A stretch of 64,000 nucleotides of DNA from Pontederia crassipes (Eukaryota; Streptophyta; Magnoliopsida; Commelinales; Pontederiaceae): NCBI GenBank assembly GCA_030549335.1, contig CM060191.1:1183001-1247000 (forward strand), in the 5' to 3' direction. Position 1 is the stretch's first letter. Each line of letters begins with the position of its first letter. The position numbers and the translations under genes are program-made. Below are positions 1 to 64,000 of the stretch, in pieces. Below the pieces are notes generated by a model that did not search any database, was not told where the DNA came from, and was given only the letters and a program-made list of their open reading frames with translations.

Positions 1-2866
1 TACCTTTTCTTCATTTAACGAAGCACATACCAAAGCACTTGTAGCAACTTGTCAGGTATGTGAACATACGATTATAGACAGCAAAAGCTCTTGTAACTGC
101 AGACAGAGGAACTGTTCATCAAGTTTTAGCTGTCGTTCTATGATATTTTCTAAAAGCATCAGTTCTGCTTTAAGTTGATGATAGTGACATTTGGACACAA
201 AACAAAAAATTTGAATCATGAACTTGTGATCACAAATGTAATGTTTTCTGAGTTCATTGGCTCACTTGATTAAATTGGCTCATTCAAGCCCAATCTAATT
301 AGTTAAATACCACTTCTAAGAACTCCAATTTTGGATGTACTTAGCAAAATGTTGCAGTATCATGACTGTTTTCATCAGGCAGAGGGTTCAATGATTAGAA
401 TTGTAGTTAGCACACAATTCACATGGCATAAGCTCACAAATTTAAAATAAAAAATATCAACACCAATATTATATTATCGACCTCCATTGAAAAAAAATGA
501 TACTTTTGTACTTCTAATATTATTATTTCGATTTTTTAGAAATATAATATTTTTCGTACTTTTATTTACTGTTACTATTTCGATTTTTTAGAAATATAAA
601 AAGACAGTCTATACTTTTTTTTAATGCGAGAATAATTTTATTTTAAAATCATTGTTTTTCTTCTCCTTGGAGCATCATACTCTGTTTGGCAATGTCAAAA
701 ATAACGTTTTAAGTAGCGTTTAACGGTTGAAATGATATTTTATCTATTTGGTTGCACACATTATCAAGTAGAGTTTAGCGTTTTGAATGAAAAAATTGAA
801 AAGCTATTTCTACTAGCGTTTAGAGGTTCATATTCTTTTTTTTGATTTTATCCTTATTCAAATGTATTATTTCTTTTTTAATTTATCTTATTATTTTATA
901 AATTTTATTTTATCATAATTCAACATTACTCCTTTTATATTCATATTTAATTCATTACAAAATATTTATTTATTAACAATGGATATAAAAATTAATTTAA
1001 TAATTAATATTTTTAGATCATGTATGAACTATATAAAATGTATTATAAATATATTTTAATAAAAAAAATTTTGTGAAATTTTATTTTATTTCATTGAGAT
1101 ATTAATTATTTTTTATTAAATTTTAATAAAATATGTATAACGATTGAATTGAATAATTTATTGTATGTCTAATTATGTCATTTTATATTCATCCGCAAAT
1201 TCCACCGCTAAGTTTATCAAAGGCTTATTTATTAATATCTTAAATGAACTGCTAATCACTAATCATCGGTCCATATCCGCTCGTTAAGTCGCTAATTATG
1301 TCAAATAGAGACTAAGTAGGAGACAAAAGATAAGCAAGACAGTTACCGCCTGAAGCGAGGAGATCATAAATACTCCCATGCAACCCCAAGATCATAACCA
1401 GGTGTGTGTGTTTTATCGAATCTTGCTTTTATCATCATTCCATGACTGCATTCTTTTGTCACGCGCAGAGCGTTTTCCAATTCTTCTCACCAATATGTGG
1501 ATTGTGGAGAATGATGCATGTGCGGGATACATGAATGTAGGATGGAATGAAGATACTTGATTTTGTACTGCTGCGTGAACAAATGGTTCTCTGAGGAATC
1601 TCCGGTCATTATCTTTATCAGATGGTCTCCTCCTGTCTCTCAGAAGTAGCCATTCAATGGGTTCTGAACGACTAGACGATCGAGAAAGGCATGCTTTCGT
1701 GAGACATGAAGTAACCATCAGATACTGGTACATGATCCTGATAACGCACCATTCAAGAGATTCCCGGTGGATCATCAGAAAATTTAGTCCTGATAACTCT
1801 TTTTGTTAAATAAAGATGGATCATCAACTTTTCTAACCATTCACTTTCTCTTTCTACCTTGTAAGCTGTTGAATTTTTTTGTTAAATAACGGGGGTGTCA
1901 TCTGCAGATTCATGTTGTTCCATGATCGAATGGCATTTTTCAGACTTGATACACAGAACTCTGGAGCTGATAACACAAATATTAAGAACCAACCTGCCTA
2001 TTATAATTGATAAAATCAGCAATCGCCTGGAGATTAATTTCCTCGCCCAAAATTATCTGATAATGTAAAAAAATATGCGTTCATGTGAATGTCATGCATG
2101 CAGACCTTCTTTTCAAGTTTTTTATTTGTTCAAGCAGTCTCCATGGATCCTGATACATGCTGCTTTAACTACGATGTAATCTAGACTTTATTTTATAAAC
2201 CACAATGCATATAGATGATAACTCAAGCAATTTCGTTAACTGCCTCTGATGATGAAGATACACACGTAATGAGAAAATTCATTAGCAAAGTCATGGTAGT
2301 GGCTTCATCTGCAGCTACTCAAATTGATGCTGATAACAAAGTGCAGAAAACCAAACTGACCTTGTTAAAATGTCAGAGATTCAGATGTCTTGAAGCTGTA
2401 AAACATTTTGCAGATGTATCTTTTGCTGTAAAACATTCAGATACCTTTTTTATTACACTTGAAAATTCGAAAATTCATTTAACACTCACTAGTCCGATCT
2501 GAGGAGCAAACTTCTATGATAAACATTTCATGTAATCTTTTTTTATGGAAGTGGAACTCGCTTAGGAAGGTTGTATTTATTTTAGGTATAATGATTTGTA
2601 AGAAAAATATTTTCTCCTCTTTTTTTGTGCGAATAAAAGTTCTAGATGCAAACTGCCTCGCATGCCTACATGGGCTACACTGAAGAATATAATTATTTAA
2701 TATTTTTATCTTTCATTTTTCAAGCAAGAGTTATTTTGTGAAGAAAAAAAACTATTTTCACAATAATGTATGTTAATTCTACTACTTTATATATGTATAT
2801 ATTATTATTAAATTAAATAAATAACATTGCGAAAATGGACATCATATATATATATATATATATATA
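1..2866. other. AT-rich intergenic DNA, no gene seen
   Basis: I see no supported gene here. Short open frames (for example 2215-2502) have no recognisable domain and no splice or start context. Base composition is strongly AT-rich, especially 480-1200. A 24-bp sequence containing tatttcgattttttagaaatata occurs twice near 525-548 and 574-598, which suggests a small local duplication. Confidence 0.6.
2844..2866. repeat. (TA)n microsatellite
   Basis: An uninterrupted TA dinucleotide tract borders the left end of a small inverted-repeat element. A second TA tract lies at 3015-3043 on the other side, so the element may have inserted into a TA-rich target. Confidence 0.8.
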
Positions 2867-3010
2867 ATGCTAAATCCTTCTAAAAATTTAGTCTAAAACT
2901 CCTTTTAATACTCACAATTTTAATTTGTTTCAAAAAGTTGATAAAATTATATTTAATATCATTGTGAGATAATTAGAAAGATATATCCTCTTAATTAGAA
3001 GGATGTAGCA

Positions 3011-3011
<1 letters not shown>
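2867..3011. mobile_element. Small MITE with 16-bp terminal inverted repeats
   Basis: The left end reads atgctaaatccttcta (2867-2882). The right end (2996-3011) is its reverse complement with one mismatch. The 145-bp body is AT-rich and non-coding. Both sides are TA repeats, consistent with a TA target as used by Tc1/mariner (Stowaway) elements, but the repeats hide any exact duplication. Family assignment is inference. Confidence 0.5.

Positions 3012-3014
<3 letters not shown>

Positions 3015-3043
<29 letters not shown>
3015..3043. repeat. (TA)n microsatellite
   Basis: TA dinucleotide tract on the right side of the 2867-3011 inverted-repeat element. Confidence 0.8.
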
Positions 3044-3044
<1 letters not shown>

Positions 3045-3195
3045 CAATAATTTATAGAAAAGCGAGACTGCGGAATTGATGAGTCCACGATGCGAGTCAA
3101 AAATAAAAATAAAAAAGAAGGCCACCAAATTCTCTTAATTTTATTATATTTTGTTCTGCGTAATCTTCTCCTCCCTGTCTTCCAGTAAAGCGAAG

Positions 3196-3197
<2 letters not shown>

Positions 3198-3232
<35 letters not shown>
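3198..3232. repeat. (CT)n tract in the probable 5' UTR of the PLAC8 gene
   Basis: A run of CT dinucleotides lies just upstream of a good 5' splice site. CT tracts are common in plant 5' leaders and core promoters. Its place here supports transcription starting near 3170-3200, but the start itself cannot be read. Confidence 0.7.
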
Positions 3233-3233
<1 letters not shown>

Positions 3234-3306
3234 CTTGTTGTGGCTTTGATCTTCGCTGTGGATTCGCATGTATCGACCGCGTTCCTCTGTTTCGGATCTC
3301 AAACTG

Positions 3307-4478
3307 GTGAGCTGACTCCTTTCAAGAACTTGCAGTTCCCTCTTTTCCTTGTTTCTAGTGGTGATTTTGCTTGTTTACTCACCTGCCCCTTTGATTCCAT
3401 TTCGTTTTACATTGATTCACTACAAAAGAAGCAGTTTGCTCAAGGGATTTAGCATGTTGATTGGAATTTGCAATTGTGGTTTTGTGAGTTCCAGAAAAGA
3501 AGGGTATTTATTTTGCACGCTATTAATTTCCTTTTACAGTTTTTGTATCTTTCTGCAATTGGTTACATGGTTCTTTAGGAACTTATCCATCAATTCAGTT
3601 AATAGGATCATGTAAAGTTTGTTCTTGTGCGAACTTTTAAAATATATTAGGGCCACTGAACAAAAACCTGAACACAAAAGATTTGGGTTGTCATGGGATG
3701 GAGGATAGAAGTCGCTCAATCATATCTCTGTAAGTATAGGAAAATGGTAAGGTTGAAGAGAAAATAAAAGAAAAAAGTTTTGCAAGTTTTTTGGCCATGT
3801 GAGAAACTGATGAAGGCAATCAGTGAGGTCCTGTTGTCTTTCTTTTGTTAAGTTCTTTGCTAATACTGCCAAACCATGTGATGATTTTACAAAACAAGAT
3901 TCAGCTTTTACTTACTGTTTATCACAACCAGGTGATACATGTATGACAATAAGGATTGTGTGGGGGAAAAAAGTGACCATGTATATGGGCCACCATTGTG
4001 ATATGATAGTTCACAAATAGGCACTTATTTGTATACATCTTGACGGTACTTATTTGTGAATCGTCATCAGGATCCATCGGTGGCCCATTTAAGTCACTTT
4101 TTGTCCCACATAATCCTTATCCCCATGACAGAATATATCTCTTGTTCCTTCCACATACTAGTTGACTTAGCTCTTTCTGTTTGAATCCTCTTTAATTTCT
4201 TTGGGCTTATCACTTACCTTTTTAGTCAAACAAAACTATGGCTTATTGCTGTAAAAGATGACATACAATAATTTTCCAATTTTAGTTTGTTGCAGTTTGC
4301 AAGAAACTTGATCATCCATTTGCATTCATCTACTGATTCCAAGGAGATACTTAATCACATAAGGCAACAAGCACAAGGGTGGTCACTGTTCAGCTAGATC
4401 CAAGTGGTTGGACGATTTTTTTAATGCAGATCGACATGTTGGACTGCTAAGATTCCCACGAATTGAAATTTGTTTTAG
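3307..4478 (+). other. Probable 5'-UTR intron of the PLAC8 gene
   Basis: A donor (aactg|gtgagc, GT at 3307) follows the CT-rich leader. An acceptor after a T-rich stretch (tgttttag|gttt, AG at 4477-4478) lies 15 bases before the PLAC8 start codon. No conserved coding sequence lies between. Splicing would also join a short upstream frame starting at 3268: 13 codons before the junction, then GTT TAA. The intron is inferred from splice consensus only. Confidence 0.5.
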
Positions 4479-4493
4479 GTTTAACTTAGCAGA

Positions 4494-6194
4494 ATGGTTC
4501 CAAATAATGATAAAAAATTAGGTAGTGAAATTCAGGAAGAAACTGCACAGTCAGTAAATGGTTGTGGCTCCGAAGATCAAATCTCTCGTGATGTTGAGAC
4601 GTGTCAGATGGAAATCGCCGGTACTAGTGATAAGCATCGCAATAGGTTTCTGGATTGCATTCGCACTGTTCATGGAACTAAGTTTGTAAAGCTTGGGCCC
4701 TCACCTTCTGCAAAGTTTCGCCAATTTGCTTGCAAAAGAGATGAGTTCTCAAGATCAGTTTGTTCTGAGCAAAGTGAAGAAAAACAGTTTTATGTGCGTT
4801 TCATTAGGAAAATTGACTGGGCCTCCCTGTGGGCAATGTCTAAGGAATGGATAAGAAATCCCATGAACTTGGCCCTTTTTGTTTGGATTGTTGGTGTTGC
4901 CATATCTGGGGCTTTGTTATTCCTTGTTATGACTGGAATGCTAAATGCTGTCATACCAAGGAAGTCTCAAAGAGATACATGGTTTGAAGTGAACAACCAA
5001 ATTTTGAATGCATTATTTACTTTAATGTGCCTCTATCAACATCCTAAACGGCTCTACCATCTTGTGCTTTTGTTTCGATGGGAGTCGAAAGACATTATAG
5101 CTCTTAGAAAGGTCTACTGCAAAAATGCTACCTATAAGCCTAATGAATGGATGCACATGATGGTTGTGATTTTGTTGCTTAATGTAAATTGCTTTGCTCA
5201 GTATGCACTGTGCGGTCTTAACTTGGGCTATCCAAGATCCAGGAGACCTGCAATCGGAGTTGGCCTTTGCATCTCTGTAGCCATTGGTGCACCAGCTTTT
5301 GCCAGTGTGTACAACATCATCAGCCCCCTAGGGAAAGATTATGAGACAGAAGTTGATGAGGAAGCAACAAGTGAAATTCGTCGAGTAAAGTCACTTGAAA
5401 AGAAATACTCTTTTGTTCAAAGGGATAACCAAAGAGTTGTTGAGTGTAAACCAGAGTGGGTAGGAGGCTTGTTCGACTTTTGGGATGATATTTCTCTAGC
5501 CTACCTTTCTGTCTTTTGCAGTTGTTGCGTCTTTGGCTGGAACATGGAGAGACTTGGCTTTGGCAACATGTATGTTCACATAATGACTTTTCTTCTGTTT
5601 TGTTTGGCTCCCTTCTTTATTTTCAACTTGGCTGCTGTGAATATCAACAATGAGGCTGTTCGAGAGGCATTGGGCATCTCAGGCATTCTACTTAGTCTTT
5701 TTGGTTTATTATATGGTGGCTTTTGGAGAATTCAAATGAGAAAGAAATTTAATCTTCCTGGAAATTCATTTTGCTGCGGTAAGCCTTCAATGACTGATTG
5801 CTTTCAGTGGCTCTGCTGCTGCTCATGTTCTCTTGCGCAGGAGGTTAGAACGGCAGATTACTATAAAATTGTGGAAGATAAGCTATATGCTAAGTCAATG
5901 GCTGGCAGTAAGGAGCCCCCATCTCCGTTGCCCCTTGAAGATGGGTCTCCTCTCTTTGGATCAAGTTTAAACTCTCCTTATGGGGGAGGATCTAGCCCAT
6001 CAATTTTCAAGATGGAATATCAAGTAACTCCTACAAGACAGTCAGGAAGCCAGACACCAGATAGGCATTTTCCTGATGTGGGCGACACGATGAGTCCACC
6101 TGTTCCATCTATGATTAAAAAAGAAGATGACCCAAAAAAAGTGCTTGCCGAGCGTCATGATCCTGTTAGAACAGATTATGATGGGGCCAAATGA
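4494..6194 (+). CDS. PLAC8 / DUF2985 domain membrane protein, 566 aa
   Basis: This is an uninterrupted single-exon frame for a plant PLAC8-family membrane protein. PLAC8 relatives in plants include cell-number regulators and metal- or calcium-linked plasma-membrane proteins; the role of this long DUF2985-PLAC8 subgroup is poorly known. Residues 1-95 are polar. The first hydrophobic segment is at about 124-150, with others near 220-243 and 252-277, covering the DUF2985 part. The PLAC8 domain runs from about 325 to 455. It starts at GLFDFWDDISLAYLS, followed by the Cys cluster CSCCVFGWN, two hydrophobic segments (about 364-384 and 394-415) and a second cluster, CCCCSCSLAQEVRTADYY. The tail from 465 is Pro/Ser-rich and probably cytosolic. 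The chosen ATG is the first after the inferred UTR intron. The gene converges with DET1. Family call is firm; function is not. Confidence 0.93.
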   Translation: MVPNNDKKLGSEIQEETAQSVNGCGSEDQISRDVETCQMEIAGTSDKHRNRFLDCIRTVHGTKFVKLGPSPSAKFRQFACKRDEFSRSVCSEQSEEKQFYVRFIRKIDWASLWAMSKEWIRNPMNLALFVWIVGVAISGALLFLVMTGMLNAVIPRKSQRDTWFEVNNQILNALFTLMCLYQHPKRLYHLVLLFRWESKDIIALRKVYCKNATYKPNEWMHMMVVILLLNVNCFAQYALCGLNLGYPRSRRPAIGVGLCISVAIGAPAFASVYNIISPLGKDYETEVDEEATSEIRRVKSLEKKYSFVQRDNQRVVECKPEWVGGLFDFWDDISLAYLSVFCSCCVFGWNMERLGFGNMYVHIMTFLLFCLAPFFIFNLAAVNINNEAVREALGISGILLSLFGLLYGGFWRIQMRKKFNLPGNSFCCGKPSMTDCFQWLCCCSCSLAQEVRTADYYKIVEDKLYAKSMAGSKEPPSPLPLEDGSPLFGSSLNSPYGGGSSPSIFKMEYQVTPTRQSGSQTPDRHFPDVGDTMSPPVPSMIKKEDDPKKVLAERHDPVRTDYDGAK

Positions 6195-8257
6195 TTAATC
6201 TATCCTTGAACATCATCATCCTATATTTGAGAAGCTTGTGTAACGAATACCTTTGTGATTTGTACTATAACAATGAGCATTAGCATTTGTACTATAACTT
6301 GTTTGTGTCATTGGTGATGGAACAAGGAAACCCATTTGCGGATATGAACTTGCTCTTCAGAATATTTGAAAGGTTCTGTAAGTTTATCTAGGAATGTCAG
6401 AGAAAGAAGGTGTAAATCTTTCCTTTTTTTCCCTTTCCCTCTTTGGTATTTGAATGTCCTGAGAGGATAATGTAAGTTGCATTTGCATATTTAATCCCTT
6501 TGTAAAGCCATGCGCACCCATGGACTTGTACATCATCATCCTGGACGATCTCATTTTGCTAAGCTGTCGAAAGAATGTTTTTCTTCTCCCTGAAGATTGA
6601 GTCCTGAGTCATGGGGGGGTGCACAATTTGATGTATATGAACTCTCACTGGTCAAAACAGGTGGTTCAGCAAAGCCAATGGACAACACTCAAAATGTCCT
6701 CATCTGTCATTATATTAAATTACTATGTTCTGAAACATCATCAGCCTTTCGAGGAGTTCTGTTTTCATATACGGCCAGATGGTCTTGTTACAGCGTAGCT
6801 GTAAAAGCTTTGGAATCTCTCGCCAAAACTTGTGTGCATTGGATTTAGAGTGTATTATGATCAAGAAGCTACATGTTTCCAATCTTGCAAAATTGCTTGA
6901 GGTACGTCAACCTTACAATGTTAATGTTCTTTACAATGTGTTGAGTTGGTATTCAAATCGGTTTAGCCAACTGGGATATGATTTTATCCGATCAATTGAA
7001 TTGAATAAATTTTATCAAACTAATATTGTAAAAATATAATATAAATGAAAGTTTAAGAAAGTAAAGAATAATTGAATAAGATCATATTGATCATCATTTT
7101 AAAATAACCAAACATCAATAAAATGTTATCTTATTTTTTTTAGATATTTTATTTATAATAATTCTAATCTTAGAATTTTTTTTGTTCGAGAATTTCATGA
7201 ACAAATTTCTCTTTTATTTATAAAGTTTAATGAATGTGAAACGCCGTCAAACAGTTGCATCGTGAAACATTAGTTCTGGGTTCATCAGCTCATCCTTTTT
7301 TTTTTAAGAAAAGAAGATCATGCCATTAACGAGAAGCTCATAAGGAGGACTTTCTTCTCAAAAATTGTCGCTTTGCGATTCCCGAACGTAGCTCTCCAAA
7401 AAATGAGCAACAAAGTTACAATCTAGGTAGATATATTTGCAAAAGAATTCTACAAAAAATGAAATCATTGCCCAATTCTGCTTGTTGGTTATTTCAATTA
7501 AAGTAGCACAAATATTGCATCTTTGCATAGGCACAAGTACGTACAGGTGCAAGTCATGCTAATTTTTTATAACTGGGAACACGATTGCGCGATTGAGGAT
7601 ATCTTTTAATATCTATTTATTAAATATTGTTGAATTTTTATAATAATAAATTTAGAATTGTATTTGCAAATATCTCATGCTTAAAAGAAGAAAAACATAT
7701 AATAACACATAAAAGGGGAGGACAAATAGTTAGATTCAAAGAAGAGTATGATCATTCTCATCCCTTAATTTATGCTTTAAAATAAATATTACAAAATATT
7801 TTTATATTAAATAAATATAAAACAGTGAGTAAAAATAAAAGAAAGAAAATTTGATCAGGTAATCCAATCAAATTTGTCTCTCAAAGATGTATCCCGACGT
7901 GACCCGACCAACTTTAATCGGATCGAGTTCGACCGTAGACATCCTTAAGAATATGTAAATTTATCAACTTTTTAGGGTGATTTAAAAAAGTGAGTATGAG
8001 GAAGATTTTTAGGCGTTTTAGGAGGATTTATCATTTTTCAGATGCACTCGAGTTAAAAGATTTAGCAGAAAAAAAAAATCAAGGAACTACGTAGCAAAAC
8101 AAACCCAAAATCCGTCCAAAACTTTTCAGTAGAAATACTGCCATTGCTCGAACAAATGTTGGTCTTCTAAATGTGTCCTTTTTATATATATGATGGGGAC
8201 CTAAAGCCTAGTATTGCAAGTTCTCTTGGAAATTACAAGATAAACGAAGGATATCGT
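6195..8257. other. Convergent intergenic space with the 3' ends of the PLAC8 gene and DET1
   Basis: The + strand gene ends at 6194 and the - strand DET1 stop is at 8258. The 3' UTRs must lie here, but no unambiguous polyadenylation site can be read. Short frames at 6597-7039 and 7358-7552 have no recognisable similarity. 7040-7860 is AT-rich. No transposon could be defined. Confidence 0.55.
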
Positions 8258-11200
8258 TCATATCCGAAAATGGATATTCACAACAGTCGGTTGCATGTAA
8301 GTCTGTTGAATGGAGAGAGCAAAAGGCAAGCAGGGATGGAACAGGAAGGCAGATATCTTCTTTGACCTGCCATCAGAACCGCCAGTCTCCAGTCCTACAA
8401 ATATGAATAATTAATCAGTTCGAGCGATCTTATACTATTAAAATTCGGATTTCAGACTTTTACATCATAAAAATCGTCAATATGTGACAGAACAACCACC
8501 AAAGTTACTTTTCAGAAGCATTAATGCGTTGTGTTCTATCATCAAACAATTATGTTCAATCGCCATTTTGAGTCCTAAAACTTGAAAAAAGATTGAAAAC
8601 TGTTGGGTCTGGTTGAATTATAAGGACTCGCAAACCGTACGTTGACAAAGTTAAATCTTTGTTCAAGTGTTCGAAAGGTACAACCAGGTTTTCATGATAT
8701 GACCATAATACCTGGTTTTATCTTAAACTTCAATACATTCGGTTGCCTCCTTGAAATGAACTTTATTGGATGCTCAGAGGAATGCCTATGCCTGTCTATT
8801 GCTGAAATCAACTGCATTAAGATGACAAAAATAACATATCTCAGTTGTGACCTGAATCAAATTAAAACCCAAATGCTAATTTTGACTAAAAAAATTAATA
8901 CCCTACAAGCCTACAAATGATCTCTTAATCAATATGCAGGAATAGATAAATCATTTATGTTAAGCTAGACAACCAACTAGACATAAAGGAACCACTGTAG
9001 TGAGTGTAATTCCTTTTCTTTTTTCATGAAACCACATGGATTATTTAAATGACAAGATACTTACATCCAAGCACGACATATAAATTTAATCACTGACTAA
9101 ATGGTTCATAAACAATGTTGAATATATGGCTCAAACCTTTTCGTCATAACGAAAGAGTGACAAGTCGAAGTATGGTGAAGGGCTCTGTGACTGGCAGGTA
9201 TAGGGCAATGATGTCAGCATCTTTTTCACAAACTGCCAAGAAAATGCCCAAATCTAGTTAAAGGGAAATTGGAACGAGAATTAGGTTCCAATTTAATATG
9301 AAAAATATGCTTACATCAATATGACAGGTTACATCAATATGACAATTTAATATGAAAAATATGCTTACATCAAAATATGCTTCCCTCTGCTCCATTCTCT
9401 GTTGTGATGAACAATACTTTCATTGAAGCATCGCTCCCACGCAAAAATTGTGTGGTTCCGCTCAAGCCAGATGGCTCAAGTGACCGCAAGAGAACTAAGC
9501 CATGCTCCTGGCCCCCTCTTCTTGCAAAAGCTTGAGGTGACATCCAAAATGCCTCAAACTCGAAGGCATCCACATTCGCAAGCCTCGCCCGCCTCCATGT
9601 CTCAACAACCACCAGGCACCCCAAAAAAAGTTGACAGATTTGCAGCGCCACATCACGCACAAGAGGCCTCAACACCAGGGACTCACCTCCCTCTATAAGC
9701 TCTAACGAGTCACATCCGCCTCAAGAACCAAGAAAAAATCTTGACTTTGAGGGGGATACAGGATAACCATATGTACCGAAACTAGTGCGTAACACCTAAT
9801 GCCAAGCTCCTGAGTAGCATGTGGAGGTAAACTAGTCTGGGAGGTGTGATCAAGCATCAGTGAGCTCCTCCCACGTGGTGGCCCACAAGGATTCCGAACA
9901 AGGGTCATAGATGCAGGAGAGGAGATATAACCGTCCATGCGACGTCGTATGTGAGCTGTCATCGAGAATCTAGAAGTTCACAAATCTTCTAGGGTGAATA
10001 TATTGACTCGCCAACCTATGATACAACCGCCTGAGCAACCCACCGAATTGAGCAAGAGGGCGAAAGGCAGGAGCCCTCAATCTGCTCCCACATCATCGGA
10101 CTGCAATCTATGAGCTTGGCTTCTTGCAAGAGGACCACATCTGATGTTCACTCCCCACAAATAGAAAAGGATTCGGCGTCTTCCTCTCAAAAAAAAGATA
10201 CGGCATCTTCCCACGTACGTTCCAAGTCAACACCTTCAAAGGGAAACCATATTCGTCCCCTGTCCACCACCAACCTCCTCCCCAGGCAGCCCCGTGAATG
10301 CGCAAGGAGGCGCTGTAGTGGCTGAAGCAGTACCAACAGTCTCCTAGGGGCATCTGACCGCGCACAAGGCCGTCGGTGAACGTGTCTAAAGCCCTCTATG
10401 TCCGCCGCCCTGAGAACCTCCTCGTCTGGGCGTCCGGCGAGGAGAGGGTGTCACTAATAACCTGCTCATCGGCTGCTGGGATCTCCACGACGGCAATCCA
10501 GCGGCATCGATGATAGCAGCGGTGGGGCTGCACCTCATTCGCTTGCCGAAAGGGGGGCCGTCCGAGCAGGAGCGTCTAGCAACGATGCTGTCGACCGGCT
10601 AGTCAGAGGATGGGCTGATGGGAGAAGTGGGGAGGTCAGAGGTGGAGGGAGGGGAGTTCAGGGAAGAGGATAAGTGGCTATGGTGGACCCGCCCCGGTGC
10701 AGGGAGCCCAGGGCGTGTTCATGGTGGGGAGAGGAGGCAGGCCCAGCTGAGCAGGAGAGCCCCAAGGCGGGTATGTGATTGGGTGGGGGGATGCATACAA
10801 AATTCAGCATATACTTAGTATTGCATTTAATATTATTTTGATTCATTTTCTAATAGCATGCACCATTTTATGTTTATTTACATTAATTTTACAAAAATAA
10901 AAATCTACCCAAATGTTATATTTTATTGTCTACGCTGCAAGAAAATTGAATTACGAAGAAACCCACACTCAATTAATCGGAAGTTAAAACAAGGTCAGAA
11001 AGTGAAAAAACTGTCAAGGGGTGGAGTTTGATTGTCGCGGGAGGGCCATGAAAGATTTTTCATGACCGTAAAACAGGGCCGTGAAACATCTTTAACGGGC
11101 CCTTAAAATGCATAATTTCAATCCGGAAAGTTGCCCGAAGCACGGTCGCCCAGCCTTTCACGGGGCGTGACCTTTTATGCGAATCGGACACTATAAGGGC

Positions 11201-14200
11201 CGTGAAATTCCTTTCATGGGCCATGAAAACCGATTTCTAGTTCGATTCGGACACTATTTAGGTCGTGAAATCACTATTACAGGCCGTGACGAAGTCTGGA
11301 TTCGAAATTTGAACGAAATTTTGGAAGAGTTTCAAGTATACAAGGACTCCTCGGATTATATGATTCTAGGATATTTGGAAACATATGATGGATCAAATTT
11401 CAAAATTTTACAAGACCAAAATTTCAGAACTAAATCAACTCCGAATTTACCTCATTTTGTATGAAAAAGATTCCGTTTCTTCTCCGATCGCATGGGAACC
11501 CTGAACCGACATCTATCACTTGTAGAGAGGATGCTAGGGTCTACAACTTTGAAGCCAAGAACATGAGAATTTTATAAGGATCACTAAGAAGATTTATGCA
11601 CGATTGAGTCTAGACGAGAACCAGGCAACAGTTTATCAACGTTCTTGAGAGTACTCTCTGCTCTACTTTATGTTGGGATGATCTCGTGCATAAAATCTAC
11701 ATCTTTCTACCTTCTATAATTTGGATACTTTAGTTTTATTTCGGTTTAATAGTTTTAATTGAAAAGGCAAATTGTTAAACCTTCTTTCGTTATCGATTAA
11801 AGTTCAATTTTCTTTCGACTATGCACATTGTTATTAAAGCTTTTTCAGAGATTAATTGTCTTTTCTAGATAGCTATTATTCCTATAGTAGTAGTTACTTT
11901 TGATTGCATGATTTCTGTTGAATTGATTCTTGAATTTTAAGTTTAAATATTGCATGTCGCAACTCGTATTATCCTTGACGGAATATTAGTTGTGCGGTCT
12001 ATTAATCATGGTAATACCGTGGTATGGGTGATAATAGTTTAGAAACTACATTTCAATGCATTAATCTCAGGTTTGATTAGGTTATGATCCTAGACGGAGT
12101 GGTCTCAATCTAATTTGAAATAAGATAGGTTGGTTAATCCTAGATGAAAATCAATAATTGGAGTAGACTCTAATCCATCGTTAGAAACTAACATATATTT
12201 TCTGGTGAATTCAGTTTGTCTATAATCAAGTTTATCATTTGACTCTAGACATCAATAGATTAGATTAGATTAATTTAGATTTAGTTTTTACTTTTTTGTA
12301 CTTCTATTTTCTGCGCATCTTTTATCCAAAGCCATGTTGTCTCTTATTAACCTATGAAATTAGTTTAATTAAGTTAATTCCTCGTGGGATCCGACAACTT
12401 GTACTCGTTACACTTTTTTACTTGAGCAACTAGTGCATTTGGTAGCATTTAATTATTATTAATTCTCGCCAGTGTTTTTAAAACCGGTCCGGTCCGACCG
12501 GTTCAACCGCGAACCGGTCGTCGGTCCGGTCCAGTTTAGTATTAAAAACCGTTTTGTCAAAAAACTGGATTGAACCGGGTCAACCCGGCCAAAACCAGGT
12601 TGAACCGAAAAACCGGTTCAATCCGGCTTTTTTCAAAAAGAGTAAAAAGGTTGAAATAATGAAAAACAAATAGAAAAAAGGGAAGTATATTATAGTATTA
12701 ATGATGGAAGAATATGAAGAGGAGAAAAATAAGGGATTAGATTTGATAGGAGGAGAAAAATAAGGGATTAGATTTTATAGAATGAATGTAAAAAAGGATA
12801 TTAGTAATAAGGAAGTTACATTTGAATTTGAAAATAAAAGATAAGAAGGTAATAATAAAGTTAAATTTAAATAAAGGAGAAAATTATCATAAGATGATAA
12901 AATTTAATTCATTATAAATAATTTATATTAAAAATTGAAACATGAATAATGTAATAAATTTGATAGGATGATTGTGAATAAGGAAATAGATAATACTAAA
13001 ACGTGGGAAAATAGTATAAAGAAATATTCAAATAAAAAAATAAAGTTATTCATGAAATTAACTAATATATAATTTAAAAATATAAAAATAATTTTCTACT
13101 ATTTGATTAATTTAAAATGATGATAACATGATTTTTATTTTATTACTTATTACCTTTTATACTTTAATTTATAATATATTTTTTTGAAGTAATACAAATA
13201 ATATTATTTTAATAAAAAACTGGTTCAATCCGGTCGAACCCGGTTGAACCGATCGAACCATGACCCAGTTGGCCGGCCGGTTCGATCACCGGTCCGGTTT
13301 TAAAAACATTGATCAATGGGGTGGGTGGCAAGTCCATCAAGCGGGTTTGGGAGAACCGGGTCCGGGTTTGTGATGGGCAGGCGTGGCTGGGTTTGCAGGG
13401 TCCGAGATGGGTCCATTGAGAGTGGGAGAGGTGGATCAGGTTTGGGAGGCAGGTCGGGTTTGGGATTGGGCTCGTTCGGGCGTGGCCAAAGGAGGTTCAG
13501 AAACTGGGCATGAAGAGGAGCAATGGTCGACAGCTGTCCCTACCATACGGTCCACGACAGGGCAGTGTGCAGAGGCCATGCGCGACCATATGGCACTCCC
13601 ATTTGCAGCTGAATGAGGTGATGTTGGTGGGCAGCCGGCGACAACTGGCCCACGATTCCCAGGCCAGCTAGCCCTGAAGATGGGGGAAACTGCCAGCTCC
13701 AACATGAGTCACCGGCGGAGGGATGCAGCACCCCTGGTGTAGATTGATGACGGCGGATACAGTGGAAACATTCGGCGACCAGACAATGGGGGGAGCGACA
13801 GAAGGGCCTCCGAAACCCCCAATCACTGCCATGACGACCTCCCGCTGGAGCAAATGAAGAGGAAGGTCCTGGATGGTTACGATGCGTCTGGGTACCAGCG
13901 ACACTCATAGTGCTCCATTCAGCTCGGACCAAGGCTGCCATGCCCCCGAACTGACATGGGGAAGAGGAATGGGGTTGGCAAGCAGCGTCTCATGCAGACT
14001 GGCTGAACCTGGGATGAGCAGCCATGAACAGATGTCATGCATTTGCAGCTGTGTGTGATCAGGGCGACTGCCACGAACCTTGCCAACGATGCAGCTCTAG
14101 AGAAAGGCCGCAGTCATCCAGGCATTTGAAACATCCGAGGGAATGGTTCCGTGTAGATGGCTGCGAGCGGATGAAAGTCGCCCATCCATCACCTCGACGT

Positions 14201-16076
14201 TGCAGCTTCGGCCGCATGGATGGGCAGCGTGGGACGTTAGTGGCAGCGGTCGGAGCAGCGACTTCGCCGGCGATGAACTAGGTTGAGCTTCGCCACAGCA
14301 GGAGCCGGTGTCACGATGGAGGAGAGGAAAGGAGGGGAATGCCATTAGCGACACTGCCGGTGATGGCTGTGGCACCACCCGGGGGGGGGGGGGGGGGGGG
14401 GGGGGTTGGGGGGTGGGGTGGGGTGCGGCAAGCTTCTCATTTTTCTGGGCTTTTTTTTTGAGAGGGAAAAGGATGACCACCAGGTTATAGAATTATCGGA
14501 CTATTTTGTATAAATTCAAAACATACAAAGAAATAGAAAAGCTGTGGGTTCTTGTGAACATGTAAATGCAACTAAATCTTGAATATCATAGTTATTTCAT
14601 TAAGACCCATACATACTTTCAGAATTGGAGCACTCCATGAATAATCATCTTACCAAACTTTCATGATTGGAACTTCTGATCATGAATGAAAATTCAGACA
14701 CCAATCTAACATATATAGACAAACTAAGAATGTTGTCAATTAGTGCGAAGATGGTACCATGATGCAAACACTTTTTTGGGAAATATTGTGCAAACAATTT
14801 GGTTATTTGAAATTATTCTTACGGGAAAGAGTAATTCCGTATAACTAACTACAATTACAAATTAAGGTTTCAAATGGGGAAAAAGTAAGTTCAAATAACT
14901 AACTACTGCCTGCAACTTAGTAACAAAATTGACACATTCAAGATGAAAATCGATTCTAAATTACAAAAGCAAGAATGTGAATATATAAAGCAAGGTTCCA
15001 GTTTGTTTGCCATTTCGGGGGATGCGCAAAATGTTGTTTCAACAAAACAACTTCAAAAGAAAAATAAATTCTATGAAGTAATTTATTACGGTGCATTTAG
15101 CTAGGTAACAAAAGATAAAGTTGAAAATATAAATAATTATTTTGATTTATACAAAGAGTGAGAGCGAGATACTTTGAGAAGGGAAATGCTGTACTCTTTT
15201 TCTTGATAGGAAAACATTTTGGACATTATTTTCATTAGAATTCATGTTCCATTACAGAAACATCTTCTGGTATCTCTAACCATAAAAATAGTGAAAATAA
15301 ATTCCAGAAATTCATTTTCATCCAAACAAATGCAGCCTAAACCTTTGACGTAAAGTTAAGCAGCATTTAATAATACAAATCTAAAGGTTTTACTTTAAGA
15401 AAAGCCATCACATCCTAGATTAGGTCCTTAAGATAAGTCGTGCAAAACAATAACAAACATAGAAACTTCGGCTGAAAGGAAGCACAACTCCTTTACCCTT
15501 CCAAACATGGTTGTCAGGATCGCTTTCCGGATCGTAAGATCGTAAGATCCTACGATCCAAGACTGGGCAAGCATCCGGATCTCACTTTGGAGATCAAAAA
15601 CATAAGATCGTAGCAAGATCGATCGCTGGATCTTACCGATCCTATGAATTTATTTTTTAAATATTTTTAAAATTATTTTTTTATTGAGAAAACTAAAAAA
15701 TAGAATATTAAATTTAAAAATTGGCAAGCAAGGAGGTAACTTTCTCTGTCCATCATATCATTCTTATTAGTTGATTTTATTTTTTTAAAATTGGAAAAAA
15801 GTTAAAAAAATAGAATATTAAGAACAAAAATTGGCAATGAATTAAGTTAAATTCTCTCCATTCTCTCCTCTCAATTTCTCTTTTCATTTTTTTATGAATG
15901 ATCTAGAGTCAATTAATAAACTTATGTGAAAAAATGATATTTAGAAAACAAAAAAACATTTGTTTTTTTATAATTCAGATGAGAAAATTTATACTTTTAA
16001 CTTGTTATATTGTTATGTATCCCATGAAAGTTAGAAGTCAAGTATAATGTAGATATTGAGAGTAGAATATTAAATA

Positions 16077-16121
<45 letters not shown>

Positions 16122-19100
16122 TTAAAAAAATATATTTTTTATTCATAAGGTAGGATCTTACGATTCTATGATCTCATCGATCCTCCGGACCCCTCCTGAT
16201 CCTACCTCAGAAAGCGATCCTGACAACCTTGCTTCCAAACATTTCCAAAAGGGTTTAATGTTTGTGTCAAATGGCCTCCAACCGTATCAAGTGACATCTC
16301 AACCATCTCAAATGGCCTCCATCAGTAAGATGAAAAAAGATATTTTTATCTGATAATAATTTGGTTATTTACTCGATCATGCATCACAGTTGAGACACAA
16401 GCATAAAACCATTTCCAAAAGATATCAAGCTGACACACAAGAAAATGACTAAAGAAGACAGGCTTAATTGGTGAAGCAAGAGTAACCAACTCCTGAAATT
16501 TTTGTAACAATGACAATAACCATGGCTCTAGCATAGAAATGATATTTACCTGTGGAAAACTGCTTGCTTTTAGTTTTATGCCCCATAGTTGATCACGAGC
16601 ATGGATACTATTGGAGTGACAAGAAATGAAGTTAGCGTGCAATGAATCTATTGTATGTGCATGAAAATGGTCATAGAATTGCTCAAATAGGGAGTAAAGT
16701 TCTTCCGAGGAGTTCTGTAGGACAAAAAAACAGATTGATAAATATTATTCACAAGGATTGTCTTAAATGAACAACACTGACAATGAATAATACCTGATAA
16801 AATGCAACAATTTCTGTTGTTTCCATGTTGTAAACAGCAAAAAATGCTGGATGTTGATCAGTACTCCGAGCAACCTGAATAAAATTACATTATGCATGTT
16901 AGGACTGAAAACCCATGAGAAAATAGTCAATGCTCATATGTCCTAACAAACAAAACGAAAGTCAAAGTTCAAGAAAATACCCCCCCATCAACACTACCAA
17001 ACTTGATTAATAGATGATGGCGATCAAGAAATTGTACCTGCTCATTGATGGCATAGTTAGATTCCTTATATATACAAATGCATCCACGGAAAGAAATTTA
17101 AAAAAAACTAATTAAAAGTTAAAATCTAAGAAAACATGTATGGCCATTTAAAATCACACAAACGATAGCATAAAAGAACAAAAATAAGAGTTTTACCTTC
17201 CACATGATGAGGTCAACATAATCTTGAAAGTGAAAATAAAACTTCTTCTTAAGATGTTGAACCCTCTGGAACAAAAAGATGATTTCCAATGTAAACTTTG
17301 TGTTCAAACTTTTCATAGAATTAAAAAATGTAATAGCATGAAAAGAGAATGAACAGAACAAATTGCTAAATCATAAATCAGTTATGCTACATGAGTAAAA
17401 TAAATCATCAGTTGCTTTTTGAAAAAAGGTAATTGGTTGCTTGATAAAACCAATATCTCTATCTTCATATTAACTCTGAAATAACATTTGTGCCCATCCA
17501 TCTTAAGGAGTCATGAATTGCATGTATGTTAATATTAGTTAGACATTCCTTTGAAGATGCTTTTTCCAGTCCAAAGAAAGCATAGGAAGCCATTGAAGAA
17601 GTGCAACTAAGATCACAGGTAAGACATTTCTCCAACATGGAAACCAAAGACAAGGATCAAATTGAAGTTTAATATCAGAAACAACTTGATAGGCTCGAGA
17701 GAATGAAGTGGACAAAGCAATGCCGCATCAAGTGAATTAGCTTGGGAGTCGTAAAAGGCAAAATCAAATCGAATGTTTGTTAGCATTGAGAGAGTGCTGC
17801 TAAATGTTTGTGATGACACACAAGCTTGCATTAAATGTTTTAATTCCCCTTTCCATTGTAATATTCCACCTTTTTATTTAACTAACAATCTCCACTAGCT
17901 TCAATAATTGATTTGGCCAATTCAAACAATACTGATATTGGTTCTCAATATTTTAGATGTTCAAATGCATGCTTCACTACACATCTGGAAACCATAATTG
18001 TGTAAAGTACACCATGTCTAACAGCTTGAAGTTTTACATTCATCGATCATTCAAAATGATAGACCACATATGTATCATTAAGCATATGCATGCAAATAAG
18101 AATGTTTGCAGCCTACCAATGCTTGATCTGCTTCTTCATTCCATATCTTGCGAAAAATGAATGAAAGTAATCGCTGCTTAAGACCACTAAGGAATGAACC
18201 TGCTGGTGTAACCTGCAGCTGCTGTCTGCCATTAGTCACCCTATAAATTTTCTTAACCAAATTATCATGAGAAAAAAATAAAAATGCCATTACAAAACTT
18301 ATTTACTTCCTCCAAGAAAAGTATTAAAATAAAGTTATGATCTTGATACTCAAACCTGTGAAAGATCAATCAATGGAACTAATTGGGTAACAAGAAGTAA
18401 AACCCAGGGGTCTGCGAGGGCATGCCTCTATATTAGCTTAGACATACATGGGAGCTTAATGTATGTTAGCATAGACTATTTACAAGTTTATTTATTTATT
18501 TTTTATGTGAATTTCTAGAGTTCTTGAGCAATGAAAACTGGCAATTTTTTGTACGGATATATGGATCATATGAGCATTGCTTTACTAGTCAAACAGACAA
18601 GATTGCTGTTGACAAACCTCTTTTTTATTACCATCTTTTAAATGCTATCAAGAACTATTTTATAGGAAAGTATTCAAACGTAGTACTAAAACCACAAATC
18701 AGTTGATGATTTTAAACAAGTTATTAATCTAAATATGATTGTCACAAGCCGTATGAAATCTAATAAACATGTCTTCCCAATATAGTGAAGGCATAGGATC
18801 TAAATACCAAACAAAACAACAATCATATGTTAAAACCATACTTTTTGAGAGAGAGAGGACGTTAACCACACTTGCCTCCCGCAATATAGGAATGACAACG
18901 TAAACTTATTTGGTTATCCATAAACTTCTCTCTTTTCCTTTGTCGTTTTGTTAAACCATACTTTTTTAGGGGAAAACCATACTTTTTATTTTTGCGAGTG
19001 AGAGGACGTTAAACCATGCTTGCCTCTGGCAAGATAGGAATGACAACATAAACTTATTTGGTTATCCATAAACTTCTCTCTTTTCTTTGAGGATTATCCA

Positions 19101-22100
19101 TATACTTCTTCAGCAATGAGACCTATTGGCTTTTGTGCATGGATACATGATTATTGTTTCCTTTGTCACATAAATAACACTTTTATTAATATCTTCATCT
19201 CAATCATCATTGCATGTGGCAAATTTAAGACCCCACACATATCCTCAAGATACCTTTTTTTCCATGAGAAAGTTATTCCGTAAACTCGGTACTAAATTCA
19301 TAAGTTAATTAATGTTCTAAAATAAGTTAGCAACCTAAATTAATGGCTACAGAAGGGTATATTTAACATATCTGGAAAAACTTAGGGATGAAATATATAA
19401 GTTTATAGTTCAAGATTAGGTGTGAAAAGGAAGTTATAGTTTTAAGAAAATATCCCTACAATAGATGCCTGTAGTCCAAATGCCTTTAGAAGATTAGAAT
19501 GACTACAGAAGACTGAAAATTTATATCAACAGGAGGTGAATGTTTTTTTTTATGAAACAAGAACCAGACCCGGTGCAGCCCCTGATATACACCCGACCTG
19601 AGTCCAAACCGCACCCAAACCCCCAAGTCAACTTGGGCCGGGTTCCCTGCGACCCGATCCGGGCGACAACCCACCCCCCCTTCCCGCGCCACGCCTTCCT
19701 CCGATGCCTCCACCGTCGCCGGCCCAGCCTTCTGGCGAGCCGCCCTTCCCATTCCATCCCCACCAACAGCCTCTCGACAGCTACCTCCACCTCCATCTCG
19801 AAGGGGACGCCAAGCTGTGTCCACAAGAGTGTATGGCCGACGGCGCCGTCGGGATGTGGGCGCCTCTACGTCCGCCGCCGCGCCGCTGGAACCCCGTGCA
19901 GCACCCATGTCTCAGGAGGCCCAGGGATCTTCGACAGGCAGAACCTCCTTGCCTCCTTCCCCTCCTCCCCCGCCCTCGGTGCCCCCGGAGGTGGACCGCA
20001 TGACGACGAGTGAGCCATCCCTCCTTCCTGGACGGCTGGATGCCGACGTCCTCGACGTCGCCGCCCGGGTCAGCTTCAGGCTGACCAGACGACACTCCCG
20101 CCCACGACCTGAGGTTCGTCGGCGACCTTTTGGAGTTCACCGTCCCCCCGAACCCTTGCCCGCTATCTGAGGGAGTGGGACGTTGATGTGGTCCTACTTT
20201 AGGAGACTACACTCATGGAGTGTAGCACGCAGATGTGGGAGCAGATTGACGGTACTCGGCTAACCCAGCACATCTGCCTCAGTTCGGTTGGGCAGTCCGG
20301 GGGCAGTATCATTGGTTGGCGGGCAGACCATTTCACCTTGGTGGATTCCTGGACTGCCCGTTTTTCGATGACGGTCCACTTCAGATGCTGCTCTGATGGT
20401 TCTACCTATCTACTGTCCTGTGTCTACGGCCCCTGCTCGGGCTCTCTTCGGCCGATTCTATGGGAGGAGCTGTCGGCAGCCCGCCTCCATCTCCCGGATG
20501 ATCAATGGCTGGTCGGCGGTGACTTCAATGTCACTCTTGACATGGATGATCGCCCCACCAGACGACAGGGGAGAGACTTTGGAGCTGAGGAGTTCAGGGA
20601 TTTCATCGACTCCATGTCGTTGTCGGATCTTCCGGCGACGAATTGCAGATTTACCTGGCAGAGCACAGCGGCTCCCTCGGCCAGGTCTCGGCTTGACAAA
20701 TTCTTTGGCTCTTTAGAGCTGGTGGAGGCGCACCAGCTGTCGGTGGTTGTGGCTATGGATCGACCCTTTTCGGATCACACACCCCTCTTGTGAAAATCGA
20801 CCCTTTTCGGATCACACACCCCTCTTGTGGAAATCCGAACACGGTCAGCCCCTGTGTTCCCTGTTTCGCTTTGAGAGGTCCTAGCTTTTTGAGGAGGGGT
20901 TCAGGCAGGCGGTGGCCGAGCACTGGCAGAGTGTTTCATCTTCGGACTCTGCCTCGCGGACTCTCGCTGATAGGCTTCACAGCCTGAGGCGTTTCCTCGT
21001 GGACCGTCGGAGACAGATCCGGACAGATCGGGAGGTGCGGAGGACCGAGGCTTTGGAGGTCATTTCTCGGCTTTACCGAGAGGACTCCCGTCACCTCACT
21101 GAGGCCGAGGTGACCCAGCGCAGGCAGGACCAGTCGACTATACACTTGGAGGACAGGTTGGTGGAGATTCAGTGGAGGCAGCGCTCCCGGCAGACCTGGC
21201 TTCGGGAGGGAGATGTCAATACTCGTTTCTTCCACCTATATGCGAGCTCGCGGCTTCAGGAAAATCGGATCGACCAGTTGGAGGTCATGGGTCAGAGGAT
21301 CACCGGCCACCACCGCATCGGGACCGCCATTACCTCCTTTCATCGGGACCAGTCCAGACGACGTCCTCCGTCGGTCTGGAGGTGGTCCCCCAGGGGTATT
21401 ACTTGTATTACTGATGATCAGTCTTCCATGTTAGTGCAGACCACTAAAGACGAGGTCACCGACGCACTCCGCGACCTCAACAGCGAGGGGTCCCCCGGCC
21501 CCAACGACTTCCTGGTTTTCTTCTACAGAGAGTTTTGGCCAGTGGTGAGGGAGGACGTCATGGCGGTCATCCAGGAGTTCACTTGTGGGAACCATGGCTT
21601 TGAGCGTCTGAACCGGTCGCTTCTCTTCATGCTGCCCAAGCGCACGCCAGCGGATAGAGTGGAGGACTTCCGACCAATTTCCCTATCTAACGCTATATAT
21701 CTCGTGGTGGCTCGGGTGTTGACCAATCAGCTTCGGGAGGTGCTCCCCAACCTCATCCATCCTGCCCAGTCGGCTTTCGTTCACGGCAGATCCATCACTG
21801 ATAGCTACTCTATGGCCTCTGAGATTTTAGCACAGTGGAGACGTGGCAACCGACAGGCCTTCCTCTGGAAGGTTGATTTTTCTAGAGCTTATGATTCTCT
21901 CTCGTGGTCTTTCCTTTGGCATTCCTTATAGGTGAGAGGGTTCCCTGCGACCTGGATTGCATGGATGAAGCGGTGTATCACCACAGCTTCCTTCTCGGTC
22001 CTGGTTAATGGGTCGATGGCCAGGGGCTGGGTGCAGCCCCAGCGAGGTGTCCGCCAGGGGTGCCCTCTTGCGCCCATGCTATTCACGCTTGCGGTTGATG

Positions 22101-25100
22101 GCCTCGCCCGATGTACTCAGGAGGCATGCATATCCGGCCTCTTCAGTAGCTTTGCCGAAGGACTGGTGCCTCTGCTCCAGAATGCGGACGACACCGTCTT
22201 CTTCATCGAGGGCTCCGTGGCTGAGGCTAGACAAGTGTCTATTTTGGTGGAGCTCTTCGGCTTGGTTTCGGATCTTGAGATCAACCATGCCAAGTCATCT
22301 TTCATTTCTTTTGGCATGGTGACGGAGGACGCTATGCGATGCGCGGAGGAGCTGCATACGCCGGTTGGAGCCCTACCTATTACCTACTTGGGCCTTCCCC
22401 TGTTTGATCGGCATATTGGCTCTCGGAGGAGGACCCCGATTATTATTGAGCGGATGGAGCGCCGTCTCCAGGGCTGGAGCTCTCGGCTTTTATCTAGTGG
22501 TGGTCGTCTCATTCTGCTCCGATCTGTGCTCTCATCACTCCTGATCTACTTCATGTCGGATTGACTCTTTGAGGTGCAGATTCTTTTGGCAGGGGTGTAG
22601 CCCCGCTCGTCGGGCCCACCTTGTGGATTGGAGCAGCATATGTAGGCCCACCTCGCAGGGTGGTTTGGGTGTTCGGGATCTCCGCTGCACCAACTGGGCG
22701 CTCCTTGCTAGGTGGGTGGGCCGGATTATGAGGCCCGATGACAGCCTATGGAGACAGGTTTTCTTCACCTGCTACGGTCGTGATATCTCGTGGGACTCTA
22801 GGCCCACCGTTCCTCGGGGCTCTTCTTCATTTTGGAGGAGGGTAGCAGCCATATTCCAACGTGTGCGGTCATTCATGATTCCATCCCTAGGCTCTGGGGA
22901 GGCCTTCTCCTTCTGGCGGCATGACTGTTCCCAGGGGGGCCTCTTGCGGATTCCTTCCCTCGATTACTGGCTCTTGCATCACACCCGGAGGCATTGGTGG
23001 CGGAGTGTTGGTCTCGGAGGGGTGATCCTGGGACCGAGTCCTGGACCCCCCTTTTCATATCTCCACTTTTTGATCCGGCTTTCTAATTTATGTGCTCTTC
23101 ATCAGACGATTGCCCCTTATCATCCTCATCCGACCCAATCTGACGGTTGGGTCTGGGCATCGATTGCTTTTTCGGCACGCAGCCTCTATTTTCATTTTCT
23201 CCCGGCTCCCACTGACTCAGAGGACCTCAGAGCGGATTGCAGGTGCATCTGGTGCTCCCGCTTGCCGCTTAAAGTCAAGATCTTTGCTTGGCTTCTGCGG
23301 CGTGAGCGAATCCTTACCAGAGTTTATAGGGCGAGGTGGGCGACGCACGCAGACACCTCCTGTGTTATGTGTGGAGAGGCAGCAGAGGATGTTATGCACT
23401 TGTTCTTTTGTTGCCGCGTGGCTCGAGAGGTTTGGTCTCGGATTTCCATTGTGGGTGGTGTCCCACTGGTGGCTGCGGACTTCTAGCAGAGTATGAGGGC
23501 GTTGGATACTCGGAGGACGGGCTGGAGACTTTCTGTGGCATTTTTATAGCCGGTGCCTGGGCGATTTGGCTCCAGCGCAACCGGGTCATTTTTTGTGGGG
23601 AGAGATGTCGAGTTGATAGTATAGTACACCACATGTTTTACCTTCTTCATGAATGGGGTTTTGGGTAGCACTTTTGTGCCTTTTGCCGCTCTCCTCTGAA
23701 GAGCTTCTCACTTGTATATGATGTTCCTTTTTTATGATATAAATATACATGGATGATATCCTAACTGGAATCATCCTTTTTCCTCTCAAAAAAAAAGAAA
23801 GGATGACTAGCAAGAGGTAGTCATCTAGGAGTTTCATTGATGTAAAAAAGAGTTACAGCAAATTAAGAAATAAATGCGAAAAGGGGTATGCATCTCCACC
23901 AGATTACAACTTCTACCACACTACAAATACTTTTTTCATTCCAAAAAAATTGCCTTAGCATGTGAAACCAACATTCTCAGCATAAACACGACCATTCCGG
24001 AAAATATTCCATAAACAAGAGGTGAATGTTCTTAGGAAAGAAGGTTCATATAACATTATAACCTTTTAAACATACAAAATTCATTAACAAGACGACACAC
24101 AAAAGGAAGACTAGGATGAAATCCATTTTGCAAAGAATAGTTAACACAAAATATCAATTCTAACGAAAGAGGGGACATTACTTGAGCATGAGAGCTAAGA
24201 AAAAGCTGATCGTCTTCACGACAGAATGTGCCAATATTTCGTACATCAACTAGGTTCCCTGAATCCCGAATTTGCAGTATATGTATTGTCTGATATCTCA
24301 GAGACGTAATGCATAGCAATTCCTCATACAAGAAAACCCCTGTGCTATGAGAAAGGTTGACATAGTCATTACAAAAAGCCTTTTCATCTAAGAGAACTCC
24401 ATCTTTCATCCTGATATGAGAATTATCGAAACTCTATGTTATTTAAAGAATGAACTGAAAAACTTATGTCCTATCTGAAAAGATAATGGAACCTTATGCA
24501 TTTCGAACTTGCATTGACAACAGCAGAAAAATACCTAACAAGGTGAAATGTAATTTTCTCTATTGAAGGTACTCCATGAATTGCACCCTCAACTGTGGGC
24601 ACTTCATGATTCTGTGCAGTCGATGTTGCAAATAAGCCAAACTGATGATCCTCCATATAGAGAAAGAAGTCTTTACAAATGATCTCATTGCTCGATCCTA
24701 GTGAGAGACAGTACAGCTCGATGAAGAAGCTGTCGAACCTCTTGGCCTTTGGGGGCAAATTTTGATTATCACAATGTTCTCCTTTGCAGGGAAATGACAA
24801 CCATGTTGGTCTGTAAACTATAACATCTTGATGATTCCTGCTAAAGCTCACAAGATACTGACCATCATCTGTAAATTTGCGGAAAAAATGATCTGGGCAA
24901 TCAATATCATAAATAGTAGAGCTGGGAACCAGGTTCTCATAAAATTGTCTAACCAAATTAACCTGCAGCAAAGAAGGAAAATATCAAATACCATCATATA
25001 ATTGTCCTCTGTTGCTGAAGTTCAAGGATGCATTGCTTAGATAAGACTCCCATTCAGAGTACATGATACTAAATGGGATTTGCATATCAAGAAAATAGAA

Positions 25101-28100
25101 TGATTTGTAAGCAGCATTTTTCTTATAAGTTTGTGTACTATAACTTTCTGAATAGTATGAAACCATGTACACATTTTCAAACTCTCGATATGGTTTCATA
25201 GCATTCTGGTGATAGGTCTTATAGTTGTGCGGAAGCTGGGAAAGCAAATTCAATCTGAAAAATGGTTTCCTACTTAATAGCTTTTTTAGAGGTAAATGGT
25301 TTCCTTTTAATGATGCAGGTGAAAATGCCAACTGAAACAGAAATGTGCTTCAAAAATTCACACTAACATCCAGAGAGCACAATAACAGATGGCAGGTTTG
25401 GATCAACTGGACACTTCTCTGTCCAAAGGATATAGTCCAGTTATTTCCAGCTAGCACATCATGATGGTGTGCCGCCTCAAATGATGGGCAAATTGGGCAT
25501 GCATATCTTTCAAAGACAGTTTTCAATTGGCTTTAGAGACGTCAGTTCTCACCAGAGCGTCCTAAGAGAGGTGGGATCCATAATCAAATACATAATGTGT
25601 TCTATGACTATTGGCTGACGAGGATGTAGACAATCTGTTGTTTTGCTGCACTGCTGCTTGTGGTTTGTGGAGATGAATGAGATGCACGGAGTTTGATCCC
25701 TCCTCTAGTGTGGCATTTTGGACTACATATAAATCCATCATGGGATAGGGACCAGCACCCCAAAGGCCTGAGCAATCATTTCTAAAGATATTTGACCATA
25801 TGTCCAAGGTGTAATATTGAAATCATTTTAGAGGTTTTCCCTTACTTTGTCTGAGTAAACAAACAATTCGAAATAGCTCTACTTTTTTAGAACATGTCTG
25901 AGCCAAATAGCAATGATTCAAAGCACTTCTTTTAACACTATTTCAAAACCTTAGGACTTGATGGTGTGGATATGTAAAATACAAGATTTTTCGATCCAAT
26001 CAAGAAAAGGAAGAAAGCGGATACTCAATTTAAAGTGAGTGAATAGAATTCCATATTCAATCTTATAGATACATATAGAATTATGTGAAAAGTCGTATGT
26101 ACAGCTTGGAGGGAGAGCTTTCATATCTTTCAAGATTCACTGTACAAATATGGGGTCAAAAAGCCAAAATACGTGAGATCCGTTTTTAGCCCTTCTAAAA
26201 TGAAAACTGATTTTTGAACCTCTTTCACGCATGTTTGGTACTATTAATGGACATAAAATGTTATGTTATACTTATATATGTGAAAGAGTTCAGAGCTATT
26301 GAAGATATGAAGTATAATAAACCATTATGTATTGATAGATTGAAACCAATTCTTAGAAGCATGACGAAGAGTCAGCTGTCAAACAAAGCTTTGTACAAAG
26401 ATTATAACAACGATCAATTAGAGATAAAAGGATGATTAGTACATGCTACCCATCCATGCATATATATATATCACAATCAATGATAAAAAGAATGTACATG
26501 TGTGATCATAAAAAGTCTGGGATACCCAAAAAAACAAAAAGGATACTAAATATCCACAAAAGAAAACTGTCACTCCACTCACTCTCTCATTAATTTGGCT
26601 ATATGATGCACAATATTCTCTATGTAGCACTGCTCCCCGTCAAAAAGTTTGCAGTTGTGCTGGAACCATATGACCCGTGTAACCACCAAAGCCATGTCCA
26701 TATTTGAAGTGTTGATGTCAATCCAATGCATCCATCGTCAGACCTCCGAAGCAATATGGCAGCTATAGAATAGGTGGCCTTTGCCTCCACTGAAGATTCA
26801 CATAGTACACATGTGGTGCATGTGGTGGGGCCCCAGCTCATCTAATGAGCTCGTGTGAGGATCACGCCATGCCTTTTTTTAAAAGTATCACGCCATGCAT
26901 CATAAGCCCCAAGCAAAGATCTTGACCTCGAGGGACAAACGTGACCTCCAGATAAGCTGACAATCTACGACAAAGTCAGCCAGTGTTGTGGCCTCTAACA
27001 AAAGATGTATGCAGATTCTCCGTGCAAAGAATTGTCCAGAGGACCACACCCCGACAATTAAAATATATGTTATATTTTTTGCGCTATTTCTCTATGAAAT
27101 CTTAATCGTCCTTGTTTCAACCTTCGGATATTTCAACAATTCCCAGCTAGGCAGAGTAGTAGTTTGATGGATTTGCACAGCAAGAATATGTGCTATTAAT
27201 GGAACTGACAGAATATTGGTTGGCTTGAATGGTTAATATGATACAGAAAGGTTCATGGTCAAGCACAATATATTGTGGCGTTATTCCCAGTGAAAAAAGG
27301 TTACAAGAACAAAGCAAATGTGGTATCAACATGAGACGTATGGAGATGTCATTTTGCCTCCAAAAGAAAATTATGCCTATATCGTTTCTTATATATCTTG
27401 CCAGTATGCCATATTTTCTACAGACATATTGTGAAGGATTCATGAAACAATCATCAAAGATCTGAGAAGCTTGTTATGTGTCAGAACAAACAACAAGAAG
27501 CCTCTTTCTCATCAAGTGAAGCTTAAGACCATCATTGTAAAAAGGGTGGGCGTCGCAGGAATCTTTCAAGGTGGCAACCAATGATGAGAGTCTTATAGGT
27601 CCTGTATTATGTAATAAAATGAAAAGCAGCATGACATCATTATAAAATGGAAGGGTAGACAAACACTTCATACTTTTGTATAAAAGAATTCTACATGAAT
27701 TGACGAGTAGATATCTATTCGGCTGTGATGAATATCTTAATTTTCAAATTTTCTATGTTTTCTTTGGTCATTTATGAAATAACACTTGTGTCTTTCATCT
27801 CTGTAATCATAGTGCTCTCTAGCAACTTGAAAAAAAAATTTATTTCATAATTTCCATCTCCTCCTCTCTGGGAATCCCATTTCATTGACACTATTTAGCA
27901 CCATTAATACCCAGAGATCTGTTTCCTCTTCGACAACAACACCGTTATTATTTGTTTTCAAAAATATTCTATTTCACTCGAGGCTACAGAGGTTCGAAAT
28001 TGGCAGAATATAAACTATATTACATATCAGATATGTGATCATAGCATTTGCATAAACGGTAGTGCAGCTAAATTCACAACGTCCATAGGAGTACAATCTC

Positions 28101-28435
28101 GTGCATAAAGAAAAAGAAGGTCCATTTCATAATCTTGTGGCTAACGCAACATCCTTAAGCAAATTTAAGCACCTTCCCGGTGCAATATCGATCATCACTA
28201 ACGCCAACGATGAATACGACGGAGAAGATTATGATCATCTCCGTCCGTCTAACCCACGCTAAAGTAGGCAAAGTTCACAGCCCGCTGGAATCGTGAAAAG
28301 GAGACGAAAGATGGCGCAGTGGAAACGAGAAGAAAAGAAGGACGCAAGGGGGAGGGGGCGTACGCTGGCGCCAGGGCGCGGGGTGAGGATCTGGCGCTCG
28401 AAGACCCTGGCGGCGACGTTGGCGCTCCGAAACAT
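8258..28435 (-). CDS. DET1: DET1 (DE-ETIOLATED 1), 11 exons, about 536 aa
   Basis: DET1 is a nuclear repressor of photomorphogenesis. It acts with COP10 and DDB1 (CDD complex) on CUL4 ubiquitin ligases. Exons on - : 28435-28364, 24962-24535, 24410-24101, 18212-18117, 17265-17197, 17037-16981, 16874-16794, 16714-16550, 9232-9137, 8811-8712, 8394-8258. All donors are GT and acceptors AG, and phases join. Family landmarks in order are MFRSANVAARVFERQ, FYENLVPSSTIYD, FRKFTDDGQYLVSFSRNHQD, ICKDFFLYMEDHQFGLFATS, IHILQIRDSGNLVD, FLSGLKQRLLSFIF, KKKFYFHFQDYVDLIMWK, LIKFGSVDGG, CQSQSPSPYFD, HPIKFISRRQPNVLKFKIKP and SIQQTYMQPTVVNIHFR before TGA. The length matches known DET1 (about 520-545 aa). The exon 3/4 join is the weakest: exon 3 may end at 24101 or 24099, and exon 4 may start at 18212 or 18240. 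No frame damage is seen. Confidence 0.93.
9289..9373. repeat. Tandem duplication, 54-bp period, in DET1 intron 8
   Basis: A roughly 30-bp sequence starting caatttaatatgaaaaatat occurs at 9289 and again at 9343. Between them acatcaatatgac is itself repeated. It lies just upstream of DET1 exon 9 in transcript sense, close to the acceptor side of a 7.3-kb intron. Confidence 0.7.
9375..10800 (-). mobile_element. Internally deleted L1-type LINE in DET1 intron 8
   Basis: In - orientation the right part (about 10365-9850) matches the L1 endonuclease region, including LTWNVRGK and a MWEQI-like stretch. The left part (about 9760-9375) matches the C-terminal zinc-binding region of ORF2. Both align with the longer copy at 58690-64000, where about 3 kb of reverse transcriptase separates them. 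That middle is missing here. The GC-rich block 10380-10800 resembles the ORF1/ORF2 boundary of the same family. Many frame breaks; no intact protein. Confidence 0.65.
10970..12469 (+). mobile_element. LTR-retrotransposon-like fragment in DET1 intron 8
   Basis: The block has repeated gggccgtgaaa-like motifs at its left (11030-11300), a long AT-rich middle and an ending with cctcgtgggatccgac and acttgtactcgttacact. This layout resembles long LTRs of plant Ty3/gypsy Tat/Athila-type elements. No second LTR, primer-binding site or gag/pol frame was found, and the right side is cut by a TIR element at 12470. Classification is tentative. Confidence 0.35.
12470..13311. mobile_element. hAT-like non-autonomous TIR element, 842 bp
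   Basis: The left end cagtgtttttaaaaccggtc and the right end (reverse complement caatgtttttaaaaccggac) match over about 22 bp with two differences. Further accgg-rich inverted similarity runs about 100 bp inward. The core is AT-rich with a 31-bp tandem duplication near 12717-12780. No transposase is present. The CARTG termini suggest hAT, but no flanking 8-bp duplication is visible. Confidence 0.6.
13312..14440 (-). mobile_element. L1 ORF1 fragment in DET1 intron 8
   Basis: On - , 13904-13668 encodes VTIQDLPLHLLQREVVMAVI and then a stretch aligned with the ORF1 core of the copies at 51166-53670 and 63904-62993. The proline-rich start (14440-14100) contains a run of 25 Cs on - (14381-14405 as G on +). 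No endonuclease or reverse transcriptase follows; the left end stops where the TIR element begins. Frames are broken. Confidence 0.6.
14381..14405. repeat. Poly-G tract, 25 G
   Basis: An unbroken run of 25 G is followed by further G-rich sequence to 14430. On - it reads as a proline-rich stretch at the start of an L1 ORF1 fragment. Shorter G runs occur in the L1 copies near 40853-40864 and 62787-62796. Confidence 0.85.
14441..14487 (-). mobile_element. L1 3'-terminal scrap
   Basis: The + strand tttttttttgagagggaaaa ggatgaccacc is the reverse complement of the 3' end and poly-A start seen on other L1 copies here (for example at 58690 and 39250). Only about 45 bp remain before ordinary intron sequence. 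Confidence 0.55.
15506..16231. mobile_element. hAT-like non-autonomous TIR element with 8-bp duplication
   Basis: The ends are catggttgtcaggatcgctt and, reverse-complemented, caaggttgtcaggatcgctt: 20-bp inverted repeats with one difference. Further similarity lies in the gatcgtaagatcc-rich parts. The flanks carry cttccaaa at 15498-15505 and 16232-16239, a perfect 8-bp duplication (11 bp if the ambiguous cat is counted). The core is AT-rich with an ATT microsatellite. It lies in DET1 intron 8. Confidence 0.75.
16079..16122. repeat. (ATT)n microsatellite
   Basis: About 14 ATT/TTA units in an uninterrupted run within the hAT-like element at 15506-16231. Confidence 0.9.
18833..19087. repeat. Two-copy tandem repeat, about 140-bp period, in DET1 intron 3
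   Basis: A unit beginning aaaccatacttttt, then gagaggacgtt, gataggaatgacaac and acttatttggttatccataa, starts at 18833 and again at 18973. The copies differ by several substitutions and small indels, so the duplication is not recent. Confidence 0.75.
19563..23788 (+). mobile_element. L1-type LINE, nearly full ORF2 but decayed
   Basis: Endonuclease similarity begins near 20173 and the C-terminal zinc-finger region ends at 23668. The 3' end is ggaatcatcctttttcctct followed by a poly-A-like run at about 23788. Part of the 5' GC-rich block (19563-20170) is proline-rich and probably ORF1-derived. The expected endonuclease start (NWNVRGLG-like) was not found, so a deletion near 20170 is likely. It lies in sense opposite to DET1, inside its intron 3. 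Confidence 0.85.
20182..23668 (+). pseudogene. Broken ORF2 (endonuclease - reverse transcriptase - zinc finger) of the + strand L1
   Basis: Endonuclease motifs are GGSIIGWR, CVYGPCSGS, WLVGGDFNVTLDMDDR, RLDKFFGS and FSDHTPLL (20215-20790). Reverse transcriptase motifs are LPKRTPADRVEDFRPISLSN, QSAFVHGRSITD, FSRAYDSLSW, RGVRQGCPLAP and NADDTVFF (21600-22210). The normal tyrosine of the YADD box is Asn, while both catalytic Asp remain. The C-terminal domain has PLKVKIFAWLLRRERI and CVMCGEAAEDVMHLFFCC (23260-23410). Breaks: TAG in place of Gln near 20193, a frameshifting tandem duplication near 20758-20830, TAG at 21929-21931, a deletion near 22562, and a stop at 23484-23486. It cannot encode an active enzyme. 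Confidence 0.88.
23786..24013 (-). mobile_element. 5'-truncated L1 3' end, second 3'-end type
   Basis: On + it reads aaggatgactagcaagaggt agtcat, then tttcattgatg and a stretch ending ccattccggaaaatattcca. It aligns with the L1 piece at 57128-57410 and with tails at 40040 and 38995. It is the outer element of the composite insertion whose duplication ends at 24030. Confidence 0.65.
25400..25830 (-). other. Unrecognised region in DET1 intron 1
   Basis: On - an 81-codon frame (25807-25562) has mixed composition (a Trp/Gly/Met-rich start, then a Ser/His-rich end) and no stop, but I recognise no domain and no splice partners. It could be a fragment of an older insertion or chance. No product is proposed. 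Confidence 0.2.
26430..27060 (-). mobile_element. L1 3' fragment in DET1 intron 1
   Basis: On - , near 26960-26920, WRSRLSLEVKIFAW aligns with the ORF2 C-terminal region (PLKVKIFAWLLRR in the + strand copy). A CVLCE zinc-finger-like stretch and the downstream tail continue to about 26440. The + strand ggatgattagtacatgctac ccatccatgcat resembles the 3' UTR of the copy at 58700. Frames are broken; about 0.6 kb remains. Confidence 0.6.
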
Positions 28436-28540
28436 CAGCGGCGGCACCATGGGCGCGACCACCACCAGGACGGCGAAGGCGAGGGAGGCGAACGGCGGCC
28501 GAGGCGCGCGTTCCTCTGCGGCATCGAGATGCGCGTTCAC
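28433..28540 (-). other. In-frame upstream extension before the DET1 start
   Basis: Reading upstream from the conserved DET1 start (28435) the frame stays open for 35 codons to another ATG at 28540. The extension is Ala/Pro/Val-rich. DET1 homologues begin at the equivalent of MFRSANV, so I chose 28435. The upstream ATG is either part of the 5' UTR or an alternative start. Confidence 0.5.
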
Positions 28541-29548
28541 GTGGCGGACGGTGTCCCCCGACGGCCCTAGCGACGCGGCGGCGGCGGCGGGGTGGGCGTG
28601 GGGGTGGGGCGTTGCTCTTCGTGTGCAGTAATAGCCGCTGATGGCTCCGGAGGCGTTTGTGCGGAGGACAGCGGGACACGGAGCGCCCTCGCTCTGTTCG
28701 CTTTTTTTAAGCGGACGAGTCCGCCTTTAAAATAAATGCGGGGTGGCGTGGTCTCGTCATCTTGTGGCCGAGAGCGCCACCGCACCAAAGTCCCACCCAC
28801 CGGCTGCATCCAAATTGTCTTCGAGTCCAAAGGGCCGCACCAGATGCAAAAGAGCTTTCTTTGGTCTTTTTTCTTCCTTCTTTTTTCCTGCTTACCTCTT
28901 CTAAACTAAATTAACTTAAACTACATGTTTTATAAAATAATTATTTTAAAATTTTTCAAAAAAAAATTATTCATTTTAAATTATATCATCTCCTTATTCT
29001 TTTTCTATTATCGTGTATCTTTCCTGTTTGTCAATTAGTTTTTCATCCTTAAATATTAATATATTGACAATTAATAGTATCAACTTGCATCTTTCTCCCC
29101 ATTTCCAAACTTTAACATCCATAATCTAATCCACATTAGATTCTATATTATATGACTATAATCAATTGAATATATGTTATAGTATAATACGTAATGTCAT
29201 GCATTGATATAATAATAATTTATTAAATTTAATTAAAGTACTAAAATATTTTGTTTGATAAACTTAAATAATTTGTCCTTATGATTTCTTGTGAAATTAT
29301 TAGCCATTTCACTGGCTAACTATATTCCGTTTTTGTATTGGCGTTCATATGCTAAAGTTGTAGCACAATTAATCAACATAATCAGTTATATTATGATATA
29401 CTTAAACTAATTGGGCAGCTTAATTAGTTAACCTGCATGGTGCTTTCACCGACTGAATTAAAATCACTTCACCCTATTATGAATTAAATGGTGAATTGCG
29501 ACATCACCTGAGTTGGCGGTCATGCAAATCATAAAAAGAAAATATAAA
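28436..29548. other. Upstream region of DET1
   Basis: 28436-28700 is GC-rich, with CGG runs, and should contain the DET1 5' UTR and core promoter on - . From 28860 the sequence becomes AT-rich with no gene. No TATA box or other site could be assigned with confidence. Confidence 0.4.
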
Positions 29549-29561
29549 AGTTACCTAATTT

Positions 29562-29675
29562 GGGAACAAGAGTATAACGCAATGGCGCACATCATCACTC
29601 GATGATCGAGAAATCACGAGTTCGAATCCCATCAGCAAGGTGTGTGTACTCCTTTATTTATAGTCTTTAATTTGA
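29562..29675 (+). mobile_element. tRNA-related SINE, 114 bp, with target-site duplication
   Basis: A box A-like taacgcaatgg (29575-29585) and a box B-like agttcgaatcc (29619-29629) are spaced as in a tRNA-derived pol III promoter. agttacctaattt (29549-29561) and agttacctgattt (29676-29688) flank the element as a 13-bp duplication with one difference. The 3' part is short and T-rich. A decayed tRNA gene is less likely because no full cloverleaf can be folded by eye. Confidence 0.6.
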
Positions 29676-29689
29676 AGTTACCTGATTTT

Positions 29690-32138
29690 GTGTACAAATG
29701 AAGAGATACCGACTTACCTTGTATGGCCGAGATAAAAATAAATAAAGAAAGAAAGGGGTTTTACTTTCCTGCGGTCGGCAAGAGAGAAATAGGAAAATAT
29801 AAAAAAAGGGGAAGAAAGAGGATTAAAAAAAGGTTCATTGACAAGATTTATAAGGTATGCAAAATTGAATTGGCCGTACCAAAGAAGGGAATGAAAGACA
29901 AAACTAACAAGAAAAAAAAAGAAAGAAACACAAAATCTATAAGGTATGTATGAGGTAGAATTGAATTATTGATCTTTTTTTCATTTCATAGTAGTTTAAA
30001 CCTCTAGAGATCATATGTAAACTCGTGATTACAATACTGTTTTAATCAATAAGAAAATTTGACTAATGATTCATTGATATGAAAAACTGAAATTAGGAAA
30101 CATAATTCTCGTATTCCAAGTTAGGGATCGTTTGGATGCAGGATAAATTTGAGAAGAATAAAGTAGAATAAATATCGTATTCTAAAAAAAAGTAAAGATA
30201 TTCTTATTCCACCTATCATTTTGTTTACAGATAATAAATTTTTAAACTATAATAATTTATGTTTAAAATATTTTATAATACATATGTGGTGTTCAATATC
30301 ATAATAATAAAAAATATTTATATAATAATATATGATTGAATTTTTTTAAAAAATAAAATATGATAAAAAAAATTTAAAAAAAGAAGAATAAGTGTATTCT
30401 TCTACATTTATTTCTTTTCATGAGAATAAATATTTATATAATAATATATGCATGAACTCGTGCTTTGACAAGATAGATTAGGATAATTCATATTTTTACA
30501 ACGATGATAAATATGCATCAATTTTTAAAATTCTTCACATGATATTATCGTTCTTGATCATTTAAATGCTTCACGTCTTGAGTAAGTTATAACTTGAAGT
30601 ATTTTAAGAAATACTATTTTTGCCCAACATACAAGCCTTTTTTTATGGAGATTATACATATATATGTACAATATATTTGCATATATTTTTTTGTATTTGG
30701 ATCGATCGAAGGCACGGGTGGTTGATACTCTTGGAACTAAGTATTAGATAGTTTTCTTTTAGTACATTACTTTATAATAATATTTAAAGATGTTAATATT
30801 TGATATATGAATATTAGAATTTCTTTATATGAATAATACAAAGAAAATATTTATTCTATATGAGTTATATTTATGACAAGATGATAGAAGAAATTCTCGA
30901 ATAAAATAAAAAAAGTACTTCCACTGATTCAAGGGTTCAGATCGTTATTCAAACACTAAGAAACGTCCTCTAATTTAATTGTTATGTTAAATATATTTTT
31001 TTATTAAATTTATAAATAAATCAGTATTTGCTAATGGTTAATGGATAATATCTAATCAAATAGTTATATTTTTGCCGGATATTAGAATTACTAATTTGTC
31101 AAACAAAATCTTAATACGATAATTTGTTAGATGGAAGCCAAAAATGCATATAAGAACTGTTCGATTTACCCAAATAAATTTTTTTTGTAACATTATCGCT
31201 CGTATAAAGTAATTCGGATTTGATAATGGACACGTGGATGGATGGATAGAATGAGATATTGAAATGGAGTGTACGAACAACGTCGTAGCCAGCTCAATAA
31301 AATTTGAAATAATGGACGCAAATGCATGATTACGTTAAAAAGATCATGATGTGCTTAAATCCTTTATTTTTGTATTTAATTAACAAAAATATTAGGTATC
31401 AGCTCTAAAGCTTCATATATTGACCACTTTGACAACACATATTTTCGAAATAATACCTTAATATGTACTGATAGGGTTTAAGGATTGTGTGCATCCGGAC
31501 AAGGTTAATATAAGTACATATTATCATCGATTAAATCAATAATAATAATAATATGAGTGATAAATTTATTTTAAAAAGTATTTATTATTGTCAATCAATG
31601 ATAAGTCTACATGTGTGAACTCAAAATGGGTCTACATATTCTTTAAATTCATAATGATAAGAGTCAGCCAATTACGAAGTGGAGTTATGTGTTGATTTTA
31701 ATTAGTATATAATTTAAATCGATTAAAAAAATGGTAAACTATTTTGACTTCAAAAAATAAAAGGGGGAAGCACAAAGAACTCTAGCTAAACCAAATGAAA
31801 TTTAGTGGACAAGGGGAATATTTTAAAAATACACTTTTAATGGATTAAACTTTTAAACTTATTGGAAGCATATTTAATGAAATAAAAAAAATAATGGTTG
31901 AAACAAGGTAGATTAGAATAAATAAGAAAAAAGAATTCAACCCAAGAAGCAAAACATAGAAATGAAAGAGGATAGATGGTGATTTGGTAAAATGATAGAG
32001 GAAAGTAGAATATGATAATGTATTAGAGCTTTTATAAAACAATATAGAAATAGAACAATGTAAAATATTTTTTTAATAAGTCGATTACAATCTAAGAGTA
32101 AATAAAAATAATTATGACATAATATTTAGATACATATT
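29690..32138. other. AT-rich intergenic DNA between DET1 and THO2
   Basis: No gene is seen. The lysine-rich frame at 29723-29953 is low-complexity. Around 30120-30960 the phrase gggatcgtttggatgcagg and a distant partial inverted match hint at an old TIR element, but the ends do not match well enough to call. Confidence 0.5.
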
Positions 32139-32143
32139 CAAAT

Positions 32144-35100
32144 TGTCACGACTCCGATTTAACCCGTGAGTTAAACCAAAATTCGCGACTCGTTACGAAC
32201 AATCAAATAAAATTGAGAGAGATCGCGAAAACTTAATGTAAAATTTTCTTTTTAACATACATAAGAATAGAGATATCATAAAATAAAGTACACAATTTAT
32301 AATGATCCTTCAGAACAAACCAATAATCCTTAAGTTTTACATTTCATAAAATGATTTTGCCTTCTTACAGCATATAAAATATTATATATGTATTACACAT
32401 AACCAAACCTCTCGAAATCCTAATTGAAAAAAATGAGGGACTCAAATCTTCCCATCTTATTACGAACCCTTCAAATACTATCATCTTGCATGATTTTCAA
32501 GAATTATCTAAAAAATGTTGGAAACAAAGAGTGAGCTAAAATAGCTCTGTAAGTTGATAACTCATAGCCTATGTGTTACCAACTAATCAATTCGAAGTAA
32601 CATGCAAAGATATAAAATAATTATAATATCGCAATAGATGTTTTCATATATTTGAAAATAATATATATAATATCATAATCAAAATCATCACACTCCAATT
32701 GCATCAATATCATTCAAATCATATAAAAAAGATGTATGCAAATGCAACACTCTTATATGAATGCACGAATCACCAACTGGCCAGTGGTCGGTAGGTGAAC
32801 TCTAGAGGTGGCTTCCATCGTGATCAGTGATGTAGCACTTAGCTCCATTCTACCTCATTCCTTTCGGGAAACAAATCATATAGCGATAAGTGGACTCTAT
32901 AGGTGGCCCCTACGGATTCTAAAGGTGGCTCACATCGTGATTACTCACGATGTGACACTTAGCTCCAGCTTATCTCATTCCATTATTGGGAAACAGAATG
33001 ATGGATTGAACTCTAAAGGTGGCTCCCATCGTGATCAGTGATGTAACACTTAGCCTCAACCATCACATATGCAGATGCAGACAAATGCAGGTGCATGATT
33101 CATCACATAACAATTTCATATCAAAGATCAAAAGATTAACCATATCTTGTAACTCAAATACCAGAAGATGAATCATGTCGAACACTGATTCAAACGGAAT
33201 AGGATTGCAGTTTATTAAATCAATCCTTAATATACCACATATGATTTTCAATTGTATCATCACTCGATCAATCATTTCAAACGAAACATGATTGCATTTC
33301 TCGTAATCTATTCATATCATATCATATATGCTTTTTCAAATGTGCAATCATACAATCATTCATATATAATTTTCATAGTTGCATTTATCAAAATCAATTC
33401 ATAACATACCCGAAACATATTCAATACTATAATAAATAATGTCACACCAAATTCAACAGAGGTGAGTACATAGAGTAGGAGAAACCAACTTACCTGACAT
33501 AAACGATCACATAAGGTGTTTCATCAATTTTTTTTCTTATAATTCATTTAACCATATAACAATAATATAAATCAATATTACTATTGCAACAATGCTAACA
33601 TGGAGATTTTATATCAATTAGTACACAACTCCTATTAAGATCATTCCATTTCTTTCTAAAATTAGACTTCATAAGGTTTTTCATATATAATTCTTAGAAT
33701 TTATATCATTTCGTACTGACCACGATACATTTATCAAATACTAGTATAATCTGCCATACATTTCGTTATGAGATATTGAGTGAGGTTTGGTAAAACATTC
33801 ATAACTTTTCCTAGACATAACTTTTCATATGATTCCAACTCTATATGAATTCTAACATCCTCATTTTCCCTATTCTAAATTATCAAGTAATTCTATGATA
33901 TATTAGATTTAATACATAACTTATAAAATTAGGTAACAATTTCGGAGGGCAAAGAGATAACACCTAGAAGATAAGGACGTAACTTTTATACAAAGCTCTA
34001 AATAATTTGATTTCAGATGTAAATTATTTTATATTTCTCCATTTAATTATCTATTTATTCGATTTTCCAATTACTGTATAAATAGTTCTCTTTTGAATTT
34101 TACTTTTCTTTGGATGGTACATAATAGACATAGCCGAATATATATCATTTTTAAATGTTTTTTACATACTTAGCAACCATGTTCAAGTCAAGCACTAGAC
34201 TAATAAATTTTATATCTTGTTGCTAAGAAAATAATTTACGATGCAATAACTAACTATAAACTTATTATCCTTGCTAATTAACATGTAACTTCTAAATGTA
34301 TTTCTTATTGTACTAATTATTTCCTCTGCATAAAAAGACTTCCGTAAGATCATCCTAAACAACTTTCACTCTTTTTTTTTTTCAAATTACTATGCGACAT
34401 ATTTTTTTTCCCAACAAGATAAACATTATATGCAAAAACCTTGTACGCGAAGATAATTTTTTCCTAATTAATTTTATAACTCTAACAATGGGTTTTTTTC
34501 CTTATCGCTCCAATCAATATCGCAAACAAATTATTACACTAAATCTTTCGTAAGATTAAAATATAAAAAGACCAATAAAACAAATTATTTAATTCCATAT
34601 CGCGTACCTTTCTCCTTTTTATTTCTTGCTTTCCTTCTTTCGTTAAATCTCCGCCGACAACATCCATCTCGCTTTTCTTTTCTTTTCTCTTTTTTTTTTT
34701 CACTATCTCACTCGGCCAGTATGTTCTTCTATAATTATATACGTATATATATTTCGGTATGTATGACGGCTAAGTAAGTCGGCTACTTGAGGTGGAAGTA
34801 TAGCACACGCATACATACATACGTATATATATATACATATATATAGAGTACCAATTAAGTGGCGTGTACTTGGGTTCTTAATATAGTTGTACTTATCCAA
34901 GATGTGGTGAGGTGGCTTGTGAGATAAGGTTTAGGTGATAGGTGAGTGGGGTTTTGGAGTGCATGCATCAGGTCATGTAAAAGATGATTTGATCACCTGC
35001 AAGAAACTAGAACAAGTATTAAATAATTTATTCTAATCAAATATCTCCAATATGAAGTAAAGCATAGGCAAGAGAACATTAAATTATATGGTATAATTAA

Positions 35101-35408
35101 TCAAGTAACTAATAATCTTTAATTTACCGAAGTACTTATATAAGTTAGTTAACTAATAAAATTATGGATAATTGAGAATTAAAAGTACATTGAATGACCG
35201 ACTAATTATTTTAAAAATTCCTCATGACAATTAATTAATTCGCATACACTAGTATTACAATATAATATTTTGACAAAATTTGGATCAAGGAGTCACTTAT
35301 TAAATACTTAATTAAGCTAATTAGTTATTTATAATAAATTAATTAACTTATAACATTATAAAAGAAATCCCTAACTTAAATACCTAAAAAAAATCTTGAG
35401 ATGTTACA
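32144..35408 (+). mobile_element. Probable solo LTR, 3.27 kb, with 5-bp duplication
   Basis: The block begins tgtcacgactccga and ends cttgagatgttaca, giving TG...CA ends whose first and last bases (tgtcac / gttaca) form the short inverted repeat typical of Ty3/gypsy LTRs. caaat flanks it exactly at 32139-32143 and 35409-35413. No gag/pol, primer-binding site or polypurine tract was found, so a single LTR left by recombination fits. Length is at the long end for plant LTRs. Orientation is inferred from the tgtcacgac start. Confidence 0.65.
32796..33060. repeat. Minisatellite inside the probable solo LTR
   Basis: About two and a half units share gaactctaraggtggctycc, atcgtgatcagtgatgt and acacttagctcca. 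Units start near 32796, 32890 and 33007, with spacing that varies because of internal insertions. Confidence 0.75.
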
Positions 35409-35413
35409 CAAAT

Positions 35414-36330
35414 ACATACTTAGATATTATTAAAAAAAATACAACGTAAGTTTAATGTGACATTTATAAATCATTCAATTTTTTAACAAATATGTAAAAG
35501 ATTAACCACCGACTACTCAATCAGTTGAAATCATCATGTATTCAACACGCGTTCTTGAGTGAAATATCTTAGAAAAAAAGAATAATGGGAATGGAGAAAA
35601 AATATATAAAAAAGAATGATTAAATAGAGAGAAAGGAGAAGATAAGAAGTTGTTAAATAAGATTTAAATATAAGATTATTTGATTAGTAATTAATTATCT
35701 TCCATATTTTATAATATATTTTCGAGTTAGCTTTAAATTTTAATAATATCAACTTGCATCTTCTCCACATTTCCAAACATTTACATTTAATTTGTTATCC
35801 TTGTTAAAATTTATGTTTAATTTAATTATTTGTTTTAAAAAATAATAAATGGGTTCCACCTCTTAACCTTATATATGTCATAGTCCTATTTGGTTATTTA
35901 CGTTTTAAATTAAATATATGAAATTTAATAATGATAGAAAGATAGATGTATTATTAAAGGTAAATATACTTTGGGTGAAATGAAAACATTTGGAAAGTGG
36001 AAGGAGGTGCGTATATAATACTAACGCCTTTGAAATCTGAATTAACACCTTTGATACCACCCTAAAATTAACATTTTTAAAAAAAAAGAAAAGTAGGAAT
36101 AATAACTTACATGAGAAGTATTATCGTTGATAGATTATTATTTAAATAATTTATTTTTTCGCTAAAACATTGCTATAGAGTAAGAAAAATTATGTTGGTT
36201 CTATTGTACCGAGAAACAAATTGTGGTTCATGACCATAAATGAAAACTAATTATATCTCTGAAAATAAAACACTAATTATCTCCATTTTCCCAAAAGTAA
36301 TGGCGTTTATGGTTCGGATCCGTTTCATGT
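35414..36330. other. AT-rich upstream region of THO2
   Basis: No gene or transposon could be supported. The sequence shifts from AT-rich to GC-rich at about 36310, which marks the THO2 promoter and leader. Confidence 0.5.
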
Positions 36331-36393
36331 GATCCGACCCGAACTCCAGGTGCGGGGACCGATTGCAACGTTCACTGTTTGCACTAACTCAAA

Positions 36394-36409
36394 TGGGCCT
36401 CGTGGCCCA
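36394..36409. promoter_or_regulatory. Palindromic site II pair (TGGGCC) upstream of THO2
   Basis: TGGGCC-TCGT-GGCCCA lies about 260 bases before the THO2 start codon. TGGGCY site II motifs bind TCP factors and are common in promoters of plant housekeeping and growth-linked genes. Its role here is inference from position and motif. Confidence 0.45.
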
Positions 36410-36666
36410 ACAAAAAGCCACCGCCATGTCCCCAAAGGGCATGAAACCCTTTCGACACCTCTCTCCGACCACCACCACCACCAGCAGCAGCGGTACCACC
36501 GCTTTCCTCCTCCCTCCTCCGCCCAGAAGCAAGACCTCCTCCGCCGTCTCCGCACCCTAATCGCCGATGCAACTAGCCGAATTCCGAGCTTCCCCCTAAG
36601 TTTTCCTCTTCTCCTTCCTCCTCCTCCCCCTCCTCCTCGTCCTCCATCTCCCCCTTCCCTTCTCCC

Positions 36667-39600
36667 ATGTCGCTCCAGTCGCCCGAGCTGAAGTACGTCA
36701 CAGAGGAGCGCCTGCAGGAATGGAAGGCCGCGGGCTCCGCGGTTCCCAAGTCTTCCGAGCCCGTTCCCGTGTCCCGTTTCCTCTACGAGCTCTGCTGGGC
36801 GATGGTTCGTGCTGATTCCGCGCGCACGTTTCTTTCTTCTGTTTCTTAGGGTTTTTGGATTGCTTGGGACTTGGCTGGCCTGATGAATGGGTTTTTGGCT
36901 GACAGGTTCGCGGGGACTTGCCGCTCCAGAAGTGCAAGGTAGCCCTGGATTCGGCAGTCTTTGCCGAGGAGCAGCAGCGGGCGGAGGATGTGGGTTCCGT
37001 GTTTGCTGATATCATTGCTCACATGGGTCAAGATGTCAGTGTTACAGTTTCCTTTTTTTCTAAAATTTTGAAGTATTGATTTTGATATATGATTCGTTGT
37101 TAATGGAGACTGAGCTGCATTGCGCCTTTTCAAGTATTGTGGAGTCAATAGAATCCGTGATTCTTGATCTTGTATTCCCAGAACTTTACCGATAAACCAG
37201 CAGAAATTCTTTTGTTTCCTTCCAGAGTATTTTGCATGTTTTTTTGAGGAGTATTTTACATGTTAGAGATCGATTGGTTCATAACAAGATTCCTAGTGGA
37301 AAACAATCTATACAACTTAAAATTTCCAGTATGTTCTATGGGAAAGGTGGCCCGTGAAGTGAAGCCATCATACTAGTAGAAATTAAGTGGAACTATTACT
37401 CTTGGCTGTTGCAACATTGATAACTGTGCTTCCAAGTCAAGTACTCTTGGATGCTGTAACTTTGGCATTTAAAACTGGAATGGGTGAAAGTTCTATTTCA
37501 AACTAACATCTCGGAAGAAGTAATTTTCAGTTGGTCAATGAGATACGTGTCTACTTTGGATGTTTAGCATAGGATATTATACAAAGAGACGTATGAGGAA
37601 TGAGATTGAGAAGATGTATATAGCTCTACATCTGAAGTCATATGTAGGCATCTTACATGTATTTTCTTTCCATCAAACATTAAAGTGCAGACTCCGTTTC
37701 AGAGCAGATTGTGCAAAGCTGATCAGAATATCCACATCTTTTTATATTTCAGTTTCATGGAGTTAGTCATTTGACAATGTGTAAATTTCATAAATAATTC
37801 AAAGGTGCACAGAGAAAGTACATATTCAGTCGTGATAGTGTATTAGAAATTATTGATTATTGTATTTAGTATCTTCAATAAAATTGTTTCTTTTGCTAGC
37901 TTCTACGAATTGATGCTCTGATATTGTGCTTTCTCTCTATCAATCTCTCTTTCTGTATACTTATGCATATATATTGTGTATATATGCACACTTTGTCTCC
38001 TGTTGTATGTTACATGTGACGTAACAACTATCTTCTTCATTTGTGGGTCATATTTCTTTTCTCTGATAATCTGTCTTTGATATGAGCTTATTGTTTCTTT
38101 TATTGTCCACCTTGCAGATCACCTTACCTGCAGAGTATCGTACTCGTCTCATTAAGTTGGTAAGACTACCCACCATGTTTCTTTTGATTTCAAATTTGGC
38201 TTCACTTTTCTTATATGCTCTGCCAATAGTCTTGTCCTATATGCTGTGAAAGAAGGAATTATATCCTAAAGATGAAATAAATAAAAAAAAATTCATGTGA
38301 TACATGTGCTTATTTATTGTGCATTAACGGTGAGCACAATATCTTGTCATTCCTTTTTTATGAAGGAGAAAGGATGACTACTGAGCATCTGTGGTCATCC
38401 ACTTTGTATTGAGGTCATCAAATCAGAAAATTTTACAAGTGTGTATTGGAAGCTGATGTGCATTTTGTTAGAGGGGAATATAAGGAATAAAATGCAAGAC
38501 AAGAACCATGTGACAGACTAGAATGAATGTTGTGCCTGTAAACTGCAAGTCGAGGACTATGACCGAGGGCCTTTGAGGTCCTAGTCATAAGAGTGCTGTT
38601 CAGCTCAGCTCAGCATAGACAAAGATCAGTGAGGACCTTAGACTACCTATACTAAAGTTACTCAAGAACGGCTCCACCACCTCATTTTACCAACTTGATG
38701 GCAGGAGCTTAAAATGATTGTTCATCACGAAACACACATGAGGACTAAATTTGCTACTGCAATATTTTGATTTGTAGTGGAAACACAAATGAATGTTTCA
38801 GTCCTAAAACCTACATCAAACTGCAACTCAGATTCAGTTCTAGCAATCAGCTCATAAAGGTGCCTTAAACAAATCAGCTCATAAAGGCAGATTTTTCATT
38901 TAAACCTATAAGAACAACATTACACTGAACACAAGTAGATTATCTACGGGAAATCACAGCAGTATGATCCTAAACTACCAATCTTTTTGAAACGGGAAAA
39001 GGCGACCAGCAAGGTGGTAGTCGTCCTAAACTACCAATCTTAAGAGATTACAGGAGTTTAGCTGATCATTTTCTTAAAGTCCAAAATAAGAAATCTATAC
39101 GAAAACAGGATCTAGAAGGTTGGGTGCAGCCACATGATGAAGCTGCCTCCACCTTTCCTTCCCTAGGATTCTTCTCCTTGCTCCTCCCACTAATGATTGC
39201 CGCCTTCTTTCTTATACTCTTCACCACAGCCCTTTGATGGAATTGGAAGCTTTTTTTCTGAGAGGGAAAAGGATGAGCACAAGTTTGTGGTTGTCATCCA
39301 AATATATATACATACATATGTGTATATATATATATATATACAACAACAACAAAGCCTTATCCCACTAGGTGGGGTCGGCTACATGGATCATACGACGCCA
39401 ATTCGTTGATCCATGTTCATAAGATTCGACAGGGTTTTACGCTGGCTGTCGGGGCCTAACACAACCCTCCTCCTTTATCCGGGCTTGGGACCGGCTATAA
39501 AACATAGGCGGAGTTATATATATATATGTCAAAGAAGATGGTCAACATGTACAAATAAAAAGGCTCTACAGTGAAGAGCGGCAAAAGAGAGAGGTGTGAG

Positions 39601-42600
39601 CACTATTCAAAACCTCACTCACGAAGAAGAAAAGAAATGTGGTGTACAACGTCATCCACCTGACATCTCTCCCCCTGAAAGATAATTCGGTTATGCTGGA
39701 GCCAAACGGCCCAGGTGCCAATAAAAAATGTCGCCACAGATAGTCTCCATCTCCACCGCTGTCCAGCCAGGGACCGTAAAGCCTGCCAAAAATCTCCGGA
39801 GATGAGGGGAGAATGCCCATGGTGCTCACTCGTGACCAAACATGTTGGGAAACCGCACAACCGAAGAATAGGTGGGCAACATCCTCTAAATGTAGGATAT
39901 ACAAATACTTGATCACATGAGAAATGAGATTTCAATCAATTGAATCATCAATGTTACCTTGTCTAACACTGGTGATGCTGTTGTAGCGTGTCGTCATCAT
40001 GCCCCTGTAATGTTCAGCGATATGACGATGATTTTTTTTTTTTGCAATGAGAAAGGACGACTAGCAAGCTGGTAGTCATTCAAAAGTTTCATTAAAAATA
40101 GTAGGGGTTACAAAAGTTTGATAGGAAGGCCAACAGAAACTTCAAGGCCATGAATCCAAAATGACAGCATCACACTACTCCATACCAAAGATGGCCACTT
40201 TAGTCCACACATCGTTAACCAACATCAATCTTGCATCCTAATTGAGGAGTTTACAAGAGCCACATTGGTCATCCCATAGTACGAAACTTGTTTCCTGAGG
40301 TGGGCATTGTTCATCCTTTAAAGGTTGTGGTCACCAAGGCCCCTTCCGCAGCTGGGTGGCTCATGACCTTTGAAGCATTTGGGTTACGGACATGCTTTCG
40401 CCTGACACCACAAACCTGAGCCACCAAAGCAATGATGTTCAGGTCATGTACCAGAATGGGTTCAGAATCAGGCAATGCAGTTGAGTCTCTAGCCTCATCT
40501 GACGTGTATGTATCCTGTTCTGGCTCCGCTGCAGGATTCTGGTCAATCCTCACCGTATGCTTGAGTCCCAAATGAGTGGAACCCACTCCTGTGCCAACAA
40601 TGGTCCAACAACAACTGCCTCATCTCCTGTGGCAGAAACTCTGGGAGATGGTGGAGGATCTGCATTCAAATTTTGTCTAGCCATGGTGCAATGTTCCTCA
40701 ACTGACACCTCCGGTCATGGGTTTGTGGCCGTGGGTCGAGTGGTCTCTTAGCCTGGCTGGCAGAGCCAGGGTGACAGACTGAGAGGCCAGAAGGGGGCGT
40801 CACCGACCTCAGACATCGCTGGCTGAGAGTTATGGCGGGAGGCCGCGACGTGGGGGGGGGGGGGCATCGCCGTAGGTGGGTGCCCTCCCCTGGGCTGCGG
40901 TGGGCATCGCCGGCTGGAGTGCAGGTCGGACGATCCTGCGGATTCCAGCGAGGTGAGGCTGAAGAGGACCGGCGAGGCGAGGCGAGGCTGGAGGAGATGG
41001 GTTGATTTGGGGTCGAAGATATTGAGGTGGGGCCACTGACTGGGATGGTGGTGAAGGCAGATTGGAGGCGGGTGAGGTGATGTGGGGTCGCTGCAGGATC
41101 ACCGGTGGCTGGAGGAGGGTTTACGGTGGCACTGTAGCAGGATGAGGTCGGGTCTGAACAGGTGAGTTGGGCTCGGGTTTGATGGATGTTGGAGTTAGGT
41201 TGGGAGGTGAGTGGCCGTCTGTGGATGGTTCACTGTATGCTCATGTGTCTTGCTGATGTGTGTGGGAGATGCATGCGGATGGACAAAGCTCACGGTCGTC
41301 ACCTGATGGGGAGAAGCGGACCCTCAGCCGGCAGTGACATCTGCCCACTGCTGTGACTTTAGCCATGTCTAGCGAGCCGAGCAAGGGGAGGATGAATAGT
41401 CGGTTGCCCAGCCGCTGAACCATCTCTGTCACGAATTACTGCCGGAGCAGATGGAGTGGCAATCCCTGAATCTCCAGTGTCCTCATGCTTGCCGGTGACT
41501 TCGACAGCGCACCAATATCCTCCGTCCATAGCTGCCACACTATTGTTTCCTTAGAGCGATAGGTGCTTCTTACAGGCTGAGAGCTAATTGTGATGAAATC
41601 AGTGAGAAATGCCAAAGCCACCGGTCATTGTTGGTGTGCTTTTTCCTACAATGGTCAGTGGCAAAAGTAGAAAGCAGACAAGCAAAATCAGCAAGAGAGA
41701 CAATGGACGAGAAGTATCCTTGTTGGATAATAAGAAAAAGGACGGAAGAATTTGACAACCAACCCTTTTCTTTCCTTTGTTCCATAATTGCATTGTGGCA
41801 TTAAAGAAAGACATGAATTATCCTGTAATTTGATTAAATATTTTCATTGGATGAAACATTCGAGTTAACCATTTCAAATGGTTTTGTGACATCATTTTCA
41901 TGCACCAAAGAAAGACATGAATTATCCTGTAATTTGATTAAATATTTTCATTGGACGAAACATTCGAGTTAACCATTTCAAATGTTTTTGTGAGATACAT
42001 TTTCATGCACGATTCATTTCATGCCCAACAATTTTAAACTGAGCCAAGTTGTTTTTCCACTCTAAAACGCAAAATCGACGTGAATTTGAGTGTTAATACT
42101 AGAGTCTAGCAATTGTGTTACAGGATTGATAGAGAGCACGATGAAAAATCAGAGTTATTACTTCATGAGTTACGACCTAAGAGTGGAGTCCATTCAGTGG
42201 CTTGGTTGGATTTTTGCGGACATACTTGGCTACTTCAAGATGGAAGCTTTATATACAATGCTTTGTGCCTTCCTATCACGATAGGTTGGGCAAATTATGG
42301 GAACAAGCAAGACTTATGGAGTGTTGTTTTCTTTGCGTACTATGACCGCGATCTTTCATAGTCTTGCCTACGTTTCACTTGGTGGAGCATCATCATTCTA
42401 GCTTCTTCATTCTCCCCTTGGCGAGGTTTTTCTTCATAGCCTCATAAGGCTCAGAAGCTGCTTTCTCCTTTGGTAGCACGAGAGGATACCAAGCAGCAAT
42501 GTTGTAAAAATCGCGTCCCAACACATAAAAACGTACGATTTTACGATCCCACATCTGAAAAACGTGCTCGATCCTACTGATCTCTGGAGACACTCGTCTC

Positions 42601-45600
42601 CAGTGTTCCCACCTTTTTTTTTTGCCGCCGAGTTAGTGTCTCAGCACACCACATGAGCGCAAAGCCAATAAGGAAGAAACAAACTGACGATGCCCTAGTT
42701 ACCTTCGCTTGCCGCCGGTTGTTGCAGTCGCCTGCCGCCGTGTTTTTTAGCTGCTGTGTGTTGCAGCCGCCTGCCGCCGGTACTCCCCGTCTCCTCCCTC
42801 CCTCAATCTCTCGCTGTCGCCATTCTTTCTCTCTCTCACGCGGTCTGCTCCTGCTCGCGCGACTCGCCGCCTCCCTGTGCGGCGCAGGGAGGTGCTGGCA
42901 TCTCTCTGCTCACGAGCAGGGAGCTCCGAGGTCTCCCTGCTCATGAGCAGGGAGCGCCGAGGTTTCCCTGCTCGTGAGCATGGAGCGCCGACTCGTACAA
43001 GATGATGAGCATTTTGATTCAGAATTAGGATTTAAAACTTAAATTAGGAATTAGGGTTATATAAAGTGCATGTTTAGTTAGATTTTAATTAGTATAGATA
43101 ATAGATTTAGTGTTACAGTCACCGATAATAGAAAAATGGCATCTGGTTAAAACTTATTTTAGTTTTGGTAATTTGGAATTTGGTATTAATCCTTTGATAT
43201 GTTGCTTGATGTTTTGGTAACTTGATGAAATTATAATATCATATTCAGTTTTGTGCTAATTAATATATTAAAAAAAGTAATCTGGTAGAATCGGCCATGA
43301 CGTGTTACGTGTTCACGATTTACGTTTTTTCCTGGCCCTCTGTGTCGTGTCCGTTTTACGAGTTTGACAACATTGCCAAGCAGCATCATTGCTGACTTCA
43401 CATTAGGGTTCATGACGCTCACCTGGTTATCTGGCTTCAGCATGAACCCGCACCATCTTTGGGGTTGAGTAATGTTACCCACAATGATTGTGTACATCAC
43501 ACCTCGTTTTTTTGTGAGAGTGGAGAGTGGGACAGGGTTAGATCATGTTCTTGTGTTTTTCCCTCTTTTCCCCTCCCCTCTCTCTTTTTGTTTTTTGACC
43601 TTACACCTATTCAACTTACTTCTTAAGGAACTTGAGAGGGTGAAGTTGCTGGAGAAGGTCTGCTTCTTCTCTCTCTATTTTTCGAGGCTTCCTCTCTTTT
43701 GTGTCACTATAGATGCAAATTGAGGATCTGCCCTAGATCATGTTGCCATGTTTGTTACATGTTGATTTGACATGTTAGGCCATTGCCAAATACTGTTCTG
43801 ATGGCTTGCCTAATTAATATGACACTACTGCTGCATGCCTGGATAATCCAACACTTGAAAACTTTGTGCTACAACTTAAATTTGTTATGGATCTTCTAAA
43901 AAAAAAACTTTGTTATGGATGAATTATGTCATTTTACGTGCATGTGGTTGTTTCCTTTCGCTCATCTTTTGTTTGTGTCTCAGTTGCATTTTACTGTGCT
44001 CTCTATTTGATCGGTTTGTTTATACTATGTAGACGAAGTGGCTTGTAGAGTCTCAGTTGGTTCTGCCTAGGCTTTTGCAGGAACGTTGTGAGGTAAATCT
44101 TCTTTTATGCCATCTTTTTTTTGTTTTTGTTTGACATTGATTGTTCCAGTGATCTGTGTTATTGCACTGGATAGTTTTTTCTAAGGGTATTTTTGCATGT
44201 AAGATGCTATTTTGCTTTCTCTACTTTGTAGGAAGAATTCCTCTGGGAGTCTGAATTGAGCAAAATGAAAGGACAAGATTTGAAGTCAAAAGAGGTACAT
44301 GTTGGATGTTTGATTTATTTTGAGTTTTATTACATTCTGCACAGTCATTTGCTTGATGCTTCAAATGGTTCTCCATGTTCAAGGACATGAAAATCTCATC
44401 CTGGTTTGCTGAGAAAATGCTGAGTCCTGTTCTGTAAATGTGAATCGCCATATTCTGGAGTAATTTCATTGGTTAAACATGTGATCTATTCATTGAGGTG
44501 GTATAATTTGAATGCATAACTAAGATTTAAGCACAAACTAGTGGATGATGAAAAAAGGTAACTGCTTTCTTATATTTTTTTCATATTCATCAACTTGTAG
44601 GCTTGATTTCTCTTATATTTATCTTGAACTGCAGGTTAGAGTGAACACGCGCCTTCTCTATCAACAAACAAAGTTCAATCTTCTTAGGGAAGAAAGTGAG
44701 GGCTATGCAAAATTGGTGAGCACGTAACTGTTGTTTTGAATTCCAATGTGGATTAACATGAACAAGAAGAACTGTCTTTCAAGTTGTTCTTTTGACAGTT
44801 TTCTTGTTTGCTGAAGCTTAAAGTTCCCTCTTGTGTTGTTTATATTAACTTTTATGAGCTAAGAACTTCATATCAGCAACATGGTATCGACTATACATAA
44901 TTTTCCTTCTTTTTATGAGCTATACACAATTTCCCTAATTTTCTTGGGTGGTTGATTTATATTTCTTCCTAAGAAATATAAATCAAACTCCGCCTATATT
45001 TTATAGCCGGTCCCAAGCCCGGATAAAGGAGGAGGGTTGTGTTAGGCCCCGACAGCCAGCATAAAATCATGTCGAATCTTATGAACATGGATCAACGAAT
45101 ATATTGTGTTAATGCTAGGTCGTTACCCGTAAGTAACGCGCTGTACAGCTCGGGTACAGTGATAAGAGAGCAAGAGCCGCTGCATCCTCGCCTGAATGCA
45201 GTGTTAAATGAGCAAGGGCTACCGCACTCTAATGGACGGAGGCGGTTAAAGAAGCTAGTTCATGAGACTAAGGTCAGATTAAGTTCTTGGAACATTGGGA
45301 CGTTGAATGGGAAGCGCCTCGAGGTGGCACAAGTAATGGACCAGCGTAAGATTAGTATCTTATGCTTGCAAGAAACTAGATGGGTAGGAGAGGGAAGTAA
45401 AAAGATTAGGTTAAATGGTTCCAAACTTTGGTACACGGGTAAGGTAAATGGAAGGAATGGTGTTGGTATTATCGCGGATGCAGAATGGAGGAAAAATGTT
45501 GTGGGAGGATCGAATCATATCCGTGAAAGTAATTGTTGGAAAGGAGACTGAACATTATTAGTGCATATGCACCCCAAGTAGGAGCAGAATCACATCTCAA

Positions 45601-48600
45601 GGAGAAGTTTTGGGCAGATATGGAGGGTTTGATTGAAAGTATACCAACAACCGAGAAAGTTTATATTGGGGGAGACCTTAATGGACATGTTGGTAAAGAG
45701 GCAGGACCACATGCAAGGGTTCATGGTGGTTTTGGTTTTGGGGAGTTGAATGAGGAAGGACAAACTATTATTGATTTTTCTTTAGCATACGACCTTAAGA
45801 TTATCAACACTTATTTTAGGAAGAGAGAGGAACATTTAATCACATACAAAAGTGGAACTCATAGGTCTCAAATCGATTTTTTCTTGACAAGAAATACTGA
45901 TAAAAGACGCTGTACTAATTGCAAAGTAATTCCTGGGCATGGGGTGACTACACAACATAGATTGTTAGTTCTTGATATGCAAATGAAATGTATAATACCA
46001 AAATCCCGAACAGTTTTTGATCGAAAGATCAAGTGGTGGCAGTTAAAGGGGGAGAAGCGAGAGACTTTTAGAAGTAAGTTATTAGAGGAAAATGTGTGGG
46101 AGTTAGAAGGAGATGCTAGTATCATGTGGAAGAATGTGGCAAAAAAGTTTGAAATGGTTGCTAAAGCCATTTTAGGAGAATCAAAAGGTTTTGGACCACG
46201 AGATAAGGAGACTTGGTGGTGGAATGAGGAGGTCCAAGAAAAGGTGCGTAATAAGAAGAATTGTTTCAAGGCGATATACTTGGACAATAGTTCTGACAAT
46301 TGGGAAAAGTATCGTTTGGCGAAAAGGAAGGCTAAGAAGGCAGTTAGTGATGCTCGTGCTAAAGCATATGAGGGGTTTTATAAGGAGTTAGGGACAAAGG
46401 CTGGTGAACAAAGGATTTACAAGATTGCAAGGAATAAAGAGGAGTCGAGAGATTTGGATCAAGTAAGATGCATAAAAAATGAAGTTGGCAAGGTTTTAGT
46501 TACTGAGGGAGATATTAAGAACAGATGGGAAGAGTATTTCTATAAGCTATTTAATGATCGATGTGAAGGTTCCCGTTGTGATTTGGAGGACTTGACAGTT
46601 AGCGAATGTGAGCTTAATAGGTCATTTTATCGTAGAATTAGAGTCTCGGAGGTTAGCGAAGCTCTTAAGAAAATGGAGAATGGTAAAGCCGTTGGACCGG
46701 ATGGTATACCGATTGAAGTTTGAAAATGTTTAGGAGAAAAAAGTGTGTTGTGGTTATGTAAACTATTTAATGAGATTTTACGGTCGAAAAAGATGCCTGA
46801 TGATTGGAGATTAAGTACATTAGTTCCTATTTACAAAAATAAAGGGGATATTCAGAATTGTGCAAATTATAGAGGGATTAAACTTATGAGTCACACTATG
46901 AAATTATGGGAAAAAGTGATTGAGTATAGATTGAGAATGGAGACTAGTATTTCTGAGAGACAATTTGGGTTCATGCCAGGAAGATCCACTACAGAGGCGA
47001 TTTATTTACTAAGGGGGATGATGGAGAAGTATCGAAGTAGGAGAAGAGACTTACATATGACTTTCATTGACTTAGAGAAGGCGTATGATCGGGTACCAAG
47101 GGATGTACTTTGGAAAGCCTTGCAAAAGAAGAGGGTGAATGTTGCCTACATTAAGGTAATACAAGATATGTACGATGGGGCATTGACTAGGGTTAGGACA
47201 CCCGGAGGTGAGACAAATGAATTTCCTATAGGAATTGGCCTGAATTAAGGATCAGCTGTAAGCCCGTATCTATTTAACTTAATTATCGATGCTATAACCG
47301 AGAGTATCAGAGAGGAGGTACCTAAGTGCATGCTATTTGCGGATGATATAGTACTTTTAGCGGATTCAAGAGAAGAGATTAATACAAAATTGGAAATATG
47401 GAGAAATACGTTGGAGTCAAAGGGTTTTCGTTTAAGTAGGAATAAAACAGAATATATGCATAACAATTTCACAAATAAACAACTTAGAGACGATTTGAAA
47501 GTTAGGCTAGGGGAGGATATAATATCTGAAGTGACAAAGTTTAAATATTTAGGATCAATTGTAAGACAAGATGGTGAGATTGATGACGATGTTAATCATA
47601 GAATTCAAGCTGGTTGGTGTAAGTGGAGGAAAGCCACTGGAGTTCTTTGTGATAGAAAAGTACCCAATAAAGTTAAAGAAAAAATCTATCGTACTGCTAT
47701 AAGGCCAGCAGTGTTATATGGTAGTGAATGTTGGGTTATGAAGGAACAACATGAACGTAAAGTGGGGGTAGCCGAAATGAGGATGTTGAGATGGATGTGT
47801 GGTCATACAAGATTAGATAAGATTAGGAATGACCATATACGTGAACGAGTCGGAGTGACTCCTATTAGTGAGAAAATGGTAGAGAATCGTTTGAGATGGT
47901 TTGGTCATGTTCAGAGAAGACCATTAGATGCGCCAGTAAGAAGAGTAGATCAAATAATTTGGAGTCCGATTAAAAGAGGGAGAGGGAGGCCAAGGCGCAC
48001 ACTTGGCGAACTAATAGAGTAAGATCTATTGGTGAATAATATACCGAAAGGTTTGGTTACTAATAGAACGGCATGGCGTCGTATGATCCATGTAGCCGAC
48101 CCCACCTAGTGGGATAAGGCTTTGTTGTTGTTGGTTGATTTATATTTCTTCCTATTAACCTCAGATATAAATCGCAAAGGGTAAGTTGATAGTTTTGTAG
48201 TTTAGACTTTCCTCTTTTAGGGGATTTTTGTAGGTTGGAAGAAGGCGGAGGTAGAGACTGCCAGCTGATAATGAGTCCAATATCCATACCCAACCATCCG
48301 TCCTCGACGGATCCGGACGAAACAGAGAGATCCTTTAGTGAAGTGCCAGTAGCTCAGAAAAACGTTGAAAAGAAGAGTGGAGAGCTGCAAAGAAGAGTCC
48401 AGGAACCGGTACCTCAGACAAGGTCTCAGCCATAGATGCATCTGGATGCGCCGCCAAGGCCCACAATCGAGGGAAGGACTCCGCTAGCAAGCTCCCGGGT
48501 AACCAGTCTTGTTGTCAAAAGGAAAAGGCCTCTCGGAGCTGAGTGAAGAAGTCATGAAAGGGTGCACCCACTGGAGTAATCCCGCCAAAAACCTCCAAAA

Positions 48601-51600
48601 ACATGAAAGTCATTGTGGTAGGACCTGGACTCCCATGAAAGATCCCAACCATAGAGAAGAAAATCTCCTGCCATAGGCTGTCCTCAAACCTTATGATCTG
48701 GTCCACCACTAGGCAAGGAGTGCCTAGTTGGTGGTGGTGGTCTCAAACGCTCGGACCGCCCTATGAGGTGGGCTTACAAATGCTATGACATGCAACCAAA
48801 TGGATCCACTGGGCAGAGGGATGATAAAAAGTTTAAATTGAGCCGTAGGAGAAAGTTAGGTATGGTTTGGACTTGATTCCAATGCGGTTCTGTGTTTGAT
48901 GGATTTAGGTGTTGACTGGGTGGGACCGTGGTTCAGTAGGGTTTGGTTCCGTCTATTATCAGGCTCGGGTACGGTAGGGGTATGCTGGTGAAAGGGAATT
49001 TGAATTAAAGGCGGGGATGGATGGGTACAATTCGCACGTGCTCCCCTCATGTGCGTTGATGGCGCAGTGCCTCCAACTCGCGAGGGGGTGCAGGTGGTCA
49101 GTCAGCGACGATGTTGGCCTAAGATGTTGTGGAACCAGCACATCTTAACCATAGGTTGAACCTGTTAGTGCCCGCTTGTAAGACGACCAATGATGGGAGG
49201 CGGCCTTCTGAGTGTAGTTCGACTTCAACAGGGAAAGCAGACAAGTCTGGCGATCCGATCGTCGGTGAGGAGATGGATGTTCCTGAGGGACCGCACCACG
49301 GCCGCCACGACCTCTGACCACAAGAGATGCAGAGGAAGACTCGAAATCTTGATCGTACACCTATCCGCCGGAGGCGCTGTAGCTACTCCATCCTCCTTTC
49401 TCCTGTGGTGCGTCCTCCCGGCGGTATTAGGGGTGGCGTGGTCAGCAACGTGTCCTGTTTCGAAGATTCCGGAACAAGGAGCCAGAGCGTCGGTGATACC
49501 CAGTTGAGATGGAATTGTGGGATGACCCCCACTTCAGTGATGATTGCCATCCGGAGGATGGCCAGGTTTGACAGTGTGCCGTCGACATTGCCAACAATGC
49601 AACTGCGGAATCCAGTTTCCGTCGCCATCCTGCCTCTCGGCTCGCCGGACCTCTCCCCACCTCTGTCGACGTTGAGATCCGCCCAGGTTGCGTCCTCCCT
49701 GCATCCGTTATCCTCTGTGCCGGCCCCGATAGCTTTACTCTCCAGCTACAGCCCTCTGTCTGCTCTACATCCTGAGCAGAGGTGGTCGCCGACGGACAAT
49801 CTCGATCGTCGCAGGCGCTGGCAGACCAGGGCCAGACTGGCCTGACCAATCACGTTGGGGCAGCAGGTGAGAATCGTACTGCAATTCAAATTTTGAATCC
49901 GCTTCCAAAAACCCTCTTCTGCCAACCGCACCCTTCTCCTGAATTTGGCTCGCGAGTTGGCTCAATCCCTTCCCAACTTGAACTTGAACTCAGCCGCTCC
50001 ATAAGTCCTGTCCACTCCTTGAACCCAGCTCCAACATTTGCCAAGGCTGAATCCACCCAGTCCGATCGCCGCACTTACGGTTCTCACCGCCCCCGGCAGC
50101 TCCTCCCCTCTGCTATCAGTGTCGTCGACCTGCACAGGCTGTCACGCTGCCACCGCCAACTGGACAGCAGTCGCCCGCGCAGTCGTCATCGCAACCGCTG
50201 CCCCAGCAGCCCATTGGTGACGCTCCGCGGATTGGGTCGGTTTCGCTTCATGCTGATGTCGACACCGATGGGGAACACAGGGTGGATGAGAGGTATGGCC
50301 TTTCTGCGGAAGCTACCGGCCTACGCCATACTCGCCGACGGGTACCGGTAAGGGGCGCGTGGCCTTACATCGTCCGCTACAGCGCCTGCCCGCCTACCCT
50401 AGGAACAGTCACAAGAAGCGTCCGACACTTTCATCATCGGAGGGACAGCAGCAGCCCACACAGCCGTCGTCACCGCCGCCGCCAACTAGGTAGGAGTCGC
50501 TCGCACAATCATCGTTGTCACCGCCCCAGCAACCTGTGGTGGGGGATGCTCCGTTGACCAAGCTGGACTTGCTGGTCACCGATGACGGGTATGAGGATGT
50601 GCGCCTCCTCGCAAGATGGTCAGATGAGGAGTTCTGCTTGGTTGCGGGTGCCCCCGGCCTCCGTCACACACGTCGGCGGCCTCGGGCAAGAGGAATGGCC
50701 CTAGAACAGGGGGATGGTAATCACTTGGAAGATACGGGACCGGCCTCGGGGTGCGGATGAGTGGTTGATCAATGTGCCTGATGACTACCTGGAGCTCCAG
50801 CAATTTCTTACCATCAGAAGTCCGTTATTGGAGAATGTGTGGAGGTCACTTCGTGTTCGGCCACATCAGAGATCGAGGTGGAAGACATCATTGGCGACAT
50901 TTTAATTGGTACCCTGGCCATTTTGGCATCAGTACCGCTTTTGTGTGGGGAGAGATGTCTAGTTGAGCATTTTTGTACACCGCATCTTCTTTTTGTTGGG
51001 GATCGGGGTTTTGGCTTGACGAGATATGTTCCATTCTGTCGCTGCTCTCCCTTTGAGAACATACTTTTGTACATGACTTTCATTCCACAGTTATAGTTAT
51101 ATATAGCTGGATGACGACCACAACTCTGGTGAGTGGTCATCCTTTTTCTCAAAAAAAAAAAAAAACTGCGAAGAAACTCCACCCCCTGCTGAACTGCGGG
51201 CTACAATGGAATGTCAACAGTGGGGGTGGAAGTCGTCTTCTCCAGTTCAGGCGGAGGCGTGACCTCAGTTCTGGAGTGAGTCACACGTGCCCTACATGCT
51301 TGACAGTGCCCCTTCCTGCCACAGCGAGGGTGGCGAACGTGTGCCGAGCATGTACACGCTAGGTGGCCCTCCACTAGGCATCGAAAGCAAACACCGAACA
51401 GTCGGTGCTTGCGTCCTGTCCACCCATGGATCTGCACCACTAATCTGCACCACCGAACAGTTCCCGGTTCTGCGAACCTCCTCCCTCCCCCTGCTATCCA
51501 GGCTGCAATGACCACCATTACCTTACCTTGGTCGCCGGAGATCCAACGAGGGGGTAGACATCCTTAGCGGCTGCGTCGTCGGCGAGATCAGTGGCGTCCC

Positions 51601-54600
51601 CCAGAGTCGGCGGCTCTTCGCTTGGCAGTTATCGCCGGAGTTGGCGTCTCACCTCCGTTTCATCTTAGCCGAATCTCCTCCTCCCTGTGGCTGCTCATCC
51701 CTGGGGCTGCACAGCAACACGATCATCTCTTGGCGACTCCAACCGCTGTGTCGCCGAGCACCATGGTCCGGTGGCGCTCCTGGAAAGCAGAAGATGGTGC
51801 AGCAAGGGCGCCACAGGGGATCCGCCGGTCGATGGACATTCAGGGGCTGCCTCTCCATCTCCAGCGGCCGGAGATCGCCCAGGCAGTGGTGCAACAACTG
51901 GGAAACCCCATCTCCATCGCCCTTTCGGCACTGGGTTCGTCGGATCTGTCCATCACCTCCGGGGAGGTTGACCTGCGCCCAGGAATCAGCCTTCCGGCAT
52001 CACTGTTTCTCAGCATAGGCGCTGATAACTTTGTCATCCAGGTGCGGTACTCCGAGGGGTCTGCTTCATGGGCTGAGGTGCTCGCCGGTCGCCCGCCGTC
52101 GTCGCCTCAATTGTCAGCAGTCCGGTCAATGCTTGGCCAAACACAGCAGATGCGAATGTCACGTGACAGCGTTGAAGACCAACACCTCGAGAACCCAGCT
52201 TTCCGAACCTGTGAACCCAACGCACACCCTGATCAGTCCTAGCCAAAACCGCTCAACTTGCAACAACCCATCATCACTGCTCCACCATACACTCCCTTCC
52301 CGGCCATCTCCACCATGCTTGCAATTTCCCCTCCACCATAGCAGCCACACCACACCAGACATGCAGTGACCGCCCCCACACCCCCGCCGTCATGCGTGGT
52401 GAATTCCAGCCACGCTGATGACCGGATACCACCGAAGCTACATCAGGTCGCCACACTTCCCTCCAGCCAGTTTCACCTCAATCCCCCGACCTTGGCCAGA
52501 CATCTTCAGCCTCACTACGATTCTCACCACTAGTGCTCACTGGCATCCCAATGGTCATCTCCCTTACGGCCACACCCACCAGTGATGCAATCACAACTTC
52601 CCCCCTCTACTACCAGCGCCGTAAGGTCGCACAGTCAGTCACGCCGCCACCGCCAGCGGATCAGCAACCATCATTGCCGCCGCACCAGCAACCTGTGGAA
52701 GGGGCATCACAGACCGGGTCAGTTCCGCCGGACGCCGACGTTGGCGCTGATGGAGTTCACAGGGCAGACGAGGTGTCTAGCCGCGGTGCGGCAATTACCG
52801 GCCTCCTTTGCACCCGCCGGAGGGCACTAGCAAGAGGCGTGGCCTTGCACTGGCCCCTACAGCGCATGCTCACCCACCCTAGGGGCAACCACAAGAAACG
52901 TCTGGCATCGTCACCATCAGAGGGACAGCAGTCGCCCACGCATTCTTCATCGCTGCTGCAGTCAGTGAGTCAACAGCTGTCCATACAGCCATCGATACCG
53001 CTGCCCCAGCTGCCCGTGGATGGGGGTGCGCCGCCTGACTCGCTGGCTACTGTTGACAGGGACGATGGGGAGTGCCTCCACGCTGGGTGGTCGGATGAGG
53101 AGATTCGCCTAGTTGCGGAGGCTGCCGGCGTCCGCCACACACGTCGGCGCCCCCGGGAAAGAGGAGAGGCCTCTCAGCATGGGGATGCTAAACCCACGGA
53201 GGGTGGAGGTTGAGTGAACGGAGCACCCGATGATTTCTTTTTGGGTCTCCAGGGATTCCTCATCACCGGAAGGGTGTTTTCATAAGTGACTCGAAAGATG
53301 TGCGGCGACCATTTCTGCGTTCAGCACAACAGTGATCGAGTTGGAGGACGCCATTGGTGATCACTTTTGGATGGGGAGAAAGGCTTGGTGAATCTTGTGG
53401 TATTCTTTTGTTTTGTGTGTGGGGAGTGAGGCCTGGTGAACTTTTTGGCACTTCTTTGTTTTGTGATTGGGGAGAGAGGCCTGGTGAATCCTTTGTACTC
53501 AGCATCATTTTGGGGGGTCGGGGTTGGGGCTGAACGAGATATTTTCCTTTTGTTGATGCTCTCCCTTTGTGAGCCTACACTTGTAAAAGTTTCCCATTCC
53601 ATAGTTATATACATTTGGATGACAACCACACTCCTGGTGGTCATCCTTTTTCTTCTCAAAAAAAAAGAGGAGAAAGCCCTTTTTTATCAACTGTATTGCA
53701 TTTCATATTGTGATCTGTTTTTTTTTTGTTGTCTGATTGCAGTGGTACATATCTTTTACCTATAAAAGAATACAGTTTTGCATATCTTTGCAAAGGGTAC
53801 TTTCTTCACAAATAAGCTTCATTCTTTACAGAGCTTAGAATCTCAAATGCAATTTCCATTCCATAATTAATTATTCTTTTTCTTATTCCTAGTCCTTGGT
53901 TGTTGCTGAGACCTTTAACTCACCTATGTTTGCCTTATGTGGAGTTTGATATGATTTTCATACAAGCACACATCCATCTCATTTAAAACAAGTACATATT
54001 TTTCTTATTTGCTTGACCTTGTAGGTAACGCTTCTATGTCAATGTGGACTGGACGTAACTAGTCAGAACACGTCACCAATGACAGTTAGCACCATTAAGG
54101 TTAGGATGTGCTGTTCATTGGCTTATTTTATTAGGAAAAAATTATGTGCCGCTATAAATTATTTATTTTTCCTTTTTCAGTCATTGATTGGGCACTTTGA
54201 TTTGGATCCGAACCGCATCTTTGACATTGTAAGTTTCTTTCTTCTTAATAATGTAGTATTTTCCTTTAAACAAATAAAATACTTTCTGGTTGGCAACCAC
54301 AAATCCTGGTTGTCATCCTTTTCCATGTAAAATAAATATTTTCTGAATTTCTTTATGATATGTATTTGCTATTATTCTGTTGGCTTTACCTTTTAATACT
54401 GTAGTGTATATGATCTGTGTCCTCTTTCCACAGGCCACAACCATCTTTTTCCACTTTTAGATTAATGAACTATATGCATATTTCTTTCTGCCACATTAAG
54501 CTCGGCACTTTTTGTTGACTTCTTAAGGTGCTGGAATGCTTTGAACTCTATTCTGACAACAACATCTTCTGCAACCTTATACCTCTTTTTCCCAAGGTAG

Positions 54601-56885
54601 AATTGATTTCAATAAAATGTTCTTTTTTGTTTGATTCTTTATGAGTAATGTTTTTTGGTTGTAATGCTTCTACAGTCAAATGCTGCACATATTCTAGGAT
54701 TTAAGTTCCAGTATTACCAACGGATGGAAGTAAATATTTCTGTTCCACCTGGACTCTATCGGCTGACTGCTCTTCTTGTGAAGTCTGAGTTTGTAGATCT
54801 CGATAGTATGTGAGTTCTTAAAATTACCAGAACCTAGTAAAATGCGTTTAGCCATGTTATTTACTTTTTGTGGGAAGATTGTCTTGCTGAAACTATTTAT
54901 GAGTGCATTTCTTTTAGTGTATGTTGAACATTCCTGTTGCTGAGTTTGGCACTTGTTTGAAAATGCTAAAGTTTTCCACGCAGGCAATTGTTGATTTGTC
55001 CTTTCTGTAATTACCTCAAGTTCATTCTGTAGTCTTAACACGTTTTATATGTTGTCTCATTTTTTTGGAGGGATTTATTTGTCTCGCTGACTGAATCAGA
55101 AAAGTAAATCATCAACGCCTTCTAACTGACACAAAAAGTTCTGGTTGTGCTGATCTGTTGCGTAACTATTTGCAGAATACTCTCTATAATGCTTGAACTG
55201 ATGCCATGTGCTGGGTTCTTGTGGGTTTTTTTGCTTTGAGTCCTTGAAGATTCATATATCAGCAGAATATCTGATTACTGAAAGCACATAAAAATATTGA
55301 AGTTGTTTTCTAAGAAACAACAATGAGGAGAAAGCACACAATACATCCAGCAGATCATTTTCCTATCCTGCTTCTGGAGGGTAATATTCTGGTGGCATTA
55401 TTTTCCTGATGCTTCATGTTTTCCCGGGAGATTTTTATCCCCAGGAGCTGATTGATAAGTTGATCATTGGCTAAGGTTGATGTTTAACTTTAAGGTATTT
55501 CTTCTATCTACGAAAAACTTGAGCTAAGTTGATGGGAAAAAACAATGAGATTGTCTGCTCTGGCTGAAGTTGAAATGATTCTTGTGAGTCTTTCTACAGA
55601 TACTTGGCTGAGTTTTTGTACAGATACTTGGCTGCCAGTAGGTAGATATCATGACATGGTGATGGTTACTTGTTATGCTAGTAAAAAAAAAGTAAGGGGA
55701 GCAAATCCTTTAAAATATAGGATGGAGCATCTTGTCTGTTACAAATTCTACTCAGGCTGTCAAGTAGTCTAGTCTTCAATATCATTCCATTTATTGATAT
55801 GAATTTGCAATTGCTGAAAGGATAATCTTTTGCGGAGTGCATTCTAGGGTCTAGAATGACATTGACAAGAGTTATGTTGGTCATTTGTTGGCATGACTTC
55901 GCCAAGAACAACCGACGACATTCCAAAGTAGATAAAAGAAGTGGAAAAGGAGCTGGTTCAAGACCTCATGATAGTTTAGGTTCATGTCTGTAAAAAAAAA
56001 TCTGATATGAGCCTCAACTTTAATGAGTGCCCCTGGAACAAAGAAAAATGTAAGAAGGCCATGAAAGATGGATAAAAAAAAGAATGGATGAGGGTGAGGA
56101 GAAAAGATAAGAGAACAAATTTTGAATTAGGAAATGAATGAATTTCTGGATCATCAGTGGCATCCTTTCTGCCCATCCCTTCCTATGATGTGGGTGTATT
56201 GTCTTTGGATTAATCTTGTCATTCAGATACAAGTCACGTGACATGGCTGAAATTGAGCTTCTCCAAATTGTTATTTCTAGCTGATATCAGTGTAGTAGGC
56301 GGCAGAATTAGCTCTAGAGCTCTGAAGGAAAGTTGTAGATCTTTATTTCAGTTTTTCTTGGTATCTTGAATCGTCTCAATCTGATGTGTGGGACTAGAGT
56401 TATGCCTGGATTAGCGAGTACTCAAGCTGGAAAACTTGGCCAACGAGAATTGACTTTGCTTGCTTCTTCAGCTTCTTTTGAGTTTGTCCTTGGGCTTTTG
56501 TCTTCATCTTCTCTTCTCCTCCTCGGACCAAAGTGGGCTTAACCCGAGTTGAAGCTATCATCTTATCTGCACGATCCTAGATTCTCCTTTCCAGTCGCAA
56601 AACAAGGATGTGATTATATTGCAGTTACATACTGTTCAATGAAACTTGTTATATGTCATATTCTTATACCTTTAAGGCTTCTGCTGTACCTTCTGACAGG
56701 CCTTTTATTTTGGTTAAATGTTATGCCATTTTCATGCCATGCCACATATGGTTAACTTTGTTATGAAGGGTTGCAAGCCATCTTACTTGACTTTTTACTT
56801 GTATTCCAGATATACACACCTACTGCCCAAGGATGATGAGGCATTCGAACATTATGATGCATTTGTTGCAAAGCGTTTTGATGAG
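36667..56885 (+). CDS. THO2: THO2 (THO complex subunit 2), N-terminal part, exons 1-11, about 305 aa
   Basis: THO2 is the large scaffold of the nuclear THO/TREX complex, which couples transcription to mRNA export and small-RNA pathways. Exons: 36667-36804, 36906-37034, 38118-38159, 44033-44092, 44232-44294, 44635-44715, 54025-54099, 54181-54228, 54528-54596, 54676-54809, 56810-56885. All have GT/AG borders and compatible phases. The order matches plant THO2: [153 protein letters not shown] and [10 protein letters not shown]. The start matches the family. Plant THO2 is about 1,800 aa, so five sixths lies beyond 64000; the next exon (after KRFDE) was not found in the window. Introns 3, 6 and 11 are full of LINEs. 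Confidence 0.92.
38350..38460 (-). mobile_element. L1 3'-end scrap in THO2 intron 3
   Basis: On + , ccttttttatgaaggagaaa ggatgactactgagc and gtggtcatcc match the reverse complement of L1 tails in this window. About 100 bp remain and there is no coding sequence. Confidence 0.45.
38988..39065 (-). mobile_element. L1 3'-end scrap, second 3'-end type
   Basis: On + , tttttgaaacgggaaaaggc gaccagcaaggtggtagtcg matches the tails at 57128 and 40040. Only the terminal part is left. Confidence 0.5.
39248..39920 (-). mobile_element. L1 3' fragment in THO2 intron 3, interrupted by an RTE derivative
   Basis: On - , 39915-39600 encodes [19 protein letters not shown] followed by the ORF2 C-terminus, aligned with VDVGHLFFGCSISQQVWSR of the copy at 58690-64000. 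The 3' UTR and reverse-complemented poly-A start (39248-39300) continue it. A 175-bp RTE-derived element splits the UTR at 39341-39515 within a TA-rich microsatellite that the intact copy also has in part. Confidence 0.75.
39341..39515 (-). mobile_element. 175-bp RTE end-fusion derivative (5' end joined to 3' end)
   Basis: Read on - , the first about 110 bp match the 5' end of the RTE at 44987-48153 (from aactccgcctat to catggatcaacgaat). The last about 65 bp match its 3' end (from tggcgtcgtatgatccatgt to the TTG repeats). Everything between, about 3 kb, is missing. It is flanked by TA repeats on both sides, so an exact duplication cannot be seen. It has no coding capacity and would depend on RTE enzymes. 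Confidence 0.8.
40030..41620 (-). mobile_element. ORF1-only L1 derivative in THO2 intron 3
   Basis: On - the order is: ORF1 core with [13 protein letters not shown] and then [17 protein letters not shown] (41620-41240); a GC-rich part with a C run (40853-40864 as G on +); the ORF1 C-terminal motif [14 protein letters not shown] (about 40420-40380); then directly the 3' tail of the second type and a T run (40030-40045). No endonuclease or reverse transcriptase lies between ORF1 and the tail. Frames carry several stops. Confidence 0.65.
41803..42010. repeat. Tandem duplication, 104-bp period, in THO2 intron 3
   Basis: A unit starting aaagaaagacatgaattatc and ending ttttcatgcac occurs at 41803 and again at 41907. 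The copies differ at only a few positions, so the duplication is fairly recent. Confidence 0.9.
42497..43375. mobile_element. hAT-like TIR element with perfect 8-bp duplication and GC-rich cargo
   Basis: The left end caatgttgtaaaaatcgcgt and right end (reverse complement caatgttgtcaaactcgtaa) are imperfect inverted repeats. ccaagcag flanks both sides exactly (42489-42496 and 43376-43383). No transposase frame is present. The interior 42620-43000 is GC- and CpG-rich, unlike the rest, with a 98-codon open frame of no recognised family. It may be captured genomic DNA. The element lies in THO2 intron 3. Confidence 0.8.
42901..42993. repeat. Three 31-bp tandem repeats with a palindromic core
   Basis: Units at 42901, 42932 and 42963 each contain ctgctcaygagcag, a near-perfect inverted repeat, followed by gagckccgagg. 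The units abut directly. The array is inside the hAT-like element. Confidence 0.9.
44949..48153 (+). mobile_element. RTE-clade LINE, nearly full length, with 22-bp target-site duplication
   Basis: tggttgatttatatttcttc ct is repeated exactly at 44949-44970 and 48132-48153. The element runs from about 44987 (actccgcctatattttatag) to a TTG-repeat 3' tail at about 48134. Between the left duplication and the element sits an exact inverted copy of 16 bases of the target (44971-44986). RTE-type 3' ends typically finish in short TTG-like repeats. It lies in THO2 intron 6, in the same orientation as the gene. Confidence 0.92.
45081..48109 (+). pseudogene. RTE endonuclease-reverse transcriptase, one frameshift and three in-frame stops
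   Basis: The endonuclease has [34 protein letters not shown] and [11 protein letters not shown]. The reverse transcriptase has [52 protein letters not shown] and [10 protein letters not shown], then a C-terminus with [14 protein letters not shown] and [11 protein letters not shown] frame change occurs near 45531-45545. In-frame stops are TGA 46721-46723 (probably Trp), TAA 47246-47248 (probably Gln) and TAA 48020-48022; the natural stop is TAG 48107-48109. All catalytic motifs are still readable, so decay is mild and insertion fairly recent. The 45069 ATG is an alternative start. Confidence 0.9.
48220..49590 (-). mobile_element. Internally deleted L1, head-to-head with the next copy
   Basis: On - from 49590: [19 protein letters not shown] (ORF1), [37 protein letters not shown], then the ORF1 C-terminal spacer PLIQIPFHQ (about 49000). 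From about 48840 the sequence jumps to ORF2 downstream of the reverse transcriptase and runs to about 48220 ([10 protein letters not shown] region). Endonuclease and reverse transcriptase are absent, and so is the 3' tail. Many stops. Confidence 0.6.
49590..51165 (+). mobile_element. ORF1-only L1 derivative, copy C
   Basis: On + : [19 protein letters not shown], then [20 protein letters not shown] (ORF1 core, 49600-49720), then the C-terminal motif [20 protein letters not shown] (50610-50670). Within 100 bases comes [17 protein letters not shown] and then the last part of ORF2 ([17 protein letters not shown]) and the tail ggtcatcctttttctc plus A run (51134-51165). The endonuclease and reverse transcriptase are missing. 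The junction is shared with the next copy. Confidence 0.7.
51166..53670 (+). mobile_element. ORF1-only L1 derivative, copy D, with inverted 5' segment
   Basis: 51518-51173 carries the ORF1 zinc knuckle on the - strand ([14 protein letters not shown]). From about 51525 the rest of ORF1 is on + : [55 protein letters not shown], and the C-terminal [20 protein letters not shown] ending at 53213. Then [18 protein letters not shown], matching copy C, and the 3' UTR with ggtggtcatcctttttcttc and an A run (53634-53670). No endonuclease or reverse transcriptase. The start abuts the A tail of copy C. Confidence 0.75.
51622..53213 (+). pseudogene. L1 ORF1 (gag-like) remnant of copy D
   Basis: Two long open frames (51622-52242 and 52533-53213) hold most of ORF1, separated by a frame change and stops. 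This protein family is an RNA-binding partner of ORF2 in plant L1s and normally carries a CCHC zinc knuckle N-terminal to the conserved core. Here the knuckle is on the opposite strand at 51200-51520. The Pro/Gln-rich middle and Arg-rich C-terminus are kept. Confidence 0.65.
54283..54332 (+). mobile_element. L1 3'-end scrap in THO2 intron 8
   Basis: ggttggcaaccacaaatcct ggttgtcatccttttcc matches the L1 tails in the window over about 45 bp. No coding sequence. Confidence 0.5.
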
Positions 56886-57127
56886 GTTTTCCTTCCTTAA
56901 CTATATATGTTTTACATTATGTCGCCTCTTACATACTCTGTTCTTTGTCAAATCTTTAATTTGGATACATTTTATTTTTTCTACAGAACATATAACAATT
57001 CCTATTTGGTATGACAACATTTATTTTATAAATGAATGAAAATTTGCAGATTTCACTTCTTCTTTTGCTCTGCAGTGAACTTTCCTTCTACCGCTGCTGC
57101 ACTTTCCTTTCTTTAAGAAAACAACCA

Positions 57128-58520
57128 CAAACATTTTTTGAAACGAGAGAGGACGATTAGCAAGATGGTAGTCGTGCAGAGGTTCCATTGAAATAATAAA
57201 AGGTTACAACATCTTTAAAACAAAGGCAAAAGAAAGGTTGAAAGATCAACTGGTACAAAAGGTGTTGCTACATTACAGATCTTCCTCCACTCTCCAAATA
57301 TTGCTTTCGCATGGTAACCGACATTCTCAGCACAAGCACGACCGCCCTGAAATATATTGTTATTCCTTTGTAACCAGATGGCCCAGAAATATGCTAGGGG
57401 ACGCACCCTCTGATGCCTGCATTTGTATACACGTCCCTGGAGGCCCCTGCACCTGTTGCGAAAAGATTGCCAGAAAACTGTCTCTAGGTTAGGGTCAATC
57501 CAGCTAATGTCCCCTCAGCCCAGACCTGCTAGCCAATTAGCACCCAAAAAACACTATCCTTATCCTCTTCCACACAATGGCACAACAAGTGTCAACACCA
57601 CTCACCCATCGAGATCTGCACACCCTCTGATCTCGAAATCAGTCTGCACGCAAGCCCCCCCATCAAGCGGAGAGTATTCCCAGATCGCCATTTCCAATCG
57701 TCCTCCATGGCAGTGGTAGGTGGACAAGTGGGCGATGTACCCCAACAGTGAAGCTAACTCTTCAAACCTTTGATCGGAGAGGTGTGTGGAGAAAGTTGGT
57801 ACTCAAGTGCCACCTCCATTACTGATTGAGATAGACCAGCATTTCGCCACCGTTGCATTTGTATTAGTCGCCAGCTGAAACAATCGAGGGAAGTCCATCG
57901 CGAGGGAGTTCAGAACCGACCAAATATCCCACCAGAAATAGAAGCTGGGTCCTCTGCCGAGAGTGGGTAAGAAGAATTGTCAGAACTTGGGGCATTATTT
58001 CTGTAAATGAAGTGCCACTCTCCACCACCTTGAGTCCCAATTTAGATTGGTCCCGCAGTAAAAAAAAAACAGAGGACCGCAGCTCATGTTTTGGCCCCAT
58101 AATTCAAACTACCCGTTTTGTGAGGAGGTCTGTATTCATCCGACGAAGGCTGAGAACGTGATGGCCGCTCTCCTCAGTTGGACAGCACACAACCTCAGAG
58201 GACACCATATGTGTACTGGGGCTGTCCATTAGAACTGGTCTGCCAAAGGAAACACATCCTTTCATGACCTGCCTTGGAATTCCCATAACTGCTCCTCTCA
58301 AAAAATTTTCAGAACTGCCATGAAATAAATTGGCAGTGTCGAGAGGACATGGCGAAGCAATATGAGACAGCTGCTGCGGGATAACAGCCTAGAACTCCAT
58401 CCTGTCAACTGCTGTGCCACCCTTCTGATCACACATTTAAACACCAAGTGCAGTGTTTGGTTTTGTTGCAGTCTTTGCTGCTTGCTAAACGAGTCATTTA
58501 GTTGTCCTATCTTCTGCATT
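57128..58520 (-). mobile_element. L1 ORF2 3' half in THO2 intron 11
   Basis: On - , 58450-58300 encodes QLTGWSSRLLSRSSCLILLR and LSTLPIYFMAVLKIF, the end of the reverse transcriptase. 57406-57215 encodes FWAIWLQRNNNIFQGG, the ORF2 C-terminus, followed by a second-type tail (57128-57200). Between them the zinc-finger region is heavily decayed. It is 5'-truncated and shows the same tail as 23786-24013. Confidence 0.65.
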
Positions 58521-58526
58521 CATACA

Positions 58527-58689
58527 CAATGTTGTTAAACTCTCGAATCAAACTCTTAAGAGTTTTGGTAACTAACATGAATCAAATCGGCATAAACTCT
58601 TAGATTTTGCATAAAAAATAATTTAAATTTTTTTGTAGAATCTTATAAACTCTTATAGAGTCTATACAATTTTACACGAGTTTATACGG
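58527..58689. mobile_element. Left part of a hAT-like TIR element, cut by an L1
   Basis: It begins caatgttgttaaactctcga, like the ends of the 42497-43375 element, followed by AT-rich sequence rich in actcttataga motifs. The other end is not present; an L1 tail starts at 58690, so the rest may lie beyond the L1 outside the window. Confidence 0.4.
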
Positions 58690-58745
58690 TTCTATACGAT
58701 TTTTTTTTTGAGAAAGGAAAGGATGACCACAAGAGTTTACGGTTG

Positions 58746-61700
58746 TCATCCATGTATACATATATCAATAAAAGATATCAGCATGTACAAGTAAGGTGCT
58801 CTCAAGAAGAGTGGCAAAAACTGTGGGAAAAGGCTACCCAAAACCCCACTCTCGAAGAAGAAACGAGGAGTGGTGTACAATGTTATCCACCTGACATCTC
58901 TCCCCTCCAAAACTGGTCCGGTTGCGCTGGAGCCAAATGGCCCAGGCACCGGCCAAAACTCTGCCAAAGAGAGTCTCCAACGCTGCCTCTGTCTCCCATG
59001 AATCTGAAGAAGCTGCCAAAATGCGTCCGCCGATGCTGGGAAGCCGTCCAAAAAAATCGTCCGTGACCACACCTGCTGAGATATAGAGCATCCAAAAAAT
59101 AGGTGCCCAACATCCACCTCCGCCTCTCTGCAGAGAACACAAGATGTGTCAGATAGGGGGGCCCATCTCACCCTATAAGCTCTCGTGAGTACCCCGCCCA
59201 CGTCGCATGAGCCAAGCAAAAATCCTGACTTTCAGCGGTACATTGGAGCGCCATGTGAGTTTGCAATCAGCTCTGAGATCATCAGACACTAGGGGGTCCG
59301 AAAGAAAATGGAGGTAGAGATTACGTGCCGAGAAGGTGGTCGAGATACATATCCATCCATCTGCCCTGGAGGAGTCCGACCAAAAGGGGGCGATCCTCTG
59401 ATTCAACGATAATAACTCATGAATCATCTGATCGGATAATGAATAACTGAAAGCGGGAGTCCACGACCCTGTGCCTAGACCACCAACCTCCGACCAAGAG
59501 TCAGCAACAGTCGCCTCAGGATGTATCGCTAAATCCCATAGCCGAGGGAAAGACCGCAAGAGAGCTACCAGGAAGCCACTCATGTCGCCAGAATGAGAAA
59601 TCCTCCCCCGATCCAAGCATGGGGGTCATGAATGGGCGCACCAAGGGGACAAGGGCTGCAATGCCCCTCCAAAAGGAGGCCCCCTGCGGTAGAATGGGCC
59701 TAGACTCCCAGGAGAAGTCACGACCATAACAAGTGAAGAAAACCTCGTGCCAGAGACTGTGATCAGGTCCACCTCATGCCAGAGACTGTGATCAGGTCCC
59801 ATGATCCGTCCCACCCACCGGGCAAGTAAAGTCCGGTTGGTGAGGCGAATGTCCTGAATGCCTAGACCGCCTTGTGATGTGGGCCTGCAAATACTGTGCC
59901 AAGTCAATAAATGAACTCGCCGCTCAGGGCTGGTCCCCTGCCAAAAAAATATGCTCCTCAATGCATCAATCCGTCTCACAATCTCTCAGGCATCCTGAAA
60001 ACTGATATGTAATAAATCGGTAGTGCAGAAAGAACTGAATGAAGCAAAATGAGACGTCCACCACGAGATAATAGCCTCGAACTCCACCCTTGAAGATGAT
60101 GCTCCATTTGCTCAATGATCGGGGTCCAACTCCAAGATGCGATGTGACGAGGAGAGGGGGAGACCAAGATATGTAATCGGCAATGTGTCCATGGCAGTAT
60201 GTAGCTCCTCTGCACATCCATCCGCCTCCTCCGTAACCTTGCCAAAAGGTATAAATAAAGGTATAAATGAAGATTTAGCATGGTTGATTTGAAGACCAGA
60301 AGCCTCCCCAAAAAGCTCCACCATAATTGCAACTTGTCTTGCCTCCAGCTCCGTGCCCTCAACAAAAAATACATTGTCATCCACATACTGTAACATAGGA
60401 ACTAGACCGCCAGCAAAGGTACTAAACAAGCCATCCTGAGCACATCTGGCGAGACCATCAACTGCAATCACAAAAAGCATAGGAGCGAGTGGACAGCCCT
60501 GGCGAACGCCCCTGTGTGGCTGGACCCAGCCTCCTGCCAGTGCCCGCTGACTAGGACCGAGGATGAAGATGTGGCAACGCAACGCTTTAGCAAAATCTGA
60601 CCTGTAAAGAATGCCATAGAAAATCCCATGAGAGAGTATCATAAGCTTTAGCAAAATCTACCTTCCATAGGAAGGCCCGCTGATCGGTCCTCCAATGAGC
60701 GACGATCTCGGAAGCCATAGTGTAGCTGTTGGTGATAGAGTGGCCCCGAATGAAGGCCGACTGAGCTGGATGAATGAGGACCGAAGGACCTCCCTCAACC
60801 GGTTAGCCAAAACCTGCAATCAGTCTGAAGTTCTCGACTCGACTCGCTCTGCTGGGGTGCGTTTGGGCAGCATGAAAGTAGGAACCGATTGAGGCGCTCA
60901 AAGTTTCGATTCCCCCTGGTGAACTCCTGGATCATTGCCAGCACGTCCTGATGCACCACCGACCAAAACTCCTTGTAGAAGAAGATAGGAGTGCGGCATC
61001 GCCATTGAGGTCCCGAAGTGCCTGACCATCCTCAGAGATGTCCTGTGAAAAGAAAGAAAAATGAGCATCAGAAATCTGGGGGATGGCCTCTGGGGACCAC
61101 CTCCATGGACTCGTGGGCCTCCGCTTGGAAAACTCCTAGTGTAATGATGCAATGGCTGCCCCGATACGTTGGTGGCCAGTGATTTGCTGCCCTTGAACCT
61201 CAAGCCGATCAATCCTGTTTGCCCGGTGGAAAAACCCAGTGTAGGCTGTCCTCATGCTAAATAACCTCCTGAGCCCGCCTGCGCTGAGCCACCTCATCCT
61301 CAGTGAGATGGTTAGAGTCCTCCTTGTCAAACCGTGCGATGGTACCCAAAGCCTCAGTCCTCCTTGCGTCCCGGGCCCCACGAATCTGTCTCCACAGGTC
61401 TCGAAGGAATTGCCGCAGGCCGTGCAGCCGGGAAGCGAGGGTCCTCACCGCTGTGTCCGATGCCGGGATGCTGTGCCAGTGTGCTGCCACCTGATCCCGA
61501 AATCCATCCTCCAATAGCCATGATCGCTCAAAACGAAATAGAGAGCGCAAGGTCTGCCCATCATTGGACTGCCATAGGAGGGGTGTATGGTCCGAGAATG
61601 GTCTATCCAGTGGCTGGACGTCGGCCAACTGGTGGGCCTCGGCCAGCTCCAATGAGCCGAGAAATCTATCTAGTCGCAATCTAGAAGTAGGTGCTGCCGT

Positions 61701-62300
61701 GCTCCGCTGTGTGAATTTACAATTCGTGGCTCGAAAGTCAGCCAACGAATGAGAATCAATGAAGTCTCTAAAATCTGCAGCCCCGGAGTCCCTCCCCAGC
61801 TGACTGATGGGCGATCCTCCATGTCGAGAGTGATATTAAAGTCTCCCCCGATCAGCCAGCGAGCATCCAGGAGGCGCAGACGTACATCAAAAAGCTCCTC
61901 CCACATCGTGGCCATAGAGACTTCGAACACAGACCATAGACACAAGAAATGAGGTAGGTGGAACCCTCAGCACGGTGTCTCAAGTGGGATGACATCAAGA
62001 ACTTGCAAATCCAAGAATCCTCCAATGTGAAAAGGTCATCTCGCCAGCCAATGACGCAACCTCCTGACCGGCCAACCGAGCTGAGGGAGAGGTGCCTCGA
62101 AATGCGTGAACTACATGCCGATGTCCATGTGTTCCCACATGGGTGCGCTACAGTCCGCCAGTTTCGTCTCCTGCTGGAGAACCACATCGGTCTCCCACTC
62201 GCGCAAATAGAGCCAAGAATTCGGCGTCTCCCCAAATCGCCAAGGCTGCGAACATTCCATGTTAGCACATTCATAAAGACACCGTGTCCATCTCCCTGGT
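58746..62300 (-). pseudogene. L1 ORF2 (endonuclease - reverse transcriptase - zinc finger), multiple frameshifts
   Basis: Endonuclease: VLTWNVRSLGDLGRRRI, then after a frameshift VLQQETKL, then CVIGWRDD, LIGGDFNITLDMEDR, LRLDRFLGSLELAEAH and FSDHTPLLW. Reverse transcriptase: GWVQPHRGVRQGCPLAPMLF and YVDDNVFF, keeping both Asp of the catalytic pair. Zinc-finger end: PLKVRIFAWLMRRG and CVLCREAEVDVGHLFFGC. Frame breaks occur at about 62215, 61940, 61720, 61260, 60900, 60660, 60240, 59970, 59770 and 59200. A 36-bp tandem duplication lies at about 59757-59793. Clearly inactive. Confidence 0.85.
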
Positions 62301-62399
62301 GGGCGAAATCCTGCCCACAACTGCCCTCCAGGAGACTGAGCTGGACGGTGAGCGGCCACGAGGCTCCAGGGCGTGTCCACCCGCGACGCAGTCCGCCGG

Positions 62400-63904
62400 C
62401 GAGAGTGCTTGAAGCCTGCAACCAGTGCCACCCTTTGAACTTCCTCATTCGCCGCCTGTGAACGCGAGCGCTGAGCGTGTCCCACGACCAGCGGGGATAA
62501 TGGCCTGCCATGGGATCGCCGACGCCCGTAGACCCCAGGCTGGGCATCCACCCCCTGGGTGCCGAGTTGGTTGACGGTTGTGCAGCCGGTAGAGGGAGAG
62601 GCGAACAGGCAAGCCAACGACAGGGGGAGATACCTGAAGTTGATGGATTATGGGGGGACTCCAAAAGGTGACGGAGGGGAACGTCTGTGGCCGGCGAGGT
62701 GAGGGGTTGGGATGTGGTGGGCGGCTGTCGCCAAAGCAGGAGGGGGACACATGGGGGGTCGCGGTCCCGCATAGAGGTCGTATGGGGGGGGGGGAATAGT
62801 GTAGAGACGTGGCATTTCGGGTGGTGGAACTGTGAAGCGGTTGGTTAGGAGAGGTGGACTTAGGTTGGTTTAGTTGCGGGGAGGTGAACTTAGGTTGGTT
62901 TGGGTGTGGGGAGTTGGGGTTTGGTGAGGGTTGGGTGCATGTCACTTGTTGGTTGATAGAGGGTTCGGGTGATAAAGATTTAGGAATTTGAATTAAAGGT
63001 GTCCCTGTACAACTTCCACGTGCGTCTCCCACGTGCCCCTGGCTGTCGGCGTCTGAGCAGCGGATTGGATGCCAGCCTCACCGGAGGGCAGCGGAGAACG
63101 GCCAGCGGCGATGTCTGCCCACAAACGAGCTCCCCCAGGTTGCCGCAGATGGATGATGAAACGGCCGGCGTCGGCGTGGATGATGACCGAGGATGGGAGA
63201 CAGATGTCTGGCCTGCGCTCAACCTCGACTAAGACCACCGATAGGTCCGGCGCCCCAATGGCCGGCAGGACGATGGAGAAGGGGTTGCCGACTGAACGTG
63301 TCGCTTCCTTCACCACCTCCGGTTGCAAAAGTGGAAGACCCACTATTTCGATGGTCTCCCTAGCCGCCGGCATAACAGGAATCGCCCCATCATCTTCCCT
63401 CCATGGTCGCCGACAAATACTGGTCTCAGTCGAGAGATTGGATGTAGCAGCCATCAGTCGTTCCCGCTGCTGTGCCGGGAACGAGAAGCCAAAGCTTCGG
63501 CAAAACTCGACTGAGGTGGAAAGGGAGGGGGAACCTACCTTGTCGACGATGGCCATGCGCAGAGCCGCCAGGGACGTCGATCCAGCGTTCGCCTCATTGA
63601 AGCAGGGGATGACAATCGGGGAGTTGATTTTCGCCATCTCTGGCTCCAGCGAGGACACTGAAGCAGTTCTGGCGCGTGGTGGAGACCTGTGAACCCCGTG
63701 GCAATTCGATCGGTGGTGATCGTCCCCCTTGCAATGCAAACAACGAAGTGGAGCAGAGCAGTCACACGCGAAATGTCCTCCCAAGCACCTGAAACAATGT
63801 GACACCGGCCGGCGACCATGAGTGGTGGAGCGGGGATGGGGCCTAGAGATAGTCGCCCACCCGTCCCTGGCAATCTGCACCTTGGTACGCATCGTGCGGA
63901 TCAA
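62400..63904 (-). pseudogene. L1 ORF1 (gag-like protein), partly intact
   Basis: A 303-codon frame (63904-62993) encodes DGWATISRPHP, then two knuckles, CFRCLGGHFACDC (spacing one residue short of C-X2-C-X4-H-X4-C) and CLHCKGDDHHRSNC (normal spacing), then LAALRMAIVDKVGS, EIVGLPLLQPEVV, NPFSIVLPAIGAPDLS and EVERRPDICLPSSVII. After a frame change the proline-rich middle and the C-terminal NEEVQRVALVAGFKHSRRR follow to about 62400. ORF1 binds L1 RNA and is thought to aid ORF2 in cis. It probably extends upstream of 63904. Confidence 0.75.
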
Positions 63905-64000
63905 GCAAATGCCTAGACCGGGACAGAAGAAAATGGAGCTGCCGGCCGGAGGCGGTGGGTGGCGCTGCCGGCAGGGACGAGCGTTATGCTAGCTGGTCGC

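Follow-up and report, generated by a model that had tools for sequence, protein, structure and literature searches.

The HAL1 (half-L1) elements of mammals are described as non-autonomous L1 derivatives that code only for ORF1p and have several mammalian origins (PMC5753468), and as likely mobilised by the L1 machinery (PMC4161310). HeT-A, at the telomeres of Drosophila, is described as a Gag/ORF1-only non-LTR element that has no reverse transcriptase (RT) and probably uses that of TART or TAHRE (PMC5537684). No ORF1-only LINE was found for plant L1 in the literature that we searched, which consisted mostly of papers free of subscription, and one may exist in print. The TR-GAG elements of plants carry only GAG; they keep a nucleic-acid-binding Gag and take their enzymes from others, but they are LTR retrotransposons, with a replication pathway unlike that of LINEs. 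The ORF1 of mammalian L1 and HAL1 is of the coiled-coil type, and HeT-A belongs to another clade.

Here we analyzed a window of 64,000 nucleotides (the whole stretch of DNA considered, to which all positions refer) on contig CM060191.1 of Pontederia crassipes, which contains two neighboring L1-derived elements, A and B. The best explanation as a whole, in which we have good confidence, is that each is what remains of a non-autonomous, ORF1-only L1 element from a lineage of at least four subfamilies. Judged from sequence alone, they are a counterpart of HAL1 and HeT-A. Like HAL1, they keep ORF1 and are devoid of the ORF2 endonuclease (EN) and RT; like HeT-A, they are ORF1-only and without RT. 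A HAL1-like plan, proposed in an earlier sequence-only reading of this DNA, is thus supported: ORF1 is kept, EN and RT are missing, the elements are amplified and the junction is shared. Unlike HAL1, they belong to another L1 lineage and have a CCHC zinc-knuckle ORF1, a duplicated ORF1 C terminus and a 3' hairpin. We take this zinc knuckle, together with the zf-RVT domain carried by L1s of this genome, to speak against derivation from a mammalian L1. Unlike HeT-A with its telomere targeting, the copies studied here are dispersed, and some carry target-site duplications; no head-to-tail telomere arrays of the HeT-A type were found among the matches, which are scattered, and A itself lies inside an antisense L1.

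Two neighboring ORF1-only relics

The sequence-only reading had placed both copies in a single span, 49590-53670. The two elements stood (Table 1), but their starts are corrected to 49607 for A and 51454 for B, and 51166-51453 belongs to neither. Here lies part of an ORF1 from an older L1, in antisense orientation, that was interrupted by the insertion of A. The candidate target-site duplication of A scores 5, inside the range of mismatched controls, and the one point in its favor is that the host ORF1 continues on the other side of A. The zinc knuckle found in antisense orientation at 51306-51437 raised the idea that twin priming had inverted the 5' part of B; it was rejected because this piece matches none of the compared B loci and, by eye, reads on into the antisense L1 beyond A.

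Table 1. Positions of the two elements, of the L1 that hosts A and of a comparator L1 in the window
Feature	Position	Strand	Remarks
Element A	49607-51165	+	5'-truncated ORF1-only L1 copy
Left target-site duplication candidate of A	49601-49609	+	AACTGCGGA; right copy 51164-51172, AACTGCGAA
ORF1 remnant of A	49659-50760	+	Three tblastn pieces: 49659-50069, 50066-50356, 50377-50760
Second copy of duplicated ORF1 C-terminal unit in A (RWSDEE..RHTRRR)	50605-50683	+	Read in sequence; duplication shown on other copies
Junction segment of A	50731-50830	+	With PDDY stretch 50777-50809; possible decayed endonuclease-start remnant (tentative)
ORF2 C-terminal remnant of A	50831-51031	+	37.7% over 69 aa, E 5e-5
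3' terminal hairpin of A	51109-51142	+	Followed by TTTTTCTC and poly(A) 51151-51165
Element B	51454-53666	+	5'-truncated member of second ORF1-only subfamily
ORF1 fragment of B, RRM-like part	51622-52242	+	
ORF1 fragment of B, C-terminal part	52533-53213	+	With both copies of duplicated unit; duplication shown on copy L077
Junction segment of B	53196-53380	+	With PDDF stretch 53226-53261; homologous to junction segment of A
3' terminal hairpin of B	53617-53646	+	Followed by TTTTTCTTCTC and poly(A) 53658-53666
Antisense host L1 ORF1, RRM-like part	49101-49601	-	Continuation beyond A
Antisense host L1 ORF1, zinc-knuckle part	51306-51437	-	Older L1, host of A's insertion; continues at 49101-49601
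Comparator L1	58699-64000	-	Degenerate; matches to ORF1, endonuclease and RT

Both copies keep ORF1 through its C-terminal motif (WSDEE..LVA..RHTRRR), which ends at about 50679 in A and 53149 in B, and the PDDY or PDDF segment starts 77 to 98 bases further on. At a threshold of E<1e-3, EN and RT gave no match in either copy, whereas two full L1s used as controls were positive. These three observations are in good agreement with the sequence-only reading. In all, EN and RT were not found in 26/26 elements (20 A, 3 B, 1 C and these two window copies), against the same 2/2 positive controls. That A originates from the L1 clade is indicated by its match to the ORF2 C terminus plus an L1-type 3' end with hairpin and poly(A). 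Full-length A elements measure about 2.9 kb. They begin with tandem repeats at the 5' end and continue with ORF1; a putative decayed remnant of the endonuclease start then passes into the end of ORF2, and the hairpin and poly(A) close the 3' end. Compared with other copies, the A copy of the window is short of about 230 bp near 50069-50090, and both A and B are degenerate, dead relics. A "full copy" noted earlier at 58690-64000 does have ORF1, endonuclease and RT; it is, however, a minus-strand element and no longer intact.

Dispersed copies and target-site duplications

Genome searches with the junctions gave 40 scored matches for A (of 123 candidates) and 40 for B (of 182), the window copy included in both cases, that is, at least 40 each, which supports the amplification of these ORF1-only elements. 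With the ORF1 C-terminal half, at least 158 matches were obtained (150 of 1629 candidates scored). Matches to A and B lie on many contigs at scattered positions, many of them far from contig ends. The copies have 5' and 3' ends in common, and 5' truncation and poly(A) are seen among them.

Target-site duplications were scored in 21 A and 4 B copies, with mismatched flank pairs as controls. A score of at least 10 was reached by 8/21 A copies against 0/420 control pairs, the other 13/21 staying below it; these duplications differ in sequence from one A copy to another, as proposed earlier for a true family. The four B copies are too small a sample for a verdict: 2/4 reached a score of 10 against 0/12 control pairs; at a score of 8 the controls already reach 3/12, and one of the two B copies at score 10 sits inside the hairpin sequence of another L1.

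Fourteen further segments following ORF1 were read: eight pass directly to a 3' end of the A, B or C type, five lead into EN/RT and one is uninformative. The genome search for the endonuclease gave 4925 first-look candidates, and their coordinates were used to look for autonomous L1s with a duplicated ORF1 tail. Compared by eye, the ORF1 C-terminal matches listed were all more than 1 kb away from the 150 listed matches to EN, a comparison of low power since 150/4925 EN candidates were scored and the C-terminal matches were partly listed. One locus, L042, had been considered a full L1 with the 3' end of A. Its match to A begins only at 50748, and upstream there is other debris rather than continuing ORF2, with an L1 tail further off; L042 is thus a 5'-truncated A copy.

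The deletion junction

The deletion junction is common to A and B. Aligned base by base, the junctions of the two window copies score 235 (z 14.8; 0/500 base shuffles); an older relative of A gives z 20.4 against B, and over six A-B pairs z ranges from 14.8 to 20.4. C and D also have a junction in common, which aligns weakly with that of A/B, shuffles reaching the score in 0 to 35 of 500 over 10 pairs. The shuffle controls in these comparisons, as in those of the ORF1 half and of the tail duplication, preserve base or residue composition only. The earlier idea of one copied master holds for the junction but not for the window copies, which are about 66% identical in the alignable 3' part of ORF1 and have their own copy sets: A and B fall into two old sister subfamilies instead of one. 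Together with C and D, they are ORF1-only L1 subfamilies with one common plan.

The PDD segment had been equated with a part lying about 3 kb away in a full L1. This was not borne out. The far part is the ORF2 C terminus, whose remnant can be recognised in A from 50831 on, with the PDD segment just before it, and no homology was found between the PDD segment and the far 3' part of the full L1. Reading PDD..LQ.FL as ORF2 C-terminal was not supported by alignment either. Tentatively, and by weak alignment, the best counterpart of the segment would be a decayed remnant of the early endonuclease.

ORF1 tail duplication and coding constraint

In all four subfamilies, A to D, the C terminus of ORF1 is duplicated in frame (0/500 shuffles each). 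A second unit was not detected in 12/12 EN-bearing L1s, which have one unit each, and a single unit was also seen in the L1s read for the ORF1 tail, L054 among them. Between subfamilies, the ORF1 C-terminal half is 53 to 64% identical, with a dN/dS of 0.29 to 0.57. Within A, variants shared by copies favor third codon positions (82/83/129) compared with singletons (220/210/201; Fisher p 5e-4). No such preference for a codon position was seen among the B copies (32/30/35), and B thus failed as proof of within-family coding constraint. Judged by these substitution patterns, signs of coding constraint on ORF1 are present in the comparison of subfamilies and among the A copies, but missing among the B copies. 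Unbroken ORF1s are found in at least one A copy, L020 (open frame of 683 codons, 664 from the first Met), and at least one B copy, L077 (660 codons).

Alternative explanations

The subfamilies could instead go back to separate deletions in different autonomous L1s, the ORF1 C-terminal half and the 3' end having been spread by recombination or template switching. We consider this possible but doubtful. It would account for the tree of the ORF1 N-terminal core, which does not group A to D and marginally rejects one clade (AU p 0.035), so that the core failed as proof of a single clade, and for the proportion of synonymous differences between A and B, which is higher in the N-terminal part (0.55-0.73) than in the C-terminal part (0.34-0.54). 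The weak alignment of the C/D junction with A/B points the same way. However, the tail duplication is present in all four subfamilies and was detected in none of the 12 EN-bearing L1s, and the C-terminal halves are far closer to one another than to the four autonomous L1s compared; by identity and not by tree, both favor one A-D clade. Both the N-terminal and the C-terminal results can be accommodated if a single 3' backbone carries a mosaic N-terminal half.

It is also rather unlikely that ORF1 was merely carried along, its coding capacity unneeded, while the elements spread in a SINE-like manner by their 3' end and promoter. Against such passive carriage stand the third-position excess in the shared variants of A, absent in singletons, the dN/dS of 0.29 to 0.57 in the ORF1 C-terminal half between subfamilies that already had the deletion plan, and the unbroken frames of L020 and L077. 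Nevertheless, most A copies read have a broken ORF1, and among the places listed for the ORF1 query only that of L020 covers the whole query without a stop; the lack of constraint within B and an outer 3' hairpin stem that the elements have in common with two L1s of the window would also be in line with it. A local artefact, in which one segmental duplication produced two similar fragments, has next to no probability despite the adjacency of A and B. Indeed, these differ at about one-third of the bases in the alignable ORF1 part, each has its own dispersed copies on many contigs, and the antisense L1 interrupted by A does not belong to B. Unique flanking DNA common to A and B, which the sequence-only reading had named as evidence against a family, was not found around them, and no pair of the compared A copies had whole flanks in common, the flank matches being eight in number and 48 to 268 bp long.

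Proposed origin and spread

For an ORF1-only lineage, the following course can be envisaged. An ancestral L1 would have lost a stretch of about 3.3 kb that began early in the endonuclease and stopped shortly before ORF2 ends, the ORF1 C terminus would have been duplicated in frame, and the descendants would have split into at least four subfamilies. The RNA of an element would give its own ORF1 protein, which would coat that same RNA, and the ORF2 protein, supplied by a complete L1 of that cell, would recognise the 3' hairpin and poly(A) and copy the RNA in trans by target-primed reverse transcription. From the hallmarks of the copies and their 3' end we infer mobilisation in trans by L1 ORF2p, and the families most likely spread by borrowing the enzymes of complete relatives. 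More speculatively, and with odds that we regard as unfavorable, they could form a long-lived lineage of parasites in which ORF1 was selected for the element's own RNA, its basic C-terminal tail was enlarged by the duplication, and N-terminal ORF1 halves were repeatedly taken from autonomous L1s by template switching. If true, a plant would harbor a Gag-only LINE that rivals complete L1s for ORF2p.

If this parasite plan arose independently and its ORF1 stayed coding, it would bear on the question of whether the ORF1 protein of LINEs works in cis, on the RNA that encodes it, while the ORF2 protein may come from elsewhere. Copies with unbroken ORF1 and many autonomous L1s occur in one genome, which makes the cis/trans question testable.

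A point against the proposed course comes from the hairpins of two L1s with EN/RT, one of which, when folded, was without a stable inner stem; at the 3' end of the comparator L1 (58699-64000), the outer stem is present and the stable inner stem absent. The autonomous L1s L054 and L055 resemble A in having a zinc-knuckle ORF1, 48 to 58% identical to that of A in the aligned core, but differ from it by the presence of Exo_endo_phos, RVT_1 and zf-RVT domains and, in L054, by the single ORF1 C-terminal unit. The 3' end of L055 is 76% identical to that of A over 118 bp.

ORF1-only elements in the window

The sequence-only reading had described two neighboring plus-strand L1 copies, A and B, that retain ORF1 and lack the endonuclease (EN) and reverse transcriptase (RT) of ORF2. 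Both were found at the places noted, with ends that needed adjusting (see the table). In each, ORF1 is kept through its RHTRRR motif and is followed 77 to 98 bases further on by the PDD segment, a short PDDY/PDDF protein-like stretch within the junction left by the deletion. EN and RT were not detected in A and B (tblastn, no match at E<1e-3). The same queries gave no match in any of 26 elements (window A and B, 20 A copies, 3 B and one C, a further subfamily), whereas both full-L1 controls matched. Base-by-base alignment of the two junction segments gave a z of 14.8 (0/500 base shuffles), bearing out the claim of a shared junction. Between A and B lies part of an L1 ORF1 in antisense orientation, which continues on the other side of A; A is therefore inserted in an older L1.

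ORF1-only elements of the window and content of stretches downstream of ORF1 matches
Feature	Position or loci	Strand	Remark
Element A	49607-51165	+	ends adjusted relative to first reading
Element B	51454-53666	+	ends adjusted relative to first reading
ORF1 to A/B/C-like 3' end	L057, L058, L059, L060, L061, L062, L064, L066		8/14 downstream stretches
ORF1 to EN/RT	L065, L067, L068, L069, L070		5/14 downstream stretches
ORF1 only visible	L063		1/14 downstream stretches

Copy number and insertion hallmarks

In the 1.13-Gb genome, the junctions of A (123 candidates) and B (182 candidates) each gave at least 40 scored matches, window copies included; both figures are lower bounds. Besides the window copy, we analyzed the next-best 20 places for A. 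A common 5' end region of tandem repeats was reached by 12/20 of these copies, which measure 2.8 to 3.0 kb except for one of 4.0 kb (insert) and one of 3.15 kb. Copy L016 carries a ~1.1-kb insert inside ORF1 (between 3299 and 4438, oriented). The first 400 bases of L010, L020 and other A copies contain imperfect direct repeats of roughly 110 to 230 bp, reminiscent of the promoter monomers of some L1s.

Different target-site duplications (TSDs) at different copies had been proposed as a sign of a family. Counting the window copy, 8/21 A copies scored 10 or more, each with its own sequence, compared to 0/420 mismatched flank pairs; 13/21 fell below this score, and the short TSD of the window copy scored 5, no higher than mismatched controls. 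TSDs are tentative for B: 2/4 copies scored at least 10 versus 0/12 controls, but at score 8 the controls reached 3/12, and one of the two candidates falls in the hairpin sequence of another L1. At L047/L035, a B copy adjoins another L1 3' hairpin and its apparent TSD lies within the hairpin sequence GGATGACAAC; this copy was possibly inserted into an L1 tail. Shared flanking DNA, which would point to segmental duplication, was not seen as whole blocks among the A copies compared, their flanks giving 8 matches of 48 to 268 bp. Common ends, TSDs and unshared flanks are typical of target-primed reverse transcription. In ORF1, the most similar A copies compared share 97.3% identity, and the junction of B in the window matches its nearest copy among the scored matches at 99% over 251 bases.

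Anatomy of ORF1 and the 3' part

ORF1 is open for 683 codons in the A copy L020 (664 from the first methionine) and for 660 in the B copy L077; it is broken or cut short in the remaining copies read. It encodes CCHC zinc knuckles (21.6 bits for Pfam zf-CCHC, against a cut-off of 20.8), a core matching DUF4283 at 15.2, well under the cut-off of 27.2, a linker rich in Pro, Gln and Ser, and a basic tail. Downstream of the stop codon of ORF1, a few codons in A resemble an endonuclease start by eye; next comes an ORF2 C terminus (37.7% over 69 aa), with the PDD segment between these remnants, and finally a 3' hairpin (GGATGA...TCATCC) with a pyrimidine run and poly(A). The endonuclease-start remnant is clearer in C than in A (z 2.8 to 8.7 versus six L1s). 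In the EN- and RT-bearing L055, the points matching the two A remnants lie ~3.4 kb apart. The search pattern fixes the outer stem; the stability of the inner stem exceeded that of shuffles (fraction 0.034 or less) in 10/13 sequences. Of the two window L1s with known EN/RT, one passed this test and the other, at 58.7 kb, failed. A 3' hairpin that is conserved and shows compensatory changes has been described for one monocot L1 lineage, where it was interpreted as pointing to stringent recognition of the template (PMC3747384).

Further subfamilies and a duplicated ORF1 tail

The ORF1 of L020 gave at least 85 matches genome-wide (65 of 4359 candidates scored). Three were read completely: L054 and L055 are L1s with EN and RT, and L056 is a third ORF1-only element, C. 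Of 14 further downstream stretches, 8 pass directly to a 3' end like that of A, B or C; we define L058, L059 and L061 as subfamily D. The C ORF1 tail gave at least 158 matches (150 of 1629 candidates scored).

In the one element examined per subfamily (the D tail being joined from two frames), linker plus basic unit occur twice in the ORF1 tail as a tandem in-frame duplication (73 to 97 aligned residues), whose score was reached by 0/500 shuffles in each of A to D. No second unit was detected within ~700 bases before EN in 12/12 EN-bearing L1s, chosen by 69 to 93% identity to the L068 endonuclease; each has one unit, as do the other L1s whose tail was read. The A to D tails score 397 to 621 among themselves and no more than 134 when compared with four autonomous L1s. 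The tandem tail duplication is a defining trait of A to D.

The N-terminal core tells a conflicting history. In its tree of 16 rows (5/21 omitted as frameshifted or fragmentary: A_L019, A2_L076, anti_win, win14k and B_L047), A to D are not united and fall into one polytomy with autonomous L1s; a single A-D clade is marginally rejected (AU p 0.035). Synonymous differences between A and B reach a proportion of 0.55 to 0.73 in the first 400 residues and of 0.34 to 0.54 beyond, a comparison weakened by saturation. In all four subfamilies, the two ORF1 halves differ in depth of divergence, which suggests that ORF1-only elements have recombined with autonomous ones. Both tree and tail data would fit a mosaic ORF1 in which a single 3' backbone has exchanged its N-terminal halves with those of autonomous L1s.

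Coding constraint and proposed mechanism

Among 21 A rows, variants common to at least two copies fall at codon positions 1/2/3 as 82/83/129 (p 6e-4) and singletons as 220/210/201 (p 0.65), a result that depends on the choice of fetched copies. Outside CpG sites, shared variants comprise 82 synonymous, 112 replacement and 0 stop changes, versus 151, 352 and 16 for singletons (Fisher p 0.0012). The 14 B rows showed no codon-position bias (shared variants 32/30/35, p 0.82). Among subfamilies, tail dN/dS is 0.29 to 0.57 with dS of 0.59 to 1.02 (simple counting method). Since the subfamilies, or at least A and B, have the deletion plan in common, we interpret this as probable coding constraint acting on elements that lack ORF2; the interpretation would fail if A and B had separate origins in autonomous L1s that bear the same tail but lie outside our sample.

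Our data show the ORF1-only structure, the common junction, the retrotransposition hallmarks of A and coding constraint. As a mechanism, the element's own ORF1 protein may package its RNA, and autonomous L1s would supply the ORF2 protein. Autonomous L1s are abundant (4925 first-look endonuclease candidates, 150 scored).

The ORF1-only elements appear to work like HAL1 (PMC5753468, PMC4161310) and HeT-A (PMC5537684); they are classed with neither. Our search of the literature on plant and non-autonomous ORF1-only LINEs found none in plants, although one may still be in print. The subfamilies are a real and probably new form of an already known plan.

Other LINE sequences in the window

Two degenerate full-type L1s (58699-64000 and 20148-23800) lie on opposite strands and are ~66 to 67% identical to each other. 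On the plus strand, two adjacent open frames at 46745-48022 resemble the RT of another LINE type, which we take to be RTE-like. Matches of 43 to 66 bp to 48073-48138 recur at 97 to 100% in several fetched loci, as might be expected of the 3' end of that element.
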